Assembly (NCBI RefSeq): GCF_036370855.1
Contig: NC_088099.1
Location: 140,561,517-140,625,516, forward strand
From: Dromaius novaehollandiae
Lineage: Eukaryota; Chordata; Aves; Casuariiformes; Dromaiidae
Direction: 5' to 3'
Length of the DNA: 64,000 nt
This document shows positions 1 to 64,000 of the stretch, piece by piece. The position numbers and the translations under genes were made by a program. The notes beneath the pieces are model-generated. The model did no database searches, was not told the DNA's origin, and worked only from the letters and a program-made list of their open reading frames with translations. How positions within the stretch are numbered: position 1 is the first letter of the stretch; each line of letters starts with the position of its first letter.

Positions 1-735
1 TTCTTGGTTTTGCGCCCATCACTGCTGTAAATAAGGGAATGCTGTCCCCTTTTTTAAGAAGCCAAGACTTCCCTGTACAGTGAATGCCTATGCAGATGTT
101 CAGTACCTAGATTTGGCATTGAATGCCTAGGTCCTGATGTATGTACAGGAAAGGAAACTGAGGAGCTGATTGGGAGCAGGGCATCTATCTCCCAATGGCT
201 GATGTGATTGGTAATTGTCTCCTATGTACTATGGGGCCATGTGTGTTGGTTTGCTTGGCGTGGATCTTGTCCTACACGTTTCTTACCAAAGAACATGGAA
301 TGGAGCTGTCGCACTGAAAGTTCTGTTACTGAAGTGAGGTGAAACGTGTCCTGAGGCTTGGCAGTGGAGTTGTGCAGACTCTAGCACTTGGTTCTAAAGC
401 AACACGGAACGCTTAATTTTAACAGTAGACTTCTCATCCATTTCTTCGGTTAACATGCTGCCTGTTGCACTAGTTTTTGAAAACCAGAACTTAATCTGGA
501 AACTATGCACTGTACTACAGGAGCAAACGATTGTTCTGCCCTTAGATTAATGTGGACTAAATATTATGAGGTACAATTCTGCAAGTATTACACTTAGCAT
601 GGTGACATGGGAGAGGGGAAAGGTTTTTTTTTTAAAAAAATACAGTAACTTCTTTACTGTTTAGTTTTCCTAGTACTAAAACTGCATTGAGTGGTTAATG
701 AGATTATTTGAGAACTAATCTTGTTGTTTTTGCAG
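1..735 (+). other. TRAPPC8: TRAPPC8 intron, 3' portion
   Basis: No exon is recognisable here. The segment ends in a normal acceptor (TTGTTTTTGCAG) directly before the first exon of the window. The upstream exon lies outside. Confidence 0.75.
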
Positions 736-960
736 AAAAAACATGCCTTACGTTGCTACTGTCAAGCCATGCAGGTTTACAAAGGGAAAGGTTGGTCCCT
801 TGCAGAAGATCATATTAACTTCACTATTGGTCGCCAGTCCTTTACACTTCGTCAACTTGACAATGCTGTGTCAGCCTTCAGGCATATTTTGATCAATGAC
901 AGTAAACAGCCTCCAGCTCAGCAAGGAGCTTTTTTAAGAGAATATCTGTATGTTTATAAG
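736..960 (+). CDS. TRAPPC8: TRAPPC8 exon 1 of 17 in window
   Basis: Exon of 225 nt, phase 0 at both ends, encoding 75 residues from KKHALRCYCQAMQVYKGKG to GAFLREYLYVYK. Acceptor TTTTTGCAG, donor AAG|GTAAAT. The sequence is nearly identical to the mammalian protein and belongs to the alpha-solenoid (TPR-like) part of the subunit. The upstream TTG and in-frame intron codons are not part of the gene. Confidence 0.97.
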
Positions 961-2311
961 GTAAATGTTTTTTTCTTCCCTCCTGCCCCCCTTTTTTATT
1001 CCTTGAGTAGTCTGATTCTATTGTCAGTAACACTTGTGTTAAGTCATTAAATGTATTTCAGTCATGTCTGCTTTGTTCTAGGGTCAGTTTTTTATTTATC
1101 TAGTTGACCTACTCATTTTTAACCTTAGGTTTCAAACACAAATTTGTTGTGTCTGTGTGTATTAGGACTAGTTGATTTCCACTGACAGCTAGTTTGATAC
1201 AATCTAGCATGTAGGGCACTAGTGTCATTCTTTGAATATGCTTTTATTGCAATAAAATGAATTCTTAATTTTGAGGTCAGTGGCTGAATTGCAGCCTGTG
1301 ATAGATCTGTCTCATTAAGAGTAAAAGGATTGGCTTTGTTATCTTCATTTGATAATGATCTTTGAGGTTTTTGGTAACAGATGTTTAATAAACTCTAGAT
1401 GTATGCATTACTCTCATGTGCCACTGACAAAACTCTGGATCTTGTGTCCTGCTAGATTTTTGAGTGTCTACATTTACTTATACCTCCTACATTTAATATT
1501 AACTTGCTAGCAGCAGCATTCTCTGAGTGATAAACTAGATTTCACTTAAAAATAGCTTAACTTGATTAAGGTTGGTACCAAGAATTTGGGAGAAGGACCA
1601 CTTGTAAAGTTAGTAAGTGTTCAGTTGCCTAAGTGAGTATGCTTTCAGCATAAATTTAATTCTTGGAATTATTTTGTTAGGTTTTAAATCTGGACTTATT
1701 TTTAAGCTAACAAGCTTACATGCAATAATTTTTCACTGCTTCTTGTCTGTCAAAAAAGACACTCTTAGAATTAAATTGCTTTCTGTCTGAGCATGAGGAA
1801 AAACTTCTTTATTGTGAGTGTGACTGAGCACTGGAGCAGGTTGCCCGGAGAGGCTGTGGAGTCTCCTTCCTTGGAGATATTCAAAAGCTGTCTGGACACA
1901 GTCCTGGGCAATGTGCTCTAGGTGACCCTGTTTGAGCAGGGGGGTTGGACTAGATGATCTTCAGAGGTCCCTTCCAACCTCAACCATTCTGTGATTCTGC
2001 TTTTTTTTTTTTTTGTGCATTGGTATGAGTTGGGCTTTTTTGATACCTTGAAGTGTTTTGTAACAGTTAGGTTCAGCTATTTTCCTCTTAATAGCTGTGT
2101 CAGAAGCAGCAGACTATAAAACTGTGGTAACTACAGGTAATGACAGACACCTCTCTAAGGTGGAGCTTTATTATAGGTATGGTTACTCATCCCAACATGT
2201 ACTTTATGATCGCCTTTTTCTAATTCAGTGGCAAGAAGCTCACGTGAATATGGCTGCAGAAAATCAAGTTGAATCCAACTAGCCTTTTCTGGTATTTAAC
2301 CCCCCCCCCCC

Positions 2312-2374
<63 letters not shown>

Positions 2375-4962
2375 CCAAAAACCCTCTGTAACATGGATGT
2401 GGAGTAATTAATTCATATGGATTTTTATAGATAAAGTATATCATTCAGTTAATATGCAAGTTCATTCTTGATTTTGAATCATATACAGTACAGATATCTC
2501 CCCACAACTTGCAGCCTTGCAGTTAGTTAATGACTTAAATTCATGAACAGAATTTCTACAGTAATTGCCAAGTTATGGTAGACCTTACTTGGGACTGGTT
2601 TACAGGTCAGCTGTGCTGGGAGTAGGTATAATGGTAGTGGTATAGTGAATGTAGTTTATCAAATCCTGACCTTAGAGACAAGCTTTGCATCATAATAAAG
2701 CTAGCGAAACTGTGCAGGAGTGGTGGCTTAAAATCTTCATTGCCCTTTTTTCATAAAGATTTCTTGAACTTTAAACTCTTACTGAAAGAAAATAATATAC
2801 TTCAGACTGTCAAGACAGAAGCAGCTCTCAGATCTTGAGCAGTTAATGATTCATGCTGTCTTACAAATGCTGCCCTTTCAAATATTGAGGGCTATATAAC
2901 TTGCTGCTTGTGATATTATGCTGTATATTACCAATTTTCAGATCATAACACTTTCGTCTTTCTCATTCACTCCAGAATGTTACCCAGCTAACACCAGATG
3001 GTCCATTACCACAACTTCCTTTACCATATATTAACAGTTCAGCGACCCGAGTTTTCTTTGGGCATGATAGAAGACCAGCAGAAGGTTAGAGAACTTTACA
3101 TAAACAGATTTAAATCCATTATTTGTGGAACAAAAACATGCAAGCCTTAGTCTCTTTTCAAAGTTTATCATTACATAAAAATAATGCGACAAGATAGCTT
3201 CTTAAATCAGACTTCAAAAGAGAAAAGATTAAGTTTAGTATCTTCTTGTTAGCTGTTTTCAGACTTCATGAAGTCTACATACACAGATGCACTGACTTCC
3301 TGGGTTTTTTTCCTTGTAGCTTGAGAGTTTCAATGCAAGTCAATAATAAACTTCATGAAGTGACTTATTAATGTGTGAAGTTCTTGATACAAGCACTAGT
3401 GATGAAATTAGCTTTACATCTAATTTCTTCTTGGATGATATGTTTGAAACTTAGATTTGTGAATGTAGAGTGTGCTGAGTAGAAATTCATATGCATACTG
3501 GGGCTGTACTCTGTCATAAACTAAAAATAAACTGTAATTTGAGTATACCATGTTGCATGCTAAAATCACGGAATTCCACAGTTTGCAAGCAGAAGTATAT
3601 TCAAATCATCTTCAGGATTGTCTTCCATGTGTCTATTTCAAAATGTCTAGCAGTTCTCTGTTAAATTAATTGTAACATTAAAGGCAGTGACTGAGCACTT
3701 GCCATGTTTCAAGAATATTTAAGCACTCACTTTGTTATAACTGTTGCATGTCACTGCTGTCATCTTGTAACGTTGCCTTAAATTTGTACTAGGTGAAAAG
3801 CAGGCAGCTACGCATGTAAGTCTGGATCAGGAATATGACTCAGAATCCTCCCAACAATGGAAGGAACTTGAGGAGCAGGTTGTCTCTGTGATTAACAAAG
3901 GAATGATGCCTTCAAACTTTCAACCAACGCAGTTCTGTTTAAATAGCTATTCAGATAACTCCAGATTTCCACTTGCTGTAATAGAAGGTAAAGTTGAGAC
4001 TTGCCTATTTCAGAACTTTGTAAAAGGTTTCCTGTACTATCGTAGGATTAAACTTGCACTTTGTGCAGTTGGCCTCTTGAGTTAAAAGTGAAGCTTCAGA
4101 TTTTGGTGGAGGTAGCCAGTTGTGTGTTTTTTTTTTTTTTTTTTTTTTTGCACTTTTTTTAATAGAACCAATAACTGTAGAAGTGTCCTTCCGAAATCCA
4201 CTGAAAGTTCCACTTCTTTTGACTGACCTTTCATTGCTGTGGAAGTTTCAACCTAAAGACTTCAATGCAAAGCATGATGGAGAAACAAAAGAGCTGGTAA
4301 GGAAAGCTTTACCTTTTTCAGCCTAAACCAAACAACTACAGTTGTGGAGTACATCTCAACATCTCAAAATATTAGAGCAAGAAAATGTCTGGTTTAAGTG
4401 TAAATTAAAAAAAAAAAAAAAGCTACTGAATATCTTCATGAATCATTTAGATTTCTCCAGATCCATAGGGCACAAAATATCTGTTAAGAAATTTACTGTA
4501 ATAAGTAATGTAAAGGTGCTTGAGGCTAGGCAAAATGCTTTTTTGTGATTTATTATGTATAAATACATTTTATTGTATGCTTATTGTATGTTTAGTACAT
4601 GCTATTTTGCATCACGTTAACCTTGACTGACTGAAATGACTTGCACTGTATCAAATATCTATTTTTTTAATCCTAGCCACATTATACTTTGAAGTGTGTG
4701 CTCTGAAAAACAGGAGTGCTGGTGTGGCATGGGAACCTCTTGGTATCTTGATTAGGAGAAAAATGAAAATGTGTTTTAATAAAAGTTAATTTTTTAATAC
4801 TTTAGATGACCTAATTATTATATGTAATTTGTTACTTTAACTAGTAGGACCAATGCTTCCCTCTTAGAAATATGAAAGTGAGAACAGTAACTAAGTTTTA
4901 ATATATTCTGAATATTACAGTAAATTCCTTGATAACTTGGTTTCCTGGTGAAAGTTGTGGTT

Positions 4963-5004
<42 letters not shown>

Positions 5005-8000
5005 CTTGGTTTCTAAAGGTGCTTTAAATACTTGCCAGAGTTTCATATAAATCTGTCTCAGTGGCTGCCATACACATTCCCTTCTGTTACAGCCTGAAAT
5101 ACTGCCTTAATGATATTTCTGTGAGTATTAGTGAAATTGATTGGGAATGGCTCCAATTTATACTGATGCATCTTAAATTTCTCTCTGAAGTAGGTCTTGA
5201 CTGAGCTCTGTCTAACTGCTTCTCTAATTCAGAAAGCCTCAGAGTATGGACATACAACTTCTGCTGGTCCTAATTGTTTGCAGTTTGGAATTCATGTTTT
5301 TTTCTTAAACATGTTACCAAAGCTGCAAGCACTAATATTTATAGCAGTTTGTGTCTGTTTCCAGAAATATCTGAAAAGCTTCTTTTTCTCTTCTCTCTCT
5401 CTCTCTCTTCAGGGTACATGTGGTGATGATGATATGATAGGGACTGAAGCAATAGCAGAGTTTCTAATTAATAGTGAGGAGACAAAAGTGGTAAGTAGTA
5501 TACTTTTTTCAGTGTTAACCTTTGCAGCTTCAGTCTTATTTCAGACCTAACCAAAGTTAAACTTCCAGTACTTCATGCATCAGTAATACATTCTGCCTTT
5601 ATTAAAGTTTGGTGTTGTCACAGTTTAGGACTTCTTTCATAATGTAATGAATACTTTTCAGCTGGACTGGTCTAGTAAATTCTGTGTATATAGAAATTTC
5701 AAACCTAGTGACTTGTAGTTGCTATATGCAATTGCATCAGACGTGACTCTTAAGATAAATATAGGTGTGGGTATCTTTAGTAATTGGACATTTGAATGTA
5801 ATAATACTTTTTCTTTAGCAGCAACAACAAAAATCTAACATATCTCCACAGGCAAGACTAAAGCTCTTTCCCCATCAAACAGGGGAGCTACATATTCTGG
5901 GAGTCGTTTATAATCTTGGCACTATTCAAGGTGCTGTGGCATTAGATGGAATAGATCCTTCTGTTGGATTACAGACAGGTAAGTATATTATTCCCTTAAA
6001 CTGTGTGCCTGTGGAAGGAGGAGACAGTGATTCTTCAGGGTTAGAACTAAATTCTGTTTAATTTGATGATCGCGTTATGAGGGTTTCCTTCAGGTTGAGA
6101 TGGAAACAAAAGAAATTCATAAAACTGGCATCTGTAGAAATCCCATGAGAAGGGGAAGCTGGAGTAGAAGGGGAAGTAGCTAGTTATCTTTGTTGGAACT
6201 TAATTCCTTTTAAATTTAGAAATTCTGAAACCATTAAAAATCAAGTTAAGTATTCCATGTATGCCATGTTGCATCTGTAACACCTTTTGACTCCTTTGCT
6301 GCCACTTCTGGCTCTTAGTTTAACCTTTACCCCCCCCCCCCCAACTTTTTTACTAGTATTGCTCTGAAGTTCTTTGGTATAGGTTCCCAAATTTAAATTT
6401 GGTTGATGGGACTTCTGTCTTTAAGCATTTCACTTTATTTTGGCTATCTTTCCTTTATATTAAAATATAAATGGTTATTACTTGCATGTCACTGCTTTTG
6501 TTGAGTTGTTCACCTGAAACGCTTTCCCATAGGGAAAACTTAGTTGTTGGAGGAAACGGGATTAAAACAGGTATTCGAAAGTGCTTAAAAGAAATAATGA
6601 AGCTTGGTTAGCTGTATACAGATGCTTTTTGTTCTAAAGACTTATCCATAGTGTAAGCTTTCAATTTGAGCAGTGGTAGCATGTTTTGATGGAGGAAAAA
6701 AATGTGTTGGGGTGTGTGTACATGTGTTGTCCTTCCCCCCTCCTATCCCCCCCCTCCCCCCGCCCTTGGCACTTAAATCAGAAAATAGAACAGGATCATC
6801 TTGACTCTTTCAGCAGCCCCCTGCCACCCCAAATTTGGCATCTCTATTCTCTTAGGGCTCTATACAGTTGTAGTCCCACTGTTAAAGGGCAGAGCAAGTC
6901 CGAAACAAGACATTTGACTGTCTGAACTTGCAATAGCAAAACATTTTGCATGACAGTGAACTGAATAGTTTTGTCTGCAGTGATGCTTAATCAGTGAGCA
7001 TTGTGTATTGCCCAATAATAGAAAATTCAAAATGATTTTTACAATTGGGGAGGGAAATTGAGATTAATACTCAGCAAAATTTAGAAGTTATTAAAAAAAA
7101 AAAAAAAAAAAACCAAAAAAACTACTTCCTAAAACATGTTTCAGGGAAGTTTGTCTCCAACGGATTGTCTGTACGAGGACGACAAGATTTAGAAATCCAA
7201 GGGCCTCGACTTAATAATACAAAAGAGGAAAAAACATCTATTAAATATGGACCTGATCGACGTTTAGATCCTATTATTACAGAAGAAATGCCTTTGTTGG
7301 AGGTACATAGCTATTTTCTATTGGTAATTTTGAGCAAATTTTGGAATCTGAAGATATAAATGTAGTTCTAACCAAAATGTCTAACCTTTGTTAATGTCTA
7401 AAGTTAATTTCTGACCTGTCAGTGCCAGACTTGTATTTTCTTCAAGTGAAACTTGAAGTCTCCAAACTAATACCCTGCTGTAATTGTTCTATTCCCTTTA
7501 GAATTTTAGTTGGTGAGGGCTTTTGTAACCAAATTACAAGAGAGGAGCGGAATGGGCAGATTTTTTTAATTTTTTTGCCATTCTTCATCTTGAATACAGT
7601 CCATAAAGTTGTTTAGTTCAAACACTGGTTTTCTTGCTAGGATTATGTAATGGATGGATTGTTTAAATCTGATTAATGATAACACCCTATAGTTTAAAGT
7701 TGGTGGTGGTGGTTTTCATTCTTGTTCATAACTTGTCAATGTTCAGGTTTTCTCTCCTCTTTCCCCTTCTCTCCAATACAGGTGTTCTTTATAAATTTTC
7801 CTACAGGGCTTCTCTGTGGAGAAATCAGAAAAGCATATGTAGAATTTGTGAATGTAAGCAAGTGTCCCCTTACTGCCCTGAAGGTTGTGTCCAAGCATCC
7901 GGAATTTTTTACTTTTGGTGGAAATACTGCTGTTCTAACGCCACTAAGTCCTTCAGCTTCTGAAAACTGTAGTGCTTACAAGACTGTTGTGACAGATCCT

Positions 8001-11000
8001 ACCTCTGTGCGTACAGCACTGCTGTCTTCAGCTTCCTGTGTAGACTTTGGGGTTGGCACAGGAGGTCAACCAGAGGTGATACATGTCCCACTTCCCGACT
8101 CTGTTCTTCTTCCTGGGGCTTCAGTGCAGCTGCCAATGTGGTTACGAGGACCAGATGAAGAAGGTGTCCATGAAATTAACTTTTTGTTTTACTATGAAAG
8201 TATTAAAAAACACTCAAAAATGTGGTAAGTTTTTTAAAGCTATTTTTGTCATACTTAATAATCTGTTATGTTTAACTACACGCACTGTAAACATAAGTGT
8301 TACTGAATTTCTCTGAATTACTGTGGTGATGTAAAACAGTGGCCTGTTATCTGCTATTCTAAGTTTGTGCAGTCTAAAAGCAGTAATCTGTTTTCTGCTA
8401 TGTGATCTAACTTCTAAATGAAATTACATAGACCATATTGCTTCCATCAAAGTGCCAAATCACTCTTTCTTGGTAATTCAGGAGTTGATGGAATCCTGTT
8501 AGGACAGGCTGTGTTCATAGTCAGAGTTTCTTGGGAAGCACATCCCTTTCTCTGAGCAACAGGGGAGAAAATTCATGGCTTCATTTGTTGCTTCTACATA
8601 TTATAAAACAAAATCTTACCTACTTTGAACTTAAGATTTCTGTCATCAGTTAAAATGTGGCTAGTGATTATATTATGAAAATTATTCTTTTTGGAAGGGT
8701 TACAAATACCATGTTTGTCACTTGCATGCTATTGGGATGCAGAAGGACAGTGAAAAAACCCTAGAAGGCCTTGTTAAAACTAGAGGTATTAGTTCAGTTA
8801 ACTAGCTGAAGGACAACTTTCTCAGCTTGCTCTTCTTTCTATAGCTCCTTTTTGGACCATTCTTGAGACAATGGATAGTTGAGTTTGACACCACAAGCTA
8901 GCAAATAGTGTTTTCCTTGAACTTTACTTCAAAGGGAGTGAGATGACTTTTGTTATGCTACTTATCCTTAAGTCCCTCCCTTGTCCCAGGCTAACAAAGC
9001 TCAGGAAGTCTTGCGTATTCTCCCATAATTTATAATTTTCTGGCAGAGGGAAGTCACTCCATTTTATCATGGAGCTGTATGTGCTAGAATCATTCATCTG
9101 GAGAACACTTTGGCGATGTCTGCATTAACAACTAGTGCAGAGTAGGAGTGAATCTGTAGAGTGGGTACCACTAATTTCTCCTCCAGAGACTTTTACAAAA
9201 GGCTTGCTGGCCTGAAGGTTGAGCTTGTCTAGATGCCAATGGGAAGAGGACAGAATAATGACAGTTATAAAAGTCAGCTTTGAAAATCCTCGTTTCAGGG
9301 GAGTTCTTTGAATGCAGCCATATTCTGTCTTCATGCTTTAAGTATTTATGCAGCAGATATGACTAGTGGACCTTTTAGAGTTTATTTGCTTAAAAACTGT
9401 ATTTCCCATAATACGTGCTGGCATCAAATACTTAATTACATCCCTATGCCAGTAAATGCCTGTTTGCTTTCTCTAGGCCAGCGGTCCCATATCTGAAATG
9501 CTCATGATGTATTTTTCTTCATGGTAACATCTGAACTTTCCCTTGGTATTTTTAACAGGCTAAGACACTGCATGTTTGAACAGCACGTTTTCAAATACCT
9601 ATCCATGCTGCATAGTTGTCTATGCTATACTGTCAAAAAGACAGTATGTTAAAAAGAAAAGTATCTTTTCAGTGGTGGAAAAGAATAAGCTGTCTAATGT
9701 CCTTAATAACAATGGCAAATGAAAAAGTTAAACTTCTTGATGAGAGATTCTAGATGGCATTCTTGGTTCTGAAGAATGTCTTTTTCTTCTCTCCCCTGCT
9801 CCCCTCCCCTCTTTGTCTTCTCCTTAGCCACAGGGTATTAAGGCACACTGCAGTTATTTGTACTAGCCGGTCTCTGCATATTCGAGCTACTGTCTGCAGA
9901 AGTAATGCACTTGAAGATGAAGGCAAAGGGGATAATATGTTGGTGTTTGTGGATGTAGAAAATATCAATACTGTAAGTTCATATTAAAAATAACTATATT
10001 GTTCTTAAGTTCAGCAGATATATAAATGTCATCAGTAAAGCCAATATTGAAGTAAAACCTTTCTTAAAGCCACTTCGACTGGAAACGTTAAGTAAACCTT
10101 GCACATTTAATCATTCCAGTTAATGTTAGTGCTTCTTTCCAACAGTAAGTCATTGGTCAAAACTCACTGCAGAAATTTGCTGTAACATTCTCTTCATGTA
10201 TTACAGTACCGTGAGTCTTTTCCTTGGCCTCCTGTAGGATGACTTATTTTAAATTCATACATGTTCTTGATGCTCACAGCTTTCATGATGGTTCTGAAAG
10301 AAACACCTTCGCCCTGCCTCTTTCAGTCAAAACACTAGCATGGTAGAATTAATGATAACCTGAAGTCAAAACTTTTACTCAAACTTGAAGGAAGCATCCT
10401 TGTCTAAATTTACTAGCCAAACTCTTAAACAGGTTCCCACGCGTATAATCCAAACATAGATGTCTGTTGTGGTATGTTCACTTAGCACAGCAGATGAAAA
10501 TATTTCAGTTTTTCATACTACAATATTTTAAATTGACTGCTTTTTGGTAAAGCTGCTGCAGCTTTTTGAACAACAAAGCAGAGTAGTTTAATGCTCTACT
10601 TAGAGCTCTTAAGCATTTAACCTGTTAGCTGAATCACTGACCTGATAGGTCATTTAGTGTTAAAGGTATGTAAAATCTGATGATCTTCAGCTACTAAAGT
10701 GAATATTGCCCAAGCATTCTTTGAGGAGGCAGGATTGTATTATAAAGTACTTACTAAGTTAACTGATATAACATTCTATGCAATTAAATTTTTGCTACTG
10801 CCTCACTGTTTCCAAAAAAGAAAAGCAACAGAAAAGCTGCTTTTCACCATGTATGTATGTAACTGCTTTTTGAAAAAATAAAAAAAAGTTACTGAATGAT
10901 CTAGCAAGTTTGCTGAAGTCATTCTGGAGGACTAAGTGGCCTTGTGGACAGTGTTCTGCACTGGAGTCAAAAGCCTAGGTTTGATTAGTGGTCTTTAAAT

Positions 11001-14000
11001 TTAAAAAACAAAACAAAAAAAAGTTTGCTGCTTTTTCTTCACTGGACTTTTGTTTCCTTCTCTTATTGTGGCCTTGTTTACTGGAACTGAAAGTTGCTGG
11101 GGGCTGGCATTATTGTTTGTTGTTACAATGGGTCTTTAATCTCTTGTCTCTCCTTAATACTATATAACAGATACAGATGATGTGAAAGAGGTCTTAAAGA
11201 TTCCAACCCTGCCACCTTGCCATAACCATTTACTGAGCAATGCAGAACATGAAAACTGTGATTTGTCTTGTTTGACATCATCTTTGTCTCTTCCTTAGAG
11301 TGAGACCGGTGTTAAAGAATTTCATATAGTACAAGTTTCAAGTAGCAGCAAGCACTGGAAGCTTCAAAAATCTGTTAACATCTCTGAAGACAAAGGTTTG
11401 TGGCTTTGTTTCTTTTAAATCATCAAATGTATGGGTAGTCCAGCTTCTGCCTGACAGAATAGTTAAAAGAATCTTATAAGGAGTTGAATTTGTCTTTAAG
11501 AATGATTCAATTATAAGTTATTTGTCCCTTTCAAACATACTATAGTTTTTTTTCTGTTACTGATTCAGGAGGAAAGTACATTGAAAAATGGTTTCAGAGT
11601 TCATTAGTCTAAGTAGTGGTACTAATCTATGTGTAAGTTATTTGGGTGATGTAGAGAAATCCGTGTCTGAGTTGGCAGATAATTTGCTTTACAGGAAAAA
11701 TGTGACAGCATTCCTTTACCTTCAATTATTTGTATCAATGTTAATTTAACTAATCCAACAGAATATTTGATAAATGCTGTGTCCTGCTTAAACTAGTACA
11801 ACCTGCTAATTTTTGAAAAGGCTAACTAACTAGCCCACGCAAATTTGGGGTGTGTGGGGGAAGTCTTACAGTATTTAACAAGTGCACTAAAACAATGTTA
11901 TCCATACATCACTGACCTTTTACATACTTGACCATGAGTCTAAATATGCTGACCTCCTCTTGCATTAATGCTGAAGGGTGAATTTTGTCTTCTGTTCCTT
12001 CATTCTTTCTTCTTACCCTCTTTATGTATTACAGCTCACTTACTGCTCTAGAACTAGATGGATGGGGCCAGCAGAAGAAATATCTTTACTTTTTTGCAGT
12101 TGCTCTGCTTAATTAGATATCCTTAAGTTTCATGAGTGCTTGATTTTTTGCAAAGTGCAGAGGCTGACTTGGATACTGACTTGGCTGACTTGTTGAGGAA
12201 AAAACATTTGTAACCTTTTTTCTTTCAGATACTAAACTCGCTAGCAGAGAGAGAGCAAAGTTATGCTTTAAAGCAGTAAGATGCAAAAACTCAGAAGGTA
12301 GGTTCTTAATGTGGTAACTTTTGAAGAAAATAAGATTTAGATACTGCATGCTGAAGTTGTGACTTTTCAATGATGCTGAAAAGCCTTTTCTTTTTATCTC
12401 TTAGAAAATTACACGTTTGCAGACATTGTTTTTGGAAATGAACAGGTAAGTGAACTGGTGCAACTGCATATTTTATCTTGTTATAAATGCCTGCATGTAA
12501 AAGTGTCCCAGCAAAAGCCTTATTATCTTTTAAAGACAAAACACTGCTTTAATGGTTGGGGAAGCTGGATTTTTCACCTTAAACTCTTTGAGGTCAGCTG
12601 CTCTTATACAAATACATTACAAGGTATCACAAGCTAGTAGTGGATAATCTGGAAACTTCAGTTGCCAGCTCTACTGCCGAGCTACTTTCATGGGAGTATA
12701 TTGAGATACTAATTTTTTTCCTTCCTTTCAGACTCGTCAGAGAAGTTCTCAATATTTCCCATTCCGTTATTTTTTAGTAGAGATCTGTAGATGTCAGATT
12801 CTTAGTCTACTGCTTTTTTAAATTATTTCTTACTGACACATTCTAAAAATAATCTGTAAACCTCCAATGAATATAGCTACCAGAATTGAAAGCCACTAAC
12901 CTGGGTTGCAATCATTTCAGGAAGTCCACTTCTGTAATTCCTTAAATGGTTGAGATTCCAGAGTACCATGCCTCTTTAATCTATTTAAGTCCACAAGCAT
13001 TGTCTGAAGAAGAATCCTTTTAGCAAATGATCTTGGTACAGAGAAAGTTTCTCCAAAACTTGAGAAAACAGGCCATTCAAATCAGGACAGAAGTCTACAC
13101 TAGTATAGTGGATTTAGGTAGCTACATGTCAGTACTGAATTGTTTTATGCTGAGTGTAAAAGCCAGCTACAGAGATGGTAAATGTAAAAGCCACTGCCAT
13201 TCTACTTTGTAGTTATATAAGTTGAGTTTAGAACTAAAAATCTGAGGCAGATAATCAGTGCATTTTAAAGTTGGATGAGCTTCAGGGACTTCAGCTTTCT
13301 TAGGAAAATATTCCCCAATGGGGGGAAGAAGAGAAAATTACCTTCCAGACAGTTGCTCAAAAGGCAGGCTCTTTCACCTGATGGGAGGGTTCTCCTGGTA
13401 GAACAATTGCCAGAATATGCTGTTGCAGAGCTGTTTGCTTACTGCTTTCCAAAGGGGAGCTGTTAGGAAATGCTTTTTTCAGCAAGTGTTTGGTATTGGA
13501 AAATGTAAGCACAAGTGACTAAAGCTTGACAAACAGCACAGCATTTCTGGTTGTGCCACTTATGTGGAATATGCTATACTCTGATCTCTCCTATTAGTAG
13601 CAAAATATACATTCCAAACATTGTTGAATACTCCTAGTTAACTAACCTGAGGGCATTATTAATAAAGCAATAATGATTTGCATGTGAGTTGCTAGAAAGC
13701 TGGAGTCTATCTTCCAAGCTATGCTTGGTATATCAGGGCAGGCTGTTTGGTAACAGTCATAGCTCTTAATGAAAGGTGGTTAGTCATAATTAAGGCCAGT
13801 ATTTTATGATTCTGTTCTATATTATCTTTCAGGACTCATTATATAGGGCTAACCTATGTTACAAAGAAAAGTGTAAAAGCTAAAATGTGCTGCATCCTGT
13901 AGGTCTGTAAAGGATTGCTTGAGAATGGAACTAAAATACTACAGTGAGTTCTGTTAAAGAGTAGCTTGTATCAACTTTCAACCTGTTCTGAAAGCACTTT

Positions 14001-17000
14001 CTTTTTCTCTTGCAGATAATAAGTTCAGCCAGTCCTTGTGCAGACTTTTTTTTCCAAAGCTTATCCTCTGAATTTAAAAGAACGCATGTGCAGTCTCATA
14101 CTCACACATCTCAAAGGGCTGTGAAACAATCATTTGATGAGGCAGTCAGATTAATACAAAGGTGTAGTGAAGTGGATTTGAACATTGTTGTATTGTGGAA
14201 GGTATGTATGGTGGTAGCCTTTTTGCACTGTTTTTGTAGTAACTCGGTTATGAAATAGCAGTAGTAGAAATCATGGTGTGGCATGGCATCCTGAACTTTC
14301 AAGCATACTCATACAGAACTTAAACAGATGTACTTTTGTCTGAAATCATGCGAACAAAATTTGCTATCAAAAAGCCAAGACAATTTTCATTGCTGTTACT
14401 ATAATAAGTATGCTTAAATGGTATTACATTTTTCTAGATGTGTGCATTCCTGCAAATGAGTTCTCTCTGAGCTCTTCTGAACTCTTAGAGTGTGAGGTTC
14501 ATTAATACTTGCTTTTATCATAGAATTCTAAGAGTGACTCAGTGTGCTTTGAAGAGGATTTACCAGAATACAGCCACTTACCAGAACACAAATATTAAAT
14601 AGTGGAAATGAGCAGTCTCAACTTCAGCAGTTGTCTGTGCTTGCAAAGTTAAAATCATATGCATAAAATACGTAGGTCATGCTAGCATTTAGATTTTGAA
14701 CAGTACGAGCTCTTCCACTTAATTTAGTGGGAAATCAGCAATTCTATATTATGAAGTTTATGATAGTTTTTGGTCTGCTAATGTTTTTGCTTCTTATATT
14801 CTGTAGGCATATGTTGTGGAAGACAATAAGCAGCTTATTTTGGAGGGCCAGCATCATGTTGCTCTTAACACTGTTGGGAAGGAGGCTTTTTCCTTTCCTC
14901 AGAAGCAGGTAATTTAGTACAAAATCTTTCTTTATAATTGCTTTTTTCCTAAAATGGACTTGACTTGTTCTTAATTGTAAATACAAATAAATGGAATAAA
15001 TCTGGGTGCTTTTGTAGAATCTAACATAAGATTTGAGTTATTGTTAAACGACTCAATTTGCTTACTTCACATTTTTGTGGTATTTGATTAGTCATCTGTG
15101 TAGAAATAGGCTTAGATTAAAGAGGAGAAAGGCAATATACAGGTAATGTATAACCTCACAGTTGTTGAAATAAACCGTTCTCTGGTATTTCAGACTGGAA
15201 CTAGATGAAGAAAAGCTCATTAGTGGTATTAAGTCAAAGTTAGCATGGGTTATTGGTATTAGTAAATTAGTAGAATTTGATTTTTCTTTGAAGCGTTACA
15301 AAATCAAAATAACTTTACTATTATATACAATTTATAAGTAAGTGTTCTTCTAAAAAGTTAGAAACCAGAAGAGCAGAATTGCTGGGGCAGTAAACAAGAC
15401 ACTGAAAGCTCTTGTTGGAAGAGATCAACTAATAATGTGTTACTTCATTTCTAAATTTTATAATCTGTTCAATTACGCAAAGAAAATAGCATCTGTAACA
15501 AACTGGTCTCCTGGTACATGTACAGCTTTTATAGCTGTTATTGTTACAAAAGTTTGTGTAAACATGTATGCTGGATGCAGTTTCTGTATATGAAGACTAA
15601 CAGGCAAAATAAAAGCCAAGTCTTGTACCTGTTCAGTCTTTTGCTGAACAATACAACCCTGTTCCTTCTTGTTTCAGTGCCAGCTTCTTATTTGTTTTTT
15701 GCCAATACTGCAAGCTTCATATAGCTTTCCTTGAGCACTCAGACAGGTTTGCAATAAGAATTACTCATGCACTTCAGCAAGCACACAATATTAAGAACAA
15801 ATGTGACTTGGCTGTAAAATATCGTTTTATGCTGTAACGTAAGTAGTGGATTTCTTTGAACTGAATTTGTACACTTGGCTTTGGTTCATAAGCCTTTAAA
15901 TATTTCCCATCATTAAGAAGTCTTTCTGTTTAGTTTTTGTCCTATGAAAGATCTTAGACTGAAAGGGACGTATTGTTTGAGGTAAACTGGCTGCTATTCA
16001 TTGGCAGTGAAACATAAGAAAATCTAAGCTCTTGTCTCTGAAGAGTGATGTGTGTGTTTCTTTATACTTAAGCACAGAAATTTACTTACTCTGTGCATAT
16101 GTGGGCTCAAGCTATGGTGAACAATACTATACTGTATTACCTTAACTACCCACTCAAGTTGGATGAATCACACCTGCATCCTAAAGTGAACATATCGCTG
16201 AACTTCAGACATGCTAGAGATCTGTGCTTCGTCTTGACTATATTGGAGTTCTAGATGTCTGCATCTGATTCAGTTGTGTAAAGCTAAATGAAATTAATCC
16301 TGCCACCAGTGCCAAGATGAACCCTCAAATTGTTTTGAGAAATGCATGTTACCACCTTAGCATTCACCCTCTATAACCTCAATTTCACATCATACAGTTG
16401 GTACAATGTACATTGATCATATTCACTTTCATCAGTGTAGCTAATGAATTTCCAGGATGTTGTAAAGCATCCTAGGCCTTATGTGGAAACAAAGCTGCAT
16501 CTTTTGAATAAACTGAAATATGATATTTTAAAAGTAGTACTAGTTGTTTTATTAAATGCTAAAGTCCTGTGTCCTCAAAGTAGCCAAAACTCAGGTTTGA
16601 CTTAGACTTTAAGAGCCTGTAATCTCAGTACTGCTGAAGACTGAGAAATAAAATATGCTCACATACTGCTTTTTTATGGGCATTCTGTACCATGAGGAGA
16701 CTAAACAAACTCTTCTGAGATGGAAGTGAGGTATAACAAATTAAGTGATCTGAGACTTTGCATCAGTTAAATATGTGGAGTAAATGAAGTAAAGAATTAA
16801 AAGAATCCTCAAAAATGGGAGTAAATGAGGCTATGTGGAAAAAATGTAGTTCATCTATTAAGATTTGTCTACTATCATTGAATTATCTTACTCTTGCATT
16901 AAGGTCACACAAGCAGTGAAACAGGAAAAAAAATCAGTACTTCTAACTTAACATTTGCAGTATTAGCTTCCAGACCCAGACCTGTAATGGAATAGTCAAA

Positions 17001-20000
17001 TAATTTGTCTTGTAAGTCTTTATTTATTCTCTCTGTTATCAGCTGAGTTAGAAACTCAAGACAGTTTGAGTGTTTTGGGCTGATAAAAGTTAGCTGTCTT
17101 CTGTGGAATAGACAGTAGAGGGAGATGGAGATGCATGCTTTTTACCAATACTTTATAAAGCTCTTAAGTGATGCAAGGCTGCTTAGACTTGAAAAATAGA
17201 CCTATGTGCAGATTCTGAACAAGGTGTCACAGAGGATGCAAGAGTCTGGTTCACTCCCTCCATTTTTTTGCTAACCTACTATCTGTTCCTCATTTTTTTT
17301 TTTTCAGTAACTTTTTTCCTCTTGAATTGAATTGCTTCCACTTTCTGTATGCTGTAGTCACCAGTAAAGAAGTCTTTGTATTTCTGACTGGCAATACAGT
17401 ATTCCTCAACCAAGAAGAGCAATCTTAGAATAGACATGAAGAAAACACGAACAAGATAGAAGGCTGGGCAGCAGGGGGAAATCTGAAAAGTTACTAAAAT
17501 CTTAGTTGAGTTCCTCAAATAACTACCTTGAGCAAATTTAGATAGTTCAGTTTTTGGTTAAAAACTGTATACTGATTGGTTTCTATTGCTTTTGCTAATT
17601 ATTGTATATATCTGAGATGAATTCTTTGCCTACCTCAAGGATTTAGTTTGGATTTATCCAAACTTCTAGAACCCCTCAGAGAAATAAAGCTACAGTAAAG
17701 CAGTCCTGTAGAAGAACCAGTAGAACTGTATTTATTGATGCTGTCACGTTTTTCACATTATTTTGGTAGCTGCTGGTAGATTATCATTCATAGTGTCACT
17801 CATTTTGAATGCAGCGTCAAGATAGGACAATGCAAGTGATAGCTCTGGCTCTTTTTTGAGACTTAAACTTTCAGTGAGTGTTGTCTTAAGAGAGCCTGAA
17901 GAAATGAGCTTTGCAGTTCTGCAGTGTCAAGCTGGTATGTTAATTTAGCATAAGTCCTCTTAAGGTTTCCAAGCTAAGATGTTAGACTGCACTGATTGAA
18001 AGGCAAGGACAGGTATTTTCTTCTGTTTACCTCAATGTGAAAGATGTGATGGATGCAGCAAGGATGTGGAGTAGACAGCAGGATGTGATTACTCCTGCAC
18101 CACAGCAGCATAACTTGCAAGAGCATTTGATTGAAATAACAATCACTGGTTGTCAAGAAAATGACAACAGAAAACTATAAATTTTACATGGAACCTCAAA
18201 TGCATGTGCTTTATTTACTCTTTTACCATATGCATTCAGTATAGAATTATGAACTCTTAATTCTAACTGAGACAATGATAACTGTACCCCTGAAGCTTAC
18301 TGGATTTTTTTTGTAGTTGAATACAGTTAGTTTGTGGGTTTGGTTTGTGTGTTTTTTCTTTATTCTCTCACACTGTAGGGTTTTTTGAGCATAGATTACT
18401 GGGCAGAGTAGACTTTTTTTCAAGTGATTTGGTGAAGTACTTGCATCTTTTTCTTCTAGGAGTTTGGATTCAAGTTAAAGCAACGTTTACAGAATATTGA
18501 CACAGTTAAAACATTTGTTCACACATGTAAAGCTCTCTGAACAGTCAGGAAAGTATTTATCCTCCTATCTTTCCCTCACTTCTAAATATTAAAAAAAAAA
18601 AACTGCTCTTTTGGTACAAGCAGGGCAAAAAAAGCTAAATACAGCTTTCCTTGAACCAGGAATAGAAAGATTTCAAAGTGATAAATTATAGTCTCTAGCA
18701 AGGATATAACACTTCATGTAGGAAGTTAAACTGAATAGGTGCTCAAAGGGTAATAAAGACTAGCTGGATTATTTGCAACTAAGGGCTGTTGTCTTTGACA
18801 GTGACACTGTTATGAGTCTGTTTTGCTTCTTTTGAAGCTTATTTCCTCTTTGAATTGGGTTGTATTAAGTGAAGGTCAGAATGTAACTGCATCCAAAATG
18901 CAACTCCTGTCCCTTGAGCTTTTGACCTTGCTACTGTCCCTTAGGAAGGGGAGAGAAGAAAGTTGAAGTATTTTAAACCTCTGTTCTCAGTCTGGGCCCA
19001 TCTTCCATATCACTTACAGCTTCGTCTCCTAGTTTGCTTTGGCAAATTCGAGCCAAAAGTTTCCAAAGAAAAAGCAAATTCTAATATGGTGGGACTGAAA
19101 TAATAGTGTGGGGTTGGTACATCTGCTGTACTTTTGATTGTCAGACACTTCATGCTGTGGTTGATGAAAAGCTGTCTATTGGAGCTGTCATTTCTGAATG
19201 CCAGCATGTTGGAGTAGTGTGCCTTTATATCTGAAACTTGTTTCATGCATGTGAGTTTACAGTTAGCATCGAGTGAAGTCTAGAATGGGATACAAGTGTC
19301 TGCGAGTGTTTTTGTTTAGATTAGGCATGTGTTCTTGAAGATACTGTCCCCAGGTACAGCCTTTTATTTTCATGGTGAAGTGGTCTTGGAATGCACAAAC
19401 TAGATTCCTTCCAGACAGAGTTAATCCAGATGTGTTCCAGAACTGCATATCATATGCTCTGGGCTGCTGATTCAGTCCTGAGGATCAGACCAGTGCTAGT
19501 CCAAAGTAAAATCCATGAAAGATGGTGTGGATGCTGGCTTCTTGGTACCAGCTGTTTCACTTCACAAATCTAACTTTGAGTTGCACTGCTTCTTAATATA
19601 GATGTAGCTTAGTGACGCTACATCAGTATGGAAGCAGGAATTCTTGAAAGGCATGAGAGGTGTAGGGTTCAAGTAACTTTTTTCAAATGAGTTACTAGAA
19701 GTGATGTCTTGTGCTAGTTCAGTGTTTTGTATGGAGTATGGGGGGAAATACCTCAACATGGACTGTTGGAATGGATTTAAGGCCGCCTTTAAACCAACTT
19801 ACTGAAGGGAAAGTGAAATTCTTAAGAGGAAACATAAGCGTTGAAGTATACATTTTCTTTGTATGAATTAATGTACCTATTACTGTACCAGCTTGAGGAC
19901 TGGCTTTCCTTACTGTCATATGAATAAAATTTCAAATAGCTGACAAACTGACACCTACTTCTTTATCAAGTGTTAGACTCTGGGGCTATAATATTTCTGT

Positions 20001-23000
20001 GTCTTAAAATACATGCTTAAATGTTAATTGCTGTCTTAATAAAATACTACTCTGGAGAATTGTTTCATTGGGTTAGGAGCTAGAGTAAATATATGAAAGT
20101 CATATGGTCAAGAAAAGCCTTAAAGCCTGGCTTTAAAAAAAAATGGAAGTTTGCTATTCTAAAAATGGGAAAGGGTGGAAGAAAACTTCAGAGCTCTTAA
20201 TTTCTTGTTTTTATTTCGTTGCTTTCAAGTGTCTTGTCCGTCTTCCTTTCTATACACTTGGGATTGTTCAAGAGTTTCCTGTTTGGATCTCCTCCATGCT
20301 ATGCATATTGGTCCTTAACACTTAATTAACCATGTTACTAATGTTTTGACTGTCTCAAATTGGTGACTTACGGAAAAAATACTGCTGAATTTCCACACAG
20401 CTTTGAACTTAAATTATGTTTATTTTTCTTCATCTGTTTAAGACTACATTGACCCAATAATTGGGTCGATTTGTTTCTGAAATGAAAATCTTAGAGTTGT
20501 CTAATACTCCACAACAGTTTGAAAAATCCTTTAAAATATCTGAATGTGAAGATATCACTTCATTCACTTGATAAAAAGGAATAACATGCGCTTTGAAACT
20601 CCATCCATGTGTTATGGGCAGACCTATCTATTACATCTATGGTGTAATGCAGAGATGCTTTTAATTGGGTATAAATTTTGACTTTTCCAACTTTAATTAG
20701 CATAGTAGTTCAGTTGCATGAGAAATCTAAGATCATTGTGAATGATTAACATGCAATTCTAAAAATTCAGTGTAAGGGTAATACATGACTCTGAAGCAAG
20801 GTAGCAAAAATCAGACTCTAAAGATGCTGGCTTTTTTTGTGACTAGTCAAAAAGTGACAAGGTTATTTTACTTGAAACAGTAAGCATATATCTAGTTTTA
20901 GGTGTGTATGTCTGAAGCTGTTATTTGTAGATGAGAATCACTTGTGCAGTAAAAATCTTTCTTGAAAACAAACAACTTTCCTAATGTTAATTGTACAGTC
21001 TTGCTGCTGTTGGAAGGCAGTTGTGGAAGAGATGTGGGTCTGTTGCTACAGACTCTATTGTACATTTCCATTGGAAAAAAAACTAAACACAGCTGCAGAA
21101 TAAAAAAATTACCTACAATTCTTCCTACTTCTTCTTCTAGTTCTTTCCAACCAAGTCCATCTGTACCATGACCAGTGTGGATGGATGAGACCTTCAGATA
21201 TACCTTAACATTTTTTTAAAGGGAATATCTTAACCATTGTTTTGTTGTTCTTGTCTGGAATATATGGTGCTTGTTGTGTACTGGAGTCCATAGCGCTTCT
21301 GGAGGCTTTGCAAGGGTCAAAAAGTTGACTTCAGATGTCAGAACTTGCTTTCTTAATGGCAAAAACATACTCTGTTTGGACTGGTATTCTAGGGGTGCTT
21401 TCAGCAACAAAATCCCACCCATTTGGTTCTTGTTTTTGTTTTACTTTGTTTCTAATTGTAAGTGACTGTGAAAGTCTTAGAACTTGAGGCTGTTACCTTC
21501 TTGGAGCATATCCTTGAGGGGAGGGTACAGGTGCCCAAATGGGTACGGGCATCTTTTTTGTAGCCTTGATTCAATTTCCCAAGTTCTAGCATAGGGATAG
21601 AGTCTAATGCATCCTTAAACTTAGCATTATTTATTAGCGGTCTCTAGGCAGCTCCCTGATTTATATGTAGATCTTCTGGTTATCATTTGGAGATGCTTAA
21701 CTTTCTCCTAAAGCATTGCCTAAGAGAATCATGGCTAAATGCTACTTTGTCTAGAACACAGGCTGAAAAATAAAGTTACAAATAGCTAGACTTTGAGCAA
21801 CCTTAGAGATGCAGATATCTTTATCTGAGTCTGACCCCTAGAGACTGACTTGAATTAAGGTTTAACTCTGATGTTAAATTGTTAGTCTTACTGCTTTCCA
21901 GTCATTCAGTAGAAATGTAATATTAGAAGTAAAGGTTTGAAGCATTAAAGACATTCTGCCTTTTCATCAATAAATGTTCCTGCTGCTGTTCATGATGTTG
22001 TTGTCTGTAGAGATAAACCTTCGTATCTGTCTTTTGTAGGGTTTAAAAAAAATACTCGGGAATTCTGATTGGGAGGACTTGGAACAGGTAATTCACTCTA
22101 GGGAAAACTGTAGCATGTAGGATATTGATGTGTTGTTAAAAAGGGCATTGAATAATCAGTTGTACTATACTTTCAGGGGACAGATCAATTTAAATGAAAA
22201 CCTATAATCTAAATTTGTTAATTAGGTAGTACCTAATCTCTGACCAGTATTTTTCATGCTGTCAACTTCCATCAAATTAGATGCCCATAGGATAGAGAAG
22301 AAACCCCAAATTCGTTCAAGCACTTAGTGGATATATTTCACTGTTACTGTGAAATATCTTTCTTGTGCCTCAAATTAAAAGGAATTGGAACTTTCTTAAA
22401 ATGTAAAGGAAAGGATTGCAAGCTTGATAAAACTTCTGAAGTTTTCTGGTTATACCAAGCACAGGCAAACATTGACTGTGATCACACAGCTTGCAGAATG
22501 TTTGCTGACTTCACTGTCTCACTGTCTGTTATTCAGTCAGGTTTTGCTGCCTGTAGTGCTCGTTTTCAATTTATAAGGCACAATCCATCACCCTTAGACA
22601 AAAAGGAGACATTGTTGCACTGTACTGATGACATACTAGTGTTTCTAAATCCTCCCATAGTTAGTAGTTACTGCTATGTTTATTGCTGCAAATTCTTCTT
22701 TTTTCTTTTTTCTTCTAAATTTGGACTTTTTGCACAATAGATTCGTAAGGGAACAACGAAGGGTAGGCACTTCCTCAGTAAATCCTGCTTGCAAAACAGA
22801 TTAGATGATGATAGAGTTACAGTAGTACTCTGGTGCTGGACCAAATGCAGCCCGATTTGCTTTCTTGGCACTGCATCTTTCTGCGTCATCTGATTTCTTC
22901 TGCTTCAGAGATTGAGTCTGCCCATAGGGCTGGGATACTCCCAAGTAGAGTGTCACTGCTTGACTTGGACTTTCAGCTGGGGACAAGGGAAGATAACTTT

Positions 23001-26000
23001 CACATCTGTGAGAGCTTGCTATACAGATCTTACTCTGCCTTGGTGTGCCCTTCAGTCATTGTTAGCATGTTCCCATAAACTTCTGTGTGTTGTTTGCTTT
23101 ATGGTGGATCCATTTTGGGGAGCTTTGCTATTGGCTTTCCTATTGTGAACATTACCGATGCAGTGCTTGGGTTCTTTAGAATTGTTGAGTTGGGAACTGT
23201 TCAAATGCTGTCCCTTTCTTCCTACTTGAAACAAAAATAAGTCCCGTCCCCCCCCCCCCCCCCCCCCCCCCAGCGTGAGCATGTTTTGTGAAACATGCAC
23301 AGATAGTGTTTTCACAAGTGACTGTAAAATCTCTTGTCTCAAAAGAAGCTCTTGAATAAGTCATATCACTTCCTCCTCTAGGACACTAAATACTAAATAC
23401 ATGGGGAAAAAATTGTAAGCTTCATAATGATGTAGATTTGTGTCCTGGAGTTATTAACCGAAAATTTTAACTTCTTTGACTGGATTTCTTGTTGTGTTGC
23501 ACAGTACACTCGTATCAATGTTTTAAACTTCATTCTGAATTTATTTTAGGAATTACCAGAAACAGTCCTTCTAAAGTTTTTTCGACCAGAAAACACCCCA
23601 GTACCTGCAAGACCAACACCAGAGCAGCTCTCCAATCTTATCAAAACCAGGCTTCATTATCCAGAGTCTTTTAGTCACTCATTTCATCAAAAAAGGTTAG
23701 TGTAATGTTTCCTGTAGAAACTGTTGAAATAGCGCTAATTTGATATAAATCGTGTTGAGAGATACTATGTGAATTATGCTGCAGAAGATGATAAAACTGT
23801 ATGGTGGACAAAGGTGAAATGCTGCTGAATTTTGAAACTTTTACTGTTTCAGGGTTGTATATGTGAAATGAAAGTTTTTCTTAAAGAAACAGGCTGTATT
23901 ACTGCAATTCAGTTTAATATTAACTAGTAAACCTATCGAACTTGCTGAAAGTAAAATAAATATTCTGCTGCCTTTCCACTTATTTTTGGGGGGAGGGCAA
24001 AGGAGGAAATAGTGTAACTACTCTGAGGAGCTAGACAGAAAGTAACCTGGTAGTTCTAAGTTTAAAAACTGTTAAAATGTCTACAGTATCTGGCTTATCA
24101 GGATTAACTGAGTGGTTCTGATCTGTGTTGTAAGGAAAGGTGGTAACAGTTTAGATCACTGGAGCTTTTCTCCCAGAAGAATCTCAAAAATAACCCTTGT
24201 AAGAGAGCAGACTGCTAGAGTGGATTAGTTGGAACCTGTAAAATCTTGACTTTTTCACAATTAAAATGAACTGAACAAAGCATGCTGGATTCACTTCCAG
24301 ATAGGAAATGAATTGTTTTCTAAGCAAGAAGATACCTATTTAGGTTTGTGTTGTTCAGTCTGAACTCTATCATGTTCCACTGGCATTTAATTTAATTTCA
24401 GTTAATGTAAGTAAGTTGCCAAAACAGAGGGTTTACTTTATGAAGTGGCTTAATTTGATAACTGTTATAAAGCATGTATTATTCCCATACCAAGTTTTTA
24501 TCTTATTCAGTATAATTTCCAGTGTGAAGAAAAGAGGGGAGGGAAAAAAAAAAACTTGTCAGGTTTAGGATATTTGAACTGTTAAGCAAAGGCAAGGAAT
24601 TCTAGTGGTGCAAACCACTTCATACATAAATAGAGCTATTTCAGCTGCAGTAGTTCATACATCTGTCTGTAACAGTCTCATGTCCTTCTGGCTGCCATGC
24701 TATTTATAAATAATGTCATACTGATTCTGTGTATGCAAAATATCAGTGGACCGCATTAGCTGTATTCAGAGTGGTGGCTTTAATTATCACCAAATGTGCG
24801 TGCTGTCTCGGCTTCTGCTGGGCATTGTTCTGGCTAAAACTTTACGGTGTCAGATGCAAGCAATTCGTCTACAGAAGGCAGTGCAGAAGAGAAGTGTCTA
24901 GTGAAAATATTTTGAAGAAAATGTTCTGAACAGCAGTTTAAAGACCAGCATGCTGGACCAGGCTATCTCGTTGTGAAACTTCTCTTGTTATACATCAGTA
25001 TCTCTCCTGTATTTATGCTTGCGTTGATCTTTCTCAGTTGGACAAAGGAAGGTGGTAACTGAGCTGTGGCTTAGTGTTTGCCTCAATTTTTAGCTTTGAT
25101 ATAAATAACTAGTGAATGTAAGTGGCTATATTGCAATGTATGCTGTCTCAGACAGATGTATAATAGACAACTACATGTTAATTTTACATTAGTTGAATTC
25201 TTAAAAGTCTATTTAAGAGTATAGTTAAGACTATTCAGAATAAAGCTTTTTCTCCTTAAAGCTTTTTTTCCTTAGCTATTAAATTATTTCTCTTCACAGC
25301 CTCTGTCTAGTACCTGTCACTCTCCTACTTTCCAATTGTTCCCAAGCTGTTGTAGATGTGATGATTGATTTACGGCATAAAACAACAAGGTAATGTGTGC
25401 ATATTATTTAATACTTTCAGAGAATGCTTCTGGATTTTAGGAAATCTTAAAATGTTTTAAATGTGTTAAATATCTAGAATAAGTCCCCCCTGCCAAATGG
25501 TTTCTATGGAAGAACACAAGTTGTTAAAGACTTTATATGGGAGTCTTCAGTCACTATTCAGTTTTTGCTTTGCTTCTGACTGCTATTAAGGAAGAACCTT
25601 GAATTGTGACTTCTGAAGAGTTCAGTTAAACTTTGCTAGTTAAAAATATTTCCATATTTTTCCAGAAAAAGACCTGCGAAGTACTAGCTTCTGCAAACCT
25701 ACATTTTAAAACATGTTGTTGAATTTCTTTCATTTTAAAATATCAAAAGAATTTGTAGAGATGACCTTTTGAAATTTAAACTTAAGTATTGTTTCCTGAA
25801 ATATGATTTGGTGTGTCACAATGTCACAGAATCTTAAATGTTTTTAAAATCTCCCCTAGGTTTATCATCTGATTCTTATGACTATGGATTTTTGTTTGGA
25901 GCTGTAATAGTATTTGAGAAAATACTAGCACTGAGGAAATATTTTGTGAATTGTTTCTGAAAGTTTTGCTGATGATTTCTTTGGGAAAGATAGCATTTCA

Positions 26001-27580
26001 GTGCCGTGATGTACCACTGATAATTCTTCCACTTTTGTTAAAACAAAAAAATTTAACTCATGCATAATTCAGATGGGGGGGCACCTGTCTGTTGTCAGAT
26101 ATAATGCTAGTTGCACTGATACCACAAATTGATGTGGTGGCTACCCTGATTGAATAGTCGGGGGCGGGGGGGAAAGCAGGTTATGAAAGACATTGAAATA
26201 GCTGTACTCACAGGGAACGCTTGTTCCTTGCCGGCAGTCTGTCTGGACAAATAGAAATTGAAAGCCTGAGGCATAATACTGAGGCATAATAATAGGTTCA
26301 GAATTAAAGACGGAAGCCTATTTTTCTAATGAGTCAAAAGTAGGAAGCTATGCACTAACCTGGTGTGTTTACACAAGGTGGTTACTCTGCAGCGGTGTTC
26401 CAAGGCAAAGCTCCGTCAGGCTGTGTGCCTCGAATTCTAAAACAGTAATGCGAAGTCTGTAAAGCAGTGTATATCCCTGTTGACTATTTCTGTATGATAC
26501 ATGTTTTGATTTAATTCTAGCTTATAGGGCAGACTGTAGGATGCCTTACCTAGGAGTTTCTGGGACTGTAACAATTTGGATCTTGTGACTAGGTCTGTTA
26601 GTATTTGTGCCGGTTCTATGAAAAGGTGTGAATACACTGGAATTCATAATTTGTTAGTGTATATGTATATTAGGAACCAAAGAAATGTTTTAAAGACTTG
26701 TACTGATCCACCTGAGCCAAGAGGGGAGCAACTGTAAAGCAGTATGTGATGTGGGAGTCATAGAGGTAAGAAGACGGGAAGTACTTGGGAAAAAGTAAGG
26801 ATCTGGAGTTAAATGGGACTGATCAGTACAAGTGGAATCCATCAAGATACCCAAGGGTGACTAGGAAGTCTGGTTGTGTCTGTGTGTGTTTCTAGAATAT
26901 GAAGGACATACAGATTTTTTTTTTTTTTTGGAGCTGCATTTAGCATCTTGGTAGGTATTAAGTGCAGTTCTGTGTACCTATGCTTATAACTGTTAATCTT
27001 GAAAGTGTAACTTTCCCTTGCTACAGTAAGCTTGGCCTTTTAAAGATAAGGTGTGGGGAAAAAACAAAGCACAGTGCACTTAGGGGAAGGACTTGGGTAA
27101 ATTATTGTAGGCAGTAAGAACTATCACATCTGAAGACTGCCAAAATAGCAACTGGCATTTCCAATTCCTGGCTTTTGAGAGAGGACTTGCAACAAGCATA
27201 GATGAGTACCTCTGTTGTAAGGGACAGGACACAGATGCAGAGTGCACCCTGAAATCCTAGGTGGCCTGTAAAGTTGAGGGATTTATATAAAAATAGTAAT
27301 ACATGCTTCAAAAGGAGAAGAAATAAACTTTACCTTCTCTTTCAGCCCAGAAGCGCTAGAAATCCATGGATCTTTTATGTGGCTCGGGCAAACGCAGTAC
27401 AAGCTTCAACTTAAAAGCCAGGAGGTCTACAGCTTGCAGCTGAAAGCTTGCTTCGTTCATACAGGCGTCTATAATCTTGGAACTCCCCGGGTATTTGCCA
27501 AGCTAGCGGACCAAGTTACTTTGTTTGAAACAAGCCAGCAGAACTCCATGCCTGCACTGATCATTATTAATAATATCTGA
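736..27580 (+). CDS. TRAPPC8: TRAPPC8, 3' part of gene (17 coding exons, C-terminal 858 residues)
   Basis: This span encodes the C-terminal part of trafficking protein particle complex subunit 8, the metazoan counterpart of yeast Trs85. TRAPPC8 is a specific subunit of TRAPPIII, which activates Rab1 and acts in ER-Golgi traffic and autophagy. Seventeen exons with GT-AG borders join to 2,577 nt (858 codons plus stop) with matching phases throughout. The human protein is about 1,435 residues, so roughly the last 60% is here and the 5' part lies upstream of the window. The first exon encodes helical repeat (solenoid) sequence such as the stretch beginning YCQAMQVYKGKGW. Later exons encode beta-sandwich-like sequence, for example PITVEVSFRNPLKVPLLLTD. 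The protein ends NSMPALIIINNI, close to the mammalian C-terminus. No frameshift or premature stop is seen. Identification rests on remembered similarity to the vertebrate protein and is very secure; exon borders were placed by eye. Confidence 0.97.
1785..1999 (+). mobile_element. CR1 LINE fragment (3' end)
   Basis: A 5'-truncated CR1 non-LTR retrotransposon inserted in the sense direction in a TRAPPC8 intron. It has the standard landmarks in order: GAGCATGAGGAAAAACTTC, CACTGGAGCAGGTTGCC, GAGAGGCTGTGGAGTCTCC, GGGGTTGGACTAGATGATC, GGTCCCTTCCAACCTC and the terminal ATTCTGTGATTCTG. CR1 copies typically keep only the 3' end, and no ORF2 sequence remains here. The T-run after 2001 is not part of the element. 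Confidence 0.95.
2300..2372 (+). repeat. Poly(C)13-poly(A)60 tract
   Basis: Thirteen C are followed directly by about 60 uninterrupted A, then AACCCCAAAAACCC. It lies within a TRAPPC8 intron. Its exact length may be unreliable because long homopolymers are error-prone in sequencing. Confidence 0.85.
2976..3084 (+). CDS. TRAPPC8: TRAPPC8 exon 2 of 17 in window
   Basis: Exon of 109 nt (phase 0 in, 1 nt over at the end) encoding NVTQLTPDGPLPQLPLPYIN through FFGHDRRPAEG. The acceptor is CACTCCAG. The donor GAAG|GTTAGA departs from consensus at +3 but keeps the protein in frame with the next exon. Confidence 0.95.
3793..3987 (+). CDS. TRAPPC8: TRAPPC8 exon 3 of 17 in window
   Basis: Exon of 195 nt, entered after one codon base and leaving one base. 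It encodes GEKQAATHVSLDQEYDSESS and continues to SYSDNSRFPLAVIE. Acceptor TGTACTAG, donor GAAG|GTAAAG. It matches the acidic linker and the start of the beta-rich half of TRAPPC8. Confidence 0.96.
4166..4296 (+). CDS. TRAPPC8: TRAPPC8 exon 4 of 17 in window
   Basis: Exon of 131 nt encoding EPITVEVSFRNPLKVPLLLT, then DLSLLWKFQPKDF and ending KELVR-proximal KEL. The acceptor follows a T-rich stretch at 4124-4160 that includes an uninterrupted run of about 20 T. The donor is CTG|GTAAGG. It ends in phase 0. The beta-strand pattern is typical of an Ig-like/ASPM-SPD-2-Hydin type fold. Confidence 0.96.
4964..4999 (+). repeat. Poly(T)36 tract
   Basis: A run of 36 T in a TRAPPC8 intron. It could be the tail of an antisense retroposed copy, but no element body is recognised beside it. 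Confidence 0.75.
5413..5490 (+). CDS. TRAPPC8: TRAPPC8 exon 5 of 17 in window
   Basis: Small exon of 78 nt, phase 0 at both ends, encoding GTCGDDDMIGTEAIAEFLIN then SEETKV. The acceptor follows a long CT-repeat tract (CTCTCTCTCTCTCTTCAG) and the donor is GTG|GTAAGT. The MIG-E--SEFLIN pattern matches the mammalian protein, while the first residues differ from it. Confidence 0.93.
5852..5978 (+). CDS. TRAPPC8: TRAPPC8 exon 6 of 17 in window
   Basis: Exon of 127 nt encoding ARLKLFPHQTGELHILGVVY then NLGTIQG and a more variable end (AVALDGIDPSVGLQT). Acceptor ATCTCCACAG, donor ACAG|GTAAGT. Confidence 0.96.
6735..6765 (-). other. Predicted G-quadruplex motif on the TRAPPC8 template strand
   Basis: Four C-tracts on the plus strand (6, 8, 6 and 3 C) are separated by loops of 6, 1 and 1 nt. 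The minus strand therefore fits the G3+N1-7 pattern. It sits in the intron between the sixth and seventh exons. Confidence 0.55.
7145..7302 (+). CDS. TRAPPC8: TRAPPC8 exon 7 of 17 in window
   Basis: Exon of 158 nt encoding GKFVSNGLSVRGRQDLEIQG then PRLNNTKEEKTSIKYGPDRR and DPIITEEMPLLE. The donor is GAG|GTACAT. The acceptor ACATGTTTCAG has a short pyrimidine tract, with a run of about 20 A shortly upstream (7093-7112). Confidence 0.96.
7782..8224 (+). CDS. TRAPPC8: TRAPPC8 exon 8 of 17 in window (largest)
   Basis: The largest exon here, 443 nt, entering in phase 0 and leaving two codon bases. It encodes VFFINFPTGLLCGEIRKAYV, then VNVSKCPLTALKVVSKHPEF, TAVLTPLSPSASENCSAYK and PVPLPD-like HVPLPDSVLLPGASVQLPMW, ending FYYESIKKHSKM. 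Acceptor CCAATACAG, donor TGTG|GTAAGT. Conservation with the mammalian protein is very high throughout. Confidence 0.97.
9828..9972 (+). CDS. TRAPPC8: TRAPPC8 exon 9 of 17 in window
   Basis: Exon of 145 nt encoding CHRVLRHTAVICTSRSLHIR then ATVCRSNALEDEGKGDNMLV and DVENINT. It follows a strong pyrimidine tract and TCCTTAG. The donor is ACT|GTAAGT. It ends in phase 0. Confidence 0.96.
11299..11395 (+). CDS. TRAPPC8: TRAPPC8 exon 10 of 17 in window
   Basis: Exon of 97 nt encoding SETGVKEFHIVQVSSSSKHW then KLQKSVNISEDK. The acceptor is TTCCTTAG. The donor AAAG|GTTTGT is weak but is the only one that keeps frame with the next exon. Confidence 0.95.
12229..12297 (+). CDS. TRAPPC8: TRAPPC8 exon 11 of 17 in window
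   Basis: Short exon of 69 nt encoding DTKLASRERAKLCFKAVRCK then NSE. Acceptor TTTCTTTCAG, donor GAAG|GTAGGT. The following junction (NSEENYTF) is shorter than in human, where a few extra residues precede the YTFAD motif. Confidence 0.94.
12405..12445 (+). CDS. TRAPPC8: TRAPPC8 exon 12 of 17 in window (41 nt)
   Basis: Very short exon, 41 nt, encoding ENYTFADIVFGNEQ, which is almost invariant in vertebrates. Acceptor TATCTCTTAG, donor CAG|GTAAGT. It ends in phase 0. Confidence 0.94.
14016..14201 (+). CDS. TRAPPC8: TRAPPC8 exon 13 of 17 in window
   Basis: Exon of 186 nt, phase 0 at both ends, encoding IISSASPCADFFFQSLSSEF, a variable middle, then AVRLIQRCSEVDLNIVVLWK. Acceptor TCTCTTGCAG, donor AAG|GTATGT. 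Confidence 0.96.
14807..14908 (+). CDS. TRAPPC8: TRAPPC8 exon 14 of 17 in window
   Basis: Exon of 102 nt, phase 0 at both ends, encoding AYVVEDNKQLILEGQHHVAL then NTVGKEAFSFPQKQ. Acceptor TATTCTGTAG, donor CAG|GTAATT. It precedes the longest intron in the window. Confidence 0.96.
22040..22087 (+). CDS. TRAPPC8: Possible in-frame cassette exon of TRAPPC8 (48 nt)
   Basis: Within the long intron, a pyrimidine-rich stretch ending TCTTTTGTAG is followed by 48 open nucleotides and a good donor (CAG|GTAATT). Both flanking junctions are phase 0. Inclusion would therefore add exactly 16 residues (GLKKILGNSDWEDLEQ) between FSFPQKQ and ELPETVLLKFF without breaking the frame. The mammalian protein I know lacks this insert. 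It could be an alternative exon or a chance match in 8.6 kb of intron. Confidence 0.4.
23248..23271 (+). repeat. Poly(C)24 tract
   Basis: About 24 consecutive C, after GTCCCGT, roughly 280 bp upstream of a TRAPPC8 acceptor. The complementary G-run can form quadruplexes. Confidence 0.8.
23550..23695 (+). CDS. TRAPPC8: TRAPPC8 exon 15 of 17 in window
   Basis: Exon of 146 nt encoding ELPETVLLKFFRPENTPVPA then RPTPEQLSNLIKTRLHYPES and SHSFHQK. The acceptor is TTATTTTAG. The donor AAAG|GTTAGT leaves two bases of the codon that becomes Ser with the next exon. Confidence 0.96.
25300..25389 (+). CDS. TRAPPC8: TRAPPC8 exon 16 of 17 in window
   Basis: Exon of 90 nt encoding SLCLVPVTLLLSNCSQAVVD then VMIDLRHKTTS across both junctions. 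Acceptor TCTTCACAG, donor CAAG|GTAATG. Confidence 0.96.
27346..27580 (+). CDS. TRAPPC8: TRAPPC8 last coding exon
   Basis: Terminal coding part of 235 nt ending in TGA at 27578-27580. It encodes PEALEIHGSFMWLGQTQYKL, then LKSQEVYSLQLKACFVHTGV, YNLGTPRVFAKLADQVTLFE and the conserved C-terminus TSQQNSMPALIIINNI. Acceptor CTCTTTCAG. Confidence 0.97.
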
Positions 27581-28375
27581 CCACTTTATGAAAAAATCAT
27601 ACTGAAAGACAAAATAAATGGGATTCTTTTCTTAAATTGCTGGCTGACTGTTTACTGCAGTTTTTGGAAATTGCACCTCAGCATCTAACTTGTTACTAAA
27701 GATTGTGTAGGAAAGAAACTAGCAAAATATTCAGACTACTTGTCAGTTTATTTCTCAATGCAACGCACGTTGGACTGAAATATGTTTATCCTTTTATAAT
27801 GCATTTCTCTGGTAACTAAAATATTCATAACACAAAATACTCTGACTCGAAATCTGAACATATTTCTGTCCTATGCCCTGTCAAAGATGCAGTTTGACTG
27901 CTGTGTAACTTCCAGCATGGTGTGTTTAATATTTGTGACTGTATTAGGATATGGTTCAGGAGGAAACCCTCACTGGCTTTTTCCTGGCTTAAGCCGTTAG
28001 TCATGATAAATTCCAGCCTTACTGTGAAGTTCAATAGGGTGTCTCAAATCTGTTCCTCAGTTTTTTAAAATTAGTTTAAGATTTTTGTTTTGAGTTTTCA
28101 TGTTTATGAAAGCTGACCTTTCAAGGTTTACACACAAGTCCACCTAAGATGTTTCAAAAATAATTTTTTGACCAGTTTGAGTATTTTCTCATTCATCTCA
28201 GCACAGAATGCACTATTTCACAACCATGAGATTGTCATTTAAATTGTCATTTGCTTTATTATGTAACTATAACAATTGATCTGTTTTAAAAAAAAATCTA
28301 CTCAAGATTTTCAAGAAATGTATTATATTTATAACAAATGTACTGTAAATAGAATAAAACATACACCATATTGAC
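27581..28375 (+). other. TRAPPC8: TRAPPC8 3' UTR (end estimated)
   Basis: Non-coding tail of the last exon. An early AATAAA lies at 27613-27618, only about 35 nt past the stop. A second, better-placed signal lies at 28353-28358, followed by GT-rich sequence around 28370-28400. The end near 28375 is inferred, and two alternative 3' UTR lengths are possible. Confidence 0.7.
28353..28358 (+). promoter_or_regulatory. TRAPPC8: Main poly(A) signal AATAAA of TRAPPC8
   Basis: AGAATAAAACATAC is preceded by TGTAAATA-type upstream elements and followed by a TG/T-rich downstream element. Confidence 0.65.
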
Positions 28376-29162
28376 TGTATAGACTTGTGGCTGTTCTTTT
28401 GCTTCCTTTATACAGCTGTAGCAGATTGTACAGGTGCTGATGATATATAGAAATTCAGTTATGTACTGTGTTTATACTGGTCCTCTTAGGTCAGGTGAGG
28501 TTCTGGCCTGTTGTCATGTCTAATGTTGATGAAAGTTGTAGTGCTTGCTGTACTTGCCTTTTGCGTTCTTATACAGTGTTCCCTGGTACAACCCTCAGAC
28601 TACAGCTACCTGGGAGATTTCAGTTACTTACTGTGTGCTGGGGACTTCTTAATTTGACAGCTGCTGAACATGGAGAAGGCAATGTGAAGCAATCAAGTGC
28701 AGTGAAACCGGCTAGAATTAGGGAATTATTGCTTATGATGGGTTAACTGGGTACAGGAGAAATCTGAAGCACGTAAGCAAACCAGACTTCTGGCAGTCTG
28801 CTGTATCTTGTGGTTGAAGAAAGTTTCCCTAATAGGACAAAATTTCTACCTTTTTTAATGAAACAGTACATCTGCCTCCAGCGGTGTGTGCACGCATTTT
28901 TTTGGAAAAGACTTTCAATTTCTTTTATCCAGAGCTACTGTATGACTGCCTTCAGGAGTTAACACTTCCACAGTCTTGGAATCCCTTCATAGCACATGAT
29001 CTTTTGTAGTTATATACTTAATATGACTGTAGATCATGTTGATTTATGAACTAGATGCTTATCTAGATGCTTATCTAGCAATATGTTGTTTCTGGGCTAG
29101 AGTACTGTTCCTCTTCTGCTATTGGGCAGATTGGAGGACTACCCACCTTAAGTGATTCCTGG
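28376..29162. other. Intergenic, nothing recognised
   Basis: No gene or repeat is recognised. There is a small tandem duplication of CTAGATGCTTAT near 29050. Confidence 0.6.
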
Positions 29163-29167
29163 CATGC
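29163..29167. repeat. Left target-site duplication (CATGC)
   Basis: Identical to 30255-30259 and directly abuts the TG end of the LTR. Confidence 0.85.
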
Positions 29168-29267
29168 TGTCCCGATCCAATATCGGGGGGTGGGGGGGGC
29201 TTTCGTTACGATCCCAAGGACGAGATTAAGATGCTAAAACCGGTCAAATATCGTACAACCTTTTAAA

Positions 29268-29273
29268 TTTATT
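29268..29273 (-). promoter_or_regulatory. Putative LTR poly(A) signal
   Basis: TTTATT on the plus strand reads AATAAA on the minus strand, about 100 bp from the inferred 3' end of the LTR. Confidence 0.5.
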
Positions 29274-29700
29274 TTCCACAGAGTGGGGAGAAAAGGTGGG
29301 GAAAGGCAAAGGGGAGGAGAGAGAGAAAGAGAGAGAGAGAAAAGGGGGAAAGAGAGAGAGATATCACCACCCGTGGATCCAGCGGCGTCATGTTGGTTCT
29401 CTTCACCCTGGGAGTTACAGCTCGAGTTGGGTGCCTCCAAAGAGGGACCCCGAACAAAGAAATCCCTGGGCAATTATAGCTTTTTCAAATTAAGTTTCCC
29501 ACCCCTCATGCGGTAGTTCAGACCAATAGTAATTTTGGGGTCTGGGGTCTCCTGCTCCCTGTTGGGTCTCATCATTGTTCTTAGGCAGGCTGCTTTTCTC
29601 CCTTATCTTTACTGTTGCGGTTTCTGCTGACAGATGTGTTTTGATTCCTCGAGCTCTGCCCTGCTTTCTCAGGGCCCTGACCAACAGGTGTTGTTCCAGC

Positions 29701-29829
29701 AATTAGTACTGCCCCAGCAGTGACAGTAGGTGTTATCTTCCAAGGTCCTGATGAGGAGGATATAATCCAGACCCCCCCAAATTAACACTGTTTCAGCAGT
29801 GAGGGGAGGCTTTGTTTCCCAGGGTCCTG
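29701..29829 (-). repeat. Diverged tandem duplication inside the LTR (U3 region)
   Basis: Two related 50-bp units, 29701-29750 and 29780-29829, lie 79 bp apart. They share AATTA-ACTG----CAGCAGTGA and end in GGTCCTG. A looser third relative may lie just to the left. Such U3 duplications are often enhancer repeats, but that function is inferred. Confidence 0.6.
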
Positions 29830-30254
29830 GCGCCCAAGCAGGCCTTATTTCAAAGCCTTGACATCCTCCCTCCCGGAGAGTGAAGCATAGGAATGCAGAC
29901 TGCTTGTAACTCCCTTATCTTTCCAGTCTGCACCAGCTCTGGGGCCCTTTCTCTCTGAACTAGGGAGTGCGGCCTAAGGCTTCAGCAAATTTAGCTACTT
30001 ATGCTAAGCAAGTTTTATAAAAGTTGTGCTAAGCAGCAATTTGCAGTCCAGGTCCCAAAGTCTCTGTCCGATCGTGGTCCAGTTCAGCGCAGGCTTGGTG
30101 TGTCCCGAATGGTCGCAGGGAGACCATTTCAGGGGTCGCAGCAGCTCAGTCCTGTTCCCGCCGGGAACAGATGGCTTGTTCGGGGTTATGGTGTGCTTGC
30201 ACCTTATGTACCAAGAAATGTTTAAGGCAAAAGTTCACTCATCTGTCCGCCACA

Positions 30255-30259
30255 CATGC
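30255..30259. repeat. Right target-site duplication (CATGC)
   Basis: Identical to 29163-29167 and directly abuts the CA end of the LTR. Confidence 0.85.
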
Positions 30260-32955
30260 TTCTGTGAAATTTCCTGCTTATTCTACTTCCTGATATGGTA
30301 ATTAGGAAGTACTGAAGGTTTGTTTTTAATTTGTCATATTCTAAGACAACTTCTTGAAAAGCAGAAGTTGTCATTCTAACTTTTAAAGTGGAGTACACTG
30401 TTAGAAAAGACTGCTGCCATGCTGTGTCAAAGAAATGACTCTGTATTGTAACCATTAAAATTAAACATTTTCTTTACGAATTGGCACCAGTTCTTTTGTA
30501 GTGCATTGCTAGTTTGACAGGGTAAACTGTTCAGAATGTAATCATTTATGGGGCAGAACAGAAGTTTGCTATGCAATTGTTTAGAAGAGCTGGCAAGCAG
30601 AAATAGTTAAACCTGCCTCTTTAAGGAATTCTCAGATGGAAAACTGTGTGCATGTTTGCACCCACAGAGATGACTAAAAACAGTTGTATTTAAACAAAAC
30701 TTACCTGGTCATGCTATTTAGCAAACAAGCATCTCTGTAAAGGCTGAAACTGCTGCTTGCTGAGAAACAGTATTCATTCAAATCCTTGAGCCTGCCATAC
30801 AGTTTAGAGTAGATTAACATATTATATTGTCTTCTGCACAGTTGGAAAGAAGTCCTCAAAAATGACATGACCCAGGGGATTTTTTTTTTTGTTTTCAGAT
30901 ATCTAGTGAATTTTCTGCTATAAAACCATAAAGCTTGAGCTTCCCCCCCCCCCCCCCCCCCCAATAAGTAAAACACTCAGTTTTACTCTGGGCATGGTAG
31001 AAAATTTGGGAATAACTTAGACTTTTACTAAATAAAACATGGAAATAATTCCATACCTTTAAAAATAAAACTTTAACTTCTTAATTTTATTGAATATTTC
31101 AATGAGCTGTTTCACTAACCTGTAATTTGGTCCTGAAATGGGGTGAATTCTGCCATCAGTTTCATACTTAGAGCATGCACTGCTATGTCCCCTTCAGTTC
31201 TAAAGAAACATAAGGGCTATGGGAATTTGGGTGGTTTTAGGCATCTTGGTGGGCGGGGGGGATGAAATTCTGCATTGGTGGGTTATTGTTTTGTGCAATG
31301 GAAATCTGGAATCATAAGGTTATATAACATCTTTATGAAGCCATGAGTGTGATTTAGAAAGTGTGTAATGTTTGTGAAAGCATAGTTCTAGAATGGAGGA
31401 GAATATCAATCTATGCAGCTGATACCTTTTGCTCTACATCACTTCCTTAAGTTTGAGAGGGCATTCTAGTATTTGGGTCCATTGTGTATGCAAATAAAGG
31501 GCGTTTAGAGTATGGCAGCTAAATTGTTGATTTCATTTATATGCTATTGTGCTTTCTCTAGTAGTTCAGTCTGCTTGCTGCATGCTTTTTTAACTGTCTC
31601 CTATGAAGCAGCAAAAATAAAATCTTTGCTTAGTTTTTATATGCATATTAAAATAGGATGACAAATATTCCATCTCTGTAGTTGCTTATGGAACTTGTAT
31701 ATTAGTATGTGTGACTTGAGGCAATAAGCAGTGTCTTTCAGCTTGTATGTGCTGTCATACATGTCCTGTGGACTTATCACTGAAGTGCTCACAATCAAAG
31801 CTGTGTAAGAATATTGGAGAAGAATGCTGCCTGGAGGTGGCAGAAAGGCATTTGTGGCTGAACAGTATAAGAATTCAGCTTAAAGTTGCTTTCAAAGTTC
31901 TGTACTACATTTATCTAGCGGGATACTGAGAAAGCAGGTAAGCTGAATGTTGTGACAAGTTAAGAGTGTTTCACTCAGGTGAAACTTGTGAAGGCATGTG
32001 AATAAGTCTGGCAGAAGAGTCGAAAAAGAAAGGGACAGGTCTAGAGAAACTGTCACAAGAGAGCTGGACTCTAGCAGTTTGAAGAAAGATAAAGAGAAGA
32101 AACTGACCACAGCAATACAGTTGTGAGCTGAGGGAGACAATAGGCAATACCTGTTCTCAAAAATTGTTTAAAAGTCTGCAGGCATGTTGAAGATCACTTA
32201 ATTTGTTGTTCAGACTGCCAGTCACAAATTCTCGACTAGCTATAGTTGGTAGTCTTTAGAAAAGATGAAATCTTTAACTGTTTTTGTGGGCAAGCAAAGA
32301 CTGCATTTGATTCGTATGTAATTAGGTTGGTTGCTACTACAGTTGAAAGAACATTCTATATCTCCTATGTAAGCTTCTTAAAGAGGCTCCATTCTGTACT
32401 TATCATATTTATCTGTATAGAGATTTGATTTCTTTTACTGTTATATAAGATGACAATGATATTATAGCAAGGTCTTTTCTGTGCCTTTTTCATACTTCCT
32501 GCACTTCCTTCTCAAAAATGGTAGAAAACCTACTAAATATATTAATCTCTGAGTTGTGGGTTGTTGGGGTATTTTTTTTCTTTGGGATTTTTTTAGGACT
32601 GGTTACTCTGATATAGCTATGGAGTGTTTGGAACTTTTTTCCTCATTTTAACTAAACTCCATCTTATGAATCAAAACAGGAAAAAAAAAGTTTAATTTGG
32701 AACCTATATTATGTATGATGGAAACTCATCTTTATTATCTCTATCCTAAATTGCTTTATTAAAATCTTATTTGAACATTTTACATAACAGAATAAGGCCT
32801 TAACTAGCACTACATACCAAAAATTAAGTTGTATTTTTGAAATTTACAGAATTCTGGAATACTGAGTTGTCTGAAATGGTTTATAGCAAAAGTATTATTA
32901 ACTGCTGTCTAATTTATAGATCAAATGGCTGTCTTACTGTGTGGTAGGCTTAGCT
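30260..32955. other. Intergenic; only simple repeats seen
   Basis: No gene is supported. A C20 tract lies at 30943-30962. ORFs of up to about 90 codons look random, and no transposable element was recognised by eye. Confidence 0.55.
30943..30962 (+). repeat. Poly(C)20 tract
   Basis: About 20 consecutive C between TTGAGCTT and AATAAGTAAA. Confidence 0.8.
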
Positions 32956-32961
32956 TTTATT
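32956..32961 (-). promoter_or_regulatory. CATSPERD: Candidate poly(A) signal for CATSPERD
   Basis: This is the nearest AATAAA on the minus strand below the CATSPERD stop, giving a 3' UTR of about 0.7 kb. Further copies lie at 32755-32760 and 32731-32736. Which one is used cannot be told. Confidence 0.35.
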
Positions 32962-33628
32962 GAATTTTGCTGTCTTATTAGGAAAATGTCTACCAAATTA
33001 CTTAAAAAATAAATAAAATGGATTTAGAAATTTTTCAGAATGCTGGCTCTTTCACAGTACTACCTGTATATTACTATTAAGCAGGTAATATTCTCCTGAT
33101 ACTCAGCATGAGTGAAAAGCTATGTTATCTGTCTGAAGACTTGCTCATTACAAGCTCAAGTTTTGAAATCTGGAGATTATTGGTGTTTGTCACAAAACCT
33201 TCATGGATACTGATTCGTGAGAAATCCTATGAAGCTCACATAGTTATGTTAAATTTAAAAGTTATTTCCTAAATTAAAAGCTGGCATATTTGTGAAATCA
33301 TGCACTCGTACTGAAAAATAGTTTTTTTAAAAAAACCCCTATCTCTACAGTGAAGCAGTAAGTAGGACAAGCCACAAAAGGTCAGTGGAAATTTTAGAAT
33401 GAAAAAATGGGGAGAAGAAAACCAAACTGATTAGCATGTTAAAGCTATTGTAATGCAACTTCCTCTTAAAGTTCCATTAATTTTGAATTTTGAACTCTTT
33501 AACTAGAAAATGGACATTGAGCTAGTTGCCTGATTTCTCTTGTCACATCTTCATAACTAAAACAGAACTTCCTTAACTAGAAGGGACATTCTCTGGTTAG
33601 ATTTCCCATAGTCTTTCAAAAAGTGTAC
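32962..33628 (-). other. CATSPERD: Presumed 3' UTR and 3' flank of CATSPERD
   Basis: AT-rich, with no second gene. No clean poly(A) remnant (T-run on plus) directly marks a retrocopy end. The closest candidates are the T-rich patches near 32571-32596, below several AATAAA signals. Confidence 0.35.
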
Positions 33629-36004
33629 TCAAAATACTTTAACTTTTGGATGAATTTTTTTGAGTGATAAATGAGGTAGGAAGTAGCCTGTCAAAATCAA
33701 AAGTAAAATTAAAATCAGAAGGCCTATCAGTGTGGCCTGAAAACTTAAGTAGGTCCTGGGAAAGGCACCATAGACGTAAATTGAGAAGGTTATGGTTAAG
33801 TCACAGTAACTGTAAAATGTATCCACTATAATGGCTTTAAAAACATACAGACCATTGTATGGAGGGAAAATGATCTTATTTTTGCCTCCACCAAGAACTT
33901 GATACTTGACTGAGGGCCACTTTAATTCAGGTCCATTCCTGTTCTTACAGCTCATATAGTTTCTTCTGGTCCATGCAGTATGTGGGTCTGGAGATTCCTG
34001 CTCTTTTAGCAAAGCAGTCCAATTTTGAGGTTGAGAGAAACAATTGGCATCATTGGCGGTCAAAAGATAATCATAGTTATGCATTCCATTTATTTCAAAC
34101 ATAACAAATTCAGCAGAGACATGCTCCTGAAATGCACTGTTTTCCCATAACTCAAGAATTGGCACCCAAGGATTTTTGTAATATACCAGAAGAGGACATC
34201 CTAGATTCTTAAAATCATATTTGATCTGTAGATTATCTTGCTGTATATTTGGCCTGGCAAGAAACTGTGGGTCATATATTTCATAGCTAATTGTGTAACT
34301 GAAATTCTTCTTTAGTACTGCTTCCTGAATGAGGCCTTTGTCACATGCCGTTATATTTTTAAAAATTTGAATATGCTTTGTAGGTGGACAGGACACTGCA
34401 ACAAGTGCAGTCAAAGGAGCCACATCAATACAGCCAATGCCTTTGTCAGGGATATCCACAGTGATAGTAGATAACTCACCATCAAGTAAGCCATAACAGA
34501 AATCATGCTCTGCAAAACCAGAGAAATACTGCTGCTGCAGACCTATGTGCAGAAGATATTCGGTGTTTCCATCATACGTAAATCCTCTTTCTAATATCTT
34601 TGCACTGAAAGCCAGCACATGGGGGTTGCTCACTGTCACCAGGGGAATGGATGTTTTGCCTCGCTTGGGCACAAACGTGGCATTCAAAGTCAGGTTCTTA
34701 TGCATGTCAATGTAATAGATCTTGTTCTGGAAATTTCCTTCAAGGATCTCCACATCACAGGACTGCTGAGATCTCCGGACTGCCAACTGCAAGTTGAATT
34801 TGCATTTCTTGAAGTCATACAGTTGAGAAAAATTGCTCATCACAGGGCTGAGTAAGGTCAGCCACCCTCTTTCTTCAAACAGCATCACTGTGGTGTTCAA
34901 ATCTATGCTCTCGTCTGTGGCAATATACACCACAGTAGTGACCTGGCTGATGCTGCCATAGAAGACTTGCTTGTCCTGGGTCAAGACTGCAATCTCAGAC
35001 CTGCTAACAGTCACAAGGGAGAAACCACAGTTGGGGAAGGTAGTGTTTTGAAACTTCTTTGTTGGCATGACAGTCACTTCATCCATTAACAAGCCATTGT
35101 TGGAGGACACAAGCAAAATGTCTGTTGTCCAGAGAATGAGGAAACCCCTCAAGCCAAGATTATGGATACTCCAAAGTTTAGCAGGGCCTTTGGACAGCAG
35201 GCGGAAGACTGCAGAGCTGTAGTTGGGCACATGGTTGTTCTCAGTACCAAAGTATTTAAAATAAGCCCCTGCTGCCTTCCCTGTCTCATCCCCTCCAGTT
35301 CTGTTGATCAGCAGGCCAGTCAGGCCAAAAGAGTTGAAATTGTAGACACCAAGCAGCATGCCTCGCTCTCCTGTACTGATCTGCATGCGTGTGAACGTGT
35401 AACCCCCGTCCTTCGAAAGGAAGATGTGGCTCTTGGAGACAGAGTGCCCTGTGTCGTAAGCAAAAAGGGTCCAGCTGACCACCTTGCACTGGGAGTCCTC
35501 TCCTGTGTAGCAGCAGTGGACGTTTGAGAGTTCGGACACGGATGAGCTGACTCCTGCTGATGGGACCCATCTGTCAGGGCTCTTGAAGTACACATAGACC
35601 CGGCCGTTAATCACCATTGAAACTCTGTCCGTGTGCACAAAGGCGATGGCGCTGACGACAGCTTCTTTGGCCTCAAGTTCTTCTGGGATGGAGAGCGGGG
35701 AGAGGCTGGACTCAAAAGTAGTCATGCTGATAAAAACAAACTTCCCCAGGTACACGGACATCTTTTGTTTGTCCCAGGAGCTGTACTTGCTACAGGGGTG
35801 CTGCAGGAGGATGGGCTTGGTGCGGGTGTAGCTCACCTGGGTGCATCTCGCTGCCTTCGTGTCCTTGGAGAATGTGACCGAATACACCAGCTGCTCGTTG
35901 CCGCAGCGCAAGCAGCTGCTGCTGCCCAGCAAGCAGAGCCACAGCCACAGCTCAGCCCTGCACGCCGGCCGGGGCCGAGGCACTGGTGCCGCTGCTGGCG
36001 CCAT
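33629..36004 (-). CDS. CATSPERD: CATSPERD, intronless (retrogene) copy of CatSper channel auxiliary subunit delta
   Basis: Single uninterrupted reading frame of 791 codons, close to the roughly 800-residue mammalian protein. CATSPERD is a single-pass membrane subunit of CatSper, the alkaline-activated calcium channel of the sperm flagellum. The product has an N-terminal signal peptide (hydrophobic core about 19-31), a large ectodomain with YLGKFVF (about 85-91), CCYTG (164-168) and SIPLVTVSNPH, then CPLLVYY (603-609), FSIYVYGAFP (about 740-749), one transmembrane helix (about 757-776) and a 15-residue basic tail. Around ten N-glycosylation sequons occur (NRT, NYS, NTT, NFS, NLT, NAT, NIT, NWT). 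The start at 36002-36004 (GACATGG, purine at -3 and G at +4) fixes the signal peptide; the frame stays open upstream to 36112 without another ATG. The mammalian gene has over 20 exons, so an intronless copy indicates retroposition. No stop or frameshift is present. The cytoplasmic tail is shorter than in human. Confidence 0.93.
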   Translation of the reverse strand: MAPAAAPVPRPRPACRAELWLWLCLLGSSSCLRCGNEQLVYSVTFSKDTKAARCTQVSYTRTKPILLQHPCSKYSSWDKQKMSVYLGKFVFISMTTFESSLSPLSIPEELEAKEAVVSAIAFVHTDRVSMVINGRVYVYFKSPDRWVPSAGVSSSVSELSNVHCCYTGEDSQCKVVSWTLFAYDTGHSVSKSHIFLSKDGGYTFTRMQISTGERGMLLGVYNFNSFGLTGLLINRTGGDETGKAAGAYFKYFGTENNHVPNYSSAVFRLLSKGPAKLWSIHNLGLRGFLILWTTDILLVSSNNGLLMDEVTVMPTKKFQNTTFPNCGFSLVTVSRSEIAVLTQDKQVFYGSISQVTTVVYIATDESIDLNTTVMLFEERGWLTLLSPVMSNFSQLYDFKKCKFNLQLAVRRSQQSCDVEILEGNFQNKIYYIDMHKNLTLNATFVPKRGKTSIPLVTVSNPHVLAFSAKILERGFTYDGNTEYLLHIGLQQQYFSGFAEHDFCYGLLDGELSTITVDIPDKGIGCIDVAPLTALVAVSCPPTKHIQIFKNITACDKGLIQEAVLKKNFSYTISYEIYDPQFLARPNIQQDNLQIKYDFKNLGCPLLVYYKNPWVPILELWENSAFQEHVSAEFVMFEINGMHNYDYLLTANDANCFSQPQNWTALLKEQESPDPHTAWTRRNYMSCKNRNGPELKWPSVKYQVLGGGKNKIIFPPYNGLYVFKAIIVDTFYSYCDLTITFSIYVYGAFPRTYLSFQATLIGLLILILLLILTGYFLPHLSLKKIHPKVKVF

Positions 36005-36250
36005 GTCCTGTGCGGGGCGGCTGGGCCGGCGCAGGCTGGTGGTGGCAGTTGGTGGCAGGGCGCGGCCTCCTGTGGGCGCCCTGGCTGCGGCACCAGCCGG
36101 GCCCCGAAGCAAGCGCTGCTGGCCACAGCGCCTTGCTAGCTTGAGGTGGGGAAACGCTGAGGAAAGGAATAAAATGAGGAGGAGCCTCCTTTTGGCCAGG
36201 CTTCCCTTGGCTGCGGGGTTTCTTTGCGGCTCCTGTCTGTCCCTGCCTCA
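35870..36250 (-). promoter_or_regulatory. CATSPERD: CpG-rich 5' region of CATSPERD
   Basis: GC- and CpG-rich sequence covers the first codons and about 250 bp upstream of the ATG, in contrast to the AT-rich flanks. It may act as the promoter of the intronless gene. No clear TATA box is seen. Part of the GC-richness belongs to the Pro/Ala/Arg-rich signal peptide codons. Confidence 0.4.
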
Positions 36251-38150
36251 GAACAGGGAAGGGCTGTTTGCTATGTAACTGTGCCATGTAGTTTAGTTTT
36301 GGGGTGGAGGTCAAACTTCTAATGGGAAATTAAGTCAGCCTGAACAGAGGTGTGGTTCAAGTTTAAGTAAGTGCTCAGCCTTCACTGTCATCTCACAGAG
36401 CCTATGGTTCGTGACTGTCCTACTTGTCCGAGTCTTGGATCCTATGAGATGACCATGGGTGTATTCCTTATTCACTAACCTTCAGCGGGTGCCAGCGCGG
36501 TGTGTCACCAGACTGTGTCTTTCTAAGGCCATTGTGGGGTTTTGTAGTAGAAGGGAAGATACACAGTTCAGAGGCCTGCATATCTAGTAATTTTATCTTA
36601 ATATTTTTTGGGGGAGGGGGGGGAAGCCCCACAGCCACACTTTTTCACTAGGTCTTATGATGCTGTAAGCTCTGCTTCAATCATTTGAAGTTTAAGCCTT
36701 ATCCAAAATGACCACTAGCTATTGCCAGCAGTTGCACAGAAGGTGCTAGCTGTCCTTGGCAGTGTGGTGTCAGACCATGTGGGCTGTTTTCTTGTGCTTC
36801 TTGCTCCCTTCCTTCAGCAGCATCAGTCAGGGTGGTGTTGCAGGGGTCTGCCGCAACAGTCTTGCGAAAACCAAATGGGAGTGGGAGGTGTGGGATGAGA
36901 GAATCGCATAGAAGCTGAAAGCATCGTAATTGATGTGTAGGGGTGCCCAATTTTGATGAACACTGAGGGATGGAGCCTCTTCCCAAGCCAGAGCATTTCA
37001 GAGATCTGTCTCCTCATGCTTGCCTATTTTAGTGAGAGGCCTTACAGGCAGAGCACAATATATCCTTACTGTAGAGTTAGTGACACTGACTGCCAGCCAT
37101 GCACTCAAAGGAATGATAGGCGGAAAACAGAAGACTTTAAAAGGCAGGTCAAAAAATGTGTTATAAAAGTCTTAAATATTTCAGGAAGGAAGAGGAGATA
37201 AAAAGTTAAACTCAGGAGCTTTAAACTTTTGTGGCTGGCAGTATTACCTTGTTTCTAAGGTCAGAACTAAGCCAGCTGTTTTGGAATAAAGTAGCTACCC
37301 TATTAAGATAAGCAAGGTGAAGGCAATAAAGTGATGCATTGTGAGAAGCAGAGGTGATTTGGAAACAAGACAGTAGCGATGGATCAGAGAATGCTGGGAG
37401 CAGAAGACAGACTTGAAGTACGGAGGGATGTAAAGAATTAGGAAGAGATGAGGACAAAGCAACATGAAGAGCAAGAGGGCCCTGAAGGTGGTTGCAGGAA
37501 AATGTGGTGAAGTAAAAGGTAGAAAAGACTAGAACATGATGAATGTGAGAATAGGCATGAGGAGAGAATGGTGGTGGATATTTGCCTAAATCAGAAAAAG
37601 AGTAGAGGTGGGTGATCTGGAGGAGTATGCTTTTGGAGAATACGAGCCACAAGACAAGTACTGAGTGGCATTCTTTGAGAGGAGCAATCCAGTCAGTCTT
37701 TATTATTATTATTATTATTTTTCACCTCCTGTGTGTGTATGAGGTTGAATTTGGGAGTGTCGTATACCTCTCCAGTTCTGCAGTATTTCTCTGTGACAGT
37801 GAGAAATACATTTAGCAGTTCTGTCATATTACTCTTCCTGCCTACTCTTACAGCAGTAGGATGTTGGACCATTGATTAATTCTGCTATTGCCTGTATTAA
37901 TTGAGCATTTTATCAACAGCTCTGTCAAATTTATCTGTGCTGTCTTAATATTGAATTCCTGTCTCCTGTCCATGTATCCTCTCACATACGTAGAAACAAG
38001 ATAGCGTTTCAAAAACTACTGTTTTATTGAATATGGATGACTGCGCTTCTACTTACCAGCATTAAAGTAGTTAAGCACTGCTGCCATCTAGTGTCTTTTA
38101 GGAATAGATGAGAAGTGTGGAGGCCAGGTATTGAAGTAATGGTAAGTCTG
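36251..38150. other. Intergenic, no gene recognised
   Basis: Contains a G-rich patch near 36610, a purine-rich stretch (37330-37600) and a short (TTA)6 microsatellite at 37700-37719. An open frame on the minus strand at 37221-37652 is low-complexity and unlike any family I know. Confidence 0.55.
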
Positions 38151-38159
38151 CGCCATATA

Positions 38160-38635
38160 TTGCAGAGCCTGTGTTTTGGCTACTGGAGGCACCAAGAAGT
38201 CCAAGCCAGCTCCTGGAGAGACTGCAAGGTCTGGAGGTCGACTGAGAGCTGCGTGCAAGACTGCTGGCTACTGGAGGGATCTGGAGGTTCAGGCCAACTA
38301 CTAAAGAGGCAGTAAGGTTTGGGGTTGTCAGAGAGGCCTGTATGTGTCTGTGCGCAAGGCAACTGGAGATGGGAAGACCCAAGGGCCAGCTGCTAGGTAG
38401 ACTAAGTATCTAATGCCAGTTACTGGAAAGATCCATAGTGTGTATGTCTGCACGTGTTGGTGAGTGCAAGCGGATTTGCCTACCAGCAGCTGGAGAGGGG
38501 CTGCAGGTCTTGGAGCCTTGTATTGCCCAGGTGCTGGCAACTAGGAAGACCTGTGATCCAGGGACCAGCTACTGGATAGACTCCATGTCTATCAGGTATG
38601 TAAGGCCAGCTGCTGGAGAGATCCCTATTATATGT
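38160..38635 (+). repeat. Diverged tandem repeat block with CCAGCTRCTGGAGAGA-like core
   Basis: The motif recurs about eleven times in variable form: GGCTACTGGAGG, CCAGCTCCTGGAGAGAC, GGCTACTGGAGGGAT, CCAACTACTAAAGAGGC, GGCAACTGGAGATGG, CCAGCTGCTAGGTAGAC, CCAGTTACTGGAAAGATCC, CCAGCAGCTGGAGAGG, GGCAACTAGGAAGACC, CCAGCTACTGGATAGACTCC and CCAGCTGCTGGAGAGATCCC. Spacing is irregular (about 25-70 bp), with GTATGTCTGTG/TGTGTCTGTGCGC-type inserts. It is best described as an old minisatellite-like array or the repeat-rich end of an unidentified element. Confidence 0.7.
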
Positions 38636-38645
38636 ATGTAAGTAT

Positions 38646-40856
38646 GTATTTCCCACTAACAGAACTTGATCCTGCTCAGTTGGATAAGAGAATAGGATGA
38701 GGCCATTAGTGCAGTCTGTTCTCATGACTGCTTTGTTTACTGTCTGCGTTGATCTGTATGGACAGCCGTGTGTGTGTTGTATACGGGTCTGTGTGTGTCC
38801 ACTGGAATATATGCTCAGCCTCACTGCTGGCTGGCCCTGGGAACATGGAGCTACAGCAGCCTTGTCTCTATCAGACTACTGGATTAGGCAAGTCCTGACA
38901 TCATTCCAGTATCATTCCCAAGCTTGAGATAAAAGAAGCAAAAAAATTAAGAAGATCTCAACAGCTCTATAATGAGGAATTTATCAGGAAAAAGGAGCTC
39001 AAGATCTAATTCTCTTCCTCTGAGCCCTTATGTAGAAAGCCAAATAATATTCTTTCTTCTTCATCTCCTAGATTACCAATAAATTACTACTGACTCTCAG
39101 GAATCAACACTCAAAGCTAACAAAGAAAATAAGCACTGATTTGCCTTCAGTTTTGACCATGACTCAGATTTGCTCAGATACAAGCTCTCTAGTGAGCTTG
39201 ACCCTCAAACATTCTCTTTTCCATCCCGATGATTGTGTTCCTCAGTTCATATGTTTTTTAAAAGTTTCATCATAGCTTTGTTTACCAAGTAGCTTGGGAG
39301 TCCTCTTAGAGCTATATGACGTAGCTGAAAAACTGAAAAATTAATGTGTTAAAAATGTTGCTTATGAACTATAGTAGCGTACTGGATATAGTAGGATGCT
39401 CGTGATTTAGTCCTTTGGATTGTCCTCTTTTCAAGTTAGAGTAGATGGTATTTTCCTGATAGCTATGGCATAGTACCTTACTCTACTTCCTCCAAGACAA
39501 TGAGAAAGTTCTGCTCAATAAAATACTATAACTGCAGGTTTTTGCTTACTGAAGGAAATAACCTAGTGATATTCTTTAAAAGCAGTAGTGACATAACTGC
39601 AGAATGTAAATAGCTAGACAGAGCTTAAGAAACCTGAAAAGCCTAAAGGCTTAAATACTCTGAAATGTGGTTTATGTAATTTTTTGGTAGTAGTTAATGT
39701 TAAAGTAGAGACCTGCTACAGGTCAATCAGAGTTAAATAAAAAGCTCACCTTCTTAAATGAACAACGTAAAAACATAGCAAGAAACTGATGCACCCCAAA
39801 ACCATCAGATTAAGGCAGGCACCAGGTTAAAAGGGAGGGAGGCCAGAACTCTCAGAGCCTCTATAGAATTGGTGTGGCTGCATTAAAACTAGAGAAAGTA
39901 AAGCAGCCTGCACTGTTAGAAACTCTAGAATCTGTAACTGATTGCTGTACTATGCAGTGTGGAAACTAAACAGTAAATGTTTGTGGGTTTTGAGTTTTTT
40001 TTGAGACAAGCGTCTCAAGAGTCCTATGTGTATTTTGAAGCCCTAGGATGCAGGAGGATTTTGTACATTGAGGAGGTTGCAAGGATAGTAACAGCCATTT
40101 CTGATGGAGAAAACAACAAAAAAAAACTTCTTGAAATTCTCAGGCCGAAGATGCCTTTTCCCCTGTCCTCGTGAGGAAACCCTCGCATGATATTCCTAGC
40201 TTTCCCCCCTCTCCCTGCAGCTGTTAATGTTAGGGGCATGCTAGAGGAAGAGACAAGAATGTGCTTGAAATGTGCCCGAGTTCTTGTCACTGCCAACACG
40301 TGAGTTTATATTCATGATGTGTACTTCATTTAAAGCCTTAGCTTCTGGACCCAGATAGTACTTTGAGACTCAGCTTTTTGCAATATGCACTGCTAGTTCT
40401 TATGGTGTCAGGGAAATGCTTGAACATGTGATCTGAGTGTACCAAAAGCTCTGTGGTCATGAGACAAATGAAAAGAATTCCCTCCCAGCTGCAATGCCAT
40501 AGGCAATCAAAAAGGAGCTGCTGCAGAGGGGAGAGTATCAGTATCTCTTTTCAAAATGCTCCTTTTATGCAAGATGATGATGAAAGCAACTGTTTTGACA
40601 CATTGCTATAGTTTGATGCTGGATACCACTGACTGATAGAGTCCATGTGTCTATGAAATTAATTTGTAATTTGCAGTCTGTCTTTAAGCAACAGGGAGAA
40701 AAAAATCTTGAAGTCCTTTTCAGTTGAAATTTTATCAAAGTCAAGGGGAGATTTGTCTGAATAAGAACTGAATAAAAGCAGGATTTGGAGTAATGAAGAG
40801 AGACATGAGCATTCCTTCCCCCCCACCATTTTTTTTTTTCTCTAATGCCTTTAAAG
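38646..40856. other. Intergenic, nothing recognised
   Basis: No gene, RNA or mobile element is supported. Confidence 0.55.
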
Positions 40857-40884
40857 TTTAGAGGCACTTTAAAGTGCCTCTAAA
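40857..40884. repeat. Perfect 28-bp palindrome
   Basis: Two 14-base arms (TTTAGAGGCACTTT and its exact reverse complement) meet with no spacer. The bases just outside do not pair. It could be extruded as a hairpin or bind a dimeric protein, but its function is unknown. Confidence 0.9.
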
Positions 40885-43800
40885 AACCATAATTCTTCAT
40901 TTCTGGTATATTTTTTTTTCCATGGATTCCAATCCATACACTAAACGGTAAAGCAATACTAGCAATGCTCACAAGAAGGAGATTGAGATTAAATACAACC
41001 TAATTATAGTTAGGTATTTTAAATCTTTCATTAGTTTATGCTGCTTTTCTTCATGGTTTGTATGATGCAACTTTTCAAATAGAAAAGGCTCCCTGAAAAA
41101 ATTAGTCATTGTATTCATAAGATTTTCGAGGAAGAGTAGTTGGTTGCTTTGCAACCAAGAATTTTCATAGGAAGATACTTGAAACTATACAGAGTATAAC
41201 AAAGCACAAAATAGAACATATTCAGAGCATAAATTACAAAGTATGAAGCAATCTTTTGTTAGATTAAACTATAATTTTTATCCCCAATTGCCTTTTTTAA
41301 AAGAAAACATATTTCTAACATGTTGTATTTATTAAATCCTATACTATACATTATTATACGTATTATATACTATACATACAGATGTACAACTAATAGTGTA
41401 TGGGTCCTGAAAAGAACTGGCTTTTATCAATTCTTATATTTGATTAGAGTAGTTTATACATTTGAAAAGTCATGGTACTGTGCTATATTTTACATAAGAA
41501 TACAGTATATTTTTAATTCAAAGTCATTGCTGCTTGCCTTGTTTCTTGTAGGGCATATATAGCTCAGTGATTATAGCCCTCCCTCTTCAAATTGGTGCTG
41601 AAATTCTCATTTTAGTGTGTTTGTTCTTGTGATAAGGCAAGCTGTCACTAGGGAATTAAGAAGGGTCTTTGGAAAAAATATGTCGGTACTTAATAGCAGT
41701 TAAATTTATTCTGCACTTTGGATATGTTAGTGCCCTGATGTTGGATCTAAGAGGAAGTGATAGAAAAAATGAGATCTCTGACCAATGTTAGCAGATAGGG
41801 TTTTAGGGGGGGAAAAAAAAAGAGGGTGGGAAATGTTATCTGAAAAGTAATGTAGACTTACTATTTGAAATCATCTAATCTCACTTTGTTATTACAGTGG
41901 AGACAAAGACACATCCAAGGTGAGGAATGATGGTTGGGAAAAGAGATGAACATAAGAGCCTTTAGAAAAAAAGGTTGGGCCCCTTCACCCTCCAATTCTT
42001 GTAGAAGAATAAAGGAAGGAAATGGTGTCTGATAGGCCCTGATGACAATTAATAGCAAAACCTGAGCAAAGCGCAGACAGCTTTTTAGAAAATAATCCAT
42101 TTGTAAACGTTTAAGTGGTCTCCTATTATAGAAAATCTTAAGATTTTAGTTATTTTTCAGACTTACTCTGTACTATTCTTTGTGATGTTTTAACAAATAT
42201 TAGCTTGGAGGTTAGGTGGCTTCCAGCTAATGTGTCTTTGATGGATGGATAGCCACAGAACTCCTAAAATTGCTGCTTCTGATGCCTGCTTTTCATAAAA
42301 ACAGAATGAAGCTGGCAAAAGAAAGCTCCAAAATTACTGAAGGTGAGGTAGCTGTAGTATGGCCAGCATAGAAATCTGAGGGAGGCAGCTTTTGGGCAGA
42401 ACTCCAAAAGCTGAAAAGGCACATTGAGAACTAGGGAAGGTGGTGGCTTTCTGGCTTCCTGACAGAGGCGCTTCCCCCTGTCTTACTCCATGCAGAAGGG
42501 AAAGAAAGGACTTTCTGATTTTTTTTCCTTTTGTAAATCACTAGCATTGCTTGGCTTTAATCATCAGTGCAAATCAATCTTCAGATTATCTGCATACTGT
42601 CTAATTGCTCAGGTTAAAACATAACAAGATCACACAGCCTCCTAGGAAACCAAATTTCCTTTGAAGGTGTCTTTTTTTGAGGCAAAGAGAATGTTTCAGG
42701 AGCATCTTGTTGTTTTGCCAGAAACTATGTTGAATCCTTTGTGGAGACTTCAGGGGGGTGCCAAAGTCTGGGAAGGACAAAAAGGAGAAGACACTGTGTG
42801 TTAGTTTATGTATCAGAAGCAGTTGAAATGAAAATATTTTTTAAATAAGGAGCCGATATAGTTTTGCAGAGTCCTTTCACTAATTACCCAGAATGTTGTA
42901 TTTGAAACACAATGCAGCACTTGTGCTGATGGGATCCCTACCTAGTAAGGGGAGTGCGATTAATGGCAGAAGTGTACGTGTATAAGGAACAGGCACATAC
43001 AAAGAATGAATCCTGAATCTCCAGAAAAATCCACAAGGTTGCAAGCAAAAATTAATCCTGTGTGAACAGATTTGTCCATGGAGATAAAGGTAAGAAAGTG
43101 AAAGTTAAGATTTACTAGAAGAAAGATTAGTTATTTGAGAAATGAAATGTTATTGCCAGAATTAATATTCCAAATGCTAATGTGAATACTAAATGCTAGG
43201 TTTGATTTGTACAGTGGCTGTAGAATGAGACTCTAATGTATTGTTGACAATGATGATGACACACATGGTTGAGCTGATATCAGATATCCATGTGCAAGTA
43301 TGGGCATGACTTTCCCTGTTAAAGGTGAGGTTGTTTGGCTATTATTCTAGCTAACAGAATGGACTGGGGAGAAGCTCTTCCAAATCAAGGGCCACTGATG
43401 TTCAGGTACTGGATCAAAGTAATAGCATTCACTAATGCAGGACAGATACGTGGGTTCAAGCTGAAGGAACTCAAAAAGCAGAGCAGAGACAGTGTAAGCA
43501 AAAGGTTGTTGTGGCATGGTGTATATACACACTTGAATACAATATGAAAGATAGGAAAAATGTCCAGGCTATAAGCAACAATACGAACAGTATGTAAAGC
43601 ATCCAATTTGCCTCTGCTACAGCAGCCTCAAGAGGAAGAAAATGCTGCCTGTGTTGACTGGGGATGTTAGGAATTGCAGTGAGGATGAATGACGTGATTA
43701 GCCTGGCCATAGTCTCTCAAGAGAGAGATGTTGCAGGTGGCAGCTGTCAGCCATCCAGCTGGTATTTTTGCAGTGAATGCTATTAGAAGAGTGACCAATT

Positions 43801-46800
43801 CAATTCCACCTGGATTATGGAGCCATTTGCAGGGTAATCCCCACAGTCATGAAGAACAGCAGTATTTGACTGGGAATGCTGGCTATGTACACTGAGAAAT
43901 TTCTGAGGCCAGGAGCAAACACGGGCTATTGACAAAATATGTATCTTAAGAAATAAGACCTGTTAGAAGTAGAAGAAAAACAATATCACCTGCCTGGTGG
44001 GCAGTGAGGCTGGACAAAAGTAATCACAGGTAACATGAGAATTTTTGAGAAAGGAAGAAAAACAGAATTATGGGATGCATATGGTAAACTTTGCACTCTT
44101 AATGAGAAGTGTGGTGAGGAAATGGAAAATACTTTTGCGAAGAGTGGCAAGCCCTGATTCAAACAACAGCACTGAGCTGCACTACATTGTATCATGTGGT
44201 TTCACACCAAATAGGAAGTTGTGCAGTCCTGTCTCCTCCTGTGATCTGAAAAAGCAATGGGAAGATAGACAGCAATAAAGGCAGGCAGAAGACTGACGCC
44301 AAAGGCAAAACAGACTCAGTTTGCCTTGGCAATAATATAATAACATTCCTGTAAAACCATGCAAGGCACAGAATATGAACAGCTGTATCTAAGGCTCTGC
44401 TTTCTATTAAATAGCCCCCCATCCCAGCCTAACGGCAAAACAGTGCAAGACCTGTTGAAAGAACACCATTCTAAAATGACAACTGTATTGCAAGGAAAGA
44501 CCTTTGGATCAGAGGCCCCTAGCCTGGTGTGAGCACATCTAGCTGTCAGTAGTCACATCAGAAAATCTCAAATTCAATAGGAAAAGCAACAGTGGAGCAG
44601 AAATCCCCTAGTCATGGTGGGCTGTGATTTTTGATCTTGATTTCAATGAACAACTTCAATTTTGTTTCGGATTTAAACTTTTTATTCTTCTTTTACAGGA
44701 AGGCTCATTCTTGGTAGCTGGTAATTATTAAACCAATCTGACTAGGATGGTATTTACACAAAAGCTAATAAATCTTTTGCTAGCCAGGAAGATAAACTCT
44801 ATTTAGTCTAGTTGGCCACAGCTGCATTCGATGGGACTGGTAGGCCTAGATTCATAAATGCATTCGGGCCTCTAGTGTTCATTTATTTATTCTTGAATAT
44901 TTATAGTTATTTGGATACTTAAATTTATGTTTTAATGTTCAAAAATGGTGCATGATGAATCTTGTTTTACTAAATCATTATGATTTGATCTGTGCCAAGC
45001 TCTGTTTAGATTAAGATCCGATTTCAAATAACAATGCACACAATTAGACCATTCAAATTGTTAAAAGATGTTGGAGTCTTCATGAAAACTGAGTAGTGTT
45101 TAAACTTTTCTGTGTATGCAGCATTAGATGTAGCTGTAGCCTTATGGTAAATGATTACCTCCTGCCCCCAAAAAAGGAAGAGTTTCGTTTTATGAGTCTT
45201 CTTACATAGCATCTTCCCCCCCCCCCCCCCAAATCTGTTGTTGGTTCATCTCTCATATATTTCTTATCTTTTATGTAGCATTATTATAACAATGCAGATA
45301 TCTCTTGTGGTGCTAGTGATATACTGAGCAAATATTATGCTACTTTGGTAGATTTTTAGATGTGTCTTCAGCAACAAAATAGGGCAACTTGACAAAGTGC
45401 CCAAGGAATTCTTTTTTGCAATATTTTAGATAAAGTGTTTGGCCTTATGAACCACTGCAGAAAATGCTTTTGAGGTCATTTTGTCACATATGCCCTTCTA
45501 GATTATGCTATTTAAATGTTATTGCTGAATGTGGTCATATTTCCAAAAATATATTGGTATTTGTGGATACAGAGTAGTTTACATTCTTAAGAATAAAAAA
45601 AAAATCCTACCAGGCACCTCTCTTCATCTTTAGATGCCTAAAATAGTACTTTGAAAATCTAGCTTTCTAACTTTATTTGGAGTACCTGAAAATCTGAAGT
45701 TTCACAACTGCATGTTTTAGCAGCTTTTCCCATCGTTATTCCAATCAAGGAAAAAATAATGATCACTGAGTAATACATGTCAAATGACTCAGTGCAGAAT
45801 TTGTTGTAATAGACAAATCTATTCTGTGATAATGATATTTTGTTCCACTGGGAAGAGTATTTCGTACTCCGAGTGGATGAGTAAGTATCTGCAGGTCCTT
45901 TCATTCCACTTAGAACAGCATTGCATTGTGTCCTTTAAACAATAACATCTCTGTATACAAACAAATATTGAACATAGTATTAACACATTTTGAATGACTG
46001 CCTATGACAGTGATACCAGTCGTCTTTGTGTTCTTGCAGAGAGTGTGGATGTATAGATGCACATAGATGTATGCAATCCCTGATGTCTCAGTAAGTCTCA
46101 CTTCACCCTACCTTCATAGGTGCGAGTCTGATAAAATTTGTAGCTGAAGAATGAAATTAGGAGTCTGAAAACTTTAGAGAACATTGGCTACTTAAATAAT
46201 CAATCTATGCTCTGGCTAGTAGCACTGTATAATTGTAATGATTTCTGTAACCCCACAAGTTTCTCTTGAGAGGAGGTGATAGCCTGAATGAGGATGGCAT
46301 AGAGCTTTTAAAACCAATAAGGGTATAAGAGAACTGTGGACTGGTAAATATGTATATTCAGGCTCTTATTTCAGTCATTTGAATTTGCTAAAGAAAGAAT
46401 TAGCTGTGGAACCTAATCTTAAGGATCAAGAGGAAGTTTTATCCACACAACCTCCCTCCCCCAATTGTTTATTAGCAAAATAATCCTGTAGCTGTTGTTT
46501 TTATTCCAAAATTTTACACAGTTTGGCAGTTAATCTGGAAAAGTGTGTTTATTATACTTATTCTGCATGAAGAGTGTGTATTTCTTTATCATAAAGTGGG
46601 CTTTTGTTTACTTGCATGCCATCTACCTGTGATCACCTAAAAAGTTCAACCTATTTACCTAAGCAGTCACTAAAATATTTACCCCAGGGAAATCTGCCAG
46701 TCCTTGTCTGACATTGTTATCTTTTATGCTATATGTGTGGCTGGGGCAAAGAAGGAAAGGCAAGAGGTGCTAATTCAGCCCCCTGACCTTAGGATCATGA

Positions 46801-48403
46801 TGGTCCTTCAATGGGATGGGTATACATTATCACCTCTGCTTTATCTTGAATAATGAGTTGTCATTTATTACAGTCTACTTAGCCACATCTGAAAATCATC
46901 AGATGTCTCATTATTTGCTACACTTGGCAGAGATAGATCCTCAGCTGGTGAACCTATGGTAGAATCATTCAAGTACATGAAAGATTGTCCCAGTAATGTT
47001 CTCATGGAACATCAAGGCATGCAGCACAGAAGGATGATGAGAATAAAATAGCAATTCCATCAATACATTTTAACAGTAGAAGCAATGTGGATAGATCCCA
47101 CTCTTTTGGTTTCCATTTAAAAGCTCTTTTTAGCTTTTGAAAGAGTGTAAAATACCAAATGAAAGAGGTATCACAGAAGACTCTAAACCACAAAGTCTTC
47201 CCTATATGCCATCTTATTCTTGAATACTGCATAACGTGGATGGGAGATTTTGCACTATTAAGCACTGCATGAGTGAAGTGGAAGTCTGTAAGAAAATGGA
47301 ACCTCAAGTTATGCCAGTGGGAAAGTTAGTTACATAAGTAAACGTCTACAAATATAGGGGGGGGAAAAAAGCCATTTATTTTGCAAGAAACTAAGGTCAA
47401 CTGTGCCTAACAGGAAAACATGGTTAGTCCTATGCTTCAGCTGCCACCAGATCTGCCCGTGGCATTTCTGGTGCCACATTACATAAGGACTAGCAATGAA
47501 TATAATCTTGTACCATCCATTGAACTTACCCAGCTCCTGCCCATCAGGATATGACGTAGTCGTCCTGGGACACAGAATGCTTTTGGGATTCTGGTGTGGG
47601 TTTGTGGCCTTGCTCTTTGGAGCACTCCTAATTTTATCAGTTTTCTCTTATGCAGAAAATAACTTTCCAGCACATTTTCCTGGAATATGAATGTGGAACT
47701 CCTAGCTAATTATTTCCATAATTATTTAGATCAAGGAGAGATTCAATGTGAGGATCAGAATGTCCCACAACAGCCAACACCACCTAGTACTGGTCACCAT
47801 TTAATGAAGATTAGATGGATGTGGCAGATCCCATAAAGCCTCTAGACAATTTGTTCCAGGCACTACAGATACTTACCCCAAATGGAAATGTTAAGAAAAA
47901 CACACTACCTAATTACTCTGAGGACTTGCAGGCCACTGGCAAAACAGCTGCGGATCAAGCTTGGGGATAAGTGTTATGTGTGTCCTATTGAAATTTTTAA
48001 CGCTCTGAGTAATGGTGCCCCTATGTTACAGATGGAGGAAAGAAGGCAGGAGACTAACTTGATTACAACTGTAGGAGGAACTGGTCTCAAAGCCAGAGCT
48101 AGAGTACAGAAAACTTTGTTCTCAGCTGACTGAAGCTCACAGTATCTTCTGCTGTTGTGCCAGTACTTGTCAAGTCCAGAGCAGAAATCCCTAAACTTCA
48201 GTTTACTCATCCAGCACCATCAGTGGCAGCAGCAGCACCAGTAACTCCTGGCTCTGCGCCTGCTGGCATGGGTGTGCAGGAGGGCATGCTCGGCAGTTCA
48301 GACAGCTCACATGTTGCTGAGTTGGAGGGCCTCTGTGCTGCTAGTTGTATCTAGGTCACGGTTACAGAGCGGCAGCTTAAATTATTTGCTTCTGGTTGGT
48401 TAG
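40885..48403. other. Intergenic, nothing recognised beyond simple repeats
   Basis: Contains AT-rich sequence (41320-41400), a C15 tract at 45216-45230 and many short random ORFs. No exon of the expected downstream neighbour B4GALT6 was found. Confidence 0.55.
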
Positions 48404-48453
48404 AAGAGGAACTAGAGCTGGTGAAGGCAGCAGCCTTGGAGAAAATGCAGAAG
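48404..48453 (+). other. Exon-like segment, function unknown
   Basis: A possible acceptor (TTCTGGTTGGTTAG) and a consensus donor (AAG|GTGAGT) bracket 50 nt that can read EELELVKAAALEKMQK. No partner exon or protein family was recognised, so this may be chance or an exon of a non-coding transcript. Confidence 0.2.
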
Positions 48454-50399
48454 GTGAGTGCGTGGATAAGATGCTGGGATGGGGTCTGAGTTTAATTTCC
48501 ATTTTACCACAGGCTTCCTTTGGGCAGATGCTGTCCTAAATCTTTTAAGATTTTTAAATACATACCCACCTTGAAGTTAATGACTTAGACATCTTGAGGC
48601 TTTAGGACATCCTTGTCTTCCCATATTTATAAAATGGCATTTCATGAGGATAAATAATAATAATAAAAAAATCTGATTTGCCTGTAAAATATCTTAAATG
48701 GCTTGTGCCAGCCCTAATTTGACCAAGAATGGTGTCTGCAACACCAATGAATAAAAGGATCTTCACTCTCATGGATTTTAAAAGCCAAAAGTGAAGCACC
48801 CTGAGAGATAAGTAATGGCTTTCTGTGTGGATATCCTCCCACAGAGAAAGCTAACAAATCTTAATTAAATAATGGGAAAGACAAATTGATAAATGTGCTG
48901 ATAAATACATACTGATAAGTATGAGGCCAAAGTTTCACTCAGTTTAATAAAACTACCAGTCATACATTCCTGGGTAGTTAATGGTTGGTCTGTGATAAAT
49001 TCATGGTCTGCAAAGTAGAAATACAGTGATAATTATAAAGTCTCTTAGCAGTATATATGTTGTTATGTTTCTCAAAGCAGTGCACTGGGTCATACATTGT
49101 TTTATTTTTCCCTAGCAATAATTTGTTAACTGGTTTCCTTCTTCTCCCAATGGGCTTTAAAATACAGTATCCAACATTTTTCTCTAGATTCCTATCCCGG
49201 TAGCTCAGGGTGTTGGCTCTAGCAACAGTACAGTAAAGAGACTTGCTCTCACAGAAGTTAATTTTAGTATTTTCCTTTCAAGGAAATGTCATGGAATTTG
49301 TTCAGGTTACTTATATGGTCCTCCCAACTACATTTCAAGCTGATAAAGAAATGCCAAACAGTAGTTGAATACTATGTGCTTCAATCAAATCTTACATCTG
49401 TTTTATTCACTTGAAACACCATTGACTTCAATTAAATTACTCCTGATACAAATCAGAGTGCAGTAACCCCCTGAATCTGCATTTAATGAAGCCAGTGATT
49501 AGATCTTTCTCAAATGGGTATTCTCTCTGCCTTTTTTTGTTGTGCGGTGAGCTGGGAACCAGTTTCACCAGGCAGGATGTGGTTGCACAGTAGCTCCAGC
49601 AGAGTCGAGGCAAGGCTGCTGTGGTTCTGCGCTCCCTCTGCTGTAATGCGTGTGGAAGGGGCAACGATGGGCCAATTGATAGAGCTGGTAAAATCAGAGT
49701 AGCTTCCAGGTGTGTATTTAACTGTGAAAAAAAGATTTAAATTTTCTGGGAGAGGTGCTTGTACTTGGGATTTGTATACCCATTCAATAATTAAGTTTTA
49801 CTCGTACAGTCTACATGACTTCCTGATTTGTAGGAACTAGATTAAATTAGTTCTTTGCCTATAGATATCTGAAGGGGGGAAAAATAAGCAAAGGTGGTAA
49901 GACTTGTGGTTTGCATCCCTCTCTTTCACTGCTGGATTTTGATGGGAGCAGACATGATTATAAAGCAAAATAGTTGCATTTAATACATACTCTTTTCAAA
50001 AGGAGTCTCCAGGTTTCTCAAAATGATTCTTGAACTTTTTTCCTGCTTGAAACAAAAGTATCAGAAAATGTGGAAAAGGAGCAAATAGTTTATGATTAGC
50101 TTAACAACTGTGTGTGTTTTTTAATAGGAATTAACTAGATTTCTTGGAACTATGTGGCAAATTAGGAATAAGTATTTTGGTTCTATGTGAATTGCTCCTT
50201 ATAGGAGACGCAGAAATGGTGCTGTGAGGATGAAGGCCCTGCTGGAATACTGTCCCTTTCTGCTTCAGTGCTTGTGTGGTGCCATGTCAGGGGCACTGTC
50301 TGTTTACAGATATGTGTTGGGGTCTGCTAGATGTGTATGTTTGTGTGTGAGAGTGACTTTTATAGGAGGATGTGCTGCGCTCTTGAGCAAAGGCAGCAG
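48454..50399. other. Intergenic, nothing recognised
   Basis: No gene, RNA or repeat is supported. Confidence 0.5.
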
Positions 50400-51560
50400 C
50401 CACAGATGCTACTTGACCTGATGCCACCCTGTGCAGCCCCGGGGGGCTGGAAGTGGTTGGCACTAGCAAGCCCCTCGCACTTCTGCTGGGGTGCTTGTGG
50501 AGAGCCCAGTCCTCACGGAGGCTGTGGGGCAGCCCCAGTTCTGCCGCGGCCAAGCACAGAGTATTTGGGTTTGGGGCATGGGGATCCCCAGACTCCTGCG
50601 TGGTAACTGGAAGAGTCAAAGGCTGAATCACGTGCGCCCTAAATCTGACCTGGTTTTTGTAATTCGATAGGTGCCTCATCCCCTCTCTGTATGCAGAGGA
50701 TGATTTTGAGGGATGGGCTTTTGAAACCTGGTATGTTCTCAGTACTTGTTGCAGTGCAGATCAGTTGGCTGGTTTTACCGCAGTGCTGTGGAGTCCAGGC
50801 TCGAGATTTTTACAGTGAGACAGGAACAGCTGTAGGTCTGTCCTATCTAAGCCGTACCACGTGGACCAGAGCAAAACATCCCCACAGTTTGGGATAAGCT
50901 AGGACCTAAAACTAATTGGTCAGCTCTTGCTTGGGCTGCTGCTGCATGTTATTTTTTCTCTCTCCCAAAGCAGTTCAGAGGACTTTGCATGCAGCTTCTC
51001 TTGGCAGGAGCAGTGCAGCCGCATGCTACCTTTCGGAGGTCAGAAGATGCGTGGGGGGAGGAGAGAAAGCGGAGGAGAGCGGGGCACCATCAGAAGCCCC
51101 CTGCAAGCCTGGGGGCTCCTGGAGGTCAGAGGCTGGACCGAGGGGGTGGCTTGGAGGAGCACTGTGGGGTCCTGTGGCCACTCGCGAGCGGCGGGAGGAG
51201 GAGGAGAGGGAGAGCTGGGGGCTGCCGAGGGGCCCTCCCCGGCTTGCAAGGGACCCTCCGCCCCAGGGTGCCGCGAGAAATGCGCCTGCCGCTCGCCCTC
51301 TGCTCTGAGCACCTGCGGATGGCACTTATTCAACCGAAGCAGCTTACTGTTGGGTTTTTGGAGGGGTGGGCTGCTCAGATGGCGAGCGCTGCAGGACGGA
51401 GTTGTGTGTCAAGTGTACGACAATGCGGGCAGCCCTGAGCTGCGTGGCTGCCACTTGCCTGCAAGGGGCTTCTTCACTGCACTGACCCTCCCTCTGCTCT
51501 CGGCTGGCTGGCGGCAGCTCTGCAGATGCTCCTGTTGTGCAGGTGTCAGGTGGCTTTCAT
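50400..51560. promoter_or_regulatory. CpG-rich block, candidate promoter or unannotated exon region
   Basis: GC content rises sharply here within AT-rich intergenic DNA. About 25 CpGs occur between 51040 and 51430, including CTCGCGAGCGGCGGG. Open frames up to 216 codons exist, but they are a by-product of high GC and show no recognisable domain. The block could be the promoter of a non-coding RNA or a distal promoter of the next gene. Confidence 0.35.
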
Positions 51561-53825
51561 CGCTGTATCGGTGCTAAGACTTCTTATTTCTATGATACAG
51601 ATAGGAGGCTAGATGGAGAAAAAAAAATAGCTAGCTGTCAGAAAGATTTTCTGTTGCGTATCTTTTCTGTTTGTGGATTGTTTTGTTCCTTGTTGCCACA
51701 TTGTCGTGTTTGCAATGTCAGTTCTAGGACTTGGGGAATTATGGCAAAATCTTGGTTTGAATTTAAGCAAGCTACTATCCTAATGCCAAAAGCTTGAAAA
51801 CGTGATTTCCTACTGCAGCTGAATGTTAAGCAAAGAATAAAAATCCAGAATTTACTCTCTTAAAATCTCATGGTCTATAAGACATTAAGTTCAGCCTGGG
51901 GGCTGCACTGTGTGAGTTTAATGCTCGGGATGTTGGTAGAAGGGCCAATTTAATTGATTCTTCTTGCACTGTCTTTGTATATTTTTTCAAGTGTATTACA
52001 GCCTGTGATAGCTTAGAGAATTTTTTCTCTGACTTTCTGAGCATTCGTTAGCAAACTTGAGATTTGATTAGTGAAGGTGAAGGGAGATGGATTTATTCTT
52101 CATTTCTTCGGCCACTCATAAACTGAGTATGCTTTGGCCTGAAACAGAACATGTTTCATATCTATTGAACAAATTTCAGTTGCAAGTTTGCAACTTGCTT
52201 TTTGTGAACAGCAAATCTAAATTCAGTTCAGAGGACTTCTGATGAAAAGAAAGTTAAATACCAGGAAAAGTAGGTCTGTTCTGATATGATAACTGCTGTT
52301 GGTATCTGTCTGCAATCCAGCTTGAGGTTTTTTTCCTTTGCAGTCAGAAAATGCAAAATTTTTAAATTGGGGCACAGTGTAGCACTTCATATCCTGTGAG
52401 ATTTGCCCTTTGTGGCTTATAGAGATATCTCTGCTAGCTTTGCATTGAAACAAGTTGTTGCTGCCCTGTACACGGCCAGAAGATGTTAGACATGCTCTGT
52501 ACACCAAGACTGTTTAATGGTGCTATTACTAAATAACTTTGAACTAGTTTGATTCCCATATATTCCAGAAGTAATGGGACATTGGGAGAATATGGCAAAT
52601 CCAAACCATATTTTAGTTGTAGTAAGGTTGGTGTCATCAAAGTGTTTGCATCCTTGGAACAAGGCAGGATTGGGAGGGAAGGTAATATATATTTTTCTAG
52701 ACCATCTGATAAAGACAAAGGCCAGCAAAGTGTGATTGCTAGCAACTGTGTCTCACTTGGATTTTGCTTCAACTTGTTATGTGGTAAAGGGATCATGTAA
52801 CTTTTTCCAGCAATATCTACTAACCTTTTCCTACACAGAGAAGTAAGATCTCTATCTGCTGGGTGACAGCAAGGAATAGGGCAGTTCTGCACTTCTTGTG
52901 CATTTGGGCAGGCTGTTCTCAGAGCTCCGAAAAGTTTCCAGGAAAGTGAGTCAGTTTAAAGTGTGGAATTAGCAGGCAGTGGGCTGCAGAGCCTTTGTCT
53001 GCCACATGCAGGGTGAGCATGGCCTCATTCAGGTTCAGGATATAACAGAGATGCTCTGTGAGCTTTTTTTTTTTCTTTATGTTGTGGAATTACAAATGAT
53101 TCACTCAGGGAGAGAAGCTAACTTGCAAGAAAGAGTATGGAAGGAAAGCATATGTGGATGAAAGTTGTCAGAGGTAGCTGAAAATCTCTGTTAAGGAGAC
53201 AAAATCCAATGTAAAGCTATCTCCCCCTTTCCCTCACCATTTTCATCTTCCCCTAAAACTGAGGAAGTATTTCCTCAGGGAAGAGAGAACAGATATACCA
53301 GGGAGGAATTAAAATTCAGAAGGGACTTAACTCTGCTGGAAATATATTTGTGTTATGTGGTTTAGTATTGGTCTGCAGCAGGTTCCCTTGAGCACTTTGT
53401 AATGTTTTGCTACGGCACTCTGCCTGGAGTCACTGAAGCTTGAAGAGCCCCTTAGAGCTTAGAGAACTGCCAGTTATCACCTTAAAGGAGCTTCACAAGC
53501 CTTCTGCAAGACCTTAGGACTAACAAAAATATCACATGAGACATAAGAACTCTCCCCTTAGTCGTGCAGAATTAGAATCCTTACTCCATATATTTCTTTA
53601 GAGCAGCAAATGCCTCTAGGCCTGATGCCATGAAGAAGGTTTTGGGGACTTTCTTAGAGCTGCCCTTGAGGAAGCTCATGGAAGGAGAGTGCTTTTATAC
53701 TTTTCTTCTGAGACTTGATGTGGAAGTCCTATGGTGTCAAGAAACTACAACCAATAAAAAGTTTTAACAAAGGAATGTGAGGCGGAGGCTTGATATTTAT
53801 GTAATCTTTATACTTGGCCAACTGA
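51561..53825. other. Intergenic, nothing recognised
   Basis: Only short ORFs. No mobile element is recognised. Confidence 0.5.
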
Positions 53826-53864
53826 AGAAGAAAAAAAAAAGAAAAAAAAGAAAAAAAACCCCAA
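53826..53864 (+). repeat. A-rich tract
   Basis: GAAGAA followed by A-runs broken by single G, ending in AAACCCCAAACCCC. The same style of A-run passing into ACCCC occurs at 2372. Confidence 0.7.
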
Positions 53865-53910
53865 ACCCCAAGATCGTGTCAGCAGAGCAAGAATTACAGA
53901 AAGCAGAGCA

Positions 53911-54096
53911 ATGACAGCTAAGAGAAACAGTGATGACAATAGAGAGAGAGTGATGCAGTTAGCAAAACGGATTGTTACCTGTCTTGCTAATAAGCTGGAC
54001 AAGGTAAATGACAGACAACTGAAATCCTTGGTTATTAAAGTAAAGAGCTTGAGGAAGAAAATTTTGCATGAAGTAAACTCCCTTTTAAAGGGCTGA
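53911..54096 (+). other. Small open frame of 61 codons, uncertain
   Basis: ATG to TGA frame whose product is Lys/Leu-rich and could form an amphipathic helix (residues about 14-58, with Leu/Ile/Val spaced by 3-4: VMQLAKRIVTCLANKLDKV). No family is recognised, and there is no splice or promoter evidence. It may be a chance ORF or a relic of something larger. Confidence 0.15.
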
Positions 54097-57000
54097 CGGA
54101 GATATGGTATGAGGGCAGTTGTGACTCAGCTAGAGATAGTAGTTACAGTATAAGTATACAGATAGTTATAAGGATATTTCCTGATCAGCAAAGACAGATG
54201 TAAAACTGTTATGTGTGAAGAAATTCTTTTTTAGGACAGCTTTAAGCTCCAAAGAAATAGAATGACGTTCTCTGGGGCAAAATTACTTAGGGGGAGAGAG
54301 GAAAGGATGTTCTTCAAAAAAGATTCTGCTGGAGTTGAACTGTTGAGTGTTTACTAAAGTTTTCAAGGTTGATTTAGAGAGACATGCCATGGACAATGAC
54401 CTTAGCAAATTTTTACTTTCCAAAAACAGCCTGCAGTTGAATATAGAGGACTGTGGTGGTGGTGGGGAGAACGTGTCATCAGGAATTGGTAGCAGCCTAA
54501 CTATGGCAGTGCATGGTTACAAGTTGAGGCCTCACTTCTGGGGAATAAACCCACGTCTTTCTCCTCTGTTAATAGTGGAGCATAATGTGATTGCAATGCT
54601 GATGCAAAGAAGGCAAATGTGATCCCAGACTGTGCTAGATATTTCTGATAAAATACTGGTTCTAAGCTAACCAGTAAAGTACAAGATGGTTTGATGGGTG
54701 TGGAAGTTTGACAGATAGAGGAGGAGGACATGGTATTGCCAGCATCTGAGCCTGAGAAAAACACACCCCTCACAAACAGATTAATCCTGGGAGGGGATGT
54801 GGACACAAGAAGGGACTGACAGAAACACCTTTTATCATTTCATTTGGAAATGGTAAATAGTGAGAGTAAAACTGATTCTTCAGAGTTGTGGATGGAGATC
54901 ATGATATTGGAGGACTGGTTGGTAAAATGGAAGGTGAATTCAATTTTAAGTGTGGAGTAAGGCTCTAATTATGCAAGTAGAATGAGGAGCCCCAAACTAA
55001 CTTTTACAGCTCAGGACAGAGATTGGTAATCATAAAGGCTAGTTCTTTTAACATCAATTTGTTGTTTAGCAGGAATGAAAAAAGGAAGACTGAATTTTAG
55101 GAATTACAAGATAAGGACTGGAAAACAAAATAGTTATTTCGCTGCATATTTCCGTGTTGTATTGGTACTATTCGTGGTTCTGGTCTCTGCATCCCCAAAA
55201 TTACATAGCAGAGCTAGAAAAGGTACAGCAATGATCAGAGGTACAGAAAGAATTCCCTACAAGAAGAATGGCTTTTCAGCTCAGAGAAGATGCAACTAAA
55301 GGAGAATAAGATAAACTGTATTAAATCGGGAATGGTGTTTAAAGGAAGGTTGAGTCACTGTTCTTCAGATCACAAGAACATGAGTACAGCCAATAACATT
55401 TATCCGTCTGGCAGCAAGATATAAATACTTTTAAAGTACTAAGTAGTTTAAAGTCAAATAAAAAGAAATGCTTTTTGTCCGAATTATAAGTTAATAAGTT
55501 AACTCATGTCATTCCTTTGATAGAGCCCAAAAATCTAAATGGGCTCAGAAGACAGAGAAGGACAAATGGATAGAAGAACAAGGCTATTAAACACAACTGC
55601 AAGTGCTAATTCTGACTTGGAGGGCACTTGCCCCCACAGATTGCTGGAAGAACACAGACTGGAGAGGCCAACCCAACACTTGTTCTGTTCTGGTACATTT
55701 TCCTTAAGTATTTGCTACTGACCATCTTTAAATCTGTATCAGGCTATATTTGGTTTAAGTCTCTACAGCTATATTTAAACTTTAATACCATGTCCAGTTC
55801 TGTTTGTCTGCAATCATATGAGATTAAACAGGAATAGGCAAAGGCAAGCATCTCTAGGATATGCTGTAGGATGACTGATCATCTTCTGAGGGGAGACAAG
55901 ATGTTCTTTTGCTTGCATAGCTAACAAAAATGAGGCAGAGGGGATGTGAAAGTTAAAGGTGTCCTCTGTGTAAACAGCAAGCAGCACTGGCTCAGGAGAA
56001 GAAAAGCAGCTACGTAAACTGTATGGTGTGGTTGCCTTTGACAGGAGACCATACAAGGTGCCCAAGAGTCCCTTCCAGTACTGTGGCTGTGTGTGGTGGA
56101 AACCAAATTATGATTGGAGAGAATTAGCCTGTTAACTTGATTGAGATGTGATTGTGAGAGAGGGCCCACCAGCTCATTTCTCATTACTGAGTTTAAAGAA
56201 TAAAAATTTGGGAGGGTTACAGGAGTTCAGATGTAGCAAGGACAGAAGCACTGCTGTTCTTCCCTTCCTGTGTTGCTTCTGAACCTGCTTATAGCTCCAT
56301 TGCCAGCCTCTGACTCATCTCTCTGTACTTACATCGACCATTGCTTTGTGTCCAAATGCCAGGATTATGAAGTTTTTAGAGAGAACTCTTGTTCATGAAC
56401 TGATTTGCTGTTTTTTAGGCTGTGGACCACTGAGCTGGGAATATTAATTAATCTGTGCTGTTTGCTAGTGTCTTCAAATGATACCTTTTGCAATTGTAGA
56501 GATTCTGCCAGACCCCTGCTGAGTGTTGTCAAGTTTTCTGGTGGTGCTTCCCACCTCTTAGGTTTCAGGAGTTTCTAGAGCTCTGTCAGAACAGCAGTAT
56601 GCAGAGGTAGCTCAACCTTAGTGTGTGCATAGTTAGTAAATGGGGTGATATGGATGTTGACATGCCTTTATATTTCATTTGGGTAAAGAACAGGAGATGC
56701 TGCTTACTGCTGAGTTCAGCTTCATCTCACTAACAGTTTTGGCGCAGAGTAACTGTTGAGACGTGATGAAAACAGAAGAAAGAAAAGAGCCTGCAGTCAC
56801 AGGGTCTGTGACTTAGCTGCTTATTTAGACAAGGATATTAAAAATGTTTTAAAAGGGCTTGCTGTTTAGAGAAAATGGACTTTTTTGAGGCTGTAGGCAA
56901 CCATTCTGCCTGTTCTCAGAGCTCCGTACAGTGTTTATCAGCAGTGTAACTGCTTGAGAGAGAGGGCAGTTTGATCAATGCAGGAGGTACTAACATTTAT

Positions 57001-59110
57001 AACCCACTGTCTTTTAATGACCTCTACTAAAACGGGGGGGGGACGACTTTTCCTGAATTAGTGGAAAATCTATAAAACTGCCCATTTCCAAAGCCCCTGT
57101 TGACTGTTTTTATAAACAGAATAGAAAAGCAGGCAGAACTTTATCTGAATTTTGTGTCTGATTAAGGAGCAGTGCCAGAATAAGAAAGATTTTATAGTGT
57201 GTACAGGAACTTAATTGATTAAATGTGAAAATGGCAAAACGAAAAGAGACATTGATTGAAGGTGACTAACCCTAAAATGTGCAGTAAAATTTCTGGATCT
57301 GTACAGAATACGGTTCCAGGTCCCTGGCATCTTCAATAGCTTTGTGTATTCCTGGTCATTTTTTAATAAATGATAACAAGAAGGCACAGCGTGTCCTGCA
57401 TTTTAGCTTTGCTTTTGTTAGTGTTTTAGATCAGAAAGAGTACATGAGTATGTGCTTCAGAACCTACGCCGTGTTCATGAAGTAACTGGAAAAAAGACAC
57501 ACTCTTCCCCATGTTCTGTGATTGTTTTTAGAAATATCCTGAAAGTCTCCACTACAGACTGAAATTCTTTGACCTGTCTGTGTGGCTGTGCATGCCTGGA
57601 TGGTAAGAGATCTACAAAAACACAGTTTGTTTCCCGTGATGCACTTATGCATAAATGATAGACTTATCACTTTTTCCGGGAAGGACTCAAAGAGGTCTGT
57701 GGATAATGACCACCTCTTGATTTTTGAGGAAATCCTGGAAAACTAAGATCTTCAAGTATGAAAATTCACACCTATGTCAAGCATATTTATAGGCAACACT
57801 GTTAAGTACAATGTAAGATTTCTCCTGAAGATCACCCTTGGAGAGTGGTGCAGAAAGAATTATCTGAAGTCTAGCACACTACTCCATGCAGTATCATCAT
57901 GGCTCAAAGGTGAATTATTCTGTATTACTTGCAGGACAGTTTGTGCACGTCTCCTCCTGCAAAGCTTCCCAAATCATTCTGGTGGGTAGTAGAGGTGCAA
58001 TAAATTTAGCAATAAATGGGAGTCTTCATGCTGCCACATCGTAGGACTGTCTAGGTGAGTATGTGAGAAAGAACTTTTCTTCTTAGGTTCTATGTGGTGA
58101 ACTCTCAGAGCCCATCTCCATTACAAACCACTGCTTAATAAAATAAATAAAAAGCCTTGATGGGGGCTTCAGAGGAAACCTGAGGAGTGGGCAGTACGTA
58201 TCCAGGTGCTATTACTTGTCGCATGGAACTCTACATATCCGCTTTCAAAATTAAGGGCCTGTTGAGACATCAGCAACATATGTGCCATCAACTAGAGTTG
58301 ACTGTGAAAGTTCTGTTTTCATGAGTGCCGTTCTAATTTTATTACATTGTTTAATTTTATTACGTTTCTGCTGTTTCCATGTTCCTTTTGCTGCTTTACC
58401 TGGTGGAAACTTCAGAGATGAATTTTTAGTGGTGTCTGTACCTTCCTCTGTCTTGTACCTCTAACATTTAAATGTGGGAAGGAAAATTATTCCAAATTCT
58501 TTATCAAATGAGAGAAAAGGTGGGAATATATGACACAATTCACATAAATATCACTAATATTTTTATGCTGACCACAGACTGACTTTATCTGAAATTTTTT
58601 TTGTGTGTTTTTAGGCAGTGAAATTATATTTGGGTTAGAGAAAAATAAAATATTGATAGAAACGATATTCTGTATCTTGTGGTGAGTTCATCGGTGACTG
58701 ATATCAGAGATTTGTGTGTTTGTGCCCCAGGCAGCCCCTTGTTGAGCTTAGGACCCCATATGTTGTCCTGGCTGCTTGAGGATCCAGTTGCAAGAGCAGA
58801 GAGGACGAAACCATGGATCTGTGTCCCCAGTCTGTGGAACTGGCCATGGCTCATGGCCATGAATTTGAGAAGACCGACTGAAGAAGGGAGGCCATGGCAG
58901 GGCAAAATGAAAGACTGGAGGCCTAGAGAAAATATGACCTAAAAGGACAGAAAGAAAGAAGAATGAAAAAGAATTTTGCCCAAAGGAGGAAGTGTGAGGG
59001 GGGCACAACAGCCTTTTATATGTTATTTCAAGTCTGTTGCAAAGAGGAAGGGGAGAATTTGCTTTGGATAGCCATCCTGGACAGGCCAGGAAGACATTTC
59101 AGAGCAGGGA
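54097..59110. other. Intergenic, nothing recognised
   Basis: Purine-rich in places (54.2-55.6 kb). There is a G-run near 57037. No gene is supported. Confidence 0.5.
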
Positions 59111-59263
59111 AGATTCAGGTTAGACACTAGGAAAAAACTTTCTAATAATGAACGTATTTGAGGATGGTAGAACACCACTATTGCCATGGGAGCCAGTGGT
59201 GTCTCTTGTTAAACTTTTTAAAATATGGGCTATGCAAACATCTGTCAGGAATACAGTCTGGCT
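59111..59263 (+). mobile_element. Old CR1/L3-like LINE 3' fragment
   Basis: GATTCAGGTTAGACACTAGG, AAAAAACTTTCTAATAATGA and GCAAACATCTGTCAGGAATA follow the order of the conserved 3' region of ancient CR1/L3 elements (AGGTTAGACAT.AGGAAAAACTTTCTAA ... ACAAACACCTGTCAGGGAT). It is heavily diverged and truncated. Confidence 0.6.
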
Positions 59264-61803
59264 TCATTCTGGCAGTCTTTCAAGACTTTCGCCAGCAGAA
59301 GTTAAAGATGAGCAGAATGGGTGCTTATACAAGTCTATAAAGTGGCTATATCCTGGCTGGGGGATGCATCCTGGCAGATAGCAGTCTCCTGACAGAAGTA
59401 CACTGACTTGGTTAGAGTAGCTCAAGAGAGCAGTAAAAATTGGTGGTTGTGTTTTTTGGAAAACAAAAGAAAACTGTGGTCTGTTTTATGAAATAATACA
59501 TTTATTTTTGATTTTTTTTTTTAGATCACTTTAAAAGTAAATGAGGAAAAGAAGTGGAAAAACAACCTAGATTTCCTGGTTCTGTGCTTGGAGAATGCAG
59601 TTGCTGTGAAGTTCTTGCCATTAACAGTAAAGTCATATTTCGTGTTAGGAATACTTTTTGTGGTTAGTTTTATCATCATCTTTCCTAGTTATATGTAAAA
59701 AAAGGATGAAACCAAATAGGGGACAGCCCAATCTTTGTTTTAAGGACATTGAGAAGTACAGCTCCAAAACCTCAAGTCAGTGGTAGAAATTGAATCAATT
59801 ATACTGTTCTGTCATCTCTTCCTGTTATATTATTTTCTTCACAAATGATATGATGAAGCTGCTCATATTGTGTGAAACATCATTATTTTAACTATGAAAA
59901 TTGAATATACCTTAAAATAAGTAAGCAACACTTCACTTGTATGTGAGTTTTGACTATCATTAAGGTAGTAGTAAAAGTAACAAAGGTTTATTTTCAGCCT
60001 GTTTTTCACCGGAGCACAGTGCAGTCTCCCTTTGTTCTCTATGCAAAGTGTTAGAGGAGATAGCTGATGAAGCAAAGACAACGAACATTAAAAATGAAAT
60101 AGCTTAGACTGTTTGCAGTCAGTGCTCAAACATTAAATCAGAAGAAAACACTGAACTGAAAAGCAGCAGACTCTAGAAGGGATAGCCATAGTCTTGAGAG
60201 GTGTTTTGAAACCCTTCAGAAATCCTAATGAGTCTCCCCAGTCATTAGCAAAATTGCACTGTAGTCTGCTGCTTGGCTCATCTAAGACGAGCAAGTGATT
60301 CCTTCATTCTGACTGAAATTTGTTTTCTGAACCACAGCTACTTTTCCTGCTGAAGCTGCTACTGCCTTCCTCTGTTTCAGTTTATTCAAACCATCACTTT
60401 CTGACAGGAAAATGAACCGAAAAAACCCCACATGTTGTCCCTGAATCAAAGGCTTTCCTAGACAGCCCTGCTGGTAGATACTTAGAGCATGTGAATGTCT
60501 GGCTACTCCATTTGGCCTCTGGTGGACAGGGATAGTTCGGTTTCTTGTATCAGGGAGTGAAACTTATGCAATAGCAGGTAAGCTTCAGATGAGCTGAACA
60601 GGTGTTTTTATTCCCATTTTGTAGTGACAGTGTGTCACAGCACAAAATAAGTGCTGTGAAGCAGCAGTAATTTTCTTAAGAGTGTATGTGCTTTACCCTA
60701 CCTTTCCCTATGCTCCAGCTGTGGAAAGATTCTTACTAAAACTGGAAGTACAAAACAACCCCTTTCCTCTTTTCCTCTCTTTTTTTGAAGTTTCAAATTA
60801 TTTCTTTTCTGCAAAGACATTTTTGGGAAATAAACAATATGACCCTGTTAAAAATAGGACTTTTTCCACAAAGTTTTTCAAAGTATGCCATTTAAATTCT
60901 TTTGGAAAGGGAAAAAAAAACCAGTTGAAAACAAGTCCATATTTTTTTGCAGATCTCCATTTTGACTTGTGATTTTTTTTTTTTTTTTTTTTTTGCAAAT
61001 TTCCAATCTGTAACTCATGCTAAGTTTGTCAGTCAAGCATGGTCAGAGATTACTAAATATTTGAAATTTCTCTTAATTTGTACAAAAATTTTATGAAACT
61101 TGTTGAAAGGCCTAAAATGATTTCCTGTTCTTTTTCCTGATGATTACATAAGATTTGCCTATGTCTTAGGTTGTTGCAATGACAAAGGACTATGCTTACT
61201 GCAAGACAATGCTATAGAACCTAGTGCTTGCACTCTCCTAGGTAGATAGAAGACAGACAAAAATAGAAACAGTATTTGTTGCATAAGATTTGCGTTAAGT
61301 ATTTTTGTCTGACTGTATAAATACCAAAAGCAAAATTGTGGGAACTTGGCGTATTACCTTTGCTAATAATGGAAGGCAATTTTTTTACTATCCAGTTTTA
61401 GTGGGATTTCTTTCCAAATATATAGGCGTTATGATTTTTGTTCCCACAAAAGAGTGCCTAATGCTTCTCTGCAACTAATGAGCCAGAGTTGTTTTTATGG
61501 GCCTAATTTTATAAGTTGTAGATATCCCCAGACAAAACAAGACAGCTGAACATTCAGCTTAGTGAGGTAAATGTACCAAAGGAAGCAAGGAAAACACATA
61601 CGGACTGATTCAAAACTGTTTTTCTACTTATTGGCCAGTGTATATAATTCTGAAAAAGAATTTGCCAACAAAACTATTTTTGTCATGGCAAATCTCAAAA
61701 AACAGAATATTTGTTGGACTGTGCTATTTTTTATATAATTGGGGAGTTTCTTCATGGCTGGAATTTCACAGTGATGAAAGAAGAAAGAGAAAACTCTCAC
61801 TTA
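59264..61803. other. Intergenic, nothing recognised
   Basis: AT-rich. A T-run of about 23 lies near 60972-60994. No gene or RNA is supported. Confidence 0.5.
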
Positions 61804-61976
61804 GGAAGTGAGAGTTACGAAGTTGTCATCAATGTGCCTCAGAAACCTCCTGGATTGCTTGTGCCTTGCTGTATTGCCCTTCCAGCAGATATCAGGGTGG
61901 TCGAAGTCCCCCATGAGGACCAGGGCCAGTGGAATGCAGAAGGCCTTACCTACTTCTTCCTCATCAGATACCCAGC
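61804..61976 (-). mobile_element. CR1 ORF2 endonuclease-domain fragment
   Basis: Read on the minus strand, this gives LVLMGDFDHPDICWKGNTAR followed by HKQSRRFLRHIDDNF. It is the hallmark GDF-H-DICW block of the CR1 apurinic endonuclease, preceded by an EEEV-KAF acidic segment. It lacks the reverse transcriptase and is clearly a dead internal fragment. The plus-strand open frame across it (61711-62157) is a shadow. Confidence 0.8.
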
Positions 61977-64000
61977 AGTCACTCGTGCTGGTCTGCTCTG
62001 CAACTCTAATTCTGTGACTCACTTCATGGCGATGTCTTTCTCAAGTGCCTCTCAGGTATACACAGCAGTAGGTGGGAATGGCCCAGAAGAGGTGGCCTGG
62101 CAGAGGAAGCCACCTTCTGGCTGCTTCCTTTCCCCAGTGTCCTTCACCCCTTCCTAGTAGTGGTATGCAAGGATGTGTTGTATGCTACAACAAGCACAAC
62201 AGGGCCTTTGAGGAGGAGTAGGCTACAGGCCAATGACTGGTCCTGGTGGGCTGTATGCAAGCTGGGAGGTCTAGTGGGGGCTGGCCAGTAAACGCATGAT
62301 ATGTTGGATCACCTCTCCTGTGGGCACTAATAGAAGAGACGTGGTCCTGCTGCCCTGGTGATAGACCTGCAGGGCCTGTTCAGACCCCAATCAGACCCAG
62401 TAGAATAGCAGATGAGGTCTGAGCAATTGCTGCATTCAGCCTTTTTCAAAAAGGTTGAACTTTGGCAAGCAAAGTAAGGGTTTTTTTTCTTTCCTTCTCC
62501 ATTATCTATCTATACTAAGCTATTAATCTGGGAATATGCTGTTCAAAGGCACAAGCTCGCAGCTGCAGCACAGCACTGGGGCATGTCTTCCACTCCAGAG
62601 AAGCCAAGCTGCTATGAATGTGTGTGTGATGCTAAGAAAGAGTGTAAGAGATGGTGATCATGGTAGGGGGAGCAGGCTGAGCGAATCTCACACTAAGAGC
62701 ATGAGATTTGACAGGTCTGCCAGGTGTATACATAGAGCAGAATGAAGAATCATAGCTCCTTTTTGTTTCATAATAGTGGTTTATTGAAAGCCATGGTTTG
62801 CTTATTTATTCTCTGTCAGGAGCAGAGATGCTTCTGGCTTGCATAAGAAACATTCCTGCCAGAGCTGTCTAGAGCAAAAGTGTTCTTTCTAATTAAACAA
62901 GAAACACTTTTTTAATAGAAAAAAAAATTTTAAGTCAAGAGATAATTTTCTGACCAACTATTATTTAGTCATTATCAATATGGTGTAGCTTGGGGTTTCT
63001 GTATTAGAATATAATGAAGTTTGTAAGATAGCATTACATGATTGGACTCATAGTTGTTCTGGGTTATATGCAGGGACACCAATGACAGATAAATGCATTA
63101 GGCAGTATTTGGCCATCATTTAATGTATGCCTTCCCAAACAGAAAGGTTTTGCTGTTTACAGATGAATGTTCGAATGAAGTGGAGGAGCATCAATGTATG
63201 TCATGCTATTGTGATATTGTTTGTGTGGCATCTCTTAGCACTAGATAACAACAGAAGCAAGTATGGTAGTGTTACTGTTTCCTGTGACTGTCCATAACTG
63301 AGTGATGCTGGCAGTTTCTCTGTTGGCTGAAGCTGAAAAGTCAGCTTTATCTTCTTCCTATTAAATTTAAGTATCTGAATTCAGTAAACAAATATTAGGG
63401 CTGTCAGGCCATCAGGGACCAGTTCCTGTTGGTAATGATCTGGATTTATGCACAGCATATATGCTTCTTGGCATCCTCCAACCCTCAGAAGCAAAATCTT
63501 GCTGATATCTAGGATGTTTCATGTCTAAAATATGCATTTTTGTTCAAAAATCCAACCTTCTGCCAGATGTGCAACCTTTAGATAATTGCTTGAGATTTGC
63601 CAAAGCTACTAAGTGTTGTAACCCAGACTGTCATAGGAAGAAAAAACATTTTGTGCTGTTTTTTTACCCATTAAATGAGAGGTAGAAGTTTTGGCCTTGC
63701 TGATGTCAGTGTGTAACACTTACTGCAGCAGGACCATGATCTCTCTAATTTTTTAAACAGAAAAAATAGTCTCTACATCTCCAGGCCTGGCAAGGTCACT
63801 TCTGAGCAAGGGAGTTCTCTGGTAACCCAGAGGCAGTGCAGAGGTTTCTGTATTTATCCTAACCCTATCTGCTTTTAGCCTTGAGTCTGACCCTACACAA
63901 AGTAGCAAGATCACAAAAAAGTTGAAACGAGCTTTGTACATGGCTGTGTGCAGTAAATAATATTCAGCTGTAGCAGACACTCTGTTTCCAAGGGGTAGTG
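61977..64000. other. Intergenic, nothing recognised
   Basis: A moderately GC-rich stretch (62040-62400) beside the CR1 fragment may be more of an old element, but I cannot match it. The rest is AT-rich without a gene. Confidence 0.45.

Follow-up and report, generated by a model that had tools for sequence, protein, structure and literature searches.

The CATSPERD gene of mammals, which is divided into many exons, is the closest described counterpart of the gene reported here. The protein encoded in the window (the entire 64,000-nucleotide stretch of emu DNA that was analysed) has its domain order, transmembrane helix, cysteines and fold in common with mouse CATSPERD (CatSper δ, TMEM146; 7eeb_G). 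In contrast to the many exons of mammals, the window contains a single coding exon, and the mammalian gene presumably also occupies a position other than that beside TRAPPC8, where the window copy lies. The second relative, CATSPERE (CatSper ε, 7eeb_H), shares the C-terminal domain of the window protein, but the match is far weaker, and a distinct CATSPERE exon is located on contig C3 of the same genome.

Passages of two papers, PMC3155547 and PMC11289002, state that CatSper genes are absent in birds, and the 2024 abstract of the latter names CatSper1 as absent. According to passages of PMC6660944, CatSper genes were found only in Apteryx and Tinamus among the birds examined; the same source describes ostrich with three intact pore subunits and the loss of sNHE in birds. 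Passages of PMC6679542 report CATSPER1, CATSPER4 and CATSPERG in ratites, loss in neognaths and the survival of fragments of CATSPER3, CATSPERB, CATSPERD and CATSPERE in zebra finch, with a table flagging the synteny of finch CATSPERD as linked to human indirectly. The bird CATSPERB in a passage of PMC4290089 derives from a ratite only. The retention of CatSper by palaeognaths is therefore already known from the available passages of PMC6660944 and PMC6679542, which describe CatSper genes as kept in kiwi and tinamou. These passages make no mention of an intronless CATSPERD or of its neighbours, and a search of open-licence papers did not find an intron-free structure for this gene. The same pattern of retention and loss is described in PMC4509753 for STK33, a gene that palaeognaths have kept and that survives in neognaths as a pseudogene. 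A role in spermatogenesis has been suggested for STK33, the protein of which is unrelated to CATSPERD.

Coding sequence and encoded protein

The minus strand of the window carries an uninterrupted CATSPERD coding sequence of 791 codons and a stop codon (33629–36004), which runs from the first in-frame ATG at 36004 to the stop codon ending at 33629. The open frame around it extends from 36247 to 33632 and is not broken by any intron, frameshift or stop. A chance open frame was ruled out by simulation of 1000 sequences of the same length with an order-2 Markov model, in which the longest frame reached 311 codons (median 125). Third-position GC is 0.81 over the first 100 codons and drops to 0.32–0.36 in the last three blocks.

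Three Pfam domains are present in the protein: Beta-prop_CATSPERD (PF15020; E 1.3e-90, 304.6 bits; 34802–35839, corresponding to residues 92–437 of the 827-residue frame or 56–401 from the ATG), Ig-like_CATSPERD (PF23747; E 3.2e-50, 170 bits; 34394–34753, residues 418–537 from the ATG) and CATSPERD-E_C (PF22850; E 3.8e-79, 265.6 bits; 33665–34306), all exceeding the curated cut-offs of 27–28 bits. A search of PDB sequences matched mouse CatSper δ (7eeb_G) with an E-value of 1e-140 and CatSper ε (7eeb_H) with one of 8e-27. A Foldseek search with a predicted model (mean pLDDT 69; 49–61 for four other models) likewise returned 7eeb_G as the top match (E 4.1e-60, TMq 0.75, 34% identity), followed by 7eeb_H (TMq 0.60). 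The identification of the protein as CATSPERE was ruled out, since δ scores far above ε by both Pfam and PDB sequence.

A single C-terminal transmembrane helix (residues 755–779; 33668–33742) is predicted from the secondary structure of the model and the hydrophobic sequence. The hydrophobic stretch that follows the ATG (residues 1–33; 35906–36004) was assigned by eye as a putative signal peptide region, in which the model places a helix at residues 15–26 with pLDDT below 50. In an alignment of 11 sequences, 12 columns are cysteine throughout and a 13th is cysteine in all except condor; the window protein retains all of these. The preliminary description of this gene as a complete and intronless CATSPERD with ectodomain, transmembrane helix and conserved cysteines is thus borne out.

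Phylogenetic position and genomic context

A protein search identified 32 proteins, headed by those of Apteryx (91%), Struthio (88%), Rhea (87%), Tinamus (78%) and Eudromia (77%); the remainder come from neognaths and from turtles, a crocodile, lizards and a squirrel. A separate profile search, in which only 7995 candidates were scored, also gave 32 proteins, five from palaeognaths, eight from neognaths or unassigned, 18 from reptiles and one from a mammal. In a tree of 24 of the 32 proteins from the protein search together with the window sequence, the window CATSPERD falls within the palaeognath clade (support 98/98), sister to the neognath copies, in a bird clade with support of 100/100. 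The suggestion that the host might not be a bird was ruled out by this placement. As the proteins of kiwi, rhea, ostrich and tinamou are all clearly distinct from that of the window, elimination points to emu or cassowary as the host.

The CATSPERD protein has one match in the whole 1.468-Gb genome at E ≤ 0.001, and no multi-exon CATSPERD parent was found in that search. The C-terminal domain model likewise matched the window gene and the single CATSPERE exon on C3. The gene had been placed in an interval between TRAPPC8 and B4GALT6. The first flank stands, an exon for the third Ig-like domain of TRAPPC8 being present at about 7851–8222 on the plus strand (PF24544, E 1.5e-56). The second was not found: B4GALT6 (with a provisional human sequence as the query), TTR and RNF138 gave no tblastn match within the window, and B4GALT6 (same query) and TTR gave none in the next 80 kb beyond it.

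Putative upstream exon

The automatic CATSPERD model of ostrich (P0003) opens with MTSYPDGQE and only then enters the coding frame, and the window reads TSYPDGQEL on the minus strand at 47561–47530, directly before the donor CTGG/GTAAGT (the slash marks the splice site). This donor, GTAAGT at 47530, ranks 14th among the 1136 positive-scoring GT sites of the minus strand. On the same strand, the acceptor TTTTATTCCTTTCCTCAG/CG is located at 36156, which is 152 bases upstream of the ATG; a simple score places it 25th among 4654 AG sites. On the basis of one automatic ostrich model and the splice signals, the segment 47530–47561 (minus strand) is a candidate for the end of an upstream 5′ exon, and CATSPERD probably begins with a non-coding exon that lies 11.4 kb upstream of its coding exon. 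The segment 36005–36156 (minus strand) would then probably be 5′ UTR contained in the coding exon. Transcription would probably start at the non-coding exon near 47.5 kb, with splicing to 36156.

Intron-free structure and its possible origin

The presence of 791 codons without introns, compared with the many exons of mammals, points to a spliced RNA template, from which we infer that the gene passed through an RNA intermediate. Among birds, the intron-free DNA structure was read in the window only. The CATSPERD tree by itself is silent on the age of intron loss, as the same tree would be expected if the relatives had introns. P0029, a neognath-like copy that is unassigned, can be read without a break over 504 residues, part of which is frameshifted, and the ostrich model and the window have the upstream exon in common; on these grounds the intron-free gene is probably older than crown birds. 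A recent origin, proposed earlier as one explanation for the undamaged frame, is unlikely for the same reasons.

The preliminary description regarded the gene as a retrogene, the multi-exon mammalian gene lying on another chromosome. Such an origin is plausible, although unproven, since no parent remains and most turtle CATSPERDs with a stated contig size already lie on large contigs. Neither a poly-A tract nor a target-site duplication at CATSPERD was seen in the window, among 20 of the 33 repeat families listed; if the copy is old, either would be expected to have eroded.

An event older than birds, or a loss of the coding introns from the resident gene through recombination with a reverse-transcribed mRNA, is given even odds as the origin of the gene, in place of the insertion of a retrocopy on the bird stem, and is compatible with function. 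Of the six turtle entries with a stated contig size, five place CATSPERD on contigs of 256–288 Mb, and the window is on a contig of 170 Mb, which favours this origin, and turtles may share the position of the bird gene; the sixth turtle, Emydura, has its CATSPERD on a 14-Mb contig, which does not. The absence of an isoform label on the sauropsid entries as listed points weakly in the same direction as the large contigs. The retention of a 5′ UTR intron is consistent with intron loss in place that is biased to the 3′ end, and would fit here if the upstream exon is real. A passage of PMC3136929 describes very few retrocopies in chicken and attributes this to the CR1 reverse transcriptase, which also argues for the older or in-place origin. 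Conversely, the differences among the tortoise and Varanus models could mean several exons, or could be annotation artefacts. The deduction of a multi-exon turtle CATSPERD from such differences was not upheld, as they could equally well stem from an intron that is short or spurious.

Sequence conservation and selection

Constraint on CATSPERD was tested on proteins, using changes on the window lineage at columns with the same residue in kiwi, rhea and ostrich. Columns were defined as conserved if they do not vary among two tinamous, two turtles and a crocodile; these make up 44% of the total. Only two of the 29 changes on the window lineage fall in conserved columns (Fisher P 7.6e-6). Since substitutions on this lineage avoid conserved columns, the alignment indicates that the window CATSPERD is under purifying selection.

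The ratio of change in conserved to that in variable columns, calculated on a somewhat different column set from that of the preceding test, is 0.10 for the window and 0–0.24 for five other palaeognaths. The corresponding ratios are 0.38–0.49 for Gymnogyps, Sarcoramphus, Ciconia and Nipponia and 0.72–0.84 for Calidris, Charadrius and P0029, the neognath values being counted from the palaeognath consensus and including older, constrained branches. Shorebird copies show little or no avoidance of conserved columns, with weak constraint remaining in Charadrius (P 0.028). Parts of the Calidris and P0029 sequences match another frame of the window (in P0029, 53 residues at 66% without a gap), which indicates frameshifts in an unspliced stretch. 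With the neognath copies as a degraded control, the continued selection that had been offered as an alternative to recent origin is supported.

At columns where rhea and ostrich agree, the window lineage has 30 changes and kiwi nine (P 0.0008), mostly at variable sites. The corresponding counts are 42:21 and 37:15 with single outgroups and 25:8 with tinamou added. This acceleration to approximately three times the kiwi rate could be an early relaxation of constraint.

The faster evolution relative to kiwi, the degraded state of the related neognath copies and a CATSPER1 intron that ends in GG (see below) speak for a dead or dying copy, with a frame still open by chance and the CatSper of the lineage beginning to decay. 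This explanation is improbable, as there is a single CATSPERD in the genome, conserved columns are avoided on the window lineage, the exons of all pore genes are open and the five other palaeognath models have lengths of 758–784 residues. Of these models, those of kiwi and rhea are full-length and three are incomplete (ostrich and Eudromia without the start and Tinamus without the tail).

The CATSPERD of Gymnogyps californianus (P0006) is a 728-residue model that is annotated without a low-quality flag; it has no signal peptide, and its ratio of 0.44 indicates intermediate constraint.

Other CatSper subunits in the same genome

The partner subunits were read as exon matches rather than as full gene models. 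CATSPER1 gave two genome matches on C37 (868801–870800), a contig of 1.04 Mb, where six ordered aligned stretches lie within 2 kb, with the pore motif TLDDW and, in addition to the six, an S4-like stretch recognized by eye. The intron before the pore exon comprises 292 bases (positions 852–1143 of the 2-kb segment); it starts with GTATCCTT, which we take to be U12-like, and ends in GG instead of AG. No AG is present at the frame needed for the pore exon, and an in-frame TGA just upstream makes an earlier exon start impossible. An unusual splice site, a fault in the assembly or damage to the gene could each explain the GG end, and the gene may or may not be sound.

CATSPER2 is represented on C10 by seven colinear matches with the pore motif TMDHW and two apparent stops beside splice sites. 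The four CATSPER3 matches on C15 cover residues 83–368, and the splice borders of the five stretches examined look normal. CATSPER4 on C23 has five matches and six aligned stretches with the pore motif TQDGW, and its two apparent stops lie inside donor sites. For CATSPERB, six domain matches were found on C5, five of them above the cut-off and two with TAG at their edges. The CATSPERG propeller occupies about 2 kb of C36 (820463–822520) in seven segments without stops, six of which are above the cut-off, and CATSPERE is represented by its one exon on C3. Weaker search matches of CATSPER3 and CATSPER1 on other contigs are taken to be other channel genes. A search of all proteins with CATSPER4 showed no bird among the best 120 of the 249 matches listed, in which mammals dominate.

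Exons of all four pore genes are present in the genome, together with those of CATSPERB, CATSPERD, CATSPERE and CATSPERG, and palaeognaths are the birds reported to keep CatSper. Of the three options offered in the preliminary description, persistence of the complex in this lineage is the one favoured by these exons. The paradox of a δ subunit in a channel-less bird falls, since CatSper retention in palaeognaths is already published and the published loss concerns neognaths; CATSPERD is no longer a puzzling lone survivor, and its intron-free build is the remaining oddity. The statements of CatSper absence in passages of PMC3155547 and PMC11289002 would suit a CATSPERD re-used in a non-CatSper role after loss of the pore, an explanation made highly improbable by the exons of CATSPER1, CATSPER2, CATSPER3, CATSPER4, CATSPERB, CATSPERG and CATSPERE in the same genome.

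Functional implications

The window gene is best explained, with a probability of about 0.78, as the sole and functional CATSPERD of a palaeognath bird, the introns of which were lost via a spliced-RNA copy. The intact gene, the single genome match, the palaeognath protein orthologues, the constraint and the partner exons are observed directly; expression in testis and assembly into CatSper are presumed, as are the RNA-mediated origin, its age and the 5′ exon. The gene would have passed through the spliced-RNA copy probably before crown birds split, leaving the coding part without introns. The protein would enter the secretory pathway, most likely as mouse CatSper δ does, and its β-propeller and Ig-like ectodomain and one transmembrane helix would join the canopy over the CatSper1–4 pore beside β, γ and ε, so that the Ca2+ channel of the sperm flagellum can be assembled.

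A broader proposal can be made only tentatively. Since before crown birds, an RNA-derived gene with a single coding exon may have supplied an essential channel subunit, with the intron-bearing form gone (as an orphan retrogene or by wholesale loss in place) and with LINEs that hardly make retrocopies. The CatSper of emu and cassowary may now be changing course, as hinted by the evolution of δ at approximately three times the kiwi rate and by the GG-ending U12-like intron of CATSPER1, either in adapting to function without sNHE or in beginning the decay that neognaths completed.

The points that remain of interest are the intron-free sole copy, the acceleration on the window lineage, the odd splice end of CATSPER1 and the probable 5′ exon. 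The location of CATSPER1 on a 1.04-Mb contig speaks against the absence of CatSper1 claimed in the abstract of PMC11289002 and may explain why the gene was missed. A possible use of CatSper without sNHE by emu or ostrich sperm and a possible decay of the channel in the emu line can now be tested, and the single-exon CATSPERD lends itself well to dating intron loss in a fast-evolving multi-exon gene.

Additional features of the window

A search against Rfam at gathering thresholds gave no match in the window. A run of 60 A residues is located at 2313–2372. An A-rich tract precedes an open frame of 100 codons on the plus strand (53794–54093), the reading of which is rich in lysine.
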